Virus record (IMG/VR): IMGVR_UViG_3300012211_000001
Location: 1 to 52,326 of that record
DNA from: a virus
DNA: 52,326 nt
Direction: 5' to 3' (one strand)
Shown: piece after piece, positions 1 through 52,326 of the stretch
Layout: each line of letters opens with the position of its first letter
How positions within the stretch are numbered: the first letter of the stretch is position 1
Position numbers and translations under genes: made by a program
The notes under the pieces: generated by a model
What the model saw: only the letters and a program-made list of their open reading frames with translations
What the model was told of the DNA's origin: nothing
Database searches by the model: none

Positions 1-123
1 GGGGCCGCCTCAGGAGAAGCCTAGCGCAACCCCGCCGGATTCCCTATGATGTTGCTATAGACGGCGCTTCGTAGCGTCGCCCCGCTGATCCCTCGTCTCA
101 CCGGGTCGCCCCCTCAGTGGGCA
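1..123. repeat. Terminal direct repeat, left copy
   Basis: These 123 bases are identical to 52204-52326. Bases 3-49 are the last codons of the gene that starts at 51503, so the two ends join in frame and the contig closes into a circle. The repeat may be real terminal redundancy or an assembly overlap from a circular or permuted genome; the sequence alone cannot decide. It contains a small CGCT-TCGT-AGCG hairpin near 66-77. Confidence 0.97.
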
Positions 124-161
124 GCCCACCGCATCACCACTTCGCTTTCTAAGGACTCCGC

Positions 162-503
162 ATGCCAATCGTCGAACAGTTACTCAATGGGGTGAAAGTC
201 CAATGCGCGGATGGCACCGTCATTCCGTGTCGCCCGCTGCCACTCGGGGCGGCGATGGACATCATCGACCAATGGAATATTCGAGGGGATGTCTCCCTTA
301 CTCCAGAAGTCCGGGCCGATGCGCGGATTGCGATTCTCAAACGCTTTGCGACGACCTATCCCCCGCGGAACTGTGGCGCTCGGCGGGATCTGATTCCGCC
401 TATGGTAGGGACGCTTAACGCGAACAGCATGAGCGCCATTCTGTTTCGTGGTGTAGTCGAGCAGGGTCTGGTAAACCTGGCGCTCGTAATCAAGCTGCCC
501 TAG
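162..503 (+). CDS. Small phage protein, upstream partner of a probable -1 frameshift
   Basis: 113 aa. The ATG follows an AAGGA ribosome site about 8 nt upstream. I do not recognise a family. The N-terminal 60 residues read like a compact soluble domain. The frame closes at 501-503, but the -1 frame is open from 419 and continues as protein-like sequence to 700 with no start codon of its own. This short and long product layout is typical of phage tail-assembly chaperones, although a better chaperone candidate lies at 26845-27524. The C-terminal third of the zero frame is the least convincing part. Confidence 0.7.
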   Translation: MPIVEQLLNGVKVQCADGTVIPCRPLPLGAAMDIIDQWNIRGDVSLTPEVRADARIAILKRFATTYPPRNCGARRDLIPPMVGTLNANSMSAILFRGVVEQGLVNLALVIKLP

Positions 504-700
504 CCGCCTCAGATGATGACTGTCAGTGCCGAGTACGATTGGCGGCGATCCAATATTTCTCAGACGCCCCCGGCTGGAAGCAGAATGATCCTGAGCGCAA
601 GGAACGTGGGGCGATTCTCCAACGCTTCATTGCGGAAAGCTGTCCGTGTGCGGTGGGGGCTCAGCCAGTCCCAACCGCGACCAGGACCCCGATCTCTTGA
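419..700 (+). CDS. -1 frame extension of the 162-503 gene
   Basis: This open segment is in the -1 frame relative to 162-503 and opens just after a TAA at 416-418. Its first plausible start is a TTG near 539, yet the protein-like sequence (ALAASDDDCQCRVRLAAIQ) begins earlier, near 482. A programmed -1 shift between 419 and 503 would give a fusion of about 180 residues. I find no textbook X-XXY-YYZ heptamer in the overlap, so an indel or an old broken gene is also possible. The TGA at 698-700 overlaps the TTG of the next gene, which supports this frame being translated. Confidence 0.5.
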   Translation, partial: REQHERHSVSWCSRAGSGKPGARNQAALAASDDDCQCRVRLAAIQYFSDAPGWKQNDPERKERGAILQRFIAESCPCAVGAQPVPTATRTPIS

Positions 701-846
701 CGCTGACGAATCGCTTCTTCCAAAATCGCCCCGAGTGGTCGCCTGCGGATGGCGCATTTTTCATTTGGACCTGTGATGAGCCCACGGCAGGCGTCGGTAC
801 GTCTGGAGTGTCTGGGGTGCCTGAGCACGGAGAGCCGCAGGGCTAG
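697..846 (+). CDS. Small hypothetical protein, 49 aa
   Basis: The start is TTG at 697, overlapping the preceding TGA as TTGA, the same kind of junction used at 37544-37547. An AGGA lies about 9 nt upstream. The N-terminal half is aromatic and compact (TLTNRFFQNRPEWSPADG); the C-terminal half is Gly/Pro-rich. No function is recognised. A GTG at 646 in the same frame is an alternative start. Confidence 0.55.
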   Translation: MTLTNRFFQNRPEWSPADGAFFIWTCDEPTAGVGTSGVSGVPEHGEPQG

Positions 847-877
847 CACAAATCCCCCAGGTTTCCCATTATGAAGC

Positions 878-1297
878 ATGGCGCTTGTCCGTGGCAACGC
901 GGCATTTACGTGGACGGATAGTAACGATTCCATTACTGAACGGGTGCTTCTCCTCGCGGAACCGCTCCGGGAAATCCGCGCCGCCCACCGCCAAAGTGTC
1001 TTTGTCGCCGATTCCCTCGACTTCACGAACCGCCAGTACTTCACCATCGGTGTGGGGGTCAACGAAACCATCGTGCGGGTGCGCTACGGCTACGATCAGC
1101 AGGGATTGATCGACCTTATCAAAGCCGGTTCGCGCGGCAATCAACTCACGTATTATCCCGACATGAATGTCCCAGGACGGGCACACAAGTACTACCTGAT
1201 TGCTCCCTTGAGTCCTATCCAGCTCGCCATGGATCGGGATATGGGCGTGACCTTTGGCTACCAAGAAGTCGAATTGACGTTGCGGGAAACCAATTAG
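878..1297 (+). CDS. Hypothetical virion-associated protein, 139 aa
   Basis: Soluble, beta-rich by eye, with no signal peptide or membrane segment. The TAG at 1295-1297 overlaps the GTG of the next gene by one base, which ties the two together in translation. Its place just before a head-spike-like protein and the terminase suggests a structural role, but I recognise no family. Confidence 0.7.
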   Translation: MALVRGNAAFTWTDSNDSITERVLLLAEPLREIRAAHRQSVFVADSLDFTNRQYFTIGVGVNETIVRVRYGYDQQGLIDLIKAGSRGNQLTYYPDMNVPGRAHKYYLIAPLSPIQLAMDRDMGVTFGYQEVELTLRETN

Positions 1298-2592
1298 TGC
1301 CAACGCCCCAAGCGTCATTATCCGACATTTGGAAACTCAAGATTTTAACTGATATCCGCCCTGGTGGGAACATGGAGCGGGTGACATTCAGCCGCACTGG
1401 TGTGGCGTCGTATTTCAAGCATGATCTGACGGTGGGGTCAGCGGCTACGGGGATTTTGCGCACGGAATGGTTAAAGGACCCCGTGTCTGGAATTCTCCAG
1501 CCCTATCTGAAGCTGGAAGCCGCCGCGACGAATAGCTGCTTGCAATCGCAGGCGCTGGCGACCGCGCCCTGGACGACCAATTTGCTGACGGCGACAAACA
1601 ACGCTGCCGTCGCGCCGGATGGGACGACGACCGCGAGCAGCCTCATTCCCACCGCCGTGAGCAGCGCCTTTCATCAGGTGAGTCAGACCATCACAGTGAC
1701 GGCAGGAGAATATGTCGCCATCTCCGGCTTCTTTAAGGCCAATGGCTACCCGGGGCTACAATTTCGTTTCGACGGTGTCTCCGGTTTCGCCGCATGGTAC
1801 GCCGACCTGGTGCTTGGGACAATCGCCGTAGCAGGGGCGAGCGGGTATACGGCCGTCGGGTCTGCCGTGATCCCACTCGGCAACGGCTTGTTCTGGTTAG
1901 CGGCGTGGGGCAAGACCCTCACCGATACGACTGTGAGCTTCAAAGCAGCCGTCTATGACACCGCCGCCCACGCGAACACGAGCACCGCCTTCACCGGTGA
2001 TGGTACGTCGGGTATCTACGCCTGGGGCCTTCAGCTGGAGCGTAACGGGGCGAACGCGCTGCCGCCGACCAGCTACATCACTACCACGACGATCGCGGTC
2101 ACGCGGAATGTGGACAGCTTCTCCGTGCCGTACTTCATTGATCCCAAGAGCATGGCCAATAGTTGGATGTACTTGCGGTTTTGGGATGTCGGCGGCAGTC
2201 AGGCGGCAAACTTCAGCGTCCCGTTAGTCATCGGCAATCCAAGCGGCACGCGCTTTCTATTCGACAACCGCACCAAGGGCGTCTGGAACATCCAGCATAA
2301 CGTCAGCGGGGGTAGTGAAGTTGATTCACAGATCGGGACGATTGCCACTTACGGGCAAGTGCAGGAATTGCTCGGCTTCATCAATGCCAACGGATCCGTA
2401 CAGTTGCGCGGCAGTGTCAACGCAGCGGCCGATGTGGTCGGCGCTCTGAGTGGCGCGAATGCACTCGCCTCGACCTTCGGCACGCTCACTTTGATATTGG
2501 GCGGCGTATCCATTCTGATCTCACGGATAGTAGTGGGGTTGGGTGCTGGGGTATCAGTGAACACGATCCAAGATGTGCGCAGCATCCCTTAA
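1297..2592 (+). CDS. Phage head spike / fibre-like protein with carbohydrate-binding-like fold
   Basis: 431 aa, GTG start. Residues about 70-260 hold a conserved phage pattern: a transition on LKLEAAATN, a Q-SQALATAPWT segment, an ITVTAGEYVAISGFFKA strand and a closing block on LQLERNGANALPPTSYI. Established knowledge: this arrangement is common in phage tail or head-spike proteins with a lectin- or LamG-like jelly roll. The C-terminal 150 residues form a second beta-rich domain. It is probably exposed on the virion and may bind host glycans; that role is inferred. Confidence 0.7.
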   Translation: MPTPQASLSDIWKLKILTDIRPGGNMERVTFSRTGVASYFKHDLTVGSAATGILRTEWLKDPVSGILQPYLKLEAAATNSCLQSQALATAPWTTNLLTATNNAAVAPDGTTTASSLIPTAVSSAFHQVSQTITVTAGEYVAISGFFKANGYPGLQFRFDGVSGFAAWYADLVLGTIAVAGASGYTAVGSAVIPLGNGLFWLAAWGKTLTDTTVSFKAAVYDTAAHANTSTAFTGDGTSGIYAWGLQLERNGANALPPTSYITTTTIAVTRNVDSFSVPYFIDPKSMANSWMYLRFWDVGGSQAANFSVPLVIGNPSGTRFLFDNRTKGVWNIQHNVSGGSEVDSQIGTIATYGQVQELLGFINANGSVQLRGSVNAAADVVGALSGANALASTFGTLTLILGGVSILISRIVVGLGAGVSVNTIQDVRSIP

Positions 2593-2609
2593 GGAGTTAT
2601 CTTCAAAAA

Positions 2610-2864
2610 ATGGCTGGGAAAAAGGGCCGCTCCGGTCGCCACTCCTTCGAGCTCACGCTTCGTGCACAGGCGATTGTGGAGCGCGCCAAATTGTTGGAGG
2701 AAGCTGAACAGATCGCCACCAATAAAGCCCTCGCCCCGTCCGATCGCCTCCACGCCATCCGCTTTCTTGTGGAGTACGGCTTCGGGAAAGCGAACCAGCC
2801 CGTCAGTACGCCTCCAGGCACGTCCTTCACACTGAAGTTCGGGGCTGATGCCGACGACGCTTGA
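2610..2864 (+). CDS. terS: Terminase small subunit (probable)
   Basis: 84 aa, basic and helical. The N-terminal GKKGRSGR-like segment and the body (LTLRAQAIVERAKLLEEAEQIA) resemble short phage TerS or DNA-binding packaging proteins. It would recognise the packaging site and hand DNA to the large subunit. The terL start at 2848 lies 17 nt inside this gene, the usual terS-terL coupling. The assignment rests on size, charge and position more than on a diagnostic motif. Confidence 0.75.
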   Translation: MAGKKGRSGRHSFELTLRAQAIVERAKLLEEAEQIATNKALAPSDRLHAIRFLVEYGFGKANQPVSTPPGTSFTLKFGADADDA

Positions 2865-4107
2865 ATACGTGAGGCCATGGCTTTACAACAAGCAACATGA
2901 AGCGATCTTTTGTCCCACCCGTTACGCCTTGGTCGAAGCCTCCACGAAGTCCGGTAAAACTGTTGGTTGTCTCGTCTGGTTCACTGAACAAGCACTCCAG
3001 GGAAAACTCGGGCAGAACTTCTGGTGGGTGGCACCATCCCACTCTCAGGCGAAGATGGCCTTCCAACGGCTCCGCCATGCGATCCCCCGTCAGATCATCG
3101 AACCCAATGAAACCGACCTCACCCTCAAACTGCTCAATGGGGCGATCCTCTGGTTCAAGACGGGGGAGAAGCCAGACTTGCTGTATGGCGAAGATGTCTA
3201 TGCCGCCGTGGTGGATGAAGCCTCTCGTCTCCGGGATGAAGCGTGGCACGCCCTGCGCTCAACGCTCACGGCGACCAGGGGTCCGGTGCGCCTGATCGGC
3301 AATGTGAAAGGACGGAAGAACTGGTTCTACGCGCTCTGCCGACGGGCAGAAGGTGGTGCGCCGAACATGCATTACGCCAAGCTCACTTGGAAAGATGCCG
3401 TCGAAGCGGGCGTCTTGCAGCTCGCCGAGGTGGAAGATGCGAAAGCCCAACTCCCCGAGTCCGTGTTTCAAGAACTCTATGCGGCAGAGCCGAGTGAGGA
3501 TGGGGGCAATCCCTTCGGCATCCAGCATATCGATCAGTGTACGGCACCACTCTCGAAGAAGGCGCCGAAGATTTGGGGCTGGGACTTAGCGCGGGCCCAT
3601 GACTATACCGTGGGCATTGCGTTAGACGACGAGGGATATGTCTGCCGGTTAGAGCGCTGGCATGAGGACTGGGAACCGACGATGCTCAAGATCCAAGCCC
3701 ACATCAGCAATACGCCGGCGTGGATCGAGCAGAACGGCGTCGGGGATGCACCAGTTCAACTGCTCCAGAAAGGCCACAGCAATATCCATGGGTTTTTGAC
3801 GACCGCCCCTTCGAAACAGGCGATCATGGAACGCTTGGCTGTTGCAATACAACAGCACGACGTGCATTTTCCTGAAGGGATTCTGGCGTCCGAACTCCGG
3901 TCGTTTGAGTTTGAGTCGACGCGCACGGGGGTGCGCTACAGTGCCCCGGAAGGCTGTTTTGACGACTGTGTGATGGCGTTAGCCATTGCCTGGCACGCCT
4001 TCGATCGCACCACGCCGCAGGTGGTGCCAGTCGGTGTGGAGCAGCAGAGTAAGTGGGTAGGACTCGGCGCTTTGGGGAACACTGGTCGGAAGTGGGGCGG
4101 CACATGA
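2848..4107 (+). CDS. terL: Terminase large subunit (packaging ATPase/nuclease)
   Basis: 419 aa. The ATPase half has a Walker A-like ASTKSGKT at residues 31-38 and a Walker B VVDEA near residue 118. The C-terminal RNase H-like nuclease half has the first acidic residue in WGWDLAR and a late Asp pair in CFDDCVMALAIAW. It is the motor that pumps DNA into the prohead through the portal and cuts the concatemer. It overlaps the small subunit and is followed 6 nt later by the portal gene. The length is typical and no key residue looks missing. Confidence 0.95.
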   Translation: MPTTLEYVRPWLYNKQHEAIFCPTRYALVEASTKSGKTVGCLVWFTEQALQGKLGQNFWWVAPSHSQAKMAFQRLRHAIPRQIIEPNETDLTLKLLNGAILWFKTGEKPDLLYGEDVYAAVVDEASRLRDEAWHALRSTLTATRGPVRLIGNVKGRKNWFYALCRRAEGGAPNMHYAKLTWKDAVEAGVLQLAEVEDAKAQLPESVFQELYAAEPSEDGGNPFGIQHIDQCTAPLSKKAPKIWGWDLARAHDYTVGIALDDEGYVCRLERWHEDWEPTMLKIQAHISNTPAWIEQNGVGDAPVQLLQKGHSNIHGFLTTAPSKQAIMERLAVAIQQHDVHFPEGILASELRSFEFESTRTGVRYSAPEGCFDDCVMALAIAWHAFDRTTPQVVPVGVEQQSKWVGLGALGNTGRKWGGT

Positions 4108-4113
4108 CAACGC

Positions 4114-6228
4114 ATGGCCCGTAACGGCAAAAAGCTCTCCAAAGAAGCGCCCGCTGTTACCCGCGCCCTCGCTGAACGTGGCGGCAGCGCTGCGGAACGC
4201 GGGGGCCTTGGCATCCCCGTTACCGTCCGTCCAGAACCCTCTGATCCTGCTGCGCAACCACTTCCCACCGACCGGCGCCTAGTGGGTCTTGAACTCGGGC
4301 GTACAGGCCTCACGCAGTATTACGGCCGACTGTACGAAGAATTCCTCCCTGAACTCCGGCAGGAAAAAGGCCGCAAGATCTTTCGTGAGATGGCCGATAA
4401 TGATCCGACCATCGGAGCCTTACGTTCCGCCATCAAATTGCTCGTTAAATCCGCCAAGTGGCGCACCGAATCGGCCCACAACAAGGTGGATGCGCGGGCG
4501 GATTTCGTTGAGCAATGTCGCACAGACACCGAACATACCTTCGAGGAATTAGTTGGGGAAGTCGTCGATGATATGATCGTCTTTGGGTTCCATTATCCAG
4601 AGATTGTCTATAAGCGTCGGCAGTCGGGCGACTCGCAATACAAAGACAACAAGATCGGGTGGAAGAAATTCGCGACGCGGAGTCCCGAATCCCTGTATCG
4701 CTGGGAATTCGAGTCAGACACCCAGGAATTGCGTGGGATGTGGCAACGTCCGCCACCAGACTTCCAATTGCGTTATATCCCATTGGAAAAAGCATTGCTC
4801 TTTCGCATGGAGACCTTGAAGAATTCACCCGAGGGTCGCTCAGGATTACGCAACGCATATCGTCCGTGGTACTTCAAGAAATACCTCGAACAGTTGGAAG
4901 CGATCGGGGCTGAACGGACAGCGGCTGGCTATCCCGTCATGTGGATCCCTGCTGAGATGATCCTCAAGAACGATCCGCTCGTGGATACCTTCACGAAGAT
5001 GGCGGTCAACATCCGCACCGATGAGCTCATGGGTATGGTCATGCCTTTGGCCTATGATGAGAAGGGCCAGAAGCTTTACGACTTCGAGTTCAAATCCCCC
5101 GCCGGAGGGAAGCAATATGACATGTCGGCCATCATCACCCGCTACGATGTGCGGATTCTGATGACGGTTTTGGTGGACTTCGTGATTCAGGGCCATGATC
5201 AGACGGGCTCGTTCGCGATGGCGAAGACGAAGATTGACTTCTTCAACCTCGCCCTCTCCGGGTGGCTGGATGCGGTGGCGGGACCTCTTAACCGCTATGC
5301 CATTCCGCGGCTGCTTGAGCTGAACGGCATGGACACGGAAGATCCGCCACAATTCAAACATGGAGATGTGCAACGCCGGGATCTGCAGCAGATCGGCGAC
5401 TATATCCTTAAGCTGTCGCAAGCAGGGATGCCGATCTTCCCAGATCCTGCGATTGAAAACGTACTACGAGAGTTTGGCGACTTGCCGACGATGCCTCCAG
5501 AAGAACTCCAGCAGCGTGAGTTGCAGGATCAGGAGGAAGAAGCCTTGGCGGCACAGGAAGCAGCGGCACGGAGTCAGGCGGCGATTGCCACCAATCGGGC
5601 TACGGCGGCGAATCCCGAGCCGAAAGGAATTACGGCTCCGAAAGAGGAACCACCGAAGTCGAATGGAAAGCCAGAAGCGAAACCAGAGCCAGCGGCGAAG
5701 CAAGATATTCATCTGCATGTACATGAAGGGAATGTGTCCGTCACTCCGTCGCCCGTGACGGTGGAGGGTGCGCAGATCACTGTGAGCAAAGATGCCCCCC
5801 CGGTGACCCAAGTTACCGTAGAGGCTGCTGCGCCAATCGTGGTACCCCCAGCGGTGGTCCATGTGGATGGATCGCAGATTACGGTGGAAGCGTCCGCGCC
5901 ACTGGTGATTCCTGCACCCCAGGTCACGGTGGAAAAGACGGTCGTAGCACCCGAGATCACCGTTGCCGCACCGCAGATTACCGTTCAGGCGGCAGCCCCA
6001 GTTGTCGTTCCGGCCCCACTTGTAACGGTGGAGAAGACGACGGTCGAAGTGGCGGCTCCGCAGATCACCGTGGAGGCACCAGTCGTGACCGTGGAACCGC
6101 CTGCGGTGACAATTCAAAACGTGATCGAGAAGGATCAAACGCCGAAACAATTGATCGTTCAGCGGGATGCGGATGGCAAGTTCATCGGTGGCACGATTAC
6201 CCCTACCTCGTCGGGAGAGACATCATGA
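4114..6228 (+). CDS. Portal protein with long repetitive C-terminal extension
   Basis: 704 aa. The first 480 residues match the DUF935-like (Mu gp29-type) portal pattern: REMADNDPTIGALRSAIK, a FGFHYPEIVYK block, the AAGYPVMWIP segment and a RYD-ILMTVLVDFV helix. The dodecamer forms the DNA channel at the capsid vertex. After a Glu/Gln/Ala-rich linker (about 470-540), residues about 545-680 are a periodic run of ITVEAP-, VTVEK- and VVPAP-type strands, and the end reads IVQRDADGKFIGG. The extension looks like stacked beta strands facing the capsid interior or exterior. Similar Val/Thr/Pro-rich tails are known on some phage portals. Confidence 0.9.
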   Translation: MARNGKKLSKEAPAVTRALAERGGSAAERGGLGIPVTVRPEPSDPAAQPLPTDRRLVGLELGRTGLTQYYGRLYEEFLPELRQEKGRKIFREMADNDPTIGALRSAIKLLVKSAKWRTESAHNKVDARADFVEQCRTDTEHTFEELVGEVVDDMIVFGFHYPEIVYKRRQSGDSQYKDNKIGWKKFATRSPESLYRWEFESDTQELRGMWQRPPPDFQLRYIPLEKALLFRMETLKNSPEGRSGLRNAYRPWYFKKYLEQLEAIGAERTAAGYPVMWIPAEMILKNDPLVDTFTKMAVNIRTDELMGMVMPLAYDEKGQKLYDFEFKSPAGGKQYDMSAIITRYDVRILMTVLVDFVIQGHDQTGSFAMAKTKIDFFNLALSGWLDAVAGPLNRYAIPRLLELNGMDTEDPPQFKHGDVQRRDLQQIGDYILKLSQAGMPIFPDPAIENVLREFGDLPTMPPEELQQRELQDQEEEALAAQEAAARSQAAIATNRATAANPEPKGITAPKEEPPKSNGKPEAKPEPAAKQDIHLHVHEGNVSVTPSPVTVEGAQITVSKDAPPVTQVTVEAAAPIVVPPAVVHVDGSQITVEASAPLVIPAPQVTVEKTVVAPEITVAAPQITVQAAAPVVVPAPLVTVEKTTVEVAAPQITVEAPVVTVEPPAVTIQNVIEKDQTPKQLIVQRDADGKFIGGTITPTSSGETS

Positions 6229-6809
6229 CGCTATCCACGCAGTATCGGGAACGCTCCGCCGTCCGTGAGGGCGCCAGTATGGGGATCGGGGGTGTGAGCC
6301 ACGAAGGGGCAAAATGGAAGTGTATCACCATTGCCGAACTTCGTGATTATCGCGATGGGAGTCTGCTGCGCCGCGTGGAAGATCACGGGAACATTCTTGT
6401 CTATGGAGGTGCCTCTGTACTTTGGGAAGCATTCATCGGGAATGGTTCGACCTCCACGGGCTCGGCAAAGCATTTCTTCAACTCGAAGTGTGCACTCGGG
6501 ATCGGGAATTCCAGTGCGGCTGCCGTGAATACCCAGAAAGCTCTCCAAGGGGGCTCCAAGATTTTCAAGATCATGTCGGCGGGGTTTCCGACCCATACGA
6601 CTGGATCGACGGTCGCTGCCGCCGCTCAAGTGCAGTTCAAGAGCACGTTTACGACCGCGCAGGCCAATTTCACCTGGTGGGAATGGGGGGTCGCGAATAT
6701 CGCGACGACCGCAGCGGTGCAACGGCTCTTGAATCGCAAGGTGGCGAATCTCTTGACCAAGACTTCTGCGGCTACCGCATCGTTGACCGTCACGCTTACG
6801 CTGTCGTGA
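6225..6809 (+). CDS. Hypothetical virion protein, 194 aa
   Basis: Begins with ATGA overlap on the portal stop. The sequence is Ala/Gly/Thr/Ser-rich with beta character, contains a WWEWGVAN segment and ends in Thr/Leu strands, as in many phage surface or decoration proteins. No catalytic motif is seen. It opens a run of probable fibre or decoration genes reaching 12586. Confidence 0.75.
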   Translation: MTLSTQYRERSAVREGASMGIGGVSHEGAKWKCITIAELRDYRDGSLLRRVEDHGNILVYGGASVLWEAFIGNGSTSTGSAKHFFNSKCALGIGNSSAAAVNTQKALQGGSKIFKIMSAGFPTHTTGSTVAAAAQVQFKSTFTTAQANFTWWEWGVANIATTAAVQRLLNRKVANLLTKTSAATASLTVTLTLS

Positions 6810-6810
6810 G

Positions 6811-8409
6811 GTGGTTCGCAATGTAGCAGTCGTCCTCGGTCAGCCAACGCCGGTCATTAATCTCTGCGACCCCGTTTTGCCGGCGAGCGTGGATACGACG
6901 TATACCCTGCCCACGGGGGGGACGACGTGGACACCTACTGATGCGGCATCTTTTCAGACCGCGTTGAATGGTGCGGCACTTGGTGATGTGATTCAGTTGA
7001 ATGCGGGGACGGTCTATCAGGGACCGTTTACCCTGCCTGTAAAAAGCACCGGATCAGGCTGGATTTATATCACCACATCGGCCATTAACTCCCTTCCTGC
7101 CGCTGGCACTAGGGTCGGGCCTGCGAATGTTGGAGTGATGCCCACGCTCCGGATGTTGAATAGTTCGGTCTCCACAATTGAAACGGCTGGGGCGGTGCAT
7201 CATTATCGCTTTGTGGGCATGCATGCCGATGTCCCGGCATCCATGACGGATACTTTTGGTCGGGCCCCGCTGATCTTTGGGGGTGATGCGACCAGTTCAG
7301 CCAATCAACCACACGACATCATCTTCGATCGCTGTTATTTGCAGGGACGTGATGGGATTGGGCCTAGCAATGGACTCTCGATGACGCGACCGCTGCAACT
7401 CGGAGGTGCTAGAATGGCCTTCGTGGATGGTTATGTCAGCGAAATCCATGCCTTGGGTGCGGATTCGCAAGCCATTCTTATCTACAATGGCTCAGGTCCA
7501 TACAAGATTCACAATAGTCACCTCGAAGCGGCCGGCGAAAATGTGATGATTGGGGGAGCGAATCCCTCGGATTCCTCATTGTTACCATCGGATATCACAT
7601 TCACCCGCAATTATTTTTTCAAGCCATTGAGCTGGATTGGCCTCGGCTGGTCCGTGAAAAATCTATTAGAGCTGAAGATGGGCGTCCGTGTTCTCATTGA
7701 GGGCAACGTCCTCACGAACTGCTGGGCGCAAGGGCAGGCTGGATATGCCTGCGTGTTCTGGTCGGCATCAGAGAACGCGGGAGCGCCCTATACGGAGACG
7801 CGCGACGTGTGGATGCGGAAGAATCGAATCACGAACGTCGCTTCCGCGTGGCAGCTCACGAATCATTCGAGCACCGGGATCGTTGTGGATATGACGAAAG
7901 TGCGGATCGAGCAGAATGTCGCAGAGAAGATTGTTGATGTCGGTGGCCAGAGTGCGTTGCTTGGTGGGGCGATCAAACTATTCCAGATCACGGGCGTAAA
8001 CTGTCTCCAACTTGTCCATAATACAGTGGGAGCGGCCAGCGGTCCATTGCACAGTCAGCAAGTCTTCGCTGGAGCGATCAGTGATAGGTACATCGGGCGC
8101 AACAATATCTATGGCTTCAGCAGCAACGGCGTCATCGGCGACGCGGATGGTACAGGCGCCGCCTGTTATACAACCTACACGACAAACAATACCATCCATC
8201 GGGAAGTCTTCGCTGGAGATGCTGGAGGATCGCATCAAGCCGATTGTTTCTATGCGGCAACCGAAGCCGCGATCGGATATGTCAATGAAGCTGCAGGCGA
8301 CTACCATCTGAGCGTCGCCTCGACCTATAAGGGCTTGGCCGACGACGGCACCGATCCTGGCGCAGATATAGACGCTGTGGCCGCTGCGGTTGCGGGAGTA
8401 ACGGACTGA
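6811..8409 (+). CDS. Right-handed beta-helix virion protein (tailspike-like)
   Basis: 532 aa, GTG start. Residues about 45-470 alternate short polar turns and beta strands in the pectate-lyase-like style: FQTALNGAALGDVIQLNAGTV near the N-terminus, then repeated rungs such as IIFDRCYLQGRDGIG, YKIHNSHLEAAGENVMIGG, TRNYFF, VWMRKNRITNVA and VRIEQNVAEKI. Parallel beta-helix folds are typical of phage tailspikes and polysaccharide-degrading virion enzymes. Catalytic residues cannot be assigned by eye, so depolymerase activity is a possibility only. Confidence 0.75.
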   Translation: MVRNVAVVLGQPTPVINLCDPVLPASVDTTYTLPTGGTTWTPTDAASFQTALNGAALGDVIQLNAGTVYQGPFTLPVKSTGSGWIYITTSAINSLPAAGTRVGPANVGVMPTLRMLNSSVSTIETAGAVHHYRFVGMHADVPASMTDTFGRAPLIFGGDATSSANQPHDIIFDRCYLQGRDGIGPSNGLSMTRPLQLGGARMAFVDGYVSEIHALGADSQAILIYNGSGPYKIHNSHLEAAGENVMIGGANPSDSSLLPSDITFTRNYFFKPLSWIGLGWSVKNLLELKMGVRVLIEGNVLTNCWAQGQAGYACVFWSASENAGAPYTETRDVWMRKNRITNVASAWQLTNHSSTGIVVDMTKVRIEQNVAEKIVDVGGQSALLGGAIKLFQITGVNCLQLVHNTVGAASGPLHSQQVFAGAISDRYIGRNNIYGFSSNGVIGDADGTGAACYTTYTTNNTIHREVFAGDAGGSHQADCFYAATEAAIGYVNEAAGDYHLSVASTYKGLADDGTDPGADIDAVAAAVAGVTD

Positions 8410-8412
8410 GCC

Positions 8413-9162
8413 ATGGCAATTTCCCGGATCCAAATCGCTGATGAGTTGACTTATGCTCTGAGTGGCACGCCTATCACGAAGGTATTCAATACCGGAGTCT
8501 CGGCTGGGGATGCGATCGTTGTCTGCGTGTTCTGGAAAAACAATGTCACGATCAGTTCCGTTACCGATGATCAAGCAAATACTTACGTCGATTGTGGTGC
8601 GGGACGATTAACTCGTCCGACTGACGGGTTTCTACAAATCTACGGAGCGACGAATGTAGTGGGCGGGGGATCGTCCCCCACAATCAGTATAGCCTTTTCA
8701 GGGGCGGTGACGGAAGCTGGCGTAATCCTGATTGAATATACTGGCGAAGATCTCACCGCGCTCTTTGATAGCGTCTCTGGGACTGGCACCGCTACGAGCG
8801 GGACGAGTGTGACAACGGGCAGTTTCACGCCAACGATCGCCAGTGGAGCCATTATCGCCTATGGGAACACCAACGATACAGATGGGAGTGTGGGAAGCGG
8901 CTATACGCTCGTCGGAGCGCCAGCCGGAGCTGGTGCCATTACTGAGGAGAAGTTTTTTACCTCAGCCCCCGGAAGTCAGACCGCCGTGATAAATATGTCC
9001 ACAGCGATCGCGAAAGGTGGGCTGATAGCGGCGGTTATTCGTGCAGCAGGTAGTGGTAGTGGTGGGGCGGTCTCCGCCTCGGAGACTCCGGCAATCGCGG
9101 ATACCCCCAGTTGGTCCACGCCGCAATTTCTCCTGACGACCGCGGTCAAGGTCAGCGAGTAA
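8413..9162 (+). CDS. Beta-rich virion protein, 249 aa
   Basis: The body resembles a phage protein with an all-beta sandwich: a GDAIVVCVFWKNN strand, a NVVGGGSSPTISIAFSGAV segment and GVILIEYTGEDL. The last 40 residues switch to an Ala/Ser/Glu-rich stretch (SASETPAIADTP) that resembles the repeats filling the next gene, so the two may have exchanged ends or may associate in the virion. Confidence 0.7.
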   Translation: MAISRIQIADELTYALSGTPITKVFNTGVSAGDAIVVCVFWKNNVTISSVTDDQANTYVDCGAGRLTRPTDGFLQIYGATNVVGGGSSPTISIAFSGAVTEAGVILIEYTGEDLTALFDSVSGTGTATSGTSVTTGSFTPTIASGAIIAYGNTNDTDGSVGSGYTLVGAPAGAGAITEEKFFTSAPGSQTAVINMSTAIAKGGLIAAVIRAAGSGSGGAVSASETPAIADTPSWSTPQFLLTTAVKVSE

Positions 9163-9165
9163 GAT

Positions 9166-9765
9166 ATGCCCTTCCTCCTCACGGAATCCGCATTCGCCTT
9201 CCAAACCGGCCCAGTTGCCGAAGGGGTGATCCTCGGAGAATCCGCGGTCGCGACTCAGATCATTTCCGCTGGGGATTCCGCAGGGTTGGTGGAAGCCTCC
9301 AGTCCGTTTAGTGGGAAAGCGATTGTCGCCTCGGATTCCGGGATACTCACCGAACCTAGTACCATAGCGTTCGGCCTTAGTGAAACGGAAACACCCGGTA
9401 TCGCAGAAGCGCTCAGCAGTATTCTATCTGTGATCGGCGTGGAACCTTTCAACATCGCCGAAGCCCAGACTGCTAAGACCTCCGCCGCGCAAGTCGTCAC
9501 CAGTTCCGAACAGGGTCTCTTGGCCGAAACGCCGGTGGCGCTGTTAGCCACAAATGCAGCAGACCAAGCGGCAGTGACCGAAGCGATTCGTGCCTTGCTG
9601 GCCAGCCTCGATACAGAGGCAGGTTTGCTTGGGGAGATTCCCAATCCCTCCTTTGGTGTCCCATCGTTGGCTGGACTGGCCATTGGGCTGGCCAGTATCG
9701 ATCCTGATTTAGTGGGTGCGAGCGGAATAGATGGTAACTTGATCGGGACGGCTAATATCCTCTAG
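9166..9765 (+). CDS. Repetitive Ala/Glu/Ser-rich virion protein
   Basis: 199 aa built from degenerate repeats of about 20-25 residues, each with an acidic 'E-S/T/A ... G-L-L/V-E' core (for example DSGILTEPS, EQGLLAETP, EAGLLGEIP). No membrane segment or catalytic motif is seen. The style is shared with 11840-12586 and with the tail of 8413-9162. Such low-complexity acidic repeats are known in fibre-like proteins of environmental phages. Confidence 0.65.
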   Translation: MPFLLTESAFAFQTGPVAEGVILGESAVATQIISAGDSAGLVEASSPFSGKAIVASDSGILTEPSTIAFGLSETETPGIAEALSSILSVIGVEPFNIAEAQTAKTSAAQVVTSSEQGLLAETPVALLATNAADQAAVTEAIRALLASLDTEAGLLGEIPNPSFGVPSLAGLAIGLASIDPDLVGASGIDGNLIGTANIL

Positions 9766-9774
9766 GGGGATCCA

Positions 9775-10125
9775 GTGGCGACAGCGAAAGCGTGGTATAT
9801 CCACAATGACATCCTCATCACCCTCACGGGCTTACAAAGCTCCACTATGGGGACCGGCAGTTATCTCAACAATTCTCCAAATGTGACGGTGAGCGTCTGG
9901 AAATCGCAGACGACGCAAAGCTCAACCAATCGCGTGCTGAATACCTTCGCGATGACGTATAATCCAGGGACCAACGGCATCTATCGCTATGTCGCGCCGA
10001 CTACCGCCGTCCCGAGTTTGCAAACAGCGGCATTGAACGGTATGGCGATCATCTCTGTGAATCATCTCGGCTTGCGTGGAGAGTGGCGCGTGCCCTTCCA
10101 AACCCAATATCGGCAGACGAGTTAA
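9775..10125 (+). CDS. Hypothetical virion protein, 116 aa
   Basis: GTG start 10 nt after the previous stop, preceded by a purine-rich GGGGGATCC. The sequence is Ser/Thr/Asn-rich and beta-like, with no signal peptide. It lies inside the fibre block. No family is recognised. Confidence 0.65.
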   Translation: MATAKAWYIHNDILITLTGLQSSTMGTGSYLNNSPNVTVSVWKSQTTQSSTNRVLNTFAMTYNPGTNGIYRYVAPTTAVPSLQTAALNGMAIISVNHLGLRGEWRVPFQTQYRQTS

Positions 10126-10461
10126 GTGGCGACTGGAACGGGGACGTTGGATTTCGGAGCCTTCCCAGGTGCGAGTGACGCCAGTCTCGCCATCACGGGG
10201 CAGGCTGGCATTGTCGCCGGATCATTGGCTGAGGCATGGTTGCGACCAATTGCCACGACGGATCATAGCGCGGACGAACACATGATAGAGACGCTTGCGA
10301 TCTTTGCGAGTAACATCGTTGCGGGGACGGGCTTTACGATCTACGGGTTCAATACGAGCCAAACCAACGAGCCTACCGCAGGGCCTGGCGCCCAGAATTG
10401 GACTGGTGGCAAGGGAACCCGTATTTACGGCAAATGGACGATCGCATGGACATGGGCATGA
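10126..10461 (+). CDS. Hypothetical virion protein, 111 aa
   Basis: GTG start directly after the previous TAA. Gly/Ala/Thr-rich, with a LDFGAFPGASDASLAITGQAG opening and a TGFTIYGFNT strand, ending in KWTIAWTWA. The opening resembles a common phage structural motif in which a hydrophobic moment is followed by a conserved 'YG-W-W-W' end. The role is inferred from context. Confidence 0.65.
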   Translation: MATGTGTLDFGAFPGASDASLAITGQAGIVAGSLAEAWLRPIATTDHSADEHMIETLAIFASNIVAGTGFTIYGFNTSQTNEPTAGPGAQNWTGGKGTRIYGKWTIAWTWA

Positions 10462-10682
10462 ACACACGGCGTCATGTGGCGCATGTGATTCGTCAGGCGG
10501 GAGGCGTCGATGCCTTGCCCATAATGGATGGGCCTCGCCTTGACCGTTGGAATCCCAGCAAACTGGCGGATGCGCTCGATCACGAAATCGCCCGTTGTGC
10601 AGCGGAGGGCTGGCCGAAGATTTCCTTGCACTTGGATGTGCCGGATGCGATGAAACTCGTTCGCTGTCTCCGGAGGCTCTAA
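10458..10682 (+). CDS. Small hypothetical protein, 74 aa
   Basis: The ATG at 10458 overlaps the previous stop as ATGA and is chosen over the in-frame ATGs at 10437, 10446 and 10452. Mixed helix, with an RHVAHVIRQAGGVDAL helix and a short second domain with WPKISLHLDVP. It may be cytoplasmic rather than structural. Function unknown. Confidence 0.6.
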   Translation: MNTRRHVAHVIRQAGGVDALPIMDGPRLDRWNPSKLADALDHEIARCAAEGWPKISLHLDVPDAMKLVRCLRRL

Positions 10683-11351
10683 ATGGCTATACAGATCCAA
10701 GGAAACGGCGGTACGGTTGCAGAAGTGGGAGGCAGCGTCTTCCGTGCAGTCCATGTGCACGTCAAACCATTGGAATGGGGTACGCTGGGACATTATCGCG
10801 CGAATCACCGATGCGCACTAGCGAATACGCAAGCCGCGAATTCGCGACTGTTCGAGGGACGGAATACGCATGCGACCAATCTGATTGTGCCGACGCGATT
10901 TCTCATCAAATGGCTGCAGACAGGTGTCCATACCGCCGCCATTGAAGATAGCATTGATGTGTTTCGCTGTACGGCATTCTCTGCAGTTGATACGACCAAT
11001 ACGGTGACACCTACCGCATCAGTAAAGCGCACCTCCATGGCTGTTAGCCCAGGGGCATTGGCCCTTCGTGGTGTAACCATCGCAGGAGCCGCCGCCGGGA
11101 TGACGGGCGGAACGCTCACCAAAGATGGCGGTTCCGTGAGCCAAACGCCGCTATGGTTGACGCTAGCGTTTACCGATCCTGCCCAACGCAATATCGTAGT
11201 GACCGATGTTTTTGATGACGTGAATGGAACCCATCCCTTTGTGTGGGTGCAGAATGAAGGTTTCGAGGCAGAGAATCGTGTTCTACTGGGGGCTGCTGCA
11301 GCGTCCTCAATCTACTTCGATTTATCTTGGGCGGAAGTGACGGCTTTCTGA
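10683..11351 (+). CDS. Hypothetical virion protein, 222 aa
   Basis: Starts at the base after the previous stop. Residues 1-30 resemble the openings of phage coat or fibre proteins (MAIQIQGNGGTVAEVGG). The rest is Ala/Thr/Gly-rich beta structure with a FVWVQNEGFEAENRVLL segment near the end. No enzyme motif is seen. Confidence 0.7.
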   Translation: MAIQIQGNGGTVAEVGGSVFRAVHVHVKPLEWGTLGHYRANHRCALANTQAANSRLFEGRNTHATNLIVPTRFLIKWLQTGVHTAAIEDSIDVFRCTAFSAVDTTNTVTPTASVKRTSMAVSPGALALRGVTIAGAAAGMTGGTLTKDGGSVSQTPLWLTLAFTDPAQRNIVVTDVFDDVNGTHPFVWVQNEGFEAENRVLLGAAAASSIYFDLSWAEVTAF

Positions 11352-11352
11352 A

Positions 11353-11631
11353 GTGGCCACCGCAGTGGTTCATGCCTTGCGCCCAGCGGGGAGTCCGCTA
11401 TTCCCCGGTCAATTGGCTTATGTGGCGAGTTGCGTATTCTGGGGGCCCGATGTTGATGTGACGATCCGCGGCCAAGTCTATGATGTGCTGATCCAATTGA
11501 CGGACGGGTATACGCTCGGTGATTTGAAATCCGCTCTCAGTCAAGCGGTCGGGGATCAAGCGACGGTCTTAGGGCTTGCGGTGCTGGCAACGGATATTGA
11601 TCTTCCCAGTTTCGAGCATGGACCGCCATGA
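11353..11631 (+). CDS. Small hypothetical protein, 92 aa
   Basis: GTG start one base after the previous stop. Mostly beta and hydrophobic, no signal peptide, ends in acidic IDLPSFEHG. It overlaps the next gene by ATGA. Function unknown; it belongs to the fibre block. Confidence 0.6.
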   Translation: MATAVVHALRPAGSPLFPGQLAYVASCVFWGPDVDVTIRGQVYDVLIQLTDGYTLGDLKSALSQAVGDQATVLGLAVLATDIDLPSFEHGPP

Positions 11632-11843
11632 TCGGTGGACGCGGACAACTCACCCTAGTCAATGGGCAAGCGACCGTGAATCTCCCCCGGATTCCCGCAG
11701 GGGCGGTCGTCGTACTCGCGCCCCAGAATCTCCTCGGCACCATTGGGACCTTAAAGTATGCCATCACGCCTAAGTCTGGTTTTACGGTTACGAGCGTGAG
11801 TCTGTTGGATCAAAGCGTGGTGGGTTGGGTCGTGCTGATATGA
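11628..11843 (+). CDS. Small hypothetical protein, 71 aa
   Basis: ATGA overlap upstream and downstream. Composition is Val/Leu/Gly/Pro-rich with two likely beta hairpins; no membrane helix is convincing. It probably works with its neighbours in the virion. Function unknown. Confidence 0.6.
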   Translation: MIGGRGQLTLVNGQATVNLPRIPAGAVVVLAPQNLLGTIGTLKYAITPKSGFTVTSVSLLDQSVVGWVVLI

Positions 11844-12586
11844 GTCTCCTCCTCGTTTATCAAGTCTCAGATAGCGAAATCTTTGTTGTTAGTGATGTAG
11901 CAATCATCGGTTTTGTCGTCACGGATCAAGCTGCTGTCGTGGCATTGGTCGTCGGCGTTGATGCTGGCGGCCTCGGCGAAGTGGGTAGTCTCAATGTTCC
12001 CGTGGCTGTACGTGAGACCATCACATTCGATGAAAGTGCAGTCGCCAACCAGCAAGGTGGTGGCTTTGCCATCTCGGATACGGATGGTGAAGCGCTAGCA
12101 GAAAGCATCACCATTCTCGTCCCCGTCAGTTTCACTGATGCCGAAGTACTGGGCGAAGTGATTGCTGGGATCTTACCCTTAGTCGCAGTTGATGTTGGCG
12201 GAATGGCCGAGCAGCCGAATCCCAATGGTAGTATAGCAGTGGGGGATGCCGTTGCGATCGATGAAAGCGCCCAAGCGCAACAGACTGCTTTTGGCGCCAT
12301 CACCGACGTTGACGCGTTCACTGTGGATGAAGTGGTCATCGAGCCTGTGCCGCCCATCGGTGGTGCTCCGCCAATCTTTGGTGGTGGGTTGGGACGCAAG
12401 CGGTCCATGGAGAAGCCCCCGCGCTGGTTGCAGCGTCGGCCCATCGGGCGGGACTGGTTCACGGTCAATGAATCTGCGGTGGCCGAGCTGCAAGAACCGT
12501 TTACCCAAGAATTCCGGGTTCCATGGGAACCAGATCAGGAGGAAGAGGAGACCATGATCCTGATGGCATTATTGGCCGATGCGTAG
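11840..12586 (+). CDS. Repetitive acidic fibre-like protein
   Basis: 248 aa; ATG at 11840 overlaps the previous TGA. Residues 1-180 are a run of Val/Asp/Glu repeats (VSDSEIFVVSD, TFDESAVANQ, AISDTDGEALAES, AVGDAVAIDESAQ), the same style as 9166-9765. Residues about 185-215 are a Gly/Pro/Arg-rich joint (GGAPPIFGGGLGRKR, PPRWLQRRP). The C-terminus is acidic. It may be a flexible fibre or linker; no enzyme motif is seen. Confidence 0.65.
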   Translation: MSLLLVYQVSDSEIFVVSDVAIIGFVVTDQAAVVALVVGVDAGGLGEVGSLNVPVAVRETITFDESAVANQQGGGFAISDTDGEALAESITILVPVSFTDAEVLGEVIAGILPLVAVDVGGMAEQPNPNGSIAVGDAVAIDESAQAQQTAFGAITDVDAFTVDEVVIEPVPPIGGAPPIFGGGLGRKRSMEKPPRWLQRRPIGRDWFTVNESAVAELQEPFTQEFRVPWEPDQEEEETMILMALLADA

Positions 12587-12908
12587 TCTGATCGTCGGTC
12601 TGGTGCTACTCACTGGAGTGCAGACGGCTTCCGCACAAGGTATAGGGATCTTTCTGCATCACGATCGCTTGGCAGAATACGGCGCGGGGTTCGGACTCAA
12701 TGTCCTCTCGCGCGGTCCCTGGATTGCAAAGGATTTTCGTAAACCCGTGATCCGTTTGGTTGGGGTGCAGATCACGAGTTACGCCTATGAGCGCTTGTTC
12801 GACTACAACGGGTTCTCCTGGAATGACTATCGGCAGCGGCTCTACGGGTATCTCGTCACTGAGACGGTCATCGAGGGCGGTCGATGGATATGGCACCAGA
12901 TCCGATGA
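12579..12908 (+). CDS. Exported small protein, 109 aa
   Basis: Residues 1-19 form a textbook signal peptide (MRSLIVGLVLLTGVQTASA) ending in an AxA-like cleavage site. The mature part is compact and aromatic with no Cys pairs. It overlaps the previous gene by 8 nt and the MuF gene by ATGA. An exported protein in a head operon is unusual; it may act in the host envelope. Function unknown. Confidence 0.7.
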   Translation: MRSLIVGLVLLTGVQTASAQGIGIFLHHDRLAEYGAGFGLNVLSRGPWIAKDFRKPVIRLVGVQITSYAYERLFDYNGFSWNDYRQRLYGYLVTETVIEGGRWIWHQIR

Positions 12909-14593
12909 CCATTACGATTGCGAAGTCTTTCGTTGATGATCTGCTGGCCTTGGCGGATCAGCTCGCCCCCAAACTGCGACGTGCGTTCCTTGACGCGATT
13001 GCCGCACTCCGTGATGAACTCACCCCGACCACGATCGCGGACCTCTTGCAGGGGGCCCATCCGACGGCGATCGAATTGTGGCAGCGGCTCCAAGAATTAT
13101 TGACGCCACCGATGCAGGATGCCATCCTTGCAGGTGTCGTGGAGGTGGGCGGATTGACGGGCGAGCAGTTCCCGCCCAGTGTGCAAATCCAGTTCGCGTT
13201 CGACCGCACCAATCCTTTCGCGCTCGATGCCGTGGATACGATCGTGGCCGATGCAGTGCGCGATATCGCCAATGCGAGTCAAGATGCGATTCGGCTGATC
13301 CTGCGTCAGGGCTTCACGGATGGATTGACACCCGATCAGATGGGCCGCCGACTCCGTGCGAACATTGGCCTGACGGATCGCTATGCTCAAGCCGTAGAGA
13401 ACTATCGGCAATCCCTGCTGGATCAGGATACCTCCGTAGGGCGTGCCGACGCATTGGCTGATGCCTACGCGCGCCGGCTCCTGAATATTCGCGCGAGCGC
13501 GATTGCGCGGACGGAATCCATTCGTGCGATGAGTGCCGGGCAGGACGCCTTGTGGGCCAGTGCGGTGGAGCAGAAACTCTTAGACCCTCAGCGCACCCGT
13601 CGTGATTGGATTGTGACGGAGGATGATCGGCTGTGTCCGATCTGCGAAGCGATCCCAGACCAGAATCCTGATGGCGTCGCCCTTGGGGAGCCGTTTCAGT
13701 CTGATGTTGGGCCATTGCAGTATCCGCCAGCACATCCCCTATGCTTTCCGGGAGATACGCTCGTAGCGTCCCGTTATGGGATTGCGGCCCAGAGTAAACG
13801 ATGGTATCAGGGACAACTTGTCATCATCCGCACGGCAGGAGGTAAGCAGCTTTCCACTACCCCCAATCATCCAATACTCACGAGTTGCGGTTGGATGGCG
13901 GCGAGCACGCTTGATGAATCCTGCGATGTCATCTGCGACCTGTTCGCGCAGCGGGTGAGTACGATTGATGACAATGATGGTCTGATGCCAACCAGCATCG
14001 AAGAAGTAGCGGACACGCTGTGGCAGGCGTCGCAGATGCGAACCGTTGAAATGCCAATTGCCGCCGAAGATTTCCACGGCGACGGGAAAGGCTCCCAAAT
14101 CGCAATTGTAAGGGCCCACAGCTTGTTGGGGGATAGTGCCGATTCCCTGCGCTTTGAGCCATCCTCCGACTTCGATTTCATACCAGGTTTGTTGACCGAG
14201 GCGTTGGATTTCCAAGGCTCTGATACACAACGATTCCAGTGTGCGCCGACTACCACGGGTTGCACTATGGGCGGCGACGGTTTGCCTGCATCGTTGATCT
14301 GTAGTCATATGCGACCACTTGAGCCGCTCGGCATCACTTTGGGATCGCATGGTAATGCCGTGCTCCCGCAGGATACGGTCAATGACATTTCGGCTGACCT
14401 GCTCTCGTATGGCGAGTTGGTTGGTCGATATCCCAGCGAGATAATCTTGGACAAGATCATCCGAGTTGAGCGTCGTGATTTTTCGGGTCATGTCTACAAC
14501 CTCCAGACAGGTGGCGGATGGTACATCGCTGAAGGTATTATAGCACACAATTGTCGCTGTGCGGTTACCCTTTCCTTCAAGGAATCCTCGTGA
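12905..14593 (+). CDS. MuF-like minor head protein precursor, interrupted by an intein
   Basis: 562 aa before splicing. The ATG at 12905 overlaps the previous stop as ATGA; an in-frame ATG at 12884 is an alternative. The N-extein (residues 1-279) is helical and ends in the SPP1 gp7/Mu F-like zinc-type domain: ARTESIRAMSAG, then CPICEAI and PPAHPL. The family motif HPxCRC is split, with HPL before and CRCAVTLS after a 270-residue intein (280-549), so splicing would rebuild the conserved site. The C-extein is only 13 residues. The mature protein (292 aa) probably sits at the portal inside the head. The stop overlaps the next gene as GTGA. Confidence 0.9.
   Translation: MTITIAKSFVDDLLALADQLAPKLRRAFLDAIAALRDELTPTTIADLLQGAHPTAIELWQRLQELLTPPMQDAILAGVVEVGGLTGEQFPPSVQIQFAFDRTNPFALDAVDTIVADAVRDIANASQDAIRLILRQGFTDGLTPDQMGRRLRANIGLTDRYAQAVENYRQSLLDQDTSVGRADALADAYARRLLNIRASAIARTESIRAMSAGQDALWASAVEQKLLDPQRTRRDWIVTEDDRLCPICEAIPDQNPDGVALGEPFQSDVGPLQYPPAHPLCFPGDTLVASRYGIAAQSKRWYQGQLVIIRTAGGKQLSTTPNHPILTSCGWMAASTLDESCDVICDLFAQRVSTIDDNDGLMPTSIEEVADTLWQASQMRTVEMPIAAEDFHGDGKGSQIAIVRAHSLLGDSADSLRFEPSSDFDFIPGLLTEALDFQGSDTQRFQCAPTTTGCTMGGDGLPASLICSHMRPLEPLGITLGSHGNAVLPQDTVNDISADLLSYGELVGRYPSEIILDKIIRVERRDFSGHVYNLQTGGGWYIAEGIIAHNCRCAVTLSFKESS
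13739..14491 (-). CDS. Antisense homing endonuclease nested in the intein (HTH + Vsr/EDxHD-like nuclease)
   Basis: 250 aa. ATG at 14491 has a GGAGG at 14504-14500, 8 nt upstream. Residues 11-50 form a resolvase-like helix-turn-helix (DLVQDYLAG-ST-QLAIRE-VSRNVIDRILREHGI). Residues 86-195 look like a PD-(D/E)xK core of the Vsr/DUF559/EDxHD kind: Glu105 or Glu107 in the first helix, Asp131 in YNCDLG, Glu140 in AVEIFGG, His147 in NWH, then R-x3-R and a GW-QTIIVI strand. Residues 196-250 are basic and antisense to blocks A and B. The TAG stop lies on the last N-extein codon. A GTG at 14548 would add 19 residues but lacks a ribosome site. The likely job is cutting intein-free alleles of the MuF gene; that is inferred. 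Confidence 0.85.
   Translation of the reverse strand: MTRKITTLNSDDLVQDYLAGISTNQLAIREQVSRNVIDRILREHGITMRSQSDAERLKWSHMTTDQRCRQTVAAHSATRGSRRTLESLCIRALEIQRLGQQTWYEIEVGGWLKAQGIGTIPQQAVGPYNCDLGAFPVAVEIFGGNWHFNGSHLRRLPQRVRYFFDAGWHQTIIVINRTHPLREQVADDIAGFIKRARRHPTATREYWMIGGSGKLLTSCRADDDKLSLIPSFTLGRNPITGRYERISRKA
13742..14551 (+). other. Intein (Hint domain) in the MuF-like protein
   Basis: Block A starts with the nucleophile Cys (CFPGDTLV), block B carries TTPNHPIL, block F is VYNLQTGGGWYIAEG and block G ends IIAHN with Cys as the +1 residue. All residues needed for class 1 splicing appear present. The splicing parts occupy about 13742-13935 and 14480-14551. The central sense-strand region (about 13940-14470) shows no LAGLIDADG or HNH motif and reads like filler. 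The DNA is occupied on the other strand by a nuclease gene in exact codon register. Confidence 0.93.
14537..14545 (-). promoter_or_regulatory. Extended -10 promoter for the antisense nuclease
   Basis: The minus strand reads TGCTATAAT, a perfect extended -10 (TGn plus consensus hexamer). These bases encode the Gly-Ile-Ile-Ala residues that end the intein on the plus strand. No good -35 lies 17 nt upstream, which extended -10 promoters do not need. Transcription would start near 14530 and leave about 38 nt of leader with the GGAGG before the ATG at 14491. Confidence 0.65.
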
Positions 14594-15240
14594 ATCTCGC
14601 CATCGTCGGTGGGCGGTTGAGCCAGTCCAAGGACAAGGTTCCCTATCATAAACCGGGTTGGGAACTGTGGTCGATGAATGCGATGTACGGTAGCAAATAC
14701 AACGTGCTTCAGGAGCAGGATAGCAAGAAAGGTTTTTCGTTCCATCGCTGGTTTGAACTCCACCGACGGGCGTGGCTCCTCAAACATTATGGGCAGCGCG
14801 GATTCAAGGAACACGTCCGCGCGTTGGACCTCATGGGTATCCCCGTCTATGTGTGGGGAGAGCCTTGGCCGGAAATCAGCCGGAGCATTGAATATCCCAA
14901 GGAGCATGTCGAGGCCATGGTGTCCCACGGCCGCTATCATGCGGGAAGTTTTGACTGGATGCTGGCCTGTGCACTCACACTCTCGTCGGCCTTTGAGGAA
15001 ATCCATTTCTACGGTGCGGATATGGGATTATTCGATGGCGAGCCCTTGAGTGGACGCCCGGCCCTGGAATACTGGTGCGGCGTGGCTGAAGGTCGCGGCA
15101 TCCCGATCATCGCGCATGGCGGGTCACTCTTTAAGGTCTTACAGGTGGTGCAGAGCGAGCGACAATATGGCGCTGAGGATGTGGATAACATCTTGAGTGT
15201 CGCACCGAAGAAAGCCAAGGTGGTCGGAGTGCGACTGTGA
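14590..15240 (+). CDS. DUF115/Maf-like protein (possible nonulosonate transferase or MptE-like)
   Basis: 216 aa; GTG at 14590 overlaps the previous stop as GTGA. The fold opens with a Rossmann-like LAIVGGRLSQSKDKVPY and has a late core of SFDWMLACALTL, EIHFYGADMG and RPALEYWCGVAEGRGIPI. The same core occurs in the phage gene at 22778. Related DUF115 proteins include flagellin glycosylation factors (Maf) that transfer nonulosonic acids, and MptE-like enzymes. Its place upstream of NeuA- and NeuB-like genes favours a sugar role, but the domain is also common in phages without them. Confidence 0.6.
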   Translation: MNLAIVGGRLSQSKDKVPYHKPGWELWSMNAMYGSKYNVLQEQDSKKGFSFHRWFELHRRAWLLKHYGQRGFKEHVRALDLMGIPVYVWGEPWPEISRSIEYPKEHVEAMVSHGRYHAGSFDWMLACALTLSSAFEEIHFYGADMGLFDGEPLSGRPALEYWCGVAEGRGIPIIAHGGSLFKVLQVVQSERQYGAEDVDNILSVAPKKAKVVGVRL

Positions 15241-16283
15241 GTGGTACACTGCTCGTCATTCCCGCTCGGGGCGGGTCAGTCGGGATTCCGCGCAAAGCGA
15301 TCCGTCCGCTCAACGGGAAATCTCCCCTGCAATACACACTCACGACTGCTCAGGGGTTAGGGGATGTCGTGGTCGTGACCGATGATCTGGAGATTGCAGG
15401 GCAAGCCTACGCGCTGGGAGCCGTGGTCATCCCAGAACCGCAACTTCCCACAGCGCCGGGCGTGCATACCTGGGAACCCGTGGTCTATCGCACCGTGCTC
15501 GAAGCCGAACAGGGTCGTGAACCCTATGCGATCGTGGGTGTCTTGCAATGTACCTCACCGTTTCTTCGCCGCACGACGATCCAACGGTGTTTGGATGCAC
15601 TTGCAGGGCACCCCATCGCCTTGACGGTAAAGGATGATCGTCATGCGAGAATCGGGACGCCGCGGAAACCTCGGGAACAAATGGCTCCATGCTGGAAAGT
15701 GACGGGCGGCTGTACAGCCATCCGGCGTGAGTTTCTGGTGGACGGCGCGTGGCCTGTGGAGCGCGGGTTACCGATTATCGTCGAGGGAGCGGAAGGTGTG
15801 GACCTGGACACGCCTGAGGACTGGGCGATCGCGGAGATGTACGCCGGCGCGACGGAACGCGAGTTCTTGCTCGCCCGTGTGCTGGTGCCCGACGAGTCTC
15901 GGGGGACTGCGGTCATTCTCTCGGGGTGGGATGAACCGCCGATGGATCAGCGTCTCCGGTTCGCGATGACTCCGAGTGATGCCATCTCTTTGCACGGTGA
16001 GAACACACGCGACGAAGCGGAACGCGCCCTTGCCCTCCGCTCTGGGAATGACATGACGATCATTACGTCCGCGTATCATCAACCACGCGCATTCCTGACG
16101 ATGCTCAAGGTCTTAATCGATCACGGGCTCTCTCGGACGGTGCGAATCTGGAATCGCCCCGCGCCGAGTCCGATGACGCGACTCGCGGATGAGTGGCATA
16201 AGATTTTAGAATATCAGGCCAAGGGTGATGTCGCGACAGCAGAGCAAGGGCTGCTATATCTTGACTGGCGGGACTCAGTGTGA
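15237..16283 (+). CDS. NeuA-like CMP-nonulosonate cytidylyltransferase fused to a DUF218 domain
   Basis: 348 aa, GTG start with GTGA overlap. Residues 1-205 match acylneuraminate cytidylyltransferase: IPARGGSVGIPRKAI at the nucleotide site, VVTDDLEIA, LQCTSPFLRR and GVDLDTPEDW. This enzyme joins CTP and a sialic-acid-type sugar to give the CMP-sugar donor. Residues about 205-345 look like a DUF218 (YdcF/ElyC-like) domain: AVILSG, HGENTRDEAE and IITSAYHQPRAF. DUF218 proteins act on envelope lipid-linked sugars. The fusion is unusual. It probably supplies an activated sugar to coat host surface or virion; that role is inferred. Confidence 0.8.
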   Translation: MSGTLLVIPARGGSVGIPRKAIRPLNGKSPLQYTLTTAQGLGDVVVVTDDLEIAGQAYALGAVVIPEPQLPTAPGVHTWEPVVYRTVLEAEQGREPYAIVGVLQCTSPFLRRTTIQRCLDALAGHPIALTVKDDRHARIGTPRKPREQMAPCWKVTGGCTAIRREFLVDGAWPVERGLPIIVEGAEGVDLDTPEDWAIAEMYAGATEREFLLARVLVPDESRGTAVILSGWDEPPMDQRLRFAMTPSDAISLHGENTRDEAERALALRSGNDMTIITSAYHQPRAFLTMLKVLIDHGLSRTVRIWNRPAPSPMTRLADEWHKILEYQAKGDVATAEQGLLYLDWRDSV

Positions 16284-16444
16284 ATTTGCGCACCATCCGA
16301 GGATTTGGTGAAGATTGGCTGCGCGCCAGTTACATTTCATGGCTTGTGGGAGCCTATGCATGGTGGGCTCCTTGGTGGTTGCGATTGGTGTTTATCGGTC
16401 TAATCGCTGGAATGATTGCCCTCGCAGCCCATAGCTACATGTGA
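16280..16444 (+). CDS. Small membrane protein, 54 aa
   Basis: GTG at 16280 overlaps the previous stop as GTGA, and its own TGA overlaps the next GTG in the same way. A short amphipathic N-terminus is followed by one or two membrane segments (YISWLVGAYAWWAPWW and LVFIGLIAGMIALAA). It lies inside the sugar cassette, so it may anchor or transport the product. It has no recognised family. Confidence 0.7.
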   Translation: MNLRTIRGFGEDWLRASYISWLVGAYAWWAPWWLRLVFIGLIAGMIALAAHSYM

Positions 16445-17382
16445 GATATCTTGTCCTGGGGGGGGGCGGTTTTATCGGCACGCATCTCGCTCGCTATCTC
16501 TTAGCCCATGATCATCACGTCACGACCATTGATCCGCGGCGCTGCGATCTCCGTGGCGTCTTGCATATCTACGGCTCCGCTGCTGATCCCACACTGATGC
16601 AACGTACCATCCCTCGGCACGATGGAGTCTTTCATCTCGCCGCCGTGGTGGGATTCGCCAAGGTGATGCCCAATCTGCTGGGCACCGTGACAGGGACCTT
16701 GAGCAGTGCGGAGACGGTCTTCCAGATTGCCGGCCAGACGAAAACACGCACGCTGTTTACTTCGACGAGCGCCGTCTATGGCCGGGGCAACGGGTCGCCT
16801 GCACGGGAAACGGACGATAGCTTCGTCGGGCCTTCCCCGGTCCAGTCATGGAGTTATGCCTACGCTAAAGCCGCCGCCGAGTGCTTGGCGTTTGCCTATA
16901 TCCGGGAAGCGCAAGCGCCGTTCATCGTCACACGGGTGTTCAATACCGTGGGGCCAGGGCAACGCCCAGAAGCGGGATTCGTGCTTCCCCGGTTCTGTCG
17001 TCAAGCGTCGAGCGGGGAGCCGCTGACAGTATATGCCCCTGGAACGCAACGTCGGACGTTTGGGCATGTGGCCGATGTGGTGCGGGGATTAACCGATCTC
17101 ATGGAATGCGATTCAGCCGTCGGAGAACTGGTGAACATCGGAGGGGTGGCGAATCACAGCATGCGTGAGTTAGCGGAGATTGTGAAGTTCCGCGCCCGGT
17201 CCAGCTCGCCTATCGAGACGATACCACCGCCTTATGAACACGGATATGATGATATCGAAAGCCGCGCCCCGGATCTGACGAAAATCGGCAAACTGATCGG
17301 GTATGTTCCCCAATATCCGATAGATGCGATGGTGGATGAAGTCCTAGCGGAATACCATAGCCGAAAGCTGGTACTCATCTGA
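16441..17382 (+). CDS. NAD-dependent sugar epimerase/dehydratase (extended SDR)
   Basis: 313 aa, GTG start. Residues 1-15 hold the NAD site GGGGFIGTHL, residues about 60-70 HLAAVVG, and the catalytic Tyr-x3-Lys is in YAYAKAAAE. A DNIGG-like VNIGG and an R-TFGHVADVV block complete the GalE/RmlB-like pattern. It converts a nucleotide sugar, but epimerase versus dehydratase cannot be told by eye. It sits between NeuA- and NeuB-like genes and may build the precursor or decorate the same glycan. Confidence 0.88.
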   Translation: MRYLVLGGGGFIGTHLARYLLAHDHHVTTIDPRRCDLRGVLHIYGSAADPTLMQRTIPRHDGVFHLAAVVGFAKVMPNLLGTVTGTLSSAETVFQIAGQTKTRTLFTSTSAVYGRGNGSPARETDDSFVGPSPVQSWSYAYAKAAAECLAFAYIREAQAPFIVTRVFNTVGPGQRPEAGFVLPRFCRQASSGEPLTVYAPGTQRRTFGHVADVVRGLTDLMECDSAVGELVNIGGVANHSMRELAEIVKFRARSSSPIETIPPPYEHGYDDIESRAPDLTKIGKLIGYVPQYPIDAMVDEVLAEYHSRKLVLI

Positions 17383-17411
17383 CCTTCTCCATTGCGGGGC
17401 GCTTCATCGGC

Positions 17412-18278
17412 ATGGAGCATTCGGCCTATCTTATTGCAGAGATCGGCGGGAACCATGGCGGTGATCCCAATAAGGCCGACGACTTAATTCGTGCGGCGGC
17501 AATGGCTGGAGCAGATGCCATTAAGATGCAGGCATATCGACCCGAATATCTGGTGACGGGAGATGCCCCTGCTTACTGGGGAGCCTCCGGGACGCAGCGG
17601 CAGTATTTCGAGACAACGGCGAGTTTCCCGTTAGCGGTATGGAAACATCTGGCGGCACAGGCTTCTGCTTATCGCATTGCATTCCTCCTGTCGGCGTTTG
17701 ATGAAGAATTGGTGGATGAACTTGATCCACTTGTCGCAGCTTGGAAGGTTGCGTCAGGAGACATCACCCATCAGTCCCTGATCCGTCGGATTGCAAGTAA
17801 GGGCAAGCCAGTTTTGTTGAGTACAGGTGCATCCACGATTCCGGAGATTTATCAGGCGCTTGAATGGCTAGGGGAATTACCCGTCTGTATTATGCATTGC
17901 TGTTTGTCCTATCCGGCATATGCAAACGATGCCAACCTCAGATGTATCCTCACGCTCCGGAAAACCTTCACTCGCGAGATTGGCTGGAGCGATCATATTC
18001 TGGGGAATCCCGACGTGCTCCGTACCGCATATGCGCTGGGCGCTAATGCCCTCGAAAAACATTTTACGATTCACACGGATGCAGATGGGCCAGATCACAC
18101 CCATTCATGGACTCCCTTATCGCTACGGGCGGACCGAGAAGCCGTGGACCATTTACGGGACTATTTGGGTACGGGAGAGAAGATCGTCCAGCAATGCGAG
18201 AGTGCTGCCCGCCGATACGCACGCCGTTCCATGCATAGGATCGACGGGCAACCACGGATGTTACGTCCTAACTATTGA
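17412..18278 (+). CDS. NeuB-family nonulosonic acid synthase
   Basis: 288 aa. The family signatures appear in order: AEIGGNHGGD, KMQAYRP, VASGDITH, LSTGAS, HCCLSYPAYANDANL, IGWSDHILG and EKHFT, followed by DHTHSWTP. It condenses phosphoenolpyruvate with a six-carbon sugar to give a nine-carbon sialic-acid-like product. The usual C-terminal antifreeze-like (SAF) domain is missing, so the protein is shorter than standard NeuB (about 340-350 aa). No NeuC-like hydrolysing epimerase is seen nearby, so the substrate probably comes from the host. Confidence 0.92.
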   Translation: MEHSAYLIAEIGGNHGGDPNKADDLIRAAAMAGADAIKMQAYRPEYLVTGDAPAYWGASGTQRQYFETTASFPLAVWKHLAAQASAYRIAFLLSAFDEELVDELDPLVAAWKVASGDITHQSLIRRIASKGKPVLLSTGASTIPEIYQALEWLGELPVCIMHCCLSYPAYANDANLRCILTLRKTFTREIGWSDHILGNPDVLRTAYALGANALEKHFTIHTDADGPDHTHSWTPLSLRADREAVDHLRDYLGTGEKIVQQCESAARRYARRSMHRIDGQPRMLRPNY

Positions 18279-18294
18279 ATCGGATGGGGCACCT

Positions 18295-18699
18295 ATGAGT
18301 GAACGACCAATAAATTGGGCTGGGATCAATGCCCATTTGGAGCGAGTGTTGGGTTGTCCCAGCGGACTCCGTGGCCTCGGACCTCGGCGTCGTCTCCCAG
18401 GTGGGGGGCGTAGTTTACCTCTTCAACTACCCCCTGATCCAGATTATCCAGTAAAGCAACTCCGACGTAACTTGACATTGAAGCAGAGGCAGTACTTGGG
18501 AGTTGGCCGGAAACTGGAAGAAGTAGTTAAACGTGCTCTACGCCAACGCGATCATGTGCGTGAGACATACCGGATATTCAAACAGGTAGAGCCACGGTTT
18601 ACCTGTCCCGATGTGCTTGACGAATTGGAAAGTTCATTATTAACTTCGTGGCGACTTATTCAGGAGGCACGAGCGATTGACGGTTTGTTGAAGGATTGA
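18295..18699 (+). CDS. Hypothetical helical protein, 134 aa
   Basis: ATG at 18295. The N-terminal 45 residues are Gly/Arg/Pro-rich (CPSGLRGLGPRRRLPGGGRSLPLQ), and the remainder is basic helix (LTLKQRQYLGVGRKLEEVVKRALRQR) with a LLTSWRLIQEARAID end. It could bind nucleic acid. Codon use is richer in A/T than in its neighbours, which hints at later acquisition. No family is recognised. Confidence 0.6.
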   Translation: MSERPINWAGINAHLERVLGCPSGLRGLGPRRRLPGGGRSLPLQLPPDPDYPVKQLRRNLTLKQRQYLGVGRKLEEVVKRALRQRDHVRETYRIFKQVEPRFTCPDVLDELESSLLTSWRLIQEARAIDGLLKD

Positions 18700-18779
18700 T
18701 TTCCCGCCGAAGAGTGCCGCAGGCACCACGGCTTCACATCACTTGGCCACCGAAGCGCTGGCATCGCCACCACGGAAGG

Positions 18780-18810
18780 CCGCTTGTTCCTTATAGGAAA
18801 GGCGGTTTTT
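18780..18810 (+). terminator. Rho-independent terminator before the HNH gene
   Basis: The outer stem CCGC/GCGG (18780-18783, 18802-18805) and inner stem TTCCT/AGGAA (18787-18791, 18795-18799) enclose loop TAT, followed by TTTTT at 18806-18810. The T-run abuts the ATG at 18811. It would end the sugar-cassette transcript. Bases 18700-18779 before it hold no gene I can support. Confidence 0.65.
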
Positions 18811-19125
18811 ATGTTTTGGCGTCCCGAAGATCACTGCGCGCATTGCGGTAGTACCTACCATGGCAGTTTCTATCACGAATACATCATCAACCGCAGCGAA
18901 GCGTGGCAGCGCAAATGCCAACGTGCATACCAGCGCTACGGACATATGTGCCAAGCGTGTCGGATTCGCGCGGCGGTACAAGTCCACCACATGACGTATA
19001 GGCGCCTGGGAAGGGAGAAATTGAGTGATCTGCGCGTCCTTTGCGATCAGTGCCATCGCTGTCTACATCGGAAAATGGAGGAACAGGGCGGTTGGGGATT
19101 GGATCAGCGGAGACTCGCTATATAG
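18811..19125 (+). CDS. HNH endonuclease, 104 aa
   Basis: A compact HNH module: CAHCG near the N-terminus, CQACRIRAAVQVHHMTYRRLGREKLSDLRVLCDQCHRCLH with paired Cys and the catalytic His in VHH. ATG at 18811 is chosen because it follows GGAAAGGCGG. The longer TTG-initiated frame from 18784 would start inside the terminator stem. Phage HNH proteins of this size may be homing nucleases or terminase helpers. Its position between two terminators suggests a mobile insert. Confidence 0.82.
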   Translation: MFWRPEDHCAHCGSTYHGSFYHEYIINRSEAWQRKCQRAYQRYGHMCQACRIRAAVQVHHMTYRRLGREKLSDLRVLCDQCHRCLHRKMEEQGGWGLDQRRLAI

Positions 19126-19241
19126 GGAGGTGATGCCAAATGAAGCCCGACGTGGGCTACACGTAGGTCGTGGGGACTTGCGCATTTTGCAAGAATCCCC
19201 ATGTTACTAGCCTAGAGAGACCAAAAATCGTGGGACCTGAA

Positions 19242-19272
19242 GGGCTCGCTCCTCGTTGGGGCGGGCCCTTTT
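19242..19272 (+). terminator. Strong Rho-independent terminator or attenuator
   Basis: An 11-bp stem GGGCTCGCTCC/GGGGCGGGCCC (19242-19252, 19258-19268, two G-U pairs), loop TCGTT and TTTT at 19269-19272. It sits 17 nt before the start of the protease gene, so it may set the level of capsid-gene transcription. Confidence 0.8.
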
Positions 19273-19289
19273 GTCACTGAGGAGGTTGT

Positions 19290-19850
19290 ATTCCGTTCGC
19301 CGGATACGCGGACTTCGCCGCTTGTGTCAAGGCGAACAGCAGCAAGAAAAACCCGAAAGCGTATTGCGGTGCGGTTCAAGCAGCGGTCGAAAAACTCGAA
19401 AAGGACTACTTGGCCATGGATGCACTGATGGACAAAAAAGTCGAATCCATGTCTCCAAAGCAGTTCGTCATCGCCAAGGTCGATGAAGCCCAACGCCTCG
19501 TGTTCGGCTGGGCGTCCGTCGCCAAAGACGCGTCGGGGAACATTCTCGAAGACCTCCAAGGCGATATCGTGACCATGGATGAACTCGAACCCGCAGCCTA
19601 CGATTTCGTCCTCCATTCTCGTGTGGGGACTGACTTGCATCCCACCGATGACGTAGCCAAAGGGCAACTCGTTGAATCGCTAGTGGTGACGCCCGATAAG
19701 CTTACTGCCATGGGCCTCAAAGCCGACACCGCTCCCCAGGGGGCGTGGTGGGTGGGATTCAAGTTCGACCCCGAGACGTTCGCTAAAGTCCGTGCAGGTG
19801 ACCGGACGATGTTCTCGATCAAAGGTGCTGCCGAGCGGGTGGAGGTCTGA
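19290..19850 (+). CDS. Prohead protease, XkdF-like (Peptidase S78_2)
   Basis: 186 aa if begun at ATT 19290, which lies 4 nt after a GGAGG at 19281-19285. The first ATG (19410) would remove a conserved phage segment, FAGYADFAACVKANSS followed by AYCGAVQAAVEK, so the unusual ATT start is preferred. The body matches XkdF-like serine protease: FGWASVAKD, QGDIVTMDELEPAAYDFV, GQLVESLVVT and GAWWVGFKFDPE. It should cut scaffold and coat proteins during head maturation. The scaffold gene starts on its stop codon. Confidence 0.85.
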   Translation: MPFAGYADFAACVKANSSKKNPKAYCGAVQAAVEKLEKDYLAMDALMDKKVESMSPKQFVIAKVDEAQRLVFGWASVAKDASGNILEDLQGDIVTMDELEPAAYDFVLHSRVGTDLHPTDDVAKGQLVESLVVTPDKLTAMGLKADTAPQGAWWVGFKFDPETFAKVRAGDRTMFSIKGAAERVEV

Positions 19851-20698
19851 TGGCGAAGAAACTACGGAAGATGCGGATCGACGCCATTGGCTTGGTAGAC
19901 AAAGGTGCCAACCAAGATGCCATGATCGTGATCGCCAAACGGCATATCATCAAAGACGGTGCCGATGAAGGTCCGCCCTGTCCGATTGACGGGGAAGATC
20001 ACAAAAAGTCCGAACATGAAGCGGCCATGAAGGCCAAGTCCATGAAGAAAGAGGCATCGATGGATACCCAAGCAACGGAAGCCCTCCAAAAGGAAATTGC
20101 CGATCTCAAAGTTGAGCGTGATCGGGCCACCAAGGAGTTGGCTGACTTGAAGGGCTCTGGAACACTCTCCTCGGATACCGAAACGCTGAAGCGCCAGTAT
20201 GACGCGACGCAGCAGGAGTTGGAGAAGACACGCGACGATCTCCGCAAGCAACTGGAGGCTTCCCAGAAGGAAGCCGATGCTATGAAGGCGGAGAATGAGA
20301 AAATCTTCAAACAGCGTCGCCGGGAGCGCTTCGTCAAACGGGCGGCGGATTTGAAGTATCTCCCCGGAGCCCCAGCGGACGACTTCGCAGAGTTCCTTGA
20401 CGATGTAGAGAAATCTATCGGGGAGAAGCGATTCACGAAGTTTCTGAATCAATTGGATGCCTGGAATACGAATCTCGAAAAGAGTTACGTCTTCAAGGAA
20501 CTAGGCGCTGGAGGCGGGGGCGAATATAGTCTCGCTGGCCCCGAAGCGCAGCTCGATCTCATGGCCAAGGAATTGGCTGCCAAGGATACGAAGTTGTCCT
20601 ATCACCAAGCCTACAACAAAGTGCTGGATACGCCCGAAGGCCGGGCGATCTATAAGCGCCACGTTGCGGAAACCCGTAACCGGAATCAGGAGCGCTAG
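19850..20698 (+). CDS. Scaffold protein (coiled coil)
   Basis: 282 aa. Residues 1-30 carry the phage motif MRIDAIGLVDKGANQDA seen next to XkdF-like proteases. Residues about 75-160 are a long, highly charged coiled coil (ADLKVERDRATKELADL and repeats). The C-terminus ends in basic RHVAETRNRNQER, which could contact the coat. It guides capsid assembly and is then removed by the protease. It overlaps the protease stop by one base and precedes decoration and coat genes. Confidence 0.82.
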   Translation: MAKKLRKMRIDAIGLVDKGANQDAMIVIAKRHIIKDGADEGPPCPIDGEDHKKSEHEAAMKAKSMKKEASMDTQATEALQKEIADLKVERDRATKELADLKGSGTLSSDTETLKRQYDATQQELEKTRDDLRKQLEASQKEADAMKAENEKIFKQRRRERFVKRAADLKYLPGAPADDFAEFLDDVEKSIGEKRFTKFLNQLDAWNTNLEKSYVFKELGAGGGGEYSLAGPEAQLDLMAKELAAKDTKLSYHQAYNKVLDTPEGRAIYKRHVAETRNRNQER

Positions 20699-20700
20699 CC

Positions 20701-21117
20701 ATGGCCTACGAGATACCGCTGTTCGATGTATCGGCGCTGGCAACGGTGCCGATCATTCAGTACCGGCTGGTGAAGTTCTCCGGCGCGGGGATCAAACACA
20801 CGACCAATTTGGCCCACCGCTCGCTTGGGGTGGCCCAACAGAGCGGTACGACCTCTCCACAGACCATGGTGAGCGTTCGCACCTTCGGGGTGACCAAGGT
20901 CGAAGCTTCCAGTGGTGCGGTGACATTCGGCGCAGTACTCTCGCCGACTTCAGGAGCGGTTTCGACTGCCTCGCGTCTCGGGGGAACGGTCAAGGTCTCG
21001 ACCGCGCCCAAGACTTCGTATGTGATCGGCTATGCCATGACCACCGCTGCGGCGGGGACCGGGCGTCGGATCATCTCGATGCTGCTGACTCACGCCGGTT
21101 TCGCGACCACCGCATGA
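20701..21117 (+). CDS. Capsid decoration protein (DUF2190-like), copy 1
   Basis: 138 aa, beta-rich, with the segments VKVEASSGAVTFGAVLSPT, SGAVSTASRLGGTVKVST and a IGYAMTTAAAGTGRRI end. The same pattern occurs in 22338-22781, so the coat gene is bracketed by two paralogues. DUF2190-like proteins are short virion surface or cement proteins. An alternative is a head fibre base. Confidence 0.75.
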   Translation: MAYEIPLFDVSALATVPIIQYRLVKFSGAGIKHTTNLAHRSLGVAQQSGTTSPQTMVSVRTFGVTKVEASSGAVTFGAVLSPTSGAVSTASRLGGTVKVSTAPKTSYVIGYAMTTAAAGTGRRIISMLLTHAGFATTA

Positions 21118-21137
21118 TGACGGGAAAGGACTAAGCG

Positions 21138-22091
21138 ATGCCATTGCCATCCCCACAACAGGTACACATAGATGTACCGTTGTCCAATTTGTCCATCGCC
21201 ATCATGCAGGAGGAGGCCGTCTTTGGCGTGGCGCGCATGGTGTTCCCCAACGTGCCAGTGGACAAGCAATCGAACAAATACTATGTGTGGAAGCAGGAAG
21301 ACTTCTTCCGCACCGATGCAACGAAGCGGGCCCCCGGGGCCGAATCGACCGGCTCGGGCCTCAACGTCTCCAGCTCGTCCTATTACTGCGATGTCTGGGC
21401 CAGTCACTTTGATATCGACCATCAGACCGCCGCGAACGTCGATCTGGCGCTGGATTTGGAACGGGCCGCCGTCGCGAAAGTGACCCGCGATATTCTCATC
21501 CGTGAAGACTTGGATTTCGTCGCCAAATACTTCGCCACCGGGATCTGGAATGCCGATACCCCGGTCGGCATCACTTGGGACAACGTGAACTCGACACCCA
21601 TCGAGGACATCCGCGGCCGCTGGTATGTGATGGTGCAGAACTCCGGGATGATCCCCAGCGATCTGACGCTGGGCCCGAACACCTACAAGCGGCTCCAGGA
21701 TCATCCGGACATCTTGGATCGGATCAAGTACACGCAGACAGCGATCGTCACGAAGGACCTGATTGCGTCCGTACTGGATCTGCGCCGGGTCAATGTGCTG
21801 TTCGGAGTGGCGAATAGCGCAAACGAAGGTGCCGCCACTGGAACATTCGCGTTCAATGCGGGCAACCATGCCCTCCTAACCTATGCGCCTACGGGCCCGG
21901 GCCTCATGGTGCCCTCAGCGGGCTACACGTTCATCTGGACGACTCCAGAGAACAACGCCTATCCGATCGCCATCGCGCGGATTCCGATCCTGTTCCGGAA
22001 GGTCGAGCGGATCGAAGGCGAGACGGCCTTCGCCAATGCAGTCACCGCCAAAGTGCTTGGCGAATTTTTGCCGAGCTGCGTCGCCTCGTGA
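21138..22091 (+). CDS. Major capsid protein
   Basis: 317 aa. Position after protease, scaffold and decoration protein, and a coat-like sequence: IAIMQEEAVFGVARMVFPNVPVDKQSNKYYVW, an SSYYCDVWASHFDIDHQTAAN block, a LTLGPNTYKRLQDHPDI helix and a C-terminal IARIPILFRKVERIEGE strand. It fits the HK97 fold group without a large N-terminal delta domain, the separate scaffold serving instead. The start has an AGGACTAAGCG upstream. Confidence 0.9.
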   Translation: MPLPSPQQVHIDVPLSNLSIAIMQEEAVFGVARMVFPNVPVDKQSNKYYVWKQEDFFRTDATKRAPGAESTGSGLNVSSSSYYCDVWASHFDIDHQTAANVDLALDLERAAVAKVTRDILIREDLDFVAKYFATGIWNADTPVGITWDNVNSTPIEDIRGRWYVMVQNSGMIPSDLTLGPNTYKRLQDHPDILDRIKYTQTAIVTKDLIASVLDLRRVNVLFGVANSANEGAATGTFAFNAGNHALLTYAPTGPGLMVPSAGYTFIWTTPENNAYPIAIARIPILFRKVERIEGETAFANAVTAKVLGEFLPSCVAS

Positions 22092-22288
22092 TCGCGGTCA
22101 AGGATTTCCGCTATTACGATTTCCGCACGAAGCAGAGTGTGGACGTGCATGCGGGCGAATCCCTCGACCCAGATCTCTTAGGTCGCAATAAGGTGGATGT
22201 GGAGAAACTGCAACGCACCAAATTCGTAGACCGTGGTGAGGGGGCGCAGGATCCTCAGCCGCGGAAGAAGCGGGTGCGGAGTCGGTAA
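22088..22288 (+). CDS. Small head protein, 66 aa
   Basis: GTG start overlapping the coat stop as GTGA. Charged and compact, with a basic C-terminus (PRKKRVRSR). In this position phages often encode a head-tail joining or coat-associated protein. No family is recognised. Confidence 0.65.
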   Translation: MIAVKDFRYYDFRTKQSVDVHAGESLDPDLLGRNKVDVEKLQRTKFVDRGEGAQDPQPRKKRVRSR

Positions 22289-22294
22289 CCGGCT

Positions 22295-22326
22295 GGGGGA
22301 GGCGGTGCCCCGCTCCCCCCCGTTTT
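22295..22326 (+). terminator. Terminator downstream of the coat gene
   Basis: Stem GGGGGAG/CTCCCCC (22295-22301, 22313-22319) plus inner CGG/CCG with loop TGCC, then a TTTT at 22323-22326. A terminator or 3'-stabilising hairpin after the coat gene would let coat mRNA exceed that of the tail genes. Confidence 0.65.
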
Positions 22327-22337
22327 CGAGGTGACCT

Positions 22338-22781
22338 ATGGGGTTCCAGAAGTTCACACGCCAGGCACTCGCCCCGGCGTTCAATGAAGAATTGAAGTTC
22401 AACTCGACGGCGGCAATCATTGCGAACCGTGTTGTGAAGCTCATGAACACGGGCAACGTGAAGCACACCACGGGGACCTCCGGCCGTATTGCGGTCGGCG
22501 TTGCGATGAACGGCGCGACGGGCGGTGGCAAGCTCATTAGCGTGCGCTATTCCGGCATCGTGCCCATCGAAGCATCGACGAAAGCCATCGCGATTGGCGA
22601 TGTGCTCCGCTGCACCTCTGGGGCAGCCTCGACGGCTAGTCGCTTGGGTGGAACGGTCCGGACCACGACAGTGAATAACAACATCATCGGGATGGCATTG
22701 ACCAGTGCGGCGGCGGGCGCGACGAAGCGGCTCGTTTCTGTGATGCTCGGCCTCATCGTCAATACGGTGGCGTTGTCATGA
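22338..22781 (+). CDS. Capsid decoration protein (DUF2190-like), copy 2
   Basis: 147 aa. Paralogue of 20701-21117: shared IEASTKAIAIGDVLRCTSGAASTASRLGGTVRTT and a closing IIGMALTSAAAGATKR. GAGGTGACCT precedes the ATG. Two decoration proteins could fill different surface sites or be alternative versions. Confidence 0.75.
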   Translation: MGFQKFTRQALAPAFNEELKFNSTAAIIANRVVKLMNTGNVKHTTGTSGRIAVGVAMNGATGGGKLISVRYSGIVPIEASTKAIAIGDVLRCTSGAASTASRLGGTVRTTTVNNNIIGMALTSAAAGATKRLVSVMLGLIVNTVALS

Positions 22782-23887
22782 CCTGGACCCGCACGCGAGA
22801 TCATTGCGCGATCCTCGGCTTTACGCAGCACAACTTCGCCGCGCCGTGGGGGCAGCCCGATTGGGATTTCAAAGGGCTGAATGATCTCCATTCGACCGTG
22901 GCCAATTTCTGGCCGAAGGACAAAGGCGATCCCTTTGCCTCAGGCCAAATCAGCTGGTATCAATTGCACTGGCCCGGGCCCGATGGCGAGTACCCAGGCG
23001 CTCGCGATCCCCAGCACACGAAGTGGTTGATTGAGCAGACGATCTGTCCGATTTGGATGTGGGAACATGATGACCGGATCCCGATGAGTGAAGCCTATCC
23101 CTTGGATCAGGTACTCACGGGAGCCGTCTTACCCACCGGGCAACCGCTATCTCCAGAGGCATACTACAACAACTCGATTTCCTGGATGATCGCCCATGCG
23201 ATTCTCCAAGGCTATCGGACCATCGGGCTCTATGGCGTCGATATGGCCATGGACGGGGTACATGGGGAATCGGAATACGGCTGGCAGCGACCGTCGGTCG
23301 AATACTTCATCGGCATTGCGCGGGGCCTCGGTATCCAAGTGCTCATGCCCCAGCAATCCGAGCTCTTGAAATGCGCCTATCTCTACGGCTACGACAACAA
23401 GATGCATGTTCGCCAGAAGTTGATCGTGCGGATGGAAGAGTTGGAACTCTCCGAAGCGCAAGCGGTGGATCAATATGAGACCACCAAGCGGGCGTTATAT
23501 CAAATCAAGGGGGCATTGCAACTCCTGAGTGGGGATGGACTCCACGAACTCGTGGCAAAGATCAAAGCCGTGATTCCTGAGGACATGCGCAAAGCCGCCG
23601 TGGAGGGATTGCAGAACGATGAGCAACTCGCCACGATGGATCTGGAGGCGGCCAAACGAGCGTTGCACGAGTGCCGCGGGGCCAAGCAGAACAGCAAATG
23701 GGTGCTGAAGAACTACTTCCCTGGCGAAGGGCCGCTACAGGATGTGTATCGCACAGAGCGTAGTCTGATGATTCGAGAAGAAACGGCGGTGGCGCCACCC
23801 CCATCGGATGGGCAACGTCCCGTCAATCGGCTGGCGATGATGGCCCCGTTATTGCCGCTCATCGAAGCGCCGGTGCAGAAGGAGTAA
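22778..23887 (+). CDS. DUF115/MptE-like phage protein, large form
   Basis: 369 aa. The N-terminal 215 residues carry the core IGLYGVDMAMDG, a SEYGWQRPSVEYFIGIARGLGIQV motif and a LYGYDNK close, matching the shorter gene at 14590. The rest is a long helical or coiled-coil region (about 215-310) and a Pro-rich tail. Such genes are common between coat and connector genes in tailed phages, with unproven function. The Rossmann-like core may bind a nucleotide sugar. Confidence 0.65.
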   Translation: MTWTRTRDHCAILGFTQHNFAAPWGQPDWDFKGLNDLHSTVANFWPKDKGDPFASGQISWYQLHWPGPDGEYPGARDPQHTKWLIEQTICPIWMWEHDDRIPMSEAYPLDQVLTGAVLPTGQPLSPEAYYNNSISWMIAHAILQGYRTIGLYGVDMAMDGVHGESEYGWQRPSVEYFIGIARGLGIQVLMPQQSELLKCAYLYGYDNKMHVRQKLIVRMEELELSEAQAVDQYETTKRALYQIKGALQLLSGDGLHELVAKIKAVIPEDMRKAAVEGLQNDEQLATMDLEAAKRALHECRGAKQNSKWVLKNYFPGEGPLQDVYRTERSLMIREETAVAPPPSDGQRPVNRLAMMAPLLPLIEAPVQKE

Positions 23888-23890
23888 CCG

Positions 23891-24241
23891 ATGCGGATGG
23901 ATCATGTCGGGACGGGAAGTATCCCCTTCAAAGGGGCGACGACCAATTGGTTGATCGCCAAATCCACCTCGCCTTGGTTGTCCTTGGGAGGCGCCTATAA
24001 GCTCTTTACGCTGCAGGCGGCGAAGGGCTCGTCGGTGGCCACGTCTGGCTTTACGGTCAAACTCTTTGGGGCATTGTCCTCGGCCTCCACAGCCCCGCTG
24101 CTCTTAGCCACCTGTACGAGCGCGGCCCGCCGGGCGATCTCAACGGGCAACGTTCCAGTAACATGGATCAAATTCAGTTCCACCAAGTTCACAACGGCCG
24201 CTGGTCGACGCCTCCGTGTCGAAACGTGCGCCCTGCCGTAA
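23891..24241 (+). CDS. Hypothetical head or joining protein, 116 aa
   Basis: Three bases after the previous stop. Ser/Thr/Ala-rich beta protein without signal peptide; a GSIPFKGATTNWLIAKST opening. The next gene starts at the following base. Position suggests a decoration or joining role. Confidence 0.65.
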   Translation: MRMDHVGTGSIPFKGATTNWLIAKSTSPWLSLGGAYKLFTLQAAKGSSVATSGFTVKLFGALSSASTAPLLLATCTSAARRAISTGNVPVTWIKFSSTKFTTAAGRRLRVETCALP

Positions 24242-24697
24242 ATGAGCTGGACCTACACGCGGGCCCCCAGTACAGCGAGTTCCGCCGGGCGACGGGATGC
24301 CCTGCGGCTCCTGCTCAATGACCTGACCAGTAGTCGGCCGCTGCGGGCCGATGAAGAACTCGCCTTTGCCCTCAGTCAGCAGAATAACAACATCTATCTG
24401 GCGGCATCCTGGATCTGCGAATCGCTGGCAGATAACGAAGCCGTGCAGACTCGGGTGGGCGACCTCTCAATCGGGGGCGAGAAGCCGAAGAATTATCGTG
24501 AAGCCGCCGCCTGTTATCGGATGCTGGGCATCCGGCGTGGGGTCACAGGGATTATGCCAGCCATGAGTTCGGGGCAAAAGACCGTTTATGTGCAGGATAC
24601 CGATCGGGTACAGCCCGTCTTTACACGCGGGATGATGACGCGCCCTGGGGCACCGGTAGGCATTGAAGGGACCGTCTCCACGGGGCTCACGACGTGA
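24242..24697 (+). CDS. Head-tail connector (adaptor-like)
   Basis: 151 aa. The N-terminal half is helical (RRDALRLLLNDL, ADEELAFALSQQNNNIYLAASWICESLA), as in gp6-like connector adaptors that bind under the portal. It overlaps the next connector gene by GTGA. Confidence 0.75.
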   Translation: MSWTYTRAPSTASSAGRRDALRLLLNDLTSSRPLRADEELAFALSQQNNNIYLAASWICESLADNEAVQTRVGDLSIGGEKPKNYREAAACYRMLGIRRGVTGIMPAMSSGQKTVYVQDTDRVQPVFTRGMMTRPGAPVGIEGTVSTGLTT

Positions 24698-25026
24698 GTT
24701 TGCAAGCGCGGTTTCTGGATTTGATGCCTGCGACAGTAGCGATTACCCCGTTCCGTCGGTATTCGACGGATGGTTCAGGAGCCTATACTTACACGACGCA
24801 GGCCACAACGTACCGACTCCGACTGACGCGGGCCCTACATATGGATTTCACGCGCGATGGGCAAAGTGTGACGCCGACGCATCGGGCCTGGCTCGCGACG
24901 ACGGCGAACATCGACCCCCGGTCCAAGTTCTTGTATCAGGGGACCACGTTTCGCATCTTGGATGTGCAACGCCAGATGGATGATCGCGTCGGCCATCATA
25001 CCCGTCTCCTGCTCTATGGTGGATAA
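24694..25026 (+). CDS. Head closure / stopper protein (probable)
   Basis: 110 aa, GTG start. A small beta-barrel-like protein with a DFTRDGQSVTPTHRAWLAT segment and a FRILDVQRQMD strand, as in phage head-closure proteins. Order and size match connector, stopper, gp10-like and terminator in siphoviruses. Confidence 0.75.
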   Translation: MSLQARFLDLMPATVAITPFRRYSTDGSGAYTYTTQATTYRLRLTRALHMDFTRDGQSVTPTHRAWLATTANIDPRSKFLYQGTTFRILDVQRQMDDRVGHHTRLLLYGG

Positions 25027-25460
25027 TGGCCATCGTGGTCCAAGGGACGGCCGAGATTATCCAGGCATTACAGGCCTTGGGGCCACAGGCGCAGCAGGGG
25101 CTCGCGGCGACGTTGTTCGAGGTGGGTGAGGAGATCATGGCGGATTCCAAGGAGCACTATGTCCCGGTCGATACTGGCGTCCTGCGGGAGAGCGGCTATG
25201 TGGAACCACCGGTGCTGAATGGAACCGAGACCACCGTGGTCTTAGCCTACGGCGGGGCGGCAAGTGCCTATGCATTGCTGGTGCATGAGAACCCGCGGGC
25301 TGGAAAGACTGGTGGGCTCTCTCCCCAAGGAAAGTCCTATAAGCATTGGGCGCGCGTGGGTTCTTGGAAGTTTTTGGAGACCCCGTTCAAGGAAGCTGCT
25401 GGTCGTCTGGTTGAACGTCTTGAAATAGGACTGAAAGCAAAAGTCCGAGCGTTGGGGTGA
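25026..25460 (+). CDS. HK97 gp10-like tail completion protein
   Basis: 144 aa. GTAEIIQALQALG helix, SKEHYVPVDTGVLRESGYVEPP and AYALLVHENPRAGKTGG followed by a KFLETPFKEAAGRL helix match the HK97 gp10 family. It takes part in tail-to-head joining. It is separated from its usual partner, the tail terminator at 25970, by an inserted homing endonuclease. Confidence 0.88.
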   Translation: MAIVVQGTAEIIQALQALGPQAQQGLAATLFEVGEEIMADSKEHYVPVDTGVLRESGYVEPPVLNGTETTVVLAYGGAASAYALLVHENPRAGKTGGLSPQGKSYKHWARVGSWKFLETPFKEAAGRLVERLEIGLKAKVRALG

Positions 25461-25465
25461 GCTAA

Positions 25466-25969
25466 ATGCTCAACTTGCATGGTCAACGGTTCGGTCGGCT
25501 AACCGTAACCGCCGCACATCGTCCAGGATGGCACGGGGCCACGCAGTGGTTCTGTAGGTGCGATTGCGGCGAATGGGGATGGTTCCGTACCATGTATCTG
25601 CGAAACAGAGATACGCGATCCTGTGGGTGTCTTAAGCGCGAACTCATGGCGCTACACCGTCAGGACCCCACGACACATGGACACGCCAAGGTCGGGCACC
25701 ATACGCCGACCTATCGAACTTGGAATAACATGCTACAGCGATGCAGCAATCCGACCGTGCCCAACTATGAGCGATATGGGAGGCGCGGCATCGTGGTATG
25801 CGAAGCATGGACAACAAGCTTTGAGAAGTTCTTAGCGGATATGGGCGAGCGTCCCATCGGGACGAGCATTGATCGTATCAATGGTGACGGGAATTATGAG
25901 CCGGGGAATTGCCGCTGGGCCACGCCCAAAGAGCAAGCATCAAATCGTCGCGCACGGAGAGCGGTCTAA
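25466..25969 (+). CDS. Freestanding HNH homing endonuclease, AP2/zinc-ribbon type
   Basis: 167 aa. Residues 1-55 form a phage zinc ribbon after [19 protein letters not shown] and SCGCL. Residues about 85-165 hold an HNH core, [32 protein letters not shown], in the style of freestanding AP2/HNH homing enzymes. It lies between two tail-joining genes, five bases after the first and directly before the second, a typical insertion that does not break either. Its N-terminal ribbon is shared with the enzyme at 36202. Confidence 0.9.
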
Positions 25970-26395
25970 ATGTTGCTTCCGGAGCTGGGCAACTATTTGG
26001 TTACCCAAGGGGTGGCCGTCACTGGCTCAACCGCGAAGTGGAGTCTAGGACTTGGGTATGAGCCAGCGACCCCCGATGCGATCATCACCATCACCGAAAC
26101 GGGAGGCTTCCCGCAACAGGAAATCAGCACGCAGTCCCTGGAGCGCCCGACCTTTCAGGTCCGGGTGCGCGGGCCGATCAACCTGGCTGGGAGCTCGGCC
26201 TATGCCCAAGCGCGGAAGAAATTGAATGACGTGATGACCTCGCTGGAGACCGTGATGAATAAGAGCATCGGCTCTCCGGCGTGGCGCTATGTGCATATTC
26301 GGCGGCAGGGCGAGCCGCTGAGTCTGGGATTCGACAACACCAATCGCCCTTCGGTGGCCGTCAATTTCGCGGCTATCCGGTCGCGGACATCGTAA
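25970..26395 (+). CDS. Tail terminator (probable)
   Basis: 141 aa. The sequence LPELGNYLVTQGVA, a YEPATPDAIITITETGG strand and FQVRVRGPINLAGSSAYAQARKKLNDVMTSL match the minor capsid/tail-terminator group that caps the tail tube at the neck. It follows the gp10-like gene (with the inserted nuclease between) and precedes the tube protein. Confidence 0.82.
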   Translation: MLLPELGNYLVTQGVAVTGSTAKWSLGLGYEPATPDAIITITETGGFPQQEISTQSLERPTFQVRVRGPINLAGSSAYAQARKKLNDVMTSLETVMNKSIGSPAWRYVHIRRQGEPLSLGFDNTNRPSVAVNFAAIRSRTS

Positions 26396-26413
26396 GCAGA
26401 CAGGGAGGGTAGT

Positions 26414-26848
26414 ATGGCGACCGCAGCACTCACGGGACGGGCTGGCGCACTCTACGCCAGCACCAACCTTGCACAAGCCACCAGTTCCATGACGCGCGTA
26501 GCGGAATTGCAGGATGTGACGCTGACCGTCAATGGCAAGACGATTGATGTCACGAGTCACGATTCCTCTGGTTGGATGGAGAATCTGCTGGGGATTCGGG
26601 ACTGGAAAGTCGCCGGGAAAGTCAACTACATCTCGACCGGCGCTGGGCAGAAAATCTTTGCCGTACAACTCACCGCGTCGGCGCCATTGTCCGTGCGGGT
26701 GAGCGTCGCGGCGACGACATCCAAGACCGCGCGACTCTGGGTCGGCAATGGTAAGGTGACGAAGTTCGAGCACTCCTTGCCCACGGATAAGTCCATTGTG
26801 GGCACACTGGAACTTGTCGGCACGGGTGCGATCACGAGGACTTCATGA
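26414..26848 (+). CDS. Major tail tube protein
   Basis: 144 aa, with a GGGAGGGTAGT site before the ATG. The fold looks like a tube protein: LYASTNLAQATSSMTRVAELQDVTLTVNGKTIDVTSHDS, then a WKVAGKVNY strand and a closing SIVGTLELVGTGAI strand. Rings of this protein build the tail. It precedes the chaperone and tape-measure genes as expected. Confidence 0.85.
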   Translation: MATAALTGRAGALYASTNLAQATSSMTRVAELQDVTLTVNGKTIDVTSHDSSGWMENLLGIRDWKVAGKVNYISTGAGQKIFAVQLTASAPLSVRVSVAATTSKTARLWVGNGKVTKFEHSLPTDKSIVGTLELVGTGAITRTS

Positions 26849-27249
26849 CCGCCGTGCGGGCGGTCCCACTTACCTTGGGGGGTCGGGAGTGGCAACTCCG
26901 CTGTACGCTCGGGGCTATGGCGGCGGTGGAAGATCGAGGCCAAACGTGGAGCAGTCTGCTTGAGCGGCTGAAGGAAACGCCCCCCTCTTTGCGGGTGACC
27001 CAACTCTTGATCTGGGCACTGCTCCAAGATCATGATGACCCCCCGACGGTGGCTCAGGTGGGGCGGTGGGTCGATCCGGCGAATCTCCCAGAGGTGCTCG
27101 AAGCGGTCGGGTCGGCGTTACGGGCGGCATTCCCTGAGAAGCCCAAGGAAGTAAAGTCGGACCCTCCGCTGGCGCCTGGGACTGGGAGCAGATCCGCCAA
27201 CTCGCCTTTGGCCCGCTCGCCCTCGCGCCCGATTCCTTCTGGCGTCTAA
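26845..27249 (+). CDS. Tail assembly chaperone, short product
   Basis: 134 aa, ATGA overlap with the tube gene. Residues 1-95 look like a compact chaperone domain (LTLGGREWQLRCTLGAMAAVEDRGQTW). The last 25 residues (PGTGSRSANSPLARSPSRP) look like the wrong frame. The -1 frame is open from 27138 and reads WEQIRQLAFGPLALAPDSFWRLTPREF, a known chaperone-like block, so a -1 shift near 27150-27185 is expected. Confidence 0.78.
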   Translation: MTAVRAVPLTLGGREWQLRCTLGAMAAVEDRGQTWSSLLERLKETPPSLRVTQLLIWALLQDHDDPPTVAQVGRWVDPANLPEVLEAVGSALRAAFPEKPKEVKSDPPLAPGTGSRSANSPLARSPSRPIPSGV

Positions 27250-27524
27250 CCCCGCGCGAATTCCTCGAACTCTCTGAGGGCTATCGCTGGCGGGATACGC
27301 ACGTCCAAGAACAGTGTGCGTGGATGGTCATGCATTTCCTCGCCCCCTTTACAGATACCGTATTGACGGTGGATAAGCTCTTAGGACGGGAAGCACCAGT
27401 GATTGTTGAGGAGAATGCGGTGTTTGACAAGTTGCTCGGAGTGACGGCGACGCTGGATGAAGAGCCGTATCAGCGGGTAATGGCGAAGATCGCCGCGCGG
27501 CGGAAAGAGGAAGCGCATGGCTGA
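27138..27524 (+). CDS. Tail assembly chaperone, -1 frame extension
   Basis: Open frame without an early start codon: the first ATG is at 27324, inside a conserved-looking region. Joined to 26845 by a -1 shift it gives the long form, like lambda gpG-T. The sequence WEQIRQLAFGPLALAPDSFW and LTPREFLELSEGYRWR belongs to the phage TAC/GTA type. No classic slippery heptamer is evident in 27138-27249. Its stop overlaps the tape-measure start by 8 nt. Confidence 0.75.
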   Translation, partial: EAQGSKVGPSAGAWDWEQIRQLAFGPLALAPDSFWRLTPREFLELSEGYRWRDTHVQEQCAWMVMHFLAPFTDTVLTVDKLLGREAPVIVEENAVFDKLLGVTATLDEEPYQRVMAKIAARRKEEAHG

Positions 27525-28779
27525 CTTGGGGGATGTGGTCGTCAAGTTAACGGCGGATGTCGGGCAATTTCAGACGGGGTTTAATCAAGCCACGACTTCG
27601 CTGCAAAACTTCCAGAACACCACAACAACCGCCACGGCGGGAAACCGCACCTTCTATGAGGGGGTAGAGCAAGCGGGAATTTTCGCTACAGGGTCTGAGC
27701 GCGGGATTCGGCGGATGGAAATGGCCCTTGGGGGCATCGCCGCCCAAACGGTAGGTGCCAGCCATGGCATGGGGCTCTTGACCGAAAGTCTATTGCTGTT
27801 CTCTGGGGGCTCGGCGATTGCCATCGGTGTGCTGGCAGGGATCGTGGCGATTACGGAAGCCTTCCAACTCATGAGTGCGGAGGCCACGGCTGATAGCGAG
27901 GCGACCAAAGCCCTCACTAAAGAACTCGATAAACTGGGCGAGCATGCGAAAGTTACCTCGCTCCAAATCCAAATCTCCGAACTTGAGCGGCTCCGGGATG
28001 ATCCCTCATTCTTCGAGCGGGCGAAGCAGATTGGGAAGGAATTCTTCCAGAGTCTCATCGGGGGAGCAGAGAGCACGGATGTGGGGATTCGGGAAGCCCT
28101 GAATCGGCAAATCGCGACGCTCACCAATGAAATGGCGCGGGCGCAAGAGAAGTGGAATGATCATGTCGAGCATGCCGTGGAAGTCACGGCTCGTCAGAAT
28201 GACGAATTGGAACAGATGGCTGATCGGCTAGATAAACTCCAGCCCCGAATGGATGCTGCCGCGCAAGCATATGTCAACTTTATCAATTCCACGGAAGCGG
28301 GGCGTGCCCTGGAATCCAAGGCATTTCGGGATGTGGTGGATAATGCGGGCCGCGAAATCGACCGCGTCATTGCCGAAGGCCAGCGGATCTTTGATCGTGA
28401 TCTTGCCGAAACCAATCGGCTGGCGCAACGCTGGGGAGATCGGATCGGGCGGGACCTTGCCCAGGCCATCATGAATGGCTTCAGCGATATGCAGGGCTTG
28501 ATGAAGCGCGTCTTCGAACAAGTCCTCAGCTATGCCTTGGGGCAATTCTTTGGCTCGATTTTCAAGGGGACCATAGGTGGAGGTGGGATTGGTACGGTGG
28601 GTGCTGATGCCTCTGGCGGGGGGATTAGTGGTTCACGAATGGCGGGAGGAGCAGTGACGCTGGATATGTCAAAAGTCTCGCCCTTGACGGCCTTTGCCGT
28701 CGCCCGAGATCCGGGGTTCCAAGAAGTGCTGCGGGCAGCGATCCTCGTGGCGAACCAGTCCGGGTTTCGGACTCCCTAG
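27517..28779 (+). CDS. Tail tape measure protein
   Basis: 420 aa. It begins MADLGDVVVKLTADVGQFQTGFNQAT, a typical tape-measure opening, has a hydrophobic membrane-active stretch at about 90-115, long helices (about 120-300) and a final IGRDLAQAIMNGFSDMQGLMKRVFEQVLSYALGQFF block with a Gly-rich tail. Tail length scales with this protein, at roughly 0.15 nm per residue, so a short tail of about 60 nm is inferred. Confidence 0.92.
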   Translation: MADLGDVVVKLTADVGQFQTGFNQATTSLQNFQNTTTTATAGNRTFYEGVEQAGIFATGSERGIRRMEMALGGIAAQTVGASHGMGLLTESLLLFSGGSAIAIGVLAGIVAITEAFQLMSAEATADSEATKALTKELDKLGEHAKVTSLQIQISELERLRDDPSFFERAKQIGKEFFQSLIGGAESTDVGIREALNRQIATLTNEMARAQEKWNDHVEHAVEVTARQNDELEQMADRLDKLQPRMDAAAQAYVNFINSTEAGRALESKAFRDVVDNAGREIDRVIAEGQRIFDRDLAETNRLAQRWGDRIGRDLAQAIMNGFSDMQGLMKRVFEQVLSYALGQFFGSIFKGTIGGGGIGTVGADASGGGISGSRMAGGAVTLDMSKVSPLTAFAVARDPGFQEVLRAAILVANQSGFRTP

Positions 28780-28793
28780 ATGTCTCGCATCCT

Positions 28794-31259
28794 ATGAGCG
28801 GGAGAATCCGCTATCGCATCGACATCTTTGGGGCCGGTGTCCAGACGACAACGGGCGCAATCGATTTCACTCTCCAGACCTCGCAACTCCGCGCCCCACC
28901 AATCCTCGGTGGCCAATTGGTCCGTGCGCCGGAAGGGCGCGTCGAGTCCCAACCTTGGAAACTCTCAGTCTTGGATATCAATTCAACGTTCACCGCCCAC
29001 CTGACGAACAGCTCGGGACGGTTACAACTCCTGGGTCGGTTGACGCGGTTCCGCTCGTCCCTGGATTCGACGGCTAGTTACTCAACCATGTCGGTGGGGC
29101 GGCTGACGGATATCAACCTCGCCGCGGATGTCGCGGGGTGGGACCTCACGATTTCCGATGAGCGCTATCTCGAACGCCAAACCCAAATCTTTGGGCAAGC
29201 AAATACAGCGAGCCTCATTCCACGTGGCGTCATTAATACGTTCCAGCAGATCGCTCCCTTAACGAACTATACCGCACGGTATACCTGGAGGCTCGGTGCC
29301 AAGTCGGGCAACCTGGTTCAACTGATCTATCCCGCGGTATATCTGCGACCCCAGATATCCGGCCATCCCACACTCGGGCTTACGTCCTCCATCCCACAGC
29401 TAATGATGGATGATGTGAAGGTGGATTGCGTCTCTCCCTTCACGACGATGACCGTCGGGAACTTCAAGACCTTGCGGTTTCACAACATCACCAATGGGAC
29501 GGATTATGAGGTGGCGGGGTTTGGCACGCTCGGGCCTGGCACGTTCATCGATCCGACAATCATTGGGTATCTGCAGCGCTTCAACGAGACCAATCCCACG
29601 AACCTCGCGCTAATTGTGGTCTGGCCCACCAGCCAACCGAGCGGCGATGTGACGGGATATCTCTATGCCCCGACGCATTTACCTGACACGACACTGCCAC
29701 AGCATATCGGCGGCTCGACGGGCTTGCACCCGGGGACGGTCGCGCGGAATTGCTACAACGGGGTCTATAACGTCCCTACGGTGCCGAGTTCCACCTCGCT
29801 GAAATTGCGCATCTCGACGGCGGCATTTGATAAGTGGGAACGTGATCCCCACTATGGGCGCGTCTGGTTCCGCATCACTGCGCCGATGACGATGGCGGAT
29901 TTTCTCGAACAGCGGATCTTCGGACCCTATAGCGTCATTCCCCTGATCGACAGCCAGGGACGTATTGCGCCCATGCCCATGCGGCTGCCTAGCACCAACG
30001 ATCCCGTGCCGGCGACCATCCCGACGATCAGTGCGACTAATGCGCGGACGCATCCGACGTGGGAACATCCATCCCGGGAAGCCATCACGGCAGTGCGGTT
30101 GCGCTATGAGTCCTATGGCATGCAACTCGACCGCGACGGCAATCCGCAAATCTCCCCAGCAGCCGATGGCCTAATGGTGCTGACGAAGGAAACCACAAGG
30201 ACGAACGATAACATCACACGCTTGGGCAGGAATGAACGGACGTATCAATTCGGGTCGATTTCCGCTGGACGCACGCCAGTCCCGTTCTTTGCCTTTACGC
30301 CAGGTCGGGAACCGCCGCCGTTGCAGTACGCCGAGACCATGAGCTCTATGCTTGCCCGGCAAATCTTCCCCGTCTATGGGGATGGGCCGCTCTATGTCAG
30401 TGTGGAATGTCAGCGCACCATCGACCAGACGACCCATGGCACGGTGAATCCCGGTGAGTATGTGGCCCTGAACCTGGGGACCTGGCCCAGCCCACAAACG
30501 AATACGCGTGGTGGGAAGGCCTTACTGCGTATTTTGCAGCGGGGTGAGAAGCCGGAAGGTCCCGTGTTTCGGGGACTCTATCTCGGGCCGTCCACCCTGG
30601 GTGCGATTGGCACGCCAGGGATCATCCTGCGGCCTACAACGAATTCCTCGCGGCATACAGTGATTCTGACCGTCTCCAGTGTGCCGGCAGGATCACGGTG
30701 GCTTGCTCAGATTGCCATGACGACCTCGACGGGGGCGAGCGCACCAGCCTCCAGCTCGCCAGCTTGGCAGCCCGCGGGCACGAACACGACCGCCACACTG
30801 ACGCAGACGCTCGGGATGCGGCCGGCGGGGCGCAAACACTTCGTGCGTGTCCGAGCCATCAAAGCGACGCGCATCCTCTCGCCCTGGAGTGCAAGTACCT
30901 TTGCCGTTACCGCCGCGTTACCCGCACCCACGAACTTCGCCACCACAGTGGCCTCAGCGGGGATCGGGACGATCAAGTTCACTTACGGATCAAGTATCTA
31001 TCATACCGAGGTGATGATTGATACTAGTACGGCAGCGACGCTGACTAGTACGAATCGGGTGGATGTGGTTCCTCCAGCCACCACGCGCTATACGTTCTTT
31101 GGTTTATCCACCAATGCCAAGGCGAAGGCTGGTGTGCGGCATCGGGATCCGTGGGGTGGCGTCTCAGCGACCTTGGCAGGAACGATTAGTACGACGGGAA
31201 AGAATTCGACGACTTTGGCAAATCTTCGAGGTATTCAAATCTTGAAGGCGAAACTGTAA
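28794..31259 (+). CDS. Tail tip / baseplate protein, 821 aa
   Basis: The N-terminal part (RIRYRIDIFGAGVQTTTGAIDFTLQTSQLR and PWKLSVLDINSTFTAHLT) resembles tail-hub domains. A central part has GSTGLHPGTVARNCYNGVYNVPTVPSS. The last 200 residues read as fibronectin-III-like strands (SVPAGSRWLAQIAMT, MRPAGRKHFVRVRAIK). It may be the hub that touches the host. The ATG overlap with 31259 links it to a second FnIII-like gene. Confidence 0.75.
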   Translation: MSGRIRYRIDIFGAGVQTTTGAIDFTLQTSQLRAPPILGGQLVRAPEGRVESQPWKLSVLDINSTFTAHLTNSSGRLQLLGRLTRFRSSLDSTASYSTMSVGRLTDINLAADVAGWDLTISDERYLERQTQIFGQANTASLIPRGVINTFQQIAPLTNYTARYTWRLGAKSGNLVQLIYPAVYLRPQISGHPTLGLTSSIPQLMMDDVKVDCVSPFTTMTVGNFKTLRFHNITNGTDYEVAGFGTLGPGTFIDPTIIGYLQRFNETNPTNLALIVVWPTSQPSGDVTGYLYAPTHLPDTTLPQHIGGSTGLHPGTVARNCYNGVYNVPTVPSSTSLKLRISTAAFDKWERDPHYGRVWFRITAPMTMADFLEQRIFGPYSVIPLIDSQGRIAPMPMRLPSTNDPVPATIPTISATNARTHPTWEHPSREAITAVRLRYESYGMQLDRDGNPQISPAADGLMVLTKETTRTNDNITRLGRNERTYQFGSISAGRTPVPFFAFTPGREPPPLQYAETMSSMLARQIFPVYGDGPLYVSVECQRTIDQTTHGTVNPGEYVALNLGTWPSPQTNTRGGKALLRILQRGEKPEGPVFRGLYLGPSTLGAIGTPGIILRPTTNSSRHTVILTVSSVPAGSRWLAQIAMTTSTGASAPASSSPAWQPAGTNTTATLTQTLGMRPAGRKHFVRVRAIKATRILSPWSASTFAVTAALPAPTNFATTVASAGIGTIKFTYGSSIYHTEVMIDTSTAATLTSTNRVDVVPPATTRYTFFGLSTNAKAKAGVRHRDPWGGVSATLAGTISTTGKNSTTLANLRGIQILKAKL

Positions 31260-32368
31260 TGGCGAAGCCTGCGAATCTCTCGACCGGCGGTCTCGCGCCC
31301 CGGCGGTACGGCCTTCGGGTCGCAGTGTATCCCTCTGATCCCACCGTGTCCGTGGAAGTCCAGGCAGCCCCCACCACGGCATTTGCGAGTTCACAGACTT
31401 TGAATTTCAAATATCCACCCACCGCGGCGAGTTTCATTCTTTCCACCTTTGAGGTTCCCTATAGTACGAGCCTCTGGTATACGCGGGCCCGTCCGTTCAA
31501 GGCGGGATATACGACTGGGGCGTTTACGGGCATTGTCTCGGATACGCCAGCCTTGTTACAAGAAATGATGCCCATACCCGCGCATACGGCGACGCGAATC
31601 TCATCGCTCGATAATCCGCAAGGTAGCGTGCTGCCTGTACCGTTCGGGGCGAGCCTATTCACGGGCTCATGGGGTGGCATTGGTGTTGGACAGATGTTCG
31701 TGGCGTTCAGCTGGACGAGTCAGACGCTCCGTTACCCAGATGGTTCAACTCTGACGCTCCCAGCCCCCCCAGCAGGGATCGCGCTCGCCGCCGGCGATCT
31801 CAACCAAGTGGCGGGTGGTACGCGAGGCGCGACGACTCTGTTCGCGCGTCGCGGCCTTGTGAAAGACGGGCATGTCTACGCGTTGAGCGGCTCGCAGAGT
31901 TTTGCGGTGAGCGCCAACAACCGCCTGACCGTGGCGGCGCCGACGGCGGTCCCGGGCTACGATGGCTGGTGCGTGATGGTAGACTCGGGGAGCGGCACGA
32001 CGGTGTTTCTGCAGGAGTCGGGCGGGACGCAGTTCCCGATCCCCTTCGGGACGAACTACACGGAACCGACCGCGCACTTCTCAAATGCCGCCGCACAATA
32101 TACGAGTGCCTGGCTCAACGCCGTTGTCTACGTGGACCTGAACGCGAACACGACCTACTACTTCTACCCGACCTTCGATATTGCGCGTGGCTTCGCGCGG
32201 TTCTTTCCCGCTGGCGATGCGATCGGTGATACGGCACCATCGATGGCGGACGCGGCGCTCGCGTGGCTCGATGGTCGGATTGCACTATCGGGGACGGGGA
32301 TGCAGATCGCGGTGGGCGCGGGCGGGGGAAGCGGGAGTCCGACGACGGGGGGAAGTAGGCTGACGTGA
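31259..32368 (+). CDS. Receptor-binding / fibre-like tail protein, 369 aa
   Basis: The first 90 residues continue the FnIII-like style (RRYGLRVAVYPSDPTVSVEV, STSLWYTRARPFKAGY). The remainder is a distinct beta-rich domain with VNAVVYVDLNANTTYYFYPTF and ends in a Gly/Ser-rich tail. It starts on the last base of the previous stop. Base composition rises after about 32000 (GC-rich), perhaps a domain swap. Confidence 0.7.
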   Translation: MAKPANLSTGGLAPRRYGLRVAVYPSDPTVSVEVQAAPTTAFASSQTLNFKYPPTAASFILSTFEVPYSTSLWYTRARPFKAGYTTGAFTGIVSDTPALLQEMMPIPAHTATRISSLDNPQGSVLPVPFGASLFTGSWGGIGVGQMFVAFSWTSQTLRYPDGSTLTLPAPPAGIALAAGDLNQVAGGTRGATTLFARRGLVKDGHVYALSGSQSFAVSANNRLTVAAPTAVPGYDGWCVMVDSGSGTTVFLQESGGTQFPIPFGTNYTEPTAHFSNAAAQYTSAWLNAVVYVDLNANTTYYFYPTFDIARGFARFFPAGDAIGDTAPSMADAALAWLDGRIALSGTGMQIAVGAGGGSGSPTTGGSRLT

Positions 32369-32673
32369 GATACTTCTATACGCTGCCGACGGCGACGCTG
32401 CTCGCGAACCTCCCCAACGGGGAGAGCCAGAGCACCACGACCCCGGGCCGCCCGGACATCTCGGTGGTGGTCGTGGAGCGCTGGAACGACCCGATCAGTC
32501 AGGACGCGTGGGAGGCCCTGCCGGGCGTCGTGGAGCACACCATCTGGAACTGGAACGGGCTGGTCCCAGCCGGGTGGGTCGCCGCGCTCGGCCCGTGGGG
32601 GGTGCTAGCGACGGACACCATCGGGCAGGCGCTGCGGAAGATCCGCGCGTTCTGGCCGGCGGCGCGGCACTAG
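32365..32673 (+). CDS. Small tail-associated protein, 102 aa
   Basis: GTGA overlap at the start. Trp/Gly/Pro-rich (RWNDPISQDAW, IWNWNGLVPAGWVAALGPWG). Its GC-rich composition matches the end of the previous gene. It may be a tail fibre accessory. Its stop meets the stop of a convergent minus-strand gene at 32670-32673. Confidence 0.65.
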   Translation: MRYFYTLPTATLLANLPNGESQSTTTPGRPDISVVVVERWNDPISQDAWEALPGVVEHTIWNWNGLVPAGWVAALGPWGVLATDTIGQALRKIRAFWPAARH

Positions 32674-33068
32674 CACTCGGTGCTGTCGAGCCGATTGGTG
32701 AGGAGGATGTTCTGACCGTCGCGGGCGACCATCACACTATCGCGCTGGAAATAGTCGGGATACTGTGAGAAGTGGACCCACGGAGTGATCACATCGGCAT
32801 ACGCGCCAGGATGTGTCTGGGATACGTCCTCGACTTTCGTGTAGAGCGAATCGAAGCTTTGCGTCCAGCGCTGGCAAACCGTGGTATTCGGACTCACGGT
32901 CACGGTATCGTACTTCATTGCACCGATGGAATCAGTGGCCCAGATGAACGTCACGTTGTCGCCCGTAAGATTCACGATCAGCACGCTGGGATCAGTGCGC
33001 ATTGGTCCAGTGGGAAACGATTTCGCGCAGGCTGTTACCACCACGAGCAATGCCAACAAGATTTTCAC
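32670..33068 (-). CDS. Lipoprotein, minus strand in the late region
   Basis: 132 aa. GTG at 33068 has GGGAGCG just upstream. Residues 1-16 are a lipoprotein signal (VKILLALLVVVTAC) with the acylated Cys following VVTA. The mature part has beta strands and two further Cys. Opposite orientation to the surrounding late genes suggests separate expression. Phage lipoproteins in this situation often block superinfection at the envelope; that role is inferred. Confidence 0.72.
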   Translation of the reverse strand: MKILLALLVVVTACAKSFPTGPMRTDPSVLIVNLTGDNVTFIWATDSIGAMKYDTVTVSPNTTVCQRWTQSFDSLYTKVEDVSQTHPGAYADVITPWVHFSQYPDYFQRDSVMVARDGQNILLTNRLDSTEC

Positions 33069-33078
33069 ATCCGCTCCC

Positions 33079-33213
33079 TTACGATTTGTCAAGAATTGCA
33101 TGAAGAATCCCATACGCGATGAGGACTATCAAGCTGGAAATCAGCGACCAAAGCGCCAGTTTGCTGATCGCTCGGAGAATGCCCCGTTCGACTGCAGCAG
33201 CAAGGTCGTCCAT
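33079..33213 (-). CDS. Small membrane protein, minus strand
   Basis: 44 aa from ATG 33213 (MDDLAAAVERGILRAISK), with one membrane segment (LALWSLISSLIVLIAYGILHAIL). A longer form would start at 33333. It lies 11 nt upstream of the lipoprotein gene, so the two form a small divergent unit beside the lysis genes. No clear ribosome site. Confidence 0.55.
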   Translation of the reverse strand: MDDLAAAVERGILRAISKLALWSLISSLIVLIAYGILHAILDKS

Positions 33214-33348
33214 GGTGTCAAAGATAGGAGTAGGTGTGTTTGATGGTAGCGAGAAGATTTCCCGTGCGGAAGCCGAATCGCGCCGAAGTGTCGCATTCTG
33301 CAAGCCATGGATGGTGGCAGATTCCATCCCCATAGCCCATTTTAGGCC

Positions 33349-33693
33349 ATGAATATACCGTCAGGACCTGCGTGGGCCGTCGCGATTGGTATGATCTTTA
33401 CTGGCCTGGCAGTGCTCCTGAAGGCTGGTGTTCCCGTAGTCCAAGCGATCCGCCGCAATGGACCGAATGGACGGAACGATGCACTCGCACGTCAGGAAGC
33501 GGTCACTGAGATCAAAACACACATTGATGGTGAGGCGAAAGAATCGCGTGATCGCCAGGAGAAAATCATGGGGAACATTGATAAAACGCGGCATGACCTC
33601 GCGACGCCGCTCGCGACAATCGCCCTCACGGTGGCCCTGATGGAGCAGACGCTGATTGAGATTCGCGACGATCTGCGGCGTGGGCGTCCATGA
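33349..33693 (+). CDS. Membrane protein with coiled coil, 114 aa
   Basis: An N-terminal membrane segment (AWAVAIGMIFTGLAVLLKAGV) is followed by a charged helix (EAVTEIKTHIDGEAKESRDRQEKIMGNID) and a second amphipathic helix. It opens the plus-strand lysis cassette and is joined by ATGA to the next gene. It could be a holin accessory or spanin-like; not a clear family member. Confidence 0.65.
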   Translation: MNIPSGPAWAVAIGMIFTGLAVLLKAGVPVVQAIRRNGPNGRNDALARQEAVTEIKTHIDGEAKESRDRQEKIMGNIDKTRHDLATPLATIALTVALMEQTLIEIRDDLRRGRP

Positions 33694-34040
33694 TCGCCCT
33701 CTTGTTGCTGCTCCAGATCGCCCCTATGCGAACCTACTGGCCCACAACGGTTGCCAAGCTGTGGAGCGGCACCAACACGCATACGCATGTGATGGTCACG
33801 GGGATCGTCGCCTATACACGACTGGAGGCAGACTCCGACTTTCATGTGCGGCTCGTGACCGATAGTGCGGCACTCCATGACTCAACCGCGGCGTTCCTCG
33901 TGGTGGAGATCATTCCTGCGATTCCCTTGCCTCATCCTAAAGTCGGAACCCGAATCACGGTCTATGGGATTTATCGCCGTGATCCAGAACACCGGAATTG
34001 GGCCGAAATCCACCCATGTGAACGCTGGACTCATCCATGA
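33690..34040 (+). CDS. Exported OB-fold-like protein, 116 aa
   Basis: Residues 1-14 are a short signal-like helix (MIALLLLLQIAP). The mature part resembles a small beta barrel (VMVTGIVAYTRLEADSDFHVRLV, KVGTRITVYGIYRRD) and ends WAEIHPCERW. Exported OB-fold proteins of this kind are seen in phage lysis or envelope regions; the function is unknown. Confidence 0.6.
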   Translation: MIALLLLLQIAPMRTYWPTTVAKLWSGTNTHTHVMVTGIVAYTRLEADSDFHVRLVTDSAALHDSTAAFLVVEIIPAIPLPHPKVGTRITVYGIYRRDPEHRNWAEIHPCERWTHP

Positions 34041-34237
34041 CGCTCAGTCCTGCGCAGAAGAAACTGCTGCATACCGTCATCGGGATGGCGGGGGCCAGTG
34101 GTGGCTATATCGGCGTCAATGCCCTTCCCCTTCCCCCGAGTCTCAAAGTCCCCTTGTTGGGATTGTGTGTCGGCGTCATCATCCGCGGGGCGGGGTGGCT
34201 GTTGGCGAAGATCGACACTGAGCCGGCGAAACCATGA
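34037..34237 (+). CDS. Holin-like membrane protein, 66 aa
   Basis: ATGA overlaps at both ends, directly upstream of the endolysin gene. Two hydrophobic stretches (LLHTVIGMAGASGGYIGV and LKVPLLGLCVGVIIRGAGWLLA) and a charged tail. Size, topology and position fit a small holin that controls endolysin release. Confidence 0.65.
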   Translation: MTLSPAQKKLLHTVIGMAGASGGYIGVNALPLPPSLKVPLLGLCVGVIIRGAGWLLAKIDTEPAKP

Positions 34238-34695
34238 ACATCAGCGATGATGGGATTGCTGCGATTCAACAGCGTGAGGGGACTGTCCTAACCATGTATC
34301 GGGACTCCGCTTCGTTGCCAACTATCGGAACTGGGCATCTGCTTACGAAAGACGAGTTGTCCAGCGGCAAGGTGCTGGCGACGGATTGGAAAGACGGCAT
34401 CACGCCAGCGCTCGCTGAGGATTTGCTGAAGCGGGATCTCGCGGCCGCGCAAGCGGTAGTGAATGCGGCGATTACCGTTCCGCTCGTGCAGTATCAGTTT
34501 GATGCGCTGGTGAGTTTCGCGTTTAACGTAGGCTCGATGGCCTTTCGTCAATCGACGTTAGCGCGTATCCTGAACGCAGGAGACTATCTCGGTGTCCCCG
34601 CCCAGCTTCAGCGGTGGATACACAGTGCGGGGGTGGTTGATCCGGGGCTCATCGCCCGGCGCAAGAGTGAAATCGCCCAGTGGGAAAACACCTAG
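34234..34695 (+). CDS. Endolysin, T4-type lysozyme (GH24)
   Basis: 153 aa. The catalytic spacing Glu15-(8)-Asp24-(5)-Thr30 is exact (REGTVLTMYRDSASLPTIGTGH). The C-terminal half has FDALVSFAFNVGSMAFRQSTL, the usual helical lobe. It cuts the glycan between MurNAc and GlcNAc. There is no N-terminal signal or anchor, so it needs a holin. Confidence 0.95.
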   Translation: MNISDDGIAAIQQREGTVLTMYRDSASLPTIGTGHLLTKDELSSGKVLATDWKDGITPALAEDLLKRDLAAAQAVVNAAITVPLVQYQFDALVSFAFNVGSMAFRQSTLARILNAGDYLGVPAQLQRWIHSAGVVDPGLIARRKSEIAQWENT

Positions 34696-34705
34696 GAGGC
34701 TAGGG

Positions 34706-34891
34706 ATGTCGAGTGCACTGATTGCCAAAGCGGTTGAGCGTATCGGACTCATCGTCGCTGGTGCCGGCGCCGGGTCGCTGATCGCCGTGGGTACGGGGAT
34801 AGCGAAAGTCGGCCTCGTCCTCGGGCTGCTCGCTGCCGGTGGTGCCTACGGCTATTCGCGCTATCTCGCTTCTGAGAAGCAGAGTTTCTGA
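34706..34891 (+). CDS. Small membrane protein, second holin candidate
   Basis: 61 aa; AGGAGG lies about 8 nt before ATG 34706. Two Gly/Ala-rich membrane segments (IGLIVAGAGAGSLIAVGTGI and VGLVLGLLAAGGAYGYS). It may be a second holin or antiholin, since it directly follows the endolysin. Confidence 0.65.
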   Translation: MSSALIAKAVERIGLIVAGAGAGSLIAVGTGIAKVGLVLGLLAAGGAYGYSRYLASEKQSF

Positions 34892-35472
34892 AGATTGATC
34901 CGCTGGTTCTCCTGCTCGCTGGAGTGGCAGTTGGCGGTCTCGCCTTTGGGACCTGTCAGGCTAGTCGAGCCACCGATGCCGAGATCCGGCTCCAAGATGC
35001 CCTCACCGCCCAGAAGGATTCCGCCTCCCACTGGCGAACCGCACGAGAGGGCCTCACGGTGCGCCTACAGACGCTCCAGCGCGATTCCGGGGTCTTAGCC
35101 CTCAATCTGGCTAGGGCTACCGGGGCTGCCCAGCGGGCTTCCCAACGCGCTGAGAGCCTATTCCTGCGTCTCCCAGATACCCTTCGTGTCGGGGTGCGCC
35201 TCGTCTTTGACTCTCTGGCGGGCGAAACGATCGCATGCCGTGGCATGCTTATGAATGCTGAGGCACGGGGCCAGAATTGCGAGCAGCGCGCGCGGGGGGA
35301 TTCGATCCAACTCACTCAGACCGTCCGTCTCCTCCTCCAAACGGAGGCTGCATGGCATATCGAACAGCAGAAGAATCGCCCCGGGTTCTTGGGCCTCCGC
35401 AGTTTTTGGCACGCCCGGAGCTGGACTATTCCCCTCGCAGCCATCTCAGCGCTCCTCATCCTGCGCCGGTAG
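34888..35472 (+). CDS. Spanin-like (Rz-like) membrane protein
   Basis: 194 aa if begun at CTG 34888 (CTGA overlap with the previous stop), which includes a full membrane segment (IDPLVLLLAGVAVGGLAFGTC). The first GTG at 34924 would cut that segment. Residues 30-150 are a helical coiled-coil-like region (RLQDALTAQKDSASHW, RVRLVFDSL). A second hydrophobic stretch lies at the end (WTIPLAAISALLIL). It resembles the inner-membrane spanin; the two-anchor layout is unusual. Confidence 0.6.
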   Translation: MKIDPLVLLLAGVAVGGLAFGTCQASRATDAEIRLQDALTAQKDSASHWRTAREGLTVRLQTLQRDSGVLALNLARATGAAQRASQRAESLFLRLPDTLRVGVRLVFDSLAGETIACRGMLMNAEARGQNCEQRARGDSIQLTQTVRLLLQTEAAWHIEQQKNRPGFLGLRSFWHARSWTIPLAAISALLILRR

Positions 35473-35675
35473 CCGTCATTCTGCTGTGCCTCACGTTCCT
35501 GCTGAGTAACTGGGCGAGTTATCGCGCCGGACGGAGAGACGAATCGCGCACCCAGTTGGGATACCTTCTTGCTGCGGCGCCGGCGCTTGAGCAACTCCAA
35601 GCGGCGACTCGGAGCGCTGATTCGTTGTCGATGCGGTTTCTGCTCCAGATGGGACGGCTCCGCAGACACCGCTAA
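35352..35675 (+). CDS. Overlapping second lysis protein (spanin partner candidate)
   Basis: 107 aa. Starts inside the spanin-like gene in another frame, with GGAGG 5 nt before ATG 35352, so 121 nt are shared. A 45-residue cytoplasmic-like lead is followed by a membrane segment (VAVILLCLTFLLSNWASY) and a helix. The nested or overlapping layout recalls Rz/Rz1, but there is no clear lipobox cleavage pattern at the N-terminus. Confidence 0.6.
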   Translation: MAYRTAEESPRVLGPPQFLARPELDYSPRSHLSAPHPAPVAVILLCLTFLLSNWASYRAGRRDESRTQLGYLLAAAPALEQLQAATRSADSLSMRFLLQMGRLRRHR

Positions 35676-35847
35676 TCGGCCCACCGTCATGGAAAATGCA
35701 TAACTCAAAACGTGACTCAGGTCGCTGGCAATACACCTTGCGATGAAACGTGCAGTTGAGTACGTGCCAAATCCCCCCCAACGCGACATCTTGGGTGAAC
35801 TCCATATCAACAATGAGACCATCGCCGAGTGTATCGAGCCGAGTCAT
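35491..35847 (-). CDS. Hypothetical protein at the end of the leftward arm
   Basis: 118 aa. ATG at 35847 has an AAGAGAGAA purine run upstream. The N-terminal half (LDTLGDGLIVDMEFTQDVALGGIWHVLNCTF and FELCIFHDGG) looks like a genuine beta domain; the last 50 residues are antisense to the plus-strand lysis gene and less convincing. A plus-strand frame in the same place (35743-35973) is less likely. Confidence 0.45.
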   Translation of the reverse strand: MTRLDTLGDGLIVDMEFTQDVALGGIWHVLNCTFHRKVYCQRPESRFELCIFHDGGPISGVCGAVPSGAETASTTNQRSESPLGVAQAPAPQQEGIPTGCAIRLSVRRDNSPSYSAGT

Positions 35848-36012
35848 TATTGGTTCTCTCTTTCGAAAGTGTCCCGTACATTGAAAATCGCCCGCGCGGC
35901 GCTGAGTCGGGGAAATGTAGGTAGGTACTCAGAGCTAGCCGGTTTACCCGCCGGCCCGGACATCCTCGGGTGACCGGTCTCGTCCGAGAATAGCCCTTTT
36001 CCCTACCCACAC

Positions 36013-36085
36013 TCAACCTTGCCAGACCCGACCACACCACGCCGTGCCACACCGGACCATACCCAAGCCCCGCCTTACCTGACCA
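36013..36085. repeat. Pentanucleotide-phased NNRCC array 1
   Basis: On the plus strand a purine-C-C triplet recurs every 5 bases: ten units in strict phase (CC at 36017, 36022 ... 36062), then four more after a one-base slip (36068-36084). The two other bases of each unit vary. On the minus strand, which is the transcribed strand of the flanking genes, this reads (GGYNN)n, a G2N3 pattern. It lies between the homing endonuclease (stop at 36202) and the gene starting at 35847. Bases 35848-36201 otherwise hold no convincing gene. Confidence 0.85.
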
Positions 36086-36201
36086 CGCGAGAAATTTGCA
36101 CTAACATGAAGCCCTTCGCGACTTCGGGGTGCGCATCCACTCGGCGCGCGGTGATCTCGCGATCTGACGGTCATTCCGAAACAGCGTCCCCGCGAGCGCG
36201 T

Positions 36202-37155
36202 TCATTCCCAGTTCGGTAGGGTGCCCCATGTCTTGGCCAACTTCTTATATTCGGTTGCCCCGACGAGGGTAATGGGAATGTGGGGATAGTAGCGGGCCAT
36301 GCGCGCCAGTTTGGTCTTAGACTTCGGGTCCATCCAGCCCTTTACCTCCACATAGAAGCTTGTATCGTCGGGGCGGTCTACTCGGAAATCTGGAGTATAG
36401 GAACGGCATCCCCGTTTGATGTTCTTGAACCAAAAGGTGATGGGTTCATAGGCCCAGCGCTTGATGGCTCCCGACGACAACAGGAAGTTGAGAAACCGCG
36501 CATAGTTCGCTTCCCATCGCGAGCGGAAGAACCTGTTCTCCAGATCGACCCTGCGTCCTACCTTGCTTCGACCGTTATACCATCTTCCTCCACGCCTAAG
36601 TCGCTGGCTGGCAGCTAGCGCCAGTTTCGTTCGTGTCTCTGGTGTAAAGGGATTGTGGCAACGGTGGTCAGAGGCTGCTCGTAACTTGGCGCGAGTCTCA
36701 GCGGAATGCGTATGTCCAGTATAGGTGCAACCCTGCGCAGCCGGATGACCCCGTTGCCGAGCGCGTAAAGAAGCTGCGTCCTTGGTAGCCTGTCGCTGAG
36801 GCCACTTCTTATCCAAGGGCCATTCCAAACCCAATTGATGAGCTACTCTTGAGATGCTTGTGACAGGACAGCCCAATTCTACTGCTAGTCGTTTTCGGTC
36901 AGGGGCGACAGGGCCAGCATACTCGCGGCGGATACGAGCCAGGGCCGCATCACTCCAAACTCGCTTAGGACTGGCTCTGAGACAACCGCAGGATTTGGTA
37001 GCGCCTTTCCTGATTTCGCCCCCGTCTATCCACTTCTCGGTTCCACAATCGCAGCGGCAGAACCAAGAGAGGTGGCCGCTATTTCCTAGCCGAGAGTTAG
37101 CGGTCACGGTGAGGCGACCCCAGCGTGTCCCAGCCATCGGTTTTCGCGTATTCAC
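36202..37155 (-). CDS. Homing endonuclease: zinc ribbon + NUMOD3-like repeats + PD-(D/E)xK nuclease
   Basis: 317 aa from GTG 37155 (an ATG at 37137 is the alternative). Residues 8-60: GTRWGRLTV and zinc ribbon WFCRCDCG with SCGCL, the same module as in the enzyme at 25466. Residues about 65-115: a helix-turn-helix (ALARIRREYAG, RLAVELGCPVTSISRVAHQLG). Residues 145-185: two NUMOD3-like DNA-binding motifs (HTHSAETRAKLR and NPFTPETRTKLA). Residues 205-300: RSRWEANYARFLNFLL, TPDFRV and YVEVKGW, a PD-(D/E)xK nuclease. Probably a freestanding homing enzyme. Confidence 0.87.
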   Translation of the reverse strand: MNTRKPMAGTRWGRLTVTANSRLGNSGHLSWFCRCDCGTEKWIDGGEIRKGATKSCGCLRASPKRVWSDAALARIRREYAGPVAPDRKRLAVELGCPVTSISRVAHQLGLEWPLDKKWPQRQATKDAASLRARQRGHPAAQGCTYTGHTHSAETRAKLRAASDHRCHNPFTPETRTKLALAASQRLRRGGRWYNGRSKVGRRVDLENRFFRSRWEANYARFLNFLLSSGAIKRWAYEPITFWFKNIKRGCRSYTPDFRVDRPDDTSFYVEVKGWMDPKSKTKLARMARYYPHIPITLVGATEYKKLAKTWGTLPNWE

Positions 37156-37156
37156 G

Positions 37157-37360
37157 CTAGGAAGTTAACCCGTAGACGCATCGGGTGATGGGTTCAGAGG
37201 CTTTGGGAGAGACGAATACCACATCGGGATACGGTAGTTTGGCCTTCGCCCATGCGGTGTGGAAATCGCAGACACCATACCAGTCCCCCTGCCAGTGCGC
37301 CCGACGTACGATATTGGTCACAGGTTTGCTGCACTGATCAACTGCGGGAGCCTTTGTCAT
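37157..37360 (-). CDS. Small protein, possible zinc-binding, 67 aa
   Basis: ATG 37360. Two separated Cys (VDQCSKP and YGVCDFH) plus His residues could hold a metal ion, similar to other small proteins of this phage. It overlaps the gene upstream (stop 37338) by 23 nt. Function unknown. Confidence 0.65.
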   Translation of the reverse strand: MTKAPAVDQCSKPVTNIVRRAHWQGDWYGVCDFHTAWAKAKLPYPDVVFVSPKASEPITRCVYGLTS

Positions 37361-37547
37361 GCTTCCAGCTCGGACGCTTTAGCCCAGCCGCAAAGGTGAA
37401 CTTCCGGGGCGGCAGTGGGAATCGTGGCATCCCGAACTGGAGCAACTCCAGCGCTTCTTCCAACAGCGTCCCGTGGCGCGGATACCCAGCGAGTCTACGC
37501 TCATAGGCATCGAGCATCGCCGTGCGCAGTTCGTTTGAGAGGATCAA
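37338..37547 (-). CDS. Small hypothetical protein, 69 aa
   Basis: TTG at 37547 overlaps the preceding TGA as TTGA. Helical first half (LSNELRTAMLDAYERRLAGYPRHGTLLEEALELL), basic Pro/Phe-rich end (PLPPRKFTFAAGLKRP). No family recognised. Confidence 0.6.
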   Translation of the reverse strand: MILSNELRTAMLDAYERRLAGYPRHGTLLEEALELLQFGMPRFPLPPRKFTFAAGLKRPSWKHDKGSRS

Positions 37548-37708
37548 AAGGGCGAATCTTCCGGGCGCTCGGCCCGAACTGCTTGGATCAGATTGTCGAT
37601 CAGTTGCCAGAGCATACTGGGGCGCGGGGGCAGGGGTTCGTTCGGAATCGTATGCGTCTTGAGATACTCGGCCAGTCTCTCGCGGGCGGCTTGGGTTACA
37701 GGGCTCAT
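37544..37708 (-). CDS. Small hypothetical protein, 54 aa
   Basis: ATGA overlap with the upstream gene and TTGA overlap with the downstream one support this short frame. Charged helix (TQAARERLAEYLKTHTI) then MLWQLIDNLIQAVRAERPED. No function recognised. Confidence 0.65.
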   Translation of the reverse strand: MSPVTQAARERLAEYLKTHTIPNEPLPPRPSMLWQLIDNLIQAVRAERPEDSPF

Positions 37709-37860
37709 GGGGCTACCGCCTTGAGGGCTGCCCCGATGAGAAACATGATTTTCGCCCAGAGCTGTTTATCTTCCGAATCCGCGACCAGCGTTTTCCCAGC
37801 CCACAATTCGATTCGCAACTTGGCGCGTCCTGCTGCGGGTAACGATGCTACAGGAGTCAT
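37705..37860 (-). CDS. Small hypothetical protein, 51 aa
   Basis: ATG 37860 overlaps the upstream stop. Basic N-terminal part (AAGRAKLRIELWAGKTLVAD), acidic centre (SEDKQLW) and a hydrophobic C-terminal helix (AKIMFLIGAALKAVAP). Could be membrane-peripheral. Function unknown. Confidence 0.62.
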   Translation of the reverse strand: MTPVASLPAAGRAKLRIELWAGKTLVADSEDKQLWAKIMFLIGAALKAVAP

Positions 37861-38003
37861 GGAATCCGTCCTTGTTTCCAGAACTGGTAGGCAGAAATGC
37901 GATAGCGCCCCCACACGAAGCCACAGTGGAATGCGAATAGCATCGTCAGCAGCGACCATGCGGCACCGACTACCACGGCGACGCCGATTCCAAATATGGT
38001 CAT
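37857..38003 (-). CDS. Small membrane protein, 48 aa
   Basis: ATG 38003 overlaps the methyltransferase stop as ATGA. One membrane segment (VAVVVGAAWSLLTMLFAFHCGFVWG) followed by a basic end (RYRISAYQFWKQGR). Function unknown. Confidence 0.65.
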   Translation of the reverse strand: MTIFGIGVAVVVGAAWSLLTMLFAFHCGFVWGRYRISAYQFWKQGRIP

Positions 38004-38719
38004 GGTGGGGTCTGGTCCTCCGAGATGGCCCCGAACGGGACTTCGGGCAATCCGTTCAGTTCTAGCACGCCTTGATCTAGACGCCGCGCGGCGACTTCGC
38101 AGTACCGCTCCTCCAACTCCACGCCAATCGCTCGGCGGTTGCAGTTCTTGGCCGCGACGAGCGTGGTGCCGCTGCCCATAAATGGATCGAGGACGATGCC
38201 GTCCGGGTGACAGACTTTCTCCACGAGCCATGTCCATGTCTTGATGGGCTTGGGGCAGGGATGGCCGTTCTGGCGCGCTGCTTCTGTCGTCTGCTTGCCC
38301 GTTGGATGCTGTCCCTTGCCGCGTCGCCAATCGCGCCCATAGTACAGAATTGGCGTGAATACTGTCATCCCCCACGGGCCGTGCGTTGTCGCGGCGGGGC
38401 GCCAGAAACATCCCACATCGGTCGCCTTCGGATAAGCCCAGATGTTCAGCGGCGCGCACGTCAGCGCTCCAGCATCTACCACCGTCAGCCAGTGTTCGAT
38501 GACGCGCACCGTCACTCGCTCAAGATTGGCGGCGTCATCTACGAACCCTGCGCGGTAATGCGCCTTCCCGGATCGGTGCAGGTCGCCGTGATCCTTGTCC
38601 AGCGATTCGGCCATAGCGTAAGGAGGATCGGTCACGAACGCCGTAGCCTGCACCCGTAGAAAATCGCGGGCATCTCCGTGGTAAATGGTGATGCCGTCGC
38701 ACTCATAATACGGCTTCAT
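38000..38719 (-). CDS. DNA methyltransferase (N6-A or N4-C type)
   Basis: 239 aa from ATG 38719, preceded by GGGAGACCC. The catalytic motif DPPY is at residues about 31-34 (VTDPPYAM), and the AdoMet motif lies late (DPFMGSGTTLVAAKNC), the circular order of the beta class. No partner restriction enzyme is seen, so it is an orphan enzyme that probably modifies phage DNA against host restriction. The recognition site cannot be read from sequence. Confidence 0.92.
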   Translation of the reverse strand: MKPYYECDGITIYHGDARDFLRVQATAFVTDPPYAMAESLDKDHGDLHRSGKAHYRAGFVDDAANLERVTVRVIEHWLTVVDAGALTCAPLNIWAYPKATDVGCFWRPAATTHGPWGMTVFTPILYYGRDWRRGKGQHPTGKQTTEAARQNGHPCPKPIKTWTWLVEKVCHPDGIVLDPFMGSGTTLVAAKNCNRRAIGVELEERYCEVAARRLDQGVLELNGLPEVPFGAISEDQTPP

Positions 38720-38762
38720 GGGTCTCCCAGAGAGCGGAGGATCGCCCCGCCTGTGTAGTTGT

Positions 38763-39041
38763 TCATGTCCGAGATTCCTCAACCCAATGCCCATCGGTAT
38801 CCCGAACGAAGTTGACATACCGGCGCTTGCTGCCGCTGGGCGAAATCGGTCCAGCGAGCCTGAACGCAGGGTCCCATGTCACGGCGCGAGACGTGCGCCC
38901 GTCGCGGATGACGATGGTGATGCGTTCACCAGGGCGCGCAATGCGGGTCGCGATATGGCTGGTGAGTTGGCGCACGGGCCACGGAATCGCTGCGGTGGCG
39001 GTGACGAGCTCTAGCAATTTGAGGAATTCGCGTCGTATCAT
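38763..39041 (-). CDS. Hypothetical protein, 92 aa
   Basis: ATG 39041. The N-terminus MIRREFLKLLELVTATAAIPWP resembles a twin-arginine or membrane-signal segment (RREFLK), then a soluble beta part (RIARPGERITIVIRDGRTSRAV). It may be exported. Bases 39042-39087 are short intergenic sequence. Confidence 0.6.
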   Translation of the reverse strand: MIRREFLKLLELVTATAAIPWPVRQLTSHIATRIARPGERITIVIRDGRTSRAVTWDPAFRLAGPISPSGSKRRYVNFVRDTDGHWVEESRT

Positions 39042-39087
39042 GGATTCCCCATGGTGCGGAGGATCGCCCGCACGCGTTCAGGTAAGT

Positions 39088-39273
39088 TCACGGAAGTACG
39101 TCTTCCGGCTTCAAAATCTCGGCGTGAATGTAGGTGCCGATGGCTTGCCCGACACCTTGCGCTTTCATCGTGTGAATCGTGCAGCAACAGATCGGTTCGC
39201 GCCCCGGCCAAAACACGCGAGCCGTGGCGTCATCGTCACAATTCTCTTGCGAACACTTCGGCCAGTCGCTCAT
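39088..39273 (-). CDS. Small zinc-binding protein, 61 aa
   Basis: ATG 39273 overlaps the upstream stop as ATGA. Cys-rich (PKCSQENCDDDATARVFWPG then ICCCTIH), a pattern seen in small phage zinc proteins that carry a WPG centre. Function unknown; may bind nucleic acid or protein. Confidence 0.72.
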   Translation of the reverse strand: MSDWPKCSQENCDDDATARVFWPGREPICCCTIHTMKAQGVGQAIGTYIHAEILKPEDVLP

Positions 39274-39557
39274 GGTAAAATCCCAGCCTTTCGATCTGCT
39301 TCGTCCACTGATTGTGAGTACGGGCGATGCTCCTGCTTCTCGGGGCGACTCCACGAACCAAACGTCGCCGCGAACTTGGCGAGATTGATGTAGCGCGCCG
39401 GCGTATTCCGCAGATAGGCGGCGAGTTCTTCGGCTATCCGTTCCTCGGGATGCGCTTTCAGAAGCGGTTTCACGTAATGGGCGATCATACGCACTGGGGC
39501 GATGCCTTCAGGATAAGCTCGATACCACGTTCTTAGGTACGGTTTCAACCAGCTCAT
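39270..39557 (-). CDS. Helical protein, possible replication accessory, 95 aa
   Basis: A perfect AGGAGG lies 5 nt before ATG 39557. Helices RTWYRAYPEGIAPVRMIAHYVKPLLKAH and RIAEELAAYLRNTPARYINLAKFAATFGSW. The 'T-P-x-Y-x-(8)-FAATFG-W' end resembles the last domain of phage or plasmid replication and DNA-binding proteins. It ends in ATGA with the zinc protein. Confidence 0.68.
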   Translation of the reverse strand: MSWLKPYLRTWYRAYPEGIAPVRMIAHYVKPLLKAHPEERIAEELAAYLRNTPARYINLAKFAATFGSWSRPEKQEHRPYSQSVDEADRKAGILP

Positions 39558-40018
39558 CTTCCCTCCTGAAGAAGCCACGGCTTTATCCGGTCGTGGAGAC
39601 GCCGGACTCTGAAATGTCGGCAAGGCGGTGGTAGCGCATCGTCCTGAGGCTCTCCGGGCTTTGTGGCAGGGTAAGGCCCCGTCGTGTTATGAGAGCACTT
39701 CGCAAACGACCAAAAATCGTGCGCCGCGATACGACCGAGCAATCCTAAAGCGCCACGACCGGCCAGGTTGCTGCCAAGCAGAGCCTGGAATTGCTCAACG
39801 CGCGTTGCTCGATCCTGTCCATTCCCGTTGAGTTTCGGTTGACCGCCTCGACCGCGGCGAACGGGTATCAGAACGCCGACCACCGAAAAAGGAATGCCCC
39901 GGTAGCAAGGCCCAAATCCTGGTCCGGTCGGCGGTCCGAACCGGGACACAGGGTTTTCCTCACTATCGGGGCATCTGCAAGCCCGTGACCGCCTGATTTT
40001 CGCGTCGGCTGACCGCAT
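39554..40018 (-). CDS. Uncertain ORF upstream of 39557
   Basis: 154 aa open frame. Its stop overlaps the next ATG as ATGA, which favours the frame, but it has only one ATG (40018), no ribosome site and a composition that is not clearly protein-like before residue 60. A GTG at about residue 47 could start a shorter product. It overlaps the frame 39868-40122. This stretch may hold a broken gene. Confidence 0.35.
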   Translation of the reverse strand: MRSADAKIRRSRACRCPDSEENPVSRFGPPTGPGFGPCYRGIPFSVVGVLIPVRRGRGGQPKLNGNGQDRATRVEQFQALLGSNLAGRGALGLLGRIAAHDFWSFAKCSHNTTGPYPATKPGEPQDDALPPPCRHFRVRRLHDRIKPWLLQEGR

Positions 40019-40122
40019 TTGGGACGGTCGGCGCGACTATGAACTCTCACCCATTTTCGGAACCTGTCAAGTAGGGCAAGCGCCAGTTCTAGCATCTGCC
40101 ACATAGCTAGGATCTTCGCCAC
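39868..40122 (-). CDS. Uncertain small ORF downstream of the TnpB region
   Basis: 84 aa; the N-terminal 25 residues (WQMLELALALLDRFRKWVRV) look like a real amphipathic helix, while the remainder looks like frame noise. Possibly the intact start of a gene that was damaged near 40000. It also covers one arm of the inverted repeat at 40071-40081. Confidence 0.35.
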   Translation of the reverse strand: MAKILAMWQMLELALALLDRFRKWVRVHSRADRPKCGQPTRKSGGHGLADAPIVRKTLCPGSDRRPDQDLGLATGAFLFRWSAF

Positions 40123-40170
40123 GTCGCCCGCTGGCAGTAGCTGCGATTTCGGGCTAGGTGCTTGCCCTAC
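40071..40170. repeat. Long inverted repeat GTAGGGCAAGC / GCTTGCCCTAC
   Basis: Perfect 11-bp arms at 40071-40081 and 40160-40170, extendable to 14 bp with one wobble or mismatch, loop 78 bases. Minus-strand RNA here would form a long stem downstream of the TnpB gene. The nearby box GCCCTACAARGTCTGG occurs at 40163-40178 and again at 40409-40424. Role unknown: element end, RNA 3' structure, or terminator. Confidence 0.7.
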
Positions 40171-40259
40171 AAAGTCTGGACGAGTTCCTGCCGGGGTTTT
40201 GAGGCCCCGTTCGTCCTAAACGCCTTCGGATTGGCCCGCTAGCACGTTGTCAGAGCCAA

Positions 40260-40439
40260 GCCCCTCTCAGCAGGGGCGACGCAGGAAACCAACTATGGAC
40301 GGGCGGGGATTTGCACCCCGCTTGGACTTTCGCCTCCCTAGATGTCACCGAACTTCAGCACGGGGCGATTCGCGCGCGGCACGCCCCGTCTCGGAAACCC
40401 GTCCGGGCCCTACAAGGTCTGGAAGTGGATTGCGGTCTA
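40260..40439 (-). ncRNA. Candidate omega/reRNA of the TnpB gene
   Basis: A closing helix CCCGTCC (40398-40404) with GGACGGG (40297-40303) surrounds an 8-bp hairpin ACGGGGCG/CGCCCCGT (40360-40367, 40382-40389) and a 6-bp hairpin GCGGGG/CCCCGC (40303-40308, 40316-40321). A further hairpin GCCCCT/AGGGGC sits at 40260-40277. TnpB guide RNAs are known to lie at the 3' end of tnpB and beyond it. Location and dense pairing match; exact ends and guide cannot be read. Confidence 0.6.
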
Positions 40440-41597
40440 ACCCCATGGTTCTCTACGGGTTTGTGGATCACGGTCCCAGTCCGCTTCTGTCGGCACGCTC
40501 GACCTAGCTTCAGCCCACGTTGAGCCGACAAGCGCCATCCCGGCGCCTAAGATGTTACGAGCTGCGTTGTGGTCACGGTCCAATTCGGCACCGCAGGGGC
40601 AAGAATGCCACCGCTGGGCGAGCGTCTTTTTCACGACCTGACCACATGCGCTGCACTGTTGCGACGTACCGGCGGGACTTACCGCAATCAGTGTCCGAGC
40701 AGCGCTTTCAGCCTTCTCGGCCAGCAATCGCAGGAACTGCCCCCACCCGGCATCATGCACGGACTTCGCCAGCATTCCACCAGCGAGACCCTTTACGTTC
40801 AGGTCCTCGACGGCAATCAGATCAAAGCGGTTGACCAGCGACCGGGAAACCTTGTGGTGAAAATCCCTGCGTTGTTGCTGGACGTGCTCATAGATCCGAT
40901 GAAGGGAAAGTACAGCCTTCTTCCGCCCATGGCTTCCCATGTGTCGGCGTGCGACGCGACGTTGCGCTAGGCGAAGTCTCGCCTGACCGCTCGCGAAGTA
41001 TCGAGGGTTGGAAACCGCCTCCCCAGTGGAAAGCATGGCGAATGACGTGAGCCCTACATCTACGCCAATCGCAGCCCCGCTTCTGGGTAGCGCTTCAGTA
41101 TTTACTTCGTTAGCGAAGCAGACGAACCAGCGGCCAGCATTGCGCTTGACAGTCACCGTCTTGACCTTGCCTTCCAATGGTCGATGCAACTTTAACTTGA
41201 TCTGTCCCACACCGAACAAAGCAACCCGACCAGCGATGATCCAGTGAGTCTTTCCTGAAAACGTAAGGGAATCATAGCGTCGTGCTGAGCGGAAGCGTGG
41301 ATAGCCGGGAGCTTGACCAGCCTTCACCCGTCGGAAGAAGGCCCGGAAGGCTCGGTCCACGCGCCGCAGTACGTCCTTGGCCACCCTCTGGCTTGGGATG
41401 GCCAAATCCCCTGATGCACGAATCTCCTTGAGCTGTGCGGCCTGTTCGTATAACCCGATGCTCTTCCGCTGCATCCGCCACGCCTCGCGTCGTTCTTCAA
41501 GGGCCGCGTTGTAGAGTCTTGCCGCCTCGGACAATTGCAATTCAAGCGCCATTACTTGGGCAATGGTCGGATAGAGTCGGTACTTAAAGGTTTTCAT
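40437..41597 (-). CDS. tnpB: TnpB, RNA-guided nuclease of the IS200/IS605 type
   Basis: 386 aa. ATG 41597 overlaps the upstream stop as TAATG. RuvC acidic triad: Asp180 (IGVDVGLTSFA), Glu264 (IAVEDLNVKG) and Asp342 (DRDHNAARNIL). Zinc finger Cys315, Cys318, Cys333, Cys335 (CSACG, HSCPCG). All catalytic residues are present. No tnpA transposase is nearby, so it is a solitary TnpB. TnpB enzymes cut DNA under RNA guidance and aid element retention; in a phage it might act against rival DNA. That last role is inferred. Confidence 0.95.
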   Translation of the reverse strand: MKTFKYRLYPTIAQVMALELQLSEAARLYNAALEERREAWRMQRKSIGLYEQAAQLKEIRASGDLAIPSQRVAKDVLRRVDRAFRAFFRRVKAGQAPGYPRFRSARRYDSLTFSGKTHWIIAGRVALFGVGQIKLKLHRPLEGKVKTVTVKRNAGRWFVCFANEVNTEALPRSGAAIGVDVGLTSFAMLSTGEAVSNPRYFASGQARLRLAQRRVARRHMGSHGRKKAVLSLHRIYEHVQQQRRDFHHKVSRSLVNRFDLIAVEDLNVKGLAGGMLAKSVHDAGWGQFLRLLAEKAESAARTLIAVSPAGTSQQCSACGQVVKKTLAQRWHSCPCGAELDRDHNAARNILGAGMALVGSTWAEARSSVPTEADWDRDPQTRREPWG

Positions 41598-41779
41598 TAC
41601 GGGTTTCCCACGGGAGGAGGCAGCAACCCAAGCCGACGAGCGCAACCGATATGATAATGCTCGTAAACTATCGGGTCGCTTTCCTTGACGTTGGGGGGCG
41701 GGGGCGCGATTCGCGATAACGCTTCGTCCCCCGTCCACAGCGCCCCCCCGCAAGCTTGGCATGTGGCCTCAATTTTCAT
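41597..41779 (-). CDS. Small zinc-binding protein, 60 aa
   Basis: ATG 41779 overlaps the previous stop as ATGA. CQACGGALWTGDEAL near the N-terminus and YHIGCARRLGLLPPP near the end suggest one zinc site. Its last codons merge into the TnpB start, so TnpB landed at its 3' end or it was trimmed there. The end of the upstream gene holds a similar PPVG segment. Confidence 0.68.
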   Translation of the reverse strand: MKIEATCQACGGALWTGDEALSRIAPPPPNVKESDPIVYEHYHIGCARRLGLLPPPVGNP

Positions 41780-42156
41780 TCGGTTCCCACGGGAGGAGAT
41801 ACCACCCCTGCGAGTAATTCGTCGGCCAGTTTCTTTGCTTCGGCGAATCGCTGTTCCGCATCTGTGCGTGCGCGATCACAGCGCTCTGCAAAGTCACGCC
41901 AAGACTGCCCCGCGCATTCTGTTGTCGGCTCGGCGCGCCAAATCGCCGCGTGCATTTCCAGCATCGCATGTTTAGGACCGTACATTGCGGCGCCGCTCGG
42001 AAGGAATCCCATGTAGGGGCTGATGTTGCCGCTCAGGTCACGACAGAGCGCGAATAGCCGCTCCACGAACGGATCGACAGCATAGGGATCATAGTTCTGG
42101 CGTCCGTCCCATTCTGCACGAAGCGCCGCGAGTCGTTCTGGAAACGAACTAGTCAT
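41776..42156 (-). CDS. Hypothetical helical protein, 126 aa
   Basis: ATG 42156 overlaps the upstream Cys-rich gene by 8 nt (GATGACTAG). Helical (FPERLAALRAEWDGR, HAAIWRAEPTTECAGQSWRDF, EQRFAEAKKLADELLAG). No known domain. It forms part of the leftward small-gene run. Confidence 0.65.
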   Translation of the reverse strand: MTSSFPERLAALRAEWDGRQNYDPYAVDPFVERLFALCRDLSGNISPYMGFLPSGAAMYGPKHAMLEMHAAIWRAEPTTECAGQSWRDFAERCDRARTDAEQRFAEAKKLADELLAGVVSPPVGTE

Positions 42157-42307
42157 CCTCGAATATCTCCTCGGCTGGCGGGGCGGTGCAGGCGCATTCC
42201 TCGGGACACGATTCGGGTGTGCCATCGCAATCGCATTCGCACCACGTCTGCATCCCGCAGCGACAATGCTGTCCAGCAGCACATCCTTCGCACAGCCGCT
42301 CGCCCAT
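42149..42307 (-). CDS. Cys-rich small protein, 52 aa
   Basis: Ten Cys in 52 residues (CEGCAAGQHCRCGMQTWCECDCDG, CPEECAC) and a short acidic tail. ATG 42307; an AAAGGA lies about 12 nt upstream, a little far. Overlap with the next ATG supports translation. Likely binds zinc; function unknown. Confidence 0.62.
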   Translation of the reverse strand: MGERLCEGCAAGQHCRCGMQTWCECDCDGTPESCPEECACTAPPAEEIFEDD

Positions 42308-42338
42308 GGGGGGGTCTTATCCTTTCAGGTCCCGCAGG

Positions 42339-42563
42339 TTACCAGATTGTCATGTCTTTCGCGAGGCCGGAGCCGCCACAAGACGAGCACCGGCAGAGTT
42401 GCCCAGCATACGAGCCATCGGGATTTTTGATGATGTGGTGCGCCTTGGTGCATTCGAGCGGATCGTCGCACTCATCCCATCCTTCGCCCCCGCAGTGGAA
42501 GCACTCGAATTCGTCCTCGCCGTCATCTGGCTCGCGCTGTTCAGTTTCTGGTGTATGGGTCAT
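42339..42563 (-). CDS. Small zinc-knuckle protein, 74 aa
   Basis: ATG 42563. CFHCGGEGWDECDD and CRCSSCGGSG are DnaJ-type CxxCGGxG knuckles, probably one two-lobed zinc site. Acidic N-terminus (ETEQREPDDGEDEFE). Common among phage accessory genes; role unknown. Confidence 0.72.
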   Translation of the reverse strand: MTHTPETEQREPDDGEDEFECFHCGGEGWDECDDPLECTKAHHIIKNPDGSYAGQLCRCSSCGGSGLAKDMTIW

Positions 42564-42565
42564 GT

Positions 42566-42970
42566 TCAGGAACCCCCCGAGAGAGCCACGTAAATGCGCA
42601 TCCCGAGACGCTTCTCAGCGGTGCGCGCGATTCGCGCTGGCAGCAGCGGGGCCCATTTCGGATGCCCTTCGAGCTCGCGCAACCGGGGGCGCACCGTCGA
42701 AGGATTGATCCCCGTGCCATTGGCGATTTCGCCCGCGGTCATGCCTCGCGCCCCGGCGACAGCGATGTAGAGGTAAATCGCTTCCCGCACGCGAGCGGTG
42801 TGCGGCTTGATGCGCGCCGCCGCTTCACGCGAAGTGTCAACGGCCACGCTGGGGGGTGAGTTATCGGGCTCTGTGCCGACAGTGGTATTTCCACCCCCCA
42901 GGGGCCAAAACAAGTCGGGGTCGGGCTCTCCTGGGAGCGGGGCCGCCCAGTGCTTATGATGGGCGCGCAT
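42566..42970 (-). CDS. Winged-helix-like DNA-binding protein, 134 aa
   Basis: The N-terminal 45 residues are Pro/Gly/Thr-rich and flexible. Residues 55-130 contain a helix-turn-helix with a wing-like end: REAIYLYIAVAGARGMTAGEIANGTGINPSTVRPRLRELEG and a MRIYVAL strand. May be a regulator or a replication-site binder. It lies three bases before the zinc-knuckle gene and three after the RAMP-like gene. Confidence 0.68.
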   Translation of the reverse strand: MRAHHKHWAAPLPGEPDPDLFWPLGGGNTTVGTEPDNSPPSVAVDTSREAAARIKPHTARVREAIYLYIAVAGARGMTAGEIANGTGINPSTVRPRLRELEGHPKWAPLLPARIARTAEKRLGMRIYVALSGGS

Positions 42971-42972
42971 TC

Positions 42973-43545
42973 CTAGCCCGCGACCTCTTCCCAGAGCGTG
43001 ACTCGGAACGTCCCGAACGGGCCACGCTTCTCGGGGCGAAAATCTCCAATGCCGATGCCTACACCGGCTTCTGTCAGGAGCTGGTGCGCTGTCTCGACTT
43101 CGAGCAAATCGTCATTGACGAGAAGTTCGAAGCGGGCGCCCCAGTTGTCGAACCGGGGGCGATGGCGCATGACGCGGCCCTTGGTGGCGGGGATCGTGAC
43201 GGGTCGGGAATCGACCTCGAAGGATTTTGCAGGGCCGTCGCCGTTGAGGATCGTAATAGCATCCGTTGGGACGCGCACCGCTGAGGGAACCACGAAGCGC
43301 AAGCTCTTGCGGCTACCACGCATCTTGTGGTTCGAGCCAGCGTTCCCCATCGCTCCGGCGATACTGAAAGCGTTGAAGTAATACGTCCCGTCGGGCGCGA
43401 TATAGGCGTTGGCGGTTGCCTCAGCCCTCGGATCGGCGGTCTTGACCATCTGCTTGCGGGTTGCTTTTGCCTGTTCAGCTTGCTCTGCGAATCGGTGAAT
43501 CAGCAATGGCGTCACGCCACGAATCTCAACCTTGATCGTTTTCAG
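42973..43545 (-). CDS. Cas7/RAMP-like phage protein of unknown function
   Basis: 190 aa if begun at CTG 43545, which follows AAGGGGG by 4 nt and restores the conserved opening KTIKVEIRGVTPLLIHRF; the first GTG at 43515 would lose it. The closing GVGIGIGDFRPEKRGPFGTFRV is the matching family end, and the centre has RVMRHRPRFDNWGARFELLV. This is a phage family with RAMP-like motif layout (hydrophobic strand, G-rich end). It may bind RNA or single-stranded DNA. It neighbours the ERF gene. Confidence 0.68.
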   Translation of the reverse strand: MKTIKVEIRGVTPLLIHRFAEQAEQAKATRKQMVKTADPRAEATANAYIAPDGTYYFNAFSIAGAMGNAGSNHKMRGSRKSLRFVVPSAVRVPTDAITILNGDGPAKSFEVDSRPVTIPATKGRVMRHRPRFDNWGARFELLVNDDLLEVETAHQLLTEAGVGIGIGDFRPEKRGPFGTFRVTLWEEVAG

Positions 43546-43566
43546 AAAACCCCCTTAGAGAGAACT

Positions 43567-43651
43567 TCACCATGCCTTACCGCACCTTGCCCCACCCCGC
43601 ATTGCCAGACCACACCAGGCCCCACCTAGCCCAACCGAACCGCACCTTACA
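43567..43651. repeat. Pentanucleotide-phased NNRCC array 2
   Basis: Sixteen consecutive 5-base slots, of which 15 are NNRCC (CC at 43570, 43575 ... 43645; the one at 43600 is CA), with a purine before every CC. The minus strand reads (GGYNN)n. It begins on the stop codon of the 83-aa gene (43647) and ends 21 nt before the CTG start of the RAMP-like gene. It shares TTGCCAGACC and ACACCA stretches with array 1. Confidence 0.9.
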
Positions 43652-43898
43652 AACCTTCTCTTTCAAAAAGCACTGCATCGATCGCGTCGAGTAACGGTTT
43701 GAAATATACGCCCCGGCCGTTTTTCAACTCGACTTCATTTCGCATTCTGACGAGCGCATTCGAGCTAAATTCTTGGAGTGGTGTGCCGGCGCGTTCTCCG
43801 AAGGGCCACAGAATCGTTCCAGCCGAATCGTCCGGCTCATCCCATGGCATCGGATCGGTACGCCGAAAGACTTCGGGATACTCGTCAAGGCGTTCCAC
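43647..43898 (-). CDS. Hypothetical protein, 83 aa
   Basis: ATG 43898 lies 14 nt inside the end of the ERF gene. Acidic, with helix FSSNALVRMRNEVELKNGRG and an end LLDAIDAVLFEREGL. No family recognised. Its 3' end abuts the GGYNN array. Confidence 0.62.
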   Translation of the reverse strand: MERLDEYPEVFRRTDPMPWDEPDDSAGTILWPFGERAGTPLQEFSSNALVRMRNEVELKNGRGVYFKPLLDAIDAVLFEREGL

Positions 43899-44592
43899 TG
43901 GCCACCTTCGCGGCTCGCGCCTTGAGTTCGAGCTTCACAATCGCCAACCACTCATCGGGAACGGGTGCTTGCCCCGACTCGACTGCGCGGAGCTGATTGA
44001 GTGCCCATTCGCGGACGCACTTGCCTTGTACGGTTCCGCCGCCCGTCCATTTCGTATCTCTAGTAGGAAACTCATCGGGTTCGGTAATCCGCTGGGGAGA
44101 CGTGGGGCCCGACTCCGCGCTGGGCGGACTCGCTGCGCTACCCTTGGAAGGCGCAGTGGACTTAGCCCCACGCTCCACTCGCTTCGCTCCGCTTGCCGCA
44201 TTGCCGTCGTCATCCTCAGTTACCACGCCCACGACTGCCGCGAGCGCATAGCGCCGCAGATAGGTCAGCGCAGAACCCACGCCTTGGGCATCCGACTGTT
44301 TCAACGGCGCGCCCGCCGTTCCCGCAATCCATTCCCCGGACTCGTGGACGAGGACGGTCGTCAGCGTGGCGAACGGTGGGTCGCCCACCGAGTACCCGGG
44401 AAACTGCGTTACCGTAAGGCCGTTCGATTGCAACGCAGCGCGGCAGGCGTTCCAAATGGATTCGAGCCCCGCGTAACTGGACTTGAAGAACGGGTTCGTG
44501 GAATCCTTCACCGCTGGTTGCAATGCGGCCTGCGCTTTCAGCAGCGCTTTGGCGAGCCCCGCGACGCTCGAACTCTGGGTGACGCTGGTCAT
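43885..44592 (-). CDS. ERF-family single-strand annealing protein
   Basis: 235 aa. ERF core at residues 10-125: LAKALLKAQAALQPAVKDSTNPFFKSSYAGLESIWNACR, LQSNGLTVTQFP and GSALTYLRRYALAAVVGV. The linker (about 130-175) is Ser/Pro/Thr-rich. ERF proteins bind single-stranded DNA and promote phage recombination and replication restart. ATGA overlap with the small gene upstream. It is the main sign of a recombination-dependent replication module here. Confidence 0.93.
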   Translation of the reverse strand: MTSVTQSSSVAGLAKALLKAQAALQPAVKDSTNPFFKSSYAGLESIWNACRAALQSNGLTVTQFPGYSVGDPPFATLTTVLVHESGEWIAGTAGAPLKQSDAQGVGSALTYLRRYALAAVVGVVTEDDDGNAASGAKRVERGAKSTAPSKGSAASPPSAESGPTSPQRITEPDEFPTRDTKWTGGGTVQGKCVREWALNQLRAVESGQAPVPDEWLAIVKLELKARAAKVASGTP

Positions 44593-44792
44593 CGGTTCCT
44601 CAGTTCTCGTGAATCCACATCACGGCAAACGACGCATTGAAGTTCCGGGGCTGGCGGTTTCTTGCCCCGCCAGACTGAAAGCAAGCCGTCCGGTTTCCGT
44701 CCACAAAGTGTGAACTTGTTGTCCTGTGTGAGATGATACAGGCCAAAACCTGCGCGGCTCATGCGCCATGCGATGTACGAAGTTTCAGGCAT
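44589..44792 (-). CDS. Small zinc-binding protein, 67 aa
   Basis: ATG 44792 overlaps the stop of the degenerate frame 45014-44785 (ATGCCTGA). FGLYHLTQDNKFTLCGRK and ELQCVVCRDVD give a possible Cys3 site. An in-frame extension back to 45014 exists but is not needed. Function unknown. Confidence 0.6.
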   Translation of the reverse strand: MPETSYIAWRMSRAGFGLYHLTQDNKFTLCGRKPDGLLSVWRGKKPPAPELQCVVCRDVDSRELRNR

Positions 44793-45014
44793 CGGGATGC
44801 TCTGGGGCCAGCAGCCACTTTTGCACCATTGCCTCGTGTCCGGCCACCGCTTCGGCTTCCGTGCTGTAGCGATCGCAATCCAGTCAGCTACGCGCTTGTA
44901 GGCTGGGTCCTCGAATTTTTCGCCCCAGACGCGAATGTCATTCGTCACCGTTCCGTCACGGAGATACCACTGATCGAAGCGCCGCATCAGAACGTGCCCC
45001 CGCAGTCCAACCAT
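44785..45014 (-). pseudogene. Frameshifted remnant of the gene paralogous to 48362-48700
   Basis: Starts ATG 45014 with GAGGAG upstream. The first part (DQWYLRDGTVTNDIRVWGEKFEDPAYKRVA) matches the intact copy at 48362 nearly residue for residue. The copy then has a run of about 45 residues missing and the remainder (LDCDRYSTEAEAVAGHEAMVQKW) continues in another frame to TGA at 44785. The direct frame instead runs on into 44589. An internal deletion shifted the frame. Confidence 0.7.
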
Positions 45015-45217
45015 GGATTCTCCTCGACGGGCACTCCTGGTAACACGCCATCGCCCCGCGTCACATGCCCAGCAAGGCACCTTTGGAGTACCAGTTCTTC
45101 GTAGGGCAAATGCGAAAGTGGAGATGGAGTGATGAACCAATAGAGCAAGCCGCCGCACCGTTCGCATATCGCCGGGGCGCTTTGCTTCCGGGCAACGATT
45201 ACTTTTGTCGGCTTCAT
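44987..45217 (-). CDS. Zinc-ribbon-like small protein, 76 aa
   Basis: ATG 45217 with GGAG 6 nt upstream, overlapping the previous TGA as ATGA. CERCGGLLYWF and later CLAGH and CGG suggest one zinc site. It overlaps the following gene by 28 nt. Function unknown. Confidence 0.68.
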   Translation of the reverse strand: MKPTKVIVARKQSAPAICERCGGLLYWFITPSPLSHLPYEELVLQRCLAGHVTRGDGVLPGVPVEENPWLDCGGTF

Positions 45218-45294
45218 CGTTTCTCCGTCTGTTTCCAGCAATAGCCCATGAGGAATCCTATCGCCAAGAGCACGGCCACGAGCCAGAAATTCAT
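45214..45294 (-). CDS. Micro membrane protein, 26 aa
   Basis: ATG 45294 overlaps the regulator stop as ATGA and its TGA overlaps the next ATG in the same way. Sequence begins MNFWLVAVLLAIGFLMGYCW, one membrane segment, then a charged end (KQTEKR). Two exact overlaps make chance unlikely. It is second in the leftward transcript. Confidence 0.7.
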   Translation of the reverse strand: MNFWLVAVLLAIGFLMGYCWKQTEKR

Positions 45295-45518
45295 GCGACC
45301 GCTCGAACGCCGAGCATGGTTAACACGGCGCGGGCTTTGGTGCCTTCCCACGACCGGTGCCCCAGCTCGAGATCGGAGAGAAATGAAGCGCTGACCCGCA
45401 CGGCGCGGGCGACTTCTCTGAGGCCCAATCCCTTGTTAACACGCTCGGTGCGAACTCGCATCCCTAGGGCGCGCCAGTCGGGTTCCTTGCCAGTTCCGTG
45501 ACAGCGTTTACATTCCAT
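45291..45518 (-). CDS. XRE-family transcription regulator
   Basis: 75 aa. A Cys knuckle at the N-terminus (MECKRCHGTG) precedes an XRE helix-turn-helix: LGLREVARAVRVSASFLSDLELGHRSWEG. It probably binds the palindrome in its own promoter. ATG 45518 starts 6 nt after the -10 box, so the mRNA should be leaderless, as for lambda cI from PRM. It is first in the leftward arm. Confidence 0.88.
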   Translation of the reverse strand: MECKRCHGTGKEPDWRALGMRVRTERVNKGLGLREVARAVRVSASFLSDLELGHRSWEGTKARAVLTMLGVRAVA

Positions 45519-45524
45519 AAGAAC

Positions 45525-45553
45525 ACTATACGCTTAGGGGGTTGACACGTCAA
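45525..45553 (-). promoter_or_regulatory. Leftward promoter, leaderless
   Basis: Minus strand: -35 TTGACG (45553-45548), 17-nt spacer, -10 TATAGT (45530-45525). The ATG of the XRE gene begins 7 bases past the -10. This is the best promoter match I find, and it drives the leftward small-gene arm. Confidence 0.82.
45542..45553. promoter_or_regulatory. Palindromic operator shared by both -35 boxes
   Basis: TTGACACGTCAA is an inverted repeat with TTGAC/GTCAA half-sites. A protein bound here would cover both -35 boxes, so the XRE product could switch the two arms together. Confidence 0.6.
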
Positions 45554-45570
45554 GGGGGATAGGCTAACGT
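45542..45570 (+). promoter_or_regulatory. Rightward promoter
   Basis: Plus strand: -35 TTGACA (45542-45547), 17-nt spacer, -10 TAACGT (45565-45570), weaker than the leftward one. It faces the gene at 45619. The -35 overlaps the leftward -35 in a palindrome. Confidence 0.62.
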
Positions 45571-45618
45571 AGGGGGGCAGGCAGTGAGAGGCGTCCCCTG
45601 AACCCCCTGGAGTCCCCA

Positions 45619-46182
45619 ATGGCATGTCCGATCTGCGGAGCGAAATGCGTTTGCCGGAAGCGCGGCGAAGATGGCCGCTGCTGCTCCTGCCACAAGCACA
45701 AGGCGCGGACGCCCCAGCAAGCGCAGGCACACTCACAGTATGAGATTGAACACAAGCGCCCCGTGGATGCGGCCTCAGTCTATCCCGTTGAGGAACTGCT
45801 GACGGAACTGGATGTGCGGCGCGTGGATCGGCGCGACGGGTTTTCTTATGCGGGGCTGTTTGATCGTCCCGTCGTCACTGATCTGGTGATTCTCCGAGAT
45901 GGTCCCATGCCCGTCGTCATCGCGACTGAGCGTAGCGACAATCCGGGGGCATCAATCACCAACACGATTGAGAAACTCGCTGCGAAGTTGATGAGCGAGA
46001 CTGGCTGGCTGCTGGGTGACTTCGTATTGGTCGAGCACTATCCCGCGCACCGCTACGGTGAATTCCTTGGGCGGTCGCTCAGTCAAGTGCATTTCGAGCG
46101 CATGTGGAGCGGCGTGACGTGGACGCATTTAGAGATTGACGGACTGCGTGCGCTGATCGCCCCAGCAGCGGTACCAGCATGA
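45619..46182 (+). CDS. Cys-rich protein, first gene of the rightward arm, 187 aa
   Basis: A GGAG lies 6 nt before ATG 45619. N-terminal Cys cluster (CPICGAKCVCRKRGEDGRCCSCHK) then a soluble domain (RDGPMPVVIATERSDNPGASITNTIEKLAAKL, FVLVEHYPAHRYGEFLG). No family recognised. It may be an early regulator or host-interaction protein. Confidence 0.72.
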   Translation: MACPICGAKCVCRKRGEDGRCCSCHKHKARTPQQAQAHSQYEIEHKRPVDAASVYPVEELLTELDVRRVDRRDGFSYAGLFDRPVVTDLVILRDGPMPVVIATERSDNPGASITNTIEKLAAKLMSETGWLLGDFVLVEHYPAHRYGEFLGRSLSQVHFERMWSGVTWTHLEIDGLRALIAPAAVPA

Positions 46183-46394
46183 GTCGCTATTCTGATTTGC
46201 CGTCCGGATGCTCGCCGTCCGACATTCCTGGAAACCGCCCCGAGGATTTGGTCTCCGAAGAACTATACGAGTTGTTCAGCAAGGCATGGAGCTATGCCTT
46301 CACCGAAGAACAGATTGTGGAGATTTGGCGCGAAGCGGTGAAGGAAGAAGAAGCCAAGGCGGACGATTACGAGCGGCGGCGGGAGGGAGCGTGA
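46179..46394 (+). CDS. Small acidic protein, 71 aa
   Basis: ATGA overlap at the start. Helical (EELYELFSKAWSYAFTEEQIVEIWREAVKEEEAKADDYERRR). No known domain. GTGA overlap with the next gene. Confidence 0.65.
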   Translation: MSRYSDLPSGCSPSDIPGNRPEDLVSEELYELFSKAWSYAFTEEQIVEIWREAVKEEEAKADDYERRREGA

Positions 46395-46678
46395 GCGAAA
46401 AGAGGTATCCCGAGGTGATTACGCCTGAGATTCTCGCAGAGTTGGCGCATGTGAGCGATGACGAGATCGCCCAAGACATTGCGGATACCGAGCGCGAAAT
46501 CTCCCAGTATCGTGCAGTAGGGGAAGCGGAGGCGGGGATTGCTCGCGCGCACCCCGATCAGAACGAGCGGCGCATGGCTGATTTTCGCGCCCGCGCACGG
46601 CCTGAGCAAATCGCCCAGCGGGAAGCATTCGTGGCATATCTGCGACGGTTGCAAGTGGCGCGAAGCCAAGGAGTATAG
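46391..46678 (+). CDS. Small helical protein, 95 aa
   Basis: GTG 46391 overlaps the previous TGA, with GGGAGGGAGC upstream. Charged helices (EILAELAHVSDDEIAQDIADTEREI, RARPEQIAQREAFVAYLRRLQVA). No known domain. Confidence 0.65.
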   Translation: MSEKRYPEVITPEILAELAHVSDDEIAQDIADTEREISQYRAVGEAEAGIARAHPDQNERRMADFRARARPEQIAQREAFVAYLRRLQVARSQGV

Positions 46679-46680
46679 GC

Positions 46681-47010
46681 ATGAGTTCGGGGACTTCTTT
46701 GCATAGTCAAGACCGAGAGCAGCACAGTCAGCAACCCCCATTGGCCGACATTCGGAATGCGCTGCAAGCACTCGTCGCGTGGCGTGAGGAAAGCCTCCGG
46801 GCCGACTTGGAAGATGTCGAGCGCCTACTGAATCACGCGATTGAAGGCCTCTCGGAGCCGAATGCGGCGGCCATCCATGCTGCTACCGCCCTGCTGCGCG
46901 CCGCGATGGGTCCGACGGCATTTGATCTCGCCGAGCCCCGGTTGCCCCGCGATGTGGCGTCGGTGATTCTTCACGCCCAGTTGACGGGCCTTTCCCCGGA
47001 GACGCTGTGA
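46681..47010 (+). CDS. Small helical protein, 109 aa
   Basis: ATG 46681. Acidic helical protein (LADIRNALQALVAWREESLRADLEDVERLLNHAIEGL) with an Ala-rich second half. GTGA overlap with the next gene. Function unknown. Confidence 0.65.
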   Translation: MSSGTSLHSQDREQHSQQPPLADIRNALQALVAWREESLRADLEDVERLLNHAIEGLSEPNAAAIHAATALLRAAMGPTAFDLAEPRLPRDVASVILHAQLTGLSPETL

Positions 47011-47285
47011 GCGCCTCGAATCTGCCAACGGGTCCCTCACGGTCATTGCCGAAATTGACGCTCGAACAGCGTACTCGCGCCTATAAACTGGAGCACCAAG
47101 TCGTGGACGATTCGCTGGGGGCCGCTTATGAGATTATCGCACTGCGCGATGCCGCTCAAGCGATGGCCGATTTCGCTTTTTCGCATGTGGAGCAGACACG
47201 GGGCTATCGCGCGGCGATTCGTGCCTTCTGTAAGCACAAGCGCGCATTACGGGAAGCACTGAGTGGTTCTGGAGAGGTTCTATGA
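47007..47285 (+). CDS. Small helical protein, 92 aa
   Basis: GTG 47007. Helices LTLEQRTRAYKLEHQVVDD and YRAAIRAFCKHKRALREALSG. ATGA overlap with the next gene. No family recognised. Confidence 0.65.
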   Translation: MSASNLPTGPSRSLPKLTLEQRTRAYKLEHQVVDDSLGAAYEIIALRDAAQAMADFAFSHVEQTRGYRAAIRAFCKHKRALREALSGSGEVL

Positions 47286-47716
47286 TGAGCGCCTTGCGCG
47301 AAGAACTGACGATTGAACATGTGCGCCTTCTGCTGTCAATCGCAGTGACGACATATAACGAGAAGCCCGAAGGTGAGCGGCGCCAGTATCTCAAAGTGGT
47401 TGCGGGTAGTCTCGTGCGAACTATGATTGATCGTCTGGCGCGCCCTGACGTTCCTGACACGACGCATTGGTATCTGCCGCACATCTGGAATACCGAAGGA
47501 ATTTGCACCAAGTGTGGGCGAGATCTCCATCTCACTGATGATCCAGCTTGTTCCGACTCGCTCCAAGAAGCGATCAGTAAATGTCGGCAACTCGGGCATC
47601 TGTGGAGTGAGTCACACTTTCCCTACGAAGGCCAATGTTTACGCTGCGGCGAATGGGACTTACCGGAAACTGAGGGTGCTGATCCCAACGAAGGAGAGCC
47701 CCGGCCATGGCAATAG
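47282..47716 (+). CDS. Zinc-binding protein, 144 aa
   Basis: Helical N-terminal 65 residues, then two CxxC pairs (CTKCGRDLHL and CLRCGEWDL) with a further Cys near each. Probably two zinc sites. Function unknown; part of the rightward small-gene run. Confidence 0.7.
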   Translation: MMSALREELTIEHVRLLLSIAVTTYNEKPEGERRQYLKVVAGSLVRTMIDRLARPDVPDTTHWYLPHIWNTEGICTKCGRDLHLTDDPACSDSLQEAISKCRQLGHLWSESHFPYEGQCLRCGEWDLPETEGADPNEGEPRPWQ

Positions 47717-47991
47717 CCACCTGTGCGCATGGTGTCTCGCTGATGCGGTTCTGCGATGCGTGCGAGGAATCGAATATCCGCGCCGAGCAGCATTTCCGTG
47801 AGCAACGGCAGGTCGCCGCGGATCGCCGCATCGTGGAGTACCATCAAGCGATGTACGGTCCCAGCTCGGAGGATGCGTATTTGGCGGAACCCGAGGACCT
47901 ATGCCGGGGCTGCGGCACGCCTTGGATCAGTCATATGCGGACCGATGCGGATAATTACTGCGGCGAGTGCCGTAACCCGGAGGACCGATGA
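47707..47991 (+). CDS. Small zinc-binding protein, 94 aa
   Basis: ATG 47707 overlaps the previous gene by 10 nt. N-terminal CAHGVSLMRFCDAC and C-terminal LCRGCGTPW with YCGECRNPE suggest two zinc sites linked by a helix. Function unknown. Confidence 0.7.
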   Translation: MAIATCAHGVSLMRFCDACEESNIRAEQHFREQRQVAADRRIVEYHQAMYGPSSEDAYLAEPEDLCRGCGTPWISHMRTDADNYCGECRNPEDR

Positions 47992-48365
47992 TTGGCCATT
48001 TTTTGCTGACGCTGATCGCAGAGCAGGAAGATCGGGTGCTTACTGAAAGTTTTGAACCGTATGTTCCCGAACCGTATGTTCCCGATTTGACAACTCGGCG
48101 CTGTGTGATCGACGTAGCGCTCGACCGTTCGGCGAATACTACCGAAGCCGTATATTTCCCATTCCGGCCTGGTGCCCCGTGGGCGCAATGCGGCCTCGCA
48201 TGGGTCGGTAGATCATACGATCGGCTTTGTATGCGTTTTGGGTCGCCCCGCGTGAACGCCGCCATCCGGAATCGCATCCTCTCGAATCGCGCCCGCCGTA
48301 TTCTGGGTAACCCGTCTCGGGATACTGCTGGTGTCGGGGAGTGCCGATTCGGACGGGGCGAATGA
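47988..48365 (+). CDS. Hypothetical protein, 125 aa
   Basis: ATGA overlap at both ends. A small internal repeat (PYVPEPYVPD) and a soluble domain (CVIDVALDRSANTTEAVYFPF, LAWVGRSYDRLCMRFG). No membrane segment. Not recognised. Confidence 0.65.
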   Translation: MIGHFLLTLIAEQEDRVLTESFEPYVPEPYVPDLTTRRCVIDVALDRSANTTEAVYFPFRPGAPWAQCGLAWVGRSYDRLCMRFGSPRVNAAIRNRILSNRARRILGNPSRDTAGVGECRFGRGE

Positions 48366-48700
48366 GCCGATACGATCAGTGGTATCTCCGCGACGGAACC
48401 ACTACGAATGATATCCGTGTCTGGGGCGAAAAGTTCAAAGACCCCGCCTACAAACGCGTGGCGGCCACGACGCTGCCCGACGGGAAGTGGATCAGCACCG
48501 TCTGGATGGGCATGGATCATTCCTTCGGCGACGGGCCCCCGCTCATCTTTGAGACGATGGTATTCCCTTCGGAGGGAGACCTTGGAGACTTGGACTGTGA
48601 GCGCTACAGCACCGAAGCAGAAGCCGCCGCGGGTCATGCAGCCATGGTGGCGAAATGGACGGCCCTAGTTGGAGTCCCAGCGCCCCAGGAGCCCCAATGA
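48362..48700 (+). CDS. Hypothetical protein, intact paralogue of 45014-44785
   Basis: 112 aa. DQWYLRDGTTTNDIRVWGEKFKDPAYKRVA opens as in the minus-strand remnant, then a central part (LPDGKWISTVWMGMDHSFGDGPPLIFETMVF) and a helical end (ERYSTEAEAAAGHAAMVAKW). The central part resembles small phage proteins on surface topology (WMGMDHSFG). Function unknown. ATGA overlaps at both ends. Confidence 0.75.
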   Translation: MSRYDQWYLRDGTTTNDIRVWGEKFKDPAYKRVAATTLPDGKWISTVWMGMDHSFGDGPPLIFETMVFPSEGDLGDLDCERYSTEAEAAAGHAAMVAKWTALVGVPAPQEPQ

Positions 48701-48966
48701 GCGCCTCTAATACGATTGCCTGCATTCGAGAACTGGTCGGTGAAGGACTGATAGGCGTCATCCCAGAATGGAGCAGCGGCGACATTACGTCTTGTAAGGC
48801 GCTGGTGTTTACATCGGGGCGGGCGCTCATCTTGGGGGACAACGGCAGTTATTGGGTCGCCCCCGCCGAAGATGTGCAGCTCGTCGTTCGCAAGCTACGT
48901 GAGAGCTACGAGCATGGCGTCGGGGAACTCGCCCAACTGCTCGAATTAAGTGGAGCGATTCGGTGA
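48697..48966 (+). CDS. Hypothetical protein, 89 aa
   Basis: ATGA at the start. Beta-rich (VIPEWSSGDITSCKALVFTSGRALILGDNGSYWVAP) with a C-terminal helix. GTGA overlap with the following micro-ORF. No family recognised. Confidence 0.65.
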   Translation: MSASNTIACIRELVGEGLIGVIPEWSSGDITSCKALVFTSGRALILGDNGSYWVAPAEDVQLVVRKLRESYEHGVGELAQLLELSGAIR

Positions 48967-49058
48967 CTCCGGGCGTGTCGGGGCGCGATCTCCCCCCACT
49001 TGACATAACTGCCATTGGCAGTAGCTTCCAGTGTATCCTTACTGGAGCCTTGATATGA
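48963..49058 (+). CDS. Micro-ORF, 31 aa, N-terminal match to 50209-50451
   Basis: GTG 48963 overlaps the previous TGA, and its TGA overlaps ATG 49055. The opening TPGVSGRDLPPLD is shared with the gene at 50209. The 30-bp DNA match at 48968-48997 and 50214-50243 has one difference. It contains the palindrome ACTGCC-ATT-GGCAGT. Confidence 0.55.
   Translation: MTPGVSGRDLPPLDITAIGSSFQCILTGALI
48968..48997 (+). repeat. Dispersed 30-bp repeat, copy 1
   Basis: TCCGGGCGTGTCGGGGC... matches 50214-50243 with one difference. It codes for the shared N-terminus of the micro-ORF at 48963 and the gene at 50209. Confidence 0.8.
49008..49022. promoter_or_regulatory. Palindrome ACTGCC-ATT-GGCAGT, possible operator
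   Basis: 6-bp perfect arms around ATT, two bases after a TTGACA (49000-49005). A -10 at the proper distance is poor (AGCTTC), so a promoter is not supported, but the symmetry is operator-like. Confidence 0.4.
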
Positions 49059-49405
49059 TTCGCACCGCTGAGTGGACGAACTGGGCGATCAACTTCGTGC
49101 AAGAAGCCATCGTTGTGGCGAGTCTCGATTTTCCATGCGGGCCACAAGGCCCATGCGATGGCTTCGTAGGTAGCCCGGAGCGGAAGCGCTATCAGTCGAT
49201 GGTCCACGAATGGATGACAAACGGGGCGCTACCCAAGGAAGCCGTGCGGCGGTGCGCGTGTGGTATGCACGCTGTCTATCATCCGCTGATTGGCCTTGAG
49301 GTCGTAGATCTGTGCGCGCGGTGCTATGGCAATGAGTTCCCCGAACGAGCCGCCACGTTTGACTTAGCGCGTATAGCCCCGAGTGCTGGCGAGTTTCACG
49401 AATGA
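49055..49405 (+). CDS. Zinc-binding hypothetical protein, 116 aa
   Basis: ATG 49055. N-terminal helical domain (WTNWAINFVQEAIVVASLDF) with CGPQGPCDG, then CACGMHAVYHPLIGLEVVDLCARC, a treble-Cys site. Function unknown. Confidence 0.7.
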   Translation: MIRTAEWTNWAINFVQEAIVVASLDFPCGPQGPCDGFVGSPERKRYQSMVHEWMTNGALPKEAVRRCACGMHAVYHPLIGLEVVDLCARCYGNEFPERAATFDLARIAPSAGEFHE

Positions 49406-49692
49406 GCGGCGTTCGGCAGGCTCGGTGTGATTACTGCGGGCATTTCGGGCTATGCGAAGAATCCCCCAGTGGGCGCTATCTGGAGTGCGTCACAGGCTGT
49501 AGCCGACATCAAGTAGTCCCTCCGGGTGGTCAAGGCTGTGTCACCATATACGAGATAGCCTTTGCTCAGGCGCGGAACCACAACCTTACAAACGAAGCGG
49601 CACACGAGGTTGGATTGTTCGCCGTCTATCTTCATGGAAAAGTCGCCGGCAAGAAAGTGGTGTCCGAAGCAACCAATATGGTGCGCCCATGA
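49402..49692 (+). CDS. Zinc-binding hypothetical protein, 96 aa
   Basis: ATGA overlap. N-terminal CDYCGHFGLCEESP and CVTGC form a zinc ribbon; then a helix (AFAQARNHNLTNEAAHEVGLFAVYLHG). Function unknown. Confidence 0.68.
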   Translation: MSGVRQARCDYCGHFGLCEESPSGRYLECVTGCSRHQVVPPGGQGCVTIYEIAFAQARNHNLTNEAAHEVGLFAVYLHGKVAGKKVVSEATNMVRP

Positions 49693-49883
49693 CGCCCCGC
49701 CAACTACGGGTCGCACTGAAGCGTCTCGCGCTCTCCCAATCCGAAGCCGCGCGCCGTCTCGGGATACAGCAGTCCACGATGTACCGCTGGCTCGCCGGCG
49801 AGCGAAAAATCCCCGGGCCTGTGGTCGCGGCGGTGAATTGCTGGCGTAGCGGTGCGTTTTCCCCACCCCAGAGGAACGGATGA
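49689..49883 (+). CDS. XRE/Cro-like DNA-binding protein, 64 aa
   Basis: A helix-turn-helix fills most of the protein: LKRLALSQSEAARRLGIQQSTMYRWLAGERKIPGPVV. It is a second regulator candidate, in the middle of the rightward arm. Its end (GAFSPPQR) is shared with the gene at 50209, and the DNA beneath (49851-49874) carries the ribosome site of the next gene. Confidence 0.82.
   Translation: MTPRQLRVALKRLALSQSEAARRLGIQQSTMYRWLAGERKIPGPVVAAVNCWRSGAFSPPQRNG
49851..49874 (+). repeat. Dispersed 24-bp repeat carrying a ribosome site, copy 1
   Basis: GGTGCGTTTTCCCCACCCCA plus GAGG; recurs at 50416-50439 with one difference. Both copies end a gene and supply the GAGG of the next. Confidence 0.8.
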
Positions 49884-50212
49884 GTACTTGGGAAAAGTTG
49901 CCGCCGCTCGACGGTCAGCCGAACCCGTGCGCGAATTGTCCGCCGATATTGGCTGAAGCGCATCCCGAGAAAATTATCGCCGTGGGATTTGGCGATGCTT
50001 GCGTGACGTGCGATGGGCGCGAAGTCTATCGCGAGCCGCAGGACATGGTGCGCGAGGATGCCTTCTGGGACTTCGCTCGCGCCGAGGAGGAAGCTGCCAA
50101 GGACCCCGACCACGATTGGCGCGCCGTGCTGTTCGGCCCGCTGCACGGGGAAACGTATCAGCGCCAAGATGGGAAGTGGCTCTTGGTCGAGAAAAACGAG
50201 GGATTCGCGTGA
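49880..50212 (+). CDS. Hypothetical protein, 110 aa
   Basis: ATGA overlap, GAGGAACGG upstream. CANCPPILAEAHPEK and CVTCDGREVY could bind zinc, then an acidic helix (AFWDFARAEEEAAKDPDHDW). Function unknown. Confidence 0.68.
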   Translation: MSTWEKLPPLDGQPNPCANCPPILAEAHPEKIIAVGFGDACVTCDGREVYREPQDMVREDAFWDFARAEEEAAKDPDHDWRAVLFGPLHGETYQRQDGKWLLVEKNEGFA

Positions 50213-50451
50213 GTCCGGGCGTGTCGGGGCACGATCTCCCCCTAACCCACCGTTGGAAAGCGGGCGAGCCGCAAACGCGGAGCTTCGACCGCAGTATCCC
50301 AACGAGCGAGCGGCGCTGTTCGCAATGCGGCATCGTATGCGAAAACGCCTACCGCGCGGGGACACATCCGGGGGTATGTATTCCCATGCAAGCCCTATTG
50401 TCGCCCGCGAAGTCCGGTGCGTTTTCTCCACCCCAGAGGCTAGATCCATGA
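50209..50451 (+). CDS. Zinc-binding small protein, 80 aa
   Basis: GTG 50209 overlaps the previous stop. Opening SPGVSGHDLPLTHRW, then CSQCGIVCENAYRAGTHPGVC, an apparent zinc site, and the shared ending GAFSPPQR. The start and end are each duplicated elsewhere in the arm (48963 and 49689), so it looks like a mosaic. Confidence 0.65.
   Translation: MSPGVSGHDLPLTHRWKAGEPQTRSFDRSIPTSERRCSQCGIVCENAYRAGTHPGVCIPMQALLSPAKSGAFSPPQRLDP
50214..50243 (+). repeat. Dispersed 30-bp repeat, copy 2
   Basis: See copy 1 at 48968. It lies at the start of the gene at 50209. Confidence 0.8.
50416..50439 (+). repeat. Dispersed 24-bp repeat carrying a ribosome site, copy 2
   Basis: See copy 1 at 49851. It ends the gene at 50209 and supplies the GAGG before 50448. 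Confidence 0.8.
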
Positions 50452-50594
50452 AGTACCTCGTCTATACGCCAGAGTACGGCACCGTCATTCCGATTCTGGA
50501 TGATGGCACGGGGCCGATGGAATATGGGTGCGACGTGCTCCACGTCCGTGCGCGAAATCGCCGCGCCGCGAAGGTGCTGGCTGTGCGCGCATGA
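50448..50594 (+). CDS. Small hypothetical protein, 48 aa
   Basis: ATG 50448 follows GAGGCTAGATCC. Begins MKYLVYTPEYGTVIPILDDG and ends basic (RARNRRAAKVLAVR). Small beta-helix unit; function unknown. ATGA overlap with the next gene. Confidence 0.62.
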   Translation: MKYLVYTPEYGTVIPILDDGTGPMEYGCDVLHVRARNRRAAKVLAVRA

Positions 50595-51028
50595 AGGCGG
50601 TTAACCGGAAACGCGGGGGCTCAAGTTTCCCGGAGCAGCGTGATCGCAAGTATCGGCGCTGGATCTGGACAGAGAATCCGTGCATGCTGGCTGAGCGGAT
50701 CATGCGGGGCGCGGTATCGTCGTATGACGCGCCTTACGAGTCCCTGAATCACAACGCGGCGCGAGTCTATCGTGGGTTCTGGCACAACTGCTGGGGCGGG
50801 AATACGCCCGCGCATGTCGGGAAACATCAAGCCACAGGAGCGCCCGACTTCGGGGTGCTCGTGCCGCTGTGCAAAGTCGCGCACGGATTTTACGACGAGC
50901 ATCGCAAGGAGTGGGCGAAAGCAACGGGATTCACCGAAGCGAAAATGGCGCTCCGCGCATCGGGATACGCCTTAAAGTACGTCGAGCAAGGCGGGGCTGT
51001 GGTGCGGGCTGCTGGAGGAACCCTATGA
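50591..51028 (+). CDS. HNH-like phage nuclease (DUF968-like)
   Basis: 145 aa. Core segment AHVGKHQATGAPDFGVLVPLCKVAHGFYDEHRKEW resembles the DUF968 type of HNH domain, in which His-Lys, Asp-Phe and a Cys-(3)-His form the site. N-terminal 30 residues are basic. Could be a Holliday-junction or recombination nuclease paired with ERF, or a packaging helper. The residues for metal binding cannot be confirmed by eye. Confidence 0.7.
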   Translation: MKAVNRKRGGSSFPEQRDRKYRRWIWTENPCMLAERIMRGAVSSYDAPYESLNHNAARVYRGFWHNCWGGNTPAHVGKHQATGAPDFGVLVPLCKVAHGFYDEHRKEWAKATGFTEAKMALRASGYALKYVEQGGAVVRAAGGTL

Positions 51029-51261
51029 ACTGGCTGCGCGAAATCTGGAAATTGCGCCCTCCGGTGAGTCCGCTCTGGATGTATCGCTGGCTGCGCGATT
51101 GGGATTCGCGCCCCAGCCGCTGGAGGGCGATTCGGCATACGCTGCCTTGCTGGTGGGCGCTCTGGCAGTGGGCCGCGAGTCCTGCGGGATATGATGGTGA
51201 TTACACGGATGTAACATTTGGGGCGGCGCCGTCCCCGGACCCCAAGGAGCCCAGGCCATGA
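51025..51261 (+). CDS. Small Trp/Arg-rich protein, 78 aa
   Basis: ATGA overlap. Amphipathic Trp/Arg-rich first half (NWLREIWKLRPPVSPLWMYRWLRDW, WWALWQWAASPAG). May sit on membranes. ATGA overlap with the next gene. Function unknown. Confidence 0.65.
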   Translation: MNWLREIWKLRPPVSPLWMYRWLRDWDSRPSRWRAIRHTLPCWWALWQWAASPAGYDGDYTDVTFGAAPSPDPKEPRP

Positions 51262-51506
51262 CGAATATCTGGTATTTCCGTGAAGGGACCGAGCAGCGCG
51301 TGGAAGTGCTGCACATGGATGCCGCTGACGGTGACCCACAGCGCTGGATCGTGAATTGTGGAGCGTGCGGGACCAACTTCACGCTGCGCCCCGACCACGG
51401 AGTGCAGATCGGCCCTGACGGCGCGCTAACTGCGGAGCACTCTTTTAACTGCCCGAAATGCATGAATTGGCATCGCCACGTTCGCGGCGGAGTGATACAG
51501 CCATGA
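51258..51506 (+). CDS. Zinc-ribbon protein, 82 aa
   Basis: CGACGTNF and CPKCMNWH, 30 residues apart, form a zinc ribbon, preceded by a beta stretch (IWYFREGTEQRVEVLHMDAADG). Function unknown. ATGA overlap at both ends. Confidence 0.7.
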   Translation: MTNIWYFREGTEQRVEVLHMDAADGDPQRWIVNCGACGTNFTLRPDHGVQIGPDGALTAEHSFNCPKCMNWHRHVRGGVIQP

Positions 51507-52252
51507 CAGGTCCTGTGGGGGCTTCGCTTCCGGGAGCCGCGCCATCAAGCGAGGGCCCAAGCGAGCAAGGCTGGTTTGACGTGCAATTAACGCGCGCCGA
51601 GTATGAAGCTGGGGCTGAGGCGCTTTTACGGATGGGGTTGGCGGTTGGCTGGCTTCCAACGCATGTCGAAGCTGCTGCGGCGTTCGTATGGCGCACCATT
51701 CAGACAGTCCGCGGGGCGGCGCTGGAGGCTGGGCCTCCCCTCGGGCACGAGAAGCTCGACGAAATCGTTGCCCGTTTCGGCGCAGCGAGTCACAAGGCGG
51801 GTCAGGAGTCTGTACGGCATACTGGGTATGAGCCTCGCGCCGAGGAATTGCTACGGGAAGCGACGGCCGAGGTACAAAAAGCATTACGAGTTCTGGTGAG
51901 TGGGGAGGCTGGGCCTTCCCCAGAACGTTGCCCAACTTGTAGGTCGGTAGCCCATGCCATCTGCGATACCTGCGGCGAAGAGTGGTTCAATCGCACGCAG
52001 AGCATCGCGCATTCACAACAAACCGCCGAACGGTTAGCAGCGGGGCCCTGGTACGTGGACGATTCGATCACGGGTCCCGAGCCTTGGTATGTCGGCAACG
52101 GAAAGCGGGGCTATCATTTCCTCAGCGAACTGGAGGCGCGCACCGTATGCGATGCGCTAAATCGCGCCCACGTCTCGGGTAACGCTGTAGATTTTGGTGT
52201 TCGGGGGCCGCCTCAGGAGAAGCCTAGCGCAACCCCGCCGGATTCCCTATGA
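51503..52252 (+). CDS. Hypothetical protein, 249 aa, spans the contig joint
   Basis: ATG 51503. Helical middle (AEYEAGAEALLRMGLAVGWLP, EELLREATAEVQKALRVL), a Cys pair cluster (CPTCRSVAHAICDTCGEEW) and a phage end domain with GPWYVDDSITGPEPWYVGNGKRG. Its final codons lie in the terminal repeat, so the ORF is whole at this end and repeated at 3-49. Function unknown. Confidence 0.72.
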   Translation: MTGPVGASLPGAAPSSEGPSEQGWFDVQLTRAEYEAGAEALLRMGLAVGWLPTHVEAAAAFVWRTIQTVRGAALEAGPPLGHEKLDEIVARFGAASHKAGQESVRHTGYEPRAEELLREATAEVQKALRVLVSGEAGPSPERCPTCRSVAHAICDTCGEEWFNRTQSIAHSQQTAERLAAGPWYVDDSITGPEPWYVGNGKRGYHFLSELEARTVCDALNRAHVSGNAVDFGVRGPPQEKPSATPPDSL

Positions 52253-52326
52253 TGTTGCTATAGACGGCGCTTCGTAGCGTCGCCCCGCTGATCCCTCGTC
52301 TCACCGGGTCGCCCCCTCAGTGGGCA
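52204..52326. repeat. Terminal direct repeat, right copy
   Basis: Identical to 1-123. Includes the last 49 bases of the gene begun at 51503 and the start of the leader before the gene at 162. Confidence 0.97.

Follow-up and report, generated by a model that had tools for sequence, protein, structure and literature searches.

Can one stretch of phage DNA encode a protein-splicing intein on one strand and, on the other, the endonuclease that would make it mobile? The question arises from a MuF-like head morphogenesis gene in a 52-kb IMG/VR virus record (IMGVR_UViG_3300012211_000001), all 52,326 nucleotides of which were analysed (the window). The gene shares its region with terminase and portal genes. 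A first-pass annotation, made from the letters alone, had described an intact Hint intein in the HPxCRC motif of the MuF protein, with no nuclease on the sense strand and a homing-endonuclease gene running antisense through it. Coordinates are collected in Table 1.

Table 1. Features of the MuF locus and of the gene on its opposite strand (window positions)
Feature	Position	Strand	Basis
MuF-like head morphogenesis precursor, 569 aa	12884..14593	+	ORF; phrog_3517 E=1e-38; Phage_Mu_F E=1e-4
MuF N-extein	12884-13741	+	
Intein, 270 codons, Cys1 to Asn270, Cys+1 next	13742..14551	+	motifs; Pfam Intein_splicing
Hint N-part, blocks A and B; TTPNHPI	13742..13939	+	intein_Nterm match; omega
Hint C-part, block F GHVYNLQT, block G IIAHN	14441..14551	+	intein_Cterm match; omega
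MuF C-extein	14552-14590	+	
Antisense nuclease gene, 250 aa	13739..14491	-	ATG 14491, TAG 13739-13741
Shine-Dalgarno GGAGGT	14499..14504	-	7 nt upstream of antisense ATG; opposite block F Asn-Leu
Predicted helix-turn-helix (HTH), residues 10-43	14363..14464	-	AlphaFold helices; HTH_58 E=0.02 (window); HTH_23 in 33/78
Predicted PD-(D/E)XK (Vsr/DUF559-like) catalytic core, residues 103-175	13967..14185	-	E105, Y128, N129, D131, E140

The intein is inserted in the motif PPAHPL/CRC (the slash marks the insertion point) and is intact as described. The features by which inteins are recognized (Cys or Ser at position 1, a TxxH block B, blocks F and G, a terminal Asn, and Cys, Ser or Thr at +1) are all present, here as Cys1, TTPNHPI, GHVYNLQT, IIAHN with the penultimate His and Asn270, and Cys+1. 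Pfam Intein_splicing matches the intein alone with E=1.8e-8 and 34.8 bits, slightly below the cut-off of 35.8. AlphaFold predicts residues 1-70 and 234-270 mostly with pLDDT >90, as the extended beta strands expected for a Hint domain, and the middle mostly with pLDDT <70, as disordered. No nuclease profile matches the sense strand of the window intein. An 'FHGD' motif in the sense middle is the complement of the active-site region of the antisense nuclease, and this middle, read in sense, appears to be filler with a sequence imposed by the nuclease.

Other genes in the window are of separate interest. Downstream of MuF, positions 15237-18278 (+) hold a cytidylyltransferase, an NAD-dependent epimerase and a NeuB-family gene, which make up a nonulosonic (sialic-like) acid pathway inside the virion gene region. 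A small conventional HNH endonuclease gene at 18784-19125 (+) has no relation to the intein. At 40437-41762 (-) there is an IS605 OrfB/TnpB-like gene (OrfB_IS605, Cas12f1-like TNB), which may mark another mobile element, one that encodes an RNA-guided nuclease.

On the minus strand, one frame is open over the entire intein and lies in exact codon register with the sense frame; the remaining two minus frames contain 6 and 12 stops. The antisense TAG sits opposite the last N-extein codon, as the first-pass annotation had placed it. The antisense start is opposite the His codon of block F (CAT gives ATG and CAC gives GTG), and the adjacent Asn-Leu codons give the Shine-Dalgarno sequence. Codon choice at these positions is strongly skewed: block F His is CAT in 154 of 182 inteins as against 49% elsewhere (p=1e-21), Leu is CTC in 141 of 182 as against 32% (p=1e-34), and Asn is AAC in 122 of 155 as against 44% (p=7e-18). 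We read this bias as a sign of selection for antisense translation.

No convincing promoter precedes the gene in the window: a sigma-70 scan upstream of the ATG gives one weak site with 0.5 expected, which is near chance. In several enterobacterial phages (e.g. L008, L012, L015, L018), genes upstream of the nuclease share its strand, and therefore read-through might express the nuclease at a different time from the capsid genes; this is no more than an idea, and it fails in Gordonia phages, where the neighbours are all on the MuF strand. Among the phage records whose annotation was inspected, the antisense ORF is annotated in one only, that of Salmonella phage PK2 (L217, PV446483; locus 501-1310), as 'hypothetical protein'.

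Long antisense frames can be spurious. An exact mirror register combined with few antisense-stop codons favours them, and permuting the window's own codons leaves the frame open. It might therefore be proposed that the frame is open only since the sense strand avoids TTA, CTA and TCA, with its conservation merely mirroring that of the sense protein. It should be pointed out that codon permutation within a sequence preserves the stop count and is thus a weak test of openness, which was judged instead by profile scores, comparison with the exteins and substitution patterns. Within the same genes, the exteins contain antisense-stop codons 4-5 times as often as the inteins do: TTA and CTA together make up 3.0% of intein Leu versus 13.4% of extein Leu (p=1.5e-53), and TCA 2.7% of intein Ser versus 12.9% of extein Ser (p=1e-45). 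Synonymous recoding of the sense strand costs about 150 bits of antisense profile score. With an HMM built without the window, the real antisense frame scores 208 bits as against 54-83 after recoding, and across the family the median falls from 227 to 77 bits.

The substitution pattern is decisive. Among 24 close pairs, the middle of the intein changes fastest at sense codon position 1 (0.349), followed by position 3 (0.201) and position 2 (0.102), and sense position 1 is antisense position 3. In the exteins the rates at positions 1, 2 and 3 are 0.145, 0.098 and 0.452, with position 3 the fastest. The dN/dS comparison on each strand that the first-pass annotation had proposed gives the same picture. 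Omega, estimated from single-nucleotide codon changes in 18 close pairs that are partly non-independent, is 1.45 for sense and 0.18 for antisense in the middle of the intein. The relation is reversed at the Hint ends, with 0.24 for sense and 0.70 for antisense in the N-part, and 0.06 and 2.48 in the last 21 codons, which precede the antisense start. These values support separate purifying selection on each strand, acting in different places and where it would be expected. Because the antisense frame is constrained in the middle of the intein while the sense frame drifts there, a frame that merely shadows the sense gene is refuted by the pattern, and the biased start and Shine-Dalgarno codons, together with the confident fold and family matches described below, leave it a negligible probability. 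The antisense frame is a real, conserved gene under its own selection.

What does this gene encode? The antisense protein is modelled by AlphaFold with a mean pLDDT of 93.8; the model combines an HTH region at the N terminus with a core of alpha-beta-beta-beta-alpha-beta order. The top PDB match in Foldseek is the catalytic domain of I-Bth0305I (3r3p; probability 1.00, a modest E=3e-3, target TM-score 0.62), and the second is Vsr (1vsr; probability 0.97). In an alignment of 78 family members Y128, D131 and E140 are invariant, and E105, Q122, N129 and R159 nearly so (E105 and N129 in at least 90%). Profile matches among the 78 are to REase_MTES_1575 (37), HTH_23 (33), DUF559 (3) and NUMOD1 (2). 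The MTES_1575 matches are those at E<=0.01, the best being 9e-7; the window protein itself reaches E=0.05, under the Pfam cut-off. The family HMM also recovers bacterial proteins of DUF559 and MTES_1575 type, names that were assigned by eye from the sequence pattern. Thus, the description of the protein as HTH plus Vsr/DUF559-like holds at the level of family and model, and the predicted fold supports an HTH protein with a Vsr/I-Bth0305I-like PD-(D/E)XK nuclease domain.

The arrangement is not peculiar to the window. Related inteins are found at more than 200 distinct phage loci, and every antisense nuclease recovered is in exact register. A tblastn search with the antisense protein matched 127 phage records, several of which score higher for the antisense match than for the sense intein match; among the hosts are Salmonella, Gordonia, Pseudomonas, Aggregatibacter, Vibrio, Edwardsiella, Klebsiella, Escherichia, Mycobacterium and Cronobacter. 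Scans of IMG/VR and GTDB added further members. A search for related loci with the single 250-aa protein as query returned none, and 17 aligned sequences diverged too far to show conserved patterns; subsets were usable. A Hint N-part lies on the opposite strand in all 128 related loci, a C-part also in 125 at the threshold used, and the register is exact in 128 of 128.

An antisense-blind sample was obtained by searching IMG/VR with the Hint N-part alone, which removes selection for an open minus frame. It holds 193 non-redundant inteins, seven of which run off the contig, and 186 can be scored. The antisense nuclease is intact in 173 of the 186, and seven others differ only in having no recognised HTH part. 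Exact register holds in 192 of 192 inteins. Inteins that keep their splicing blocks and have a broken minus frame, which the first-pass annotation had named as a finding that would refute it, are rare cases of decay: three contain an internal stop, two have a truncated nuclease (inteins of 183 and 188 aa) and one has none (173 aa). These cases suggest that the Hint part outlasts the nuclease, as happens in homing cycles elsewhere. A single 'stop' that seemed to break 34 antisense frames was rejected, as it is the natural stop codon at the gene end.

Variation in length occurs in both directions. The short inteins at loci L196, L261 and L406 (188, 183 and 173 aa), with truncated or no nuclease, belong to the same Hint clade and are natural mini-inteins. 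In L128 (a Chloroflexi MAG) and L215 the antisense frames are longer (438-530 aa) and carry additional HTH-like repeats at the N terminus, which looks like growth of target recognition through added modules.

Is the element mobile? Intein-free MuF alleles are present in close Guernseyvirinae relatives (Salmonella phages), which is the sporadic distribution typical of homing endonucleases, and the nuclease gene is carried inside the element, as is also typical. When Salmonella phage SE1, which has the intein, is compared with Salmonella virus VSiP, which does not, mismatches amount to 19.2% within 120 nt of the site and 4.5% beyond (p=1.6e-11); the N side of the site has 25 silent changes and no amino acid change. 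NFG5577 against VSiP shows the same flank pattern (p=1.3e-13), and two intein-free phages, VSiP and St162, compared as a control, show no flank excess (p=0.31). Co-conversion from a diverged donor would leave such a footprint, but few phage pairs are involved and other recombination could also produce it.

Insertion sites also vary. They include Kagunavirus MuF (SRTSTT/C), mycobacteriophage Sejanus (KVWV/C), and a dCMP-deaminase-like gene, recognized by eye from an HSE...PCxxCAK motif, in Virus Rctr197k (L017, 1665-3017), where the intein again has an antisense nuclease. The Rctr197k gene is annotated as 'putative head morphogenesis protein', probably owing to the intein. Related MuF proteins can have either of two intein sites, SRTSTT/C in Escherichia phage fEg-Eco06 (L014) and PPAHPN/C in SE1 (L004).

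A real nuclease need not serve homing. Its main use could be in competition, by cutting co-infecting rivals that have no intein rather than by spreading the intein. Such a role has reportedly been seen for an intron endonuclease of phages, and nearly all copies of the present nuclease are intact. However, cutting an empty site would normally give both effects, and both the footprints that resemble co-conversion and the range of insertion sites speak for spread; competition as the main function is therefore unlikely. It is less likely still that a former or non-homing nuclease, e.g. a repair or regulatory DNA-binding protein, was trapped under an intein that is moved otherwise. DUF559/Vsr-like domains do occur in non-homing proteins, but every full-length homologue found is antisense to a Hint domain, no second nuclease was found in the intein, and two members carry NUMOD1. 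In the bacterial genomes searched there is no free-standing full-length nuclease: full-length matches are again antisense to Hint, and the other matches are to DUF559/MTES_1575-type catalytic domains or to the HTH only.

The locus is thus very probably a mobile intein with an antisense gene for its homing endonuclease. The sense strand would produce the MuF precursor, from which the Hint domain would excise itself and restore the HPLCRC motif. An antisense RNA would be translated into the nuclease, from the ATG or GTG opposite the block F His and the Shine-Dalgarno opposite Asn-Leu. During co-infection the nuclease would most probably cut MuF genes that lack the intein, at the insertion site or close to it, and repair would copy the intein with short flanks into the cut gene; production and splicing of the MuF precursor would come later. 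Antisense transcription, splicing, cleavage specificity and homing are the steps that we infer. The putative homing role given in the first-pass annotation is supported by the presence/absence pattern and the co-conversion-like footprint; its placing of splicing and mobility on opposite strands is supported by an arrangement conserved, under separate purifying selection, throughout a large family.

How does the element compare with known systems? Large mobile inteins with in-frame LAGLIDADG or HNH nucleases likewise unite Hint and a homing nuclease in one element, are sporadically distributed and insert at conserved motifs. Here, in contrast, the nuclease lies on the opposite strand and forms no part of the protein that splices; the sequence complementary to it is read as disordered filler within Hint. 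Group I introns, too, are known to carry homing endonuclease genes that run antisense to the host gene. In the introns, however, the nuclease occupies an RNA loop, whereas the present one is overlaid, codon for codon, on a second frame that also encodes protein. DUF559 and REase_MTES_1575 nucleases share the core pattern Q-x-P-[IV]-G-x-Y-x-x-D-...-E-x-D/G-G, but are sense genes with no HTH part and no link to inteins. I-Bth0305I, an intron-associated EDxHD homing endonuclease that is conventionally encoded, also joins a Vsr-like catalytic fold to DNA-binding modules (review PMC3943268). Of the EDxHD residues E-D-x-H-D, however, the 78-sequence alignment has no invariant His or following Asp.

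The closest parallel found is the ShiLan element, where an HNH nuclease uses the third reading frame of the strand that also encodes the host gene; a splicing domain is absent, and no ribosome-binding site is detectable (PMC11855218). As here, that phage insertion is in frame, conceals an endonuclease in a different reading frame, yields a disordered product in the host frame and has a homing-like distribution (PMC11855218). The present nuclease differs in being antisense, in mirror register, not HNH, joined to a Hint domain and preceded by a conserved Shine-Dalgarno. The Mu F protein of a Methylococcus capsulatus Mu-like prophage also has an intein, described as degenerate, with no recognizable endonuclease and doubtful mobility (PMC517821); the likeness is by description and concerns the sense strand only. 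Salmonella UPWr phages have an intein-containing capsid morphogenesis protein, and no mention of an antisense gene was found in that report (PMC8425127). In the literature library searched, no published case of an antisense endonuclease in an intein was found. For overlapping frames, PMC11855218 cites a preprint with a title that reads in part 'Actinobacteriophage Inteins: ... Non-Canonical Architecture' (10.1101/2025.01.02.630785), which lies outside this comparison and is the main risk to novelty. With that proviso, these inteins probably form a widespread and undescribed mobile class, with splicing and homing on opposite strands in mirror codon register, a nuclease start within block F, and both proteins functional and separately selected.

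If true, the finding would stand among the best supported cases of long antisense overlap between genes in DNA phages: a single 750-base stretch yields two folds that have no relation to each other, and the mirror register is kept in phages of Gammaproteobacteria, Actinobacteria and Chloroflexota-associated genomes. It would also offer a new homing endonuclease family. Annotation practice for 'endonuclease-free' inteins would change, and the minus strand of the M. capsulatus F-protein intein would be worth re-reading. Finally, these loci would provide a testable system for how two complementary strands evolve when each is under selection of its own, a problem also posed for the ancient synthetase genes.
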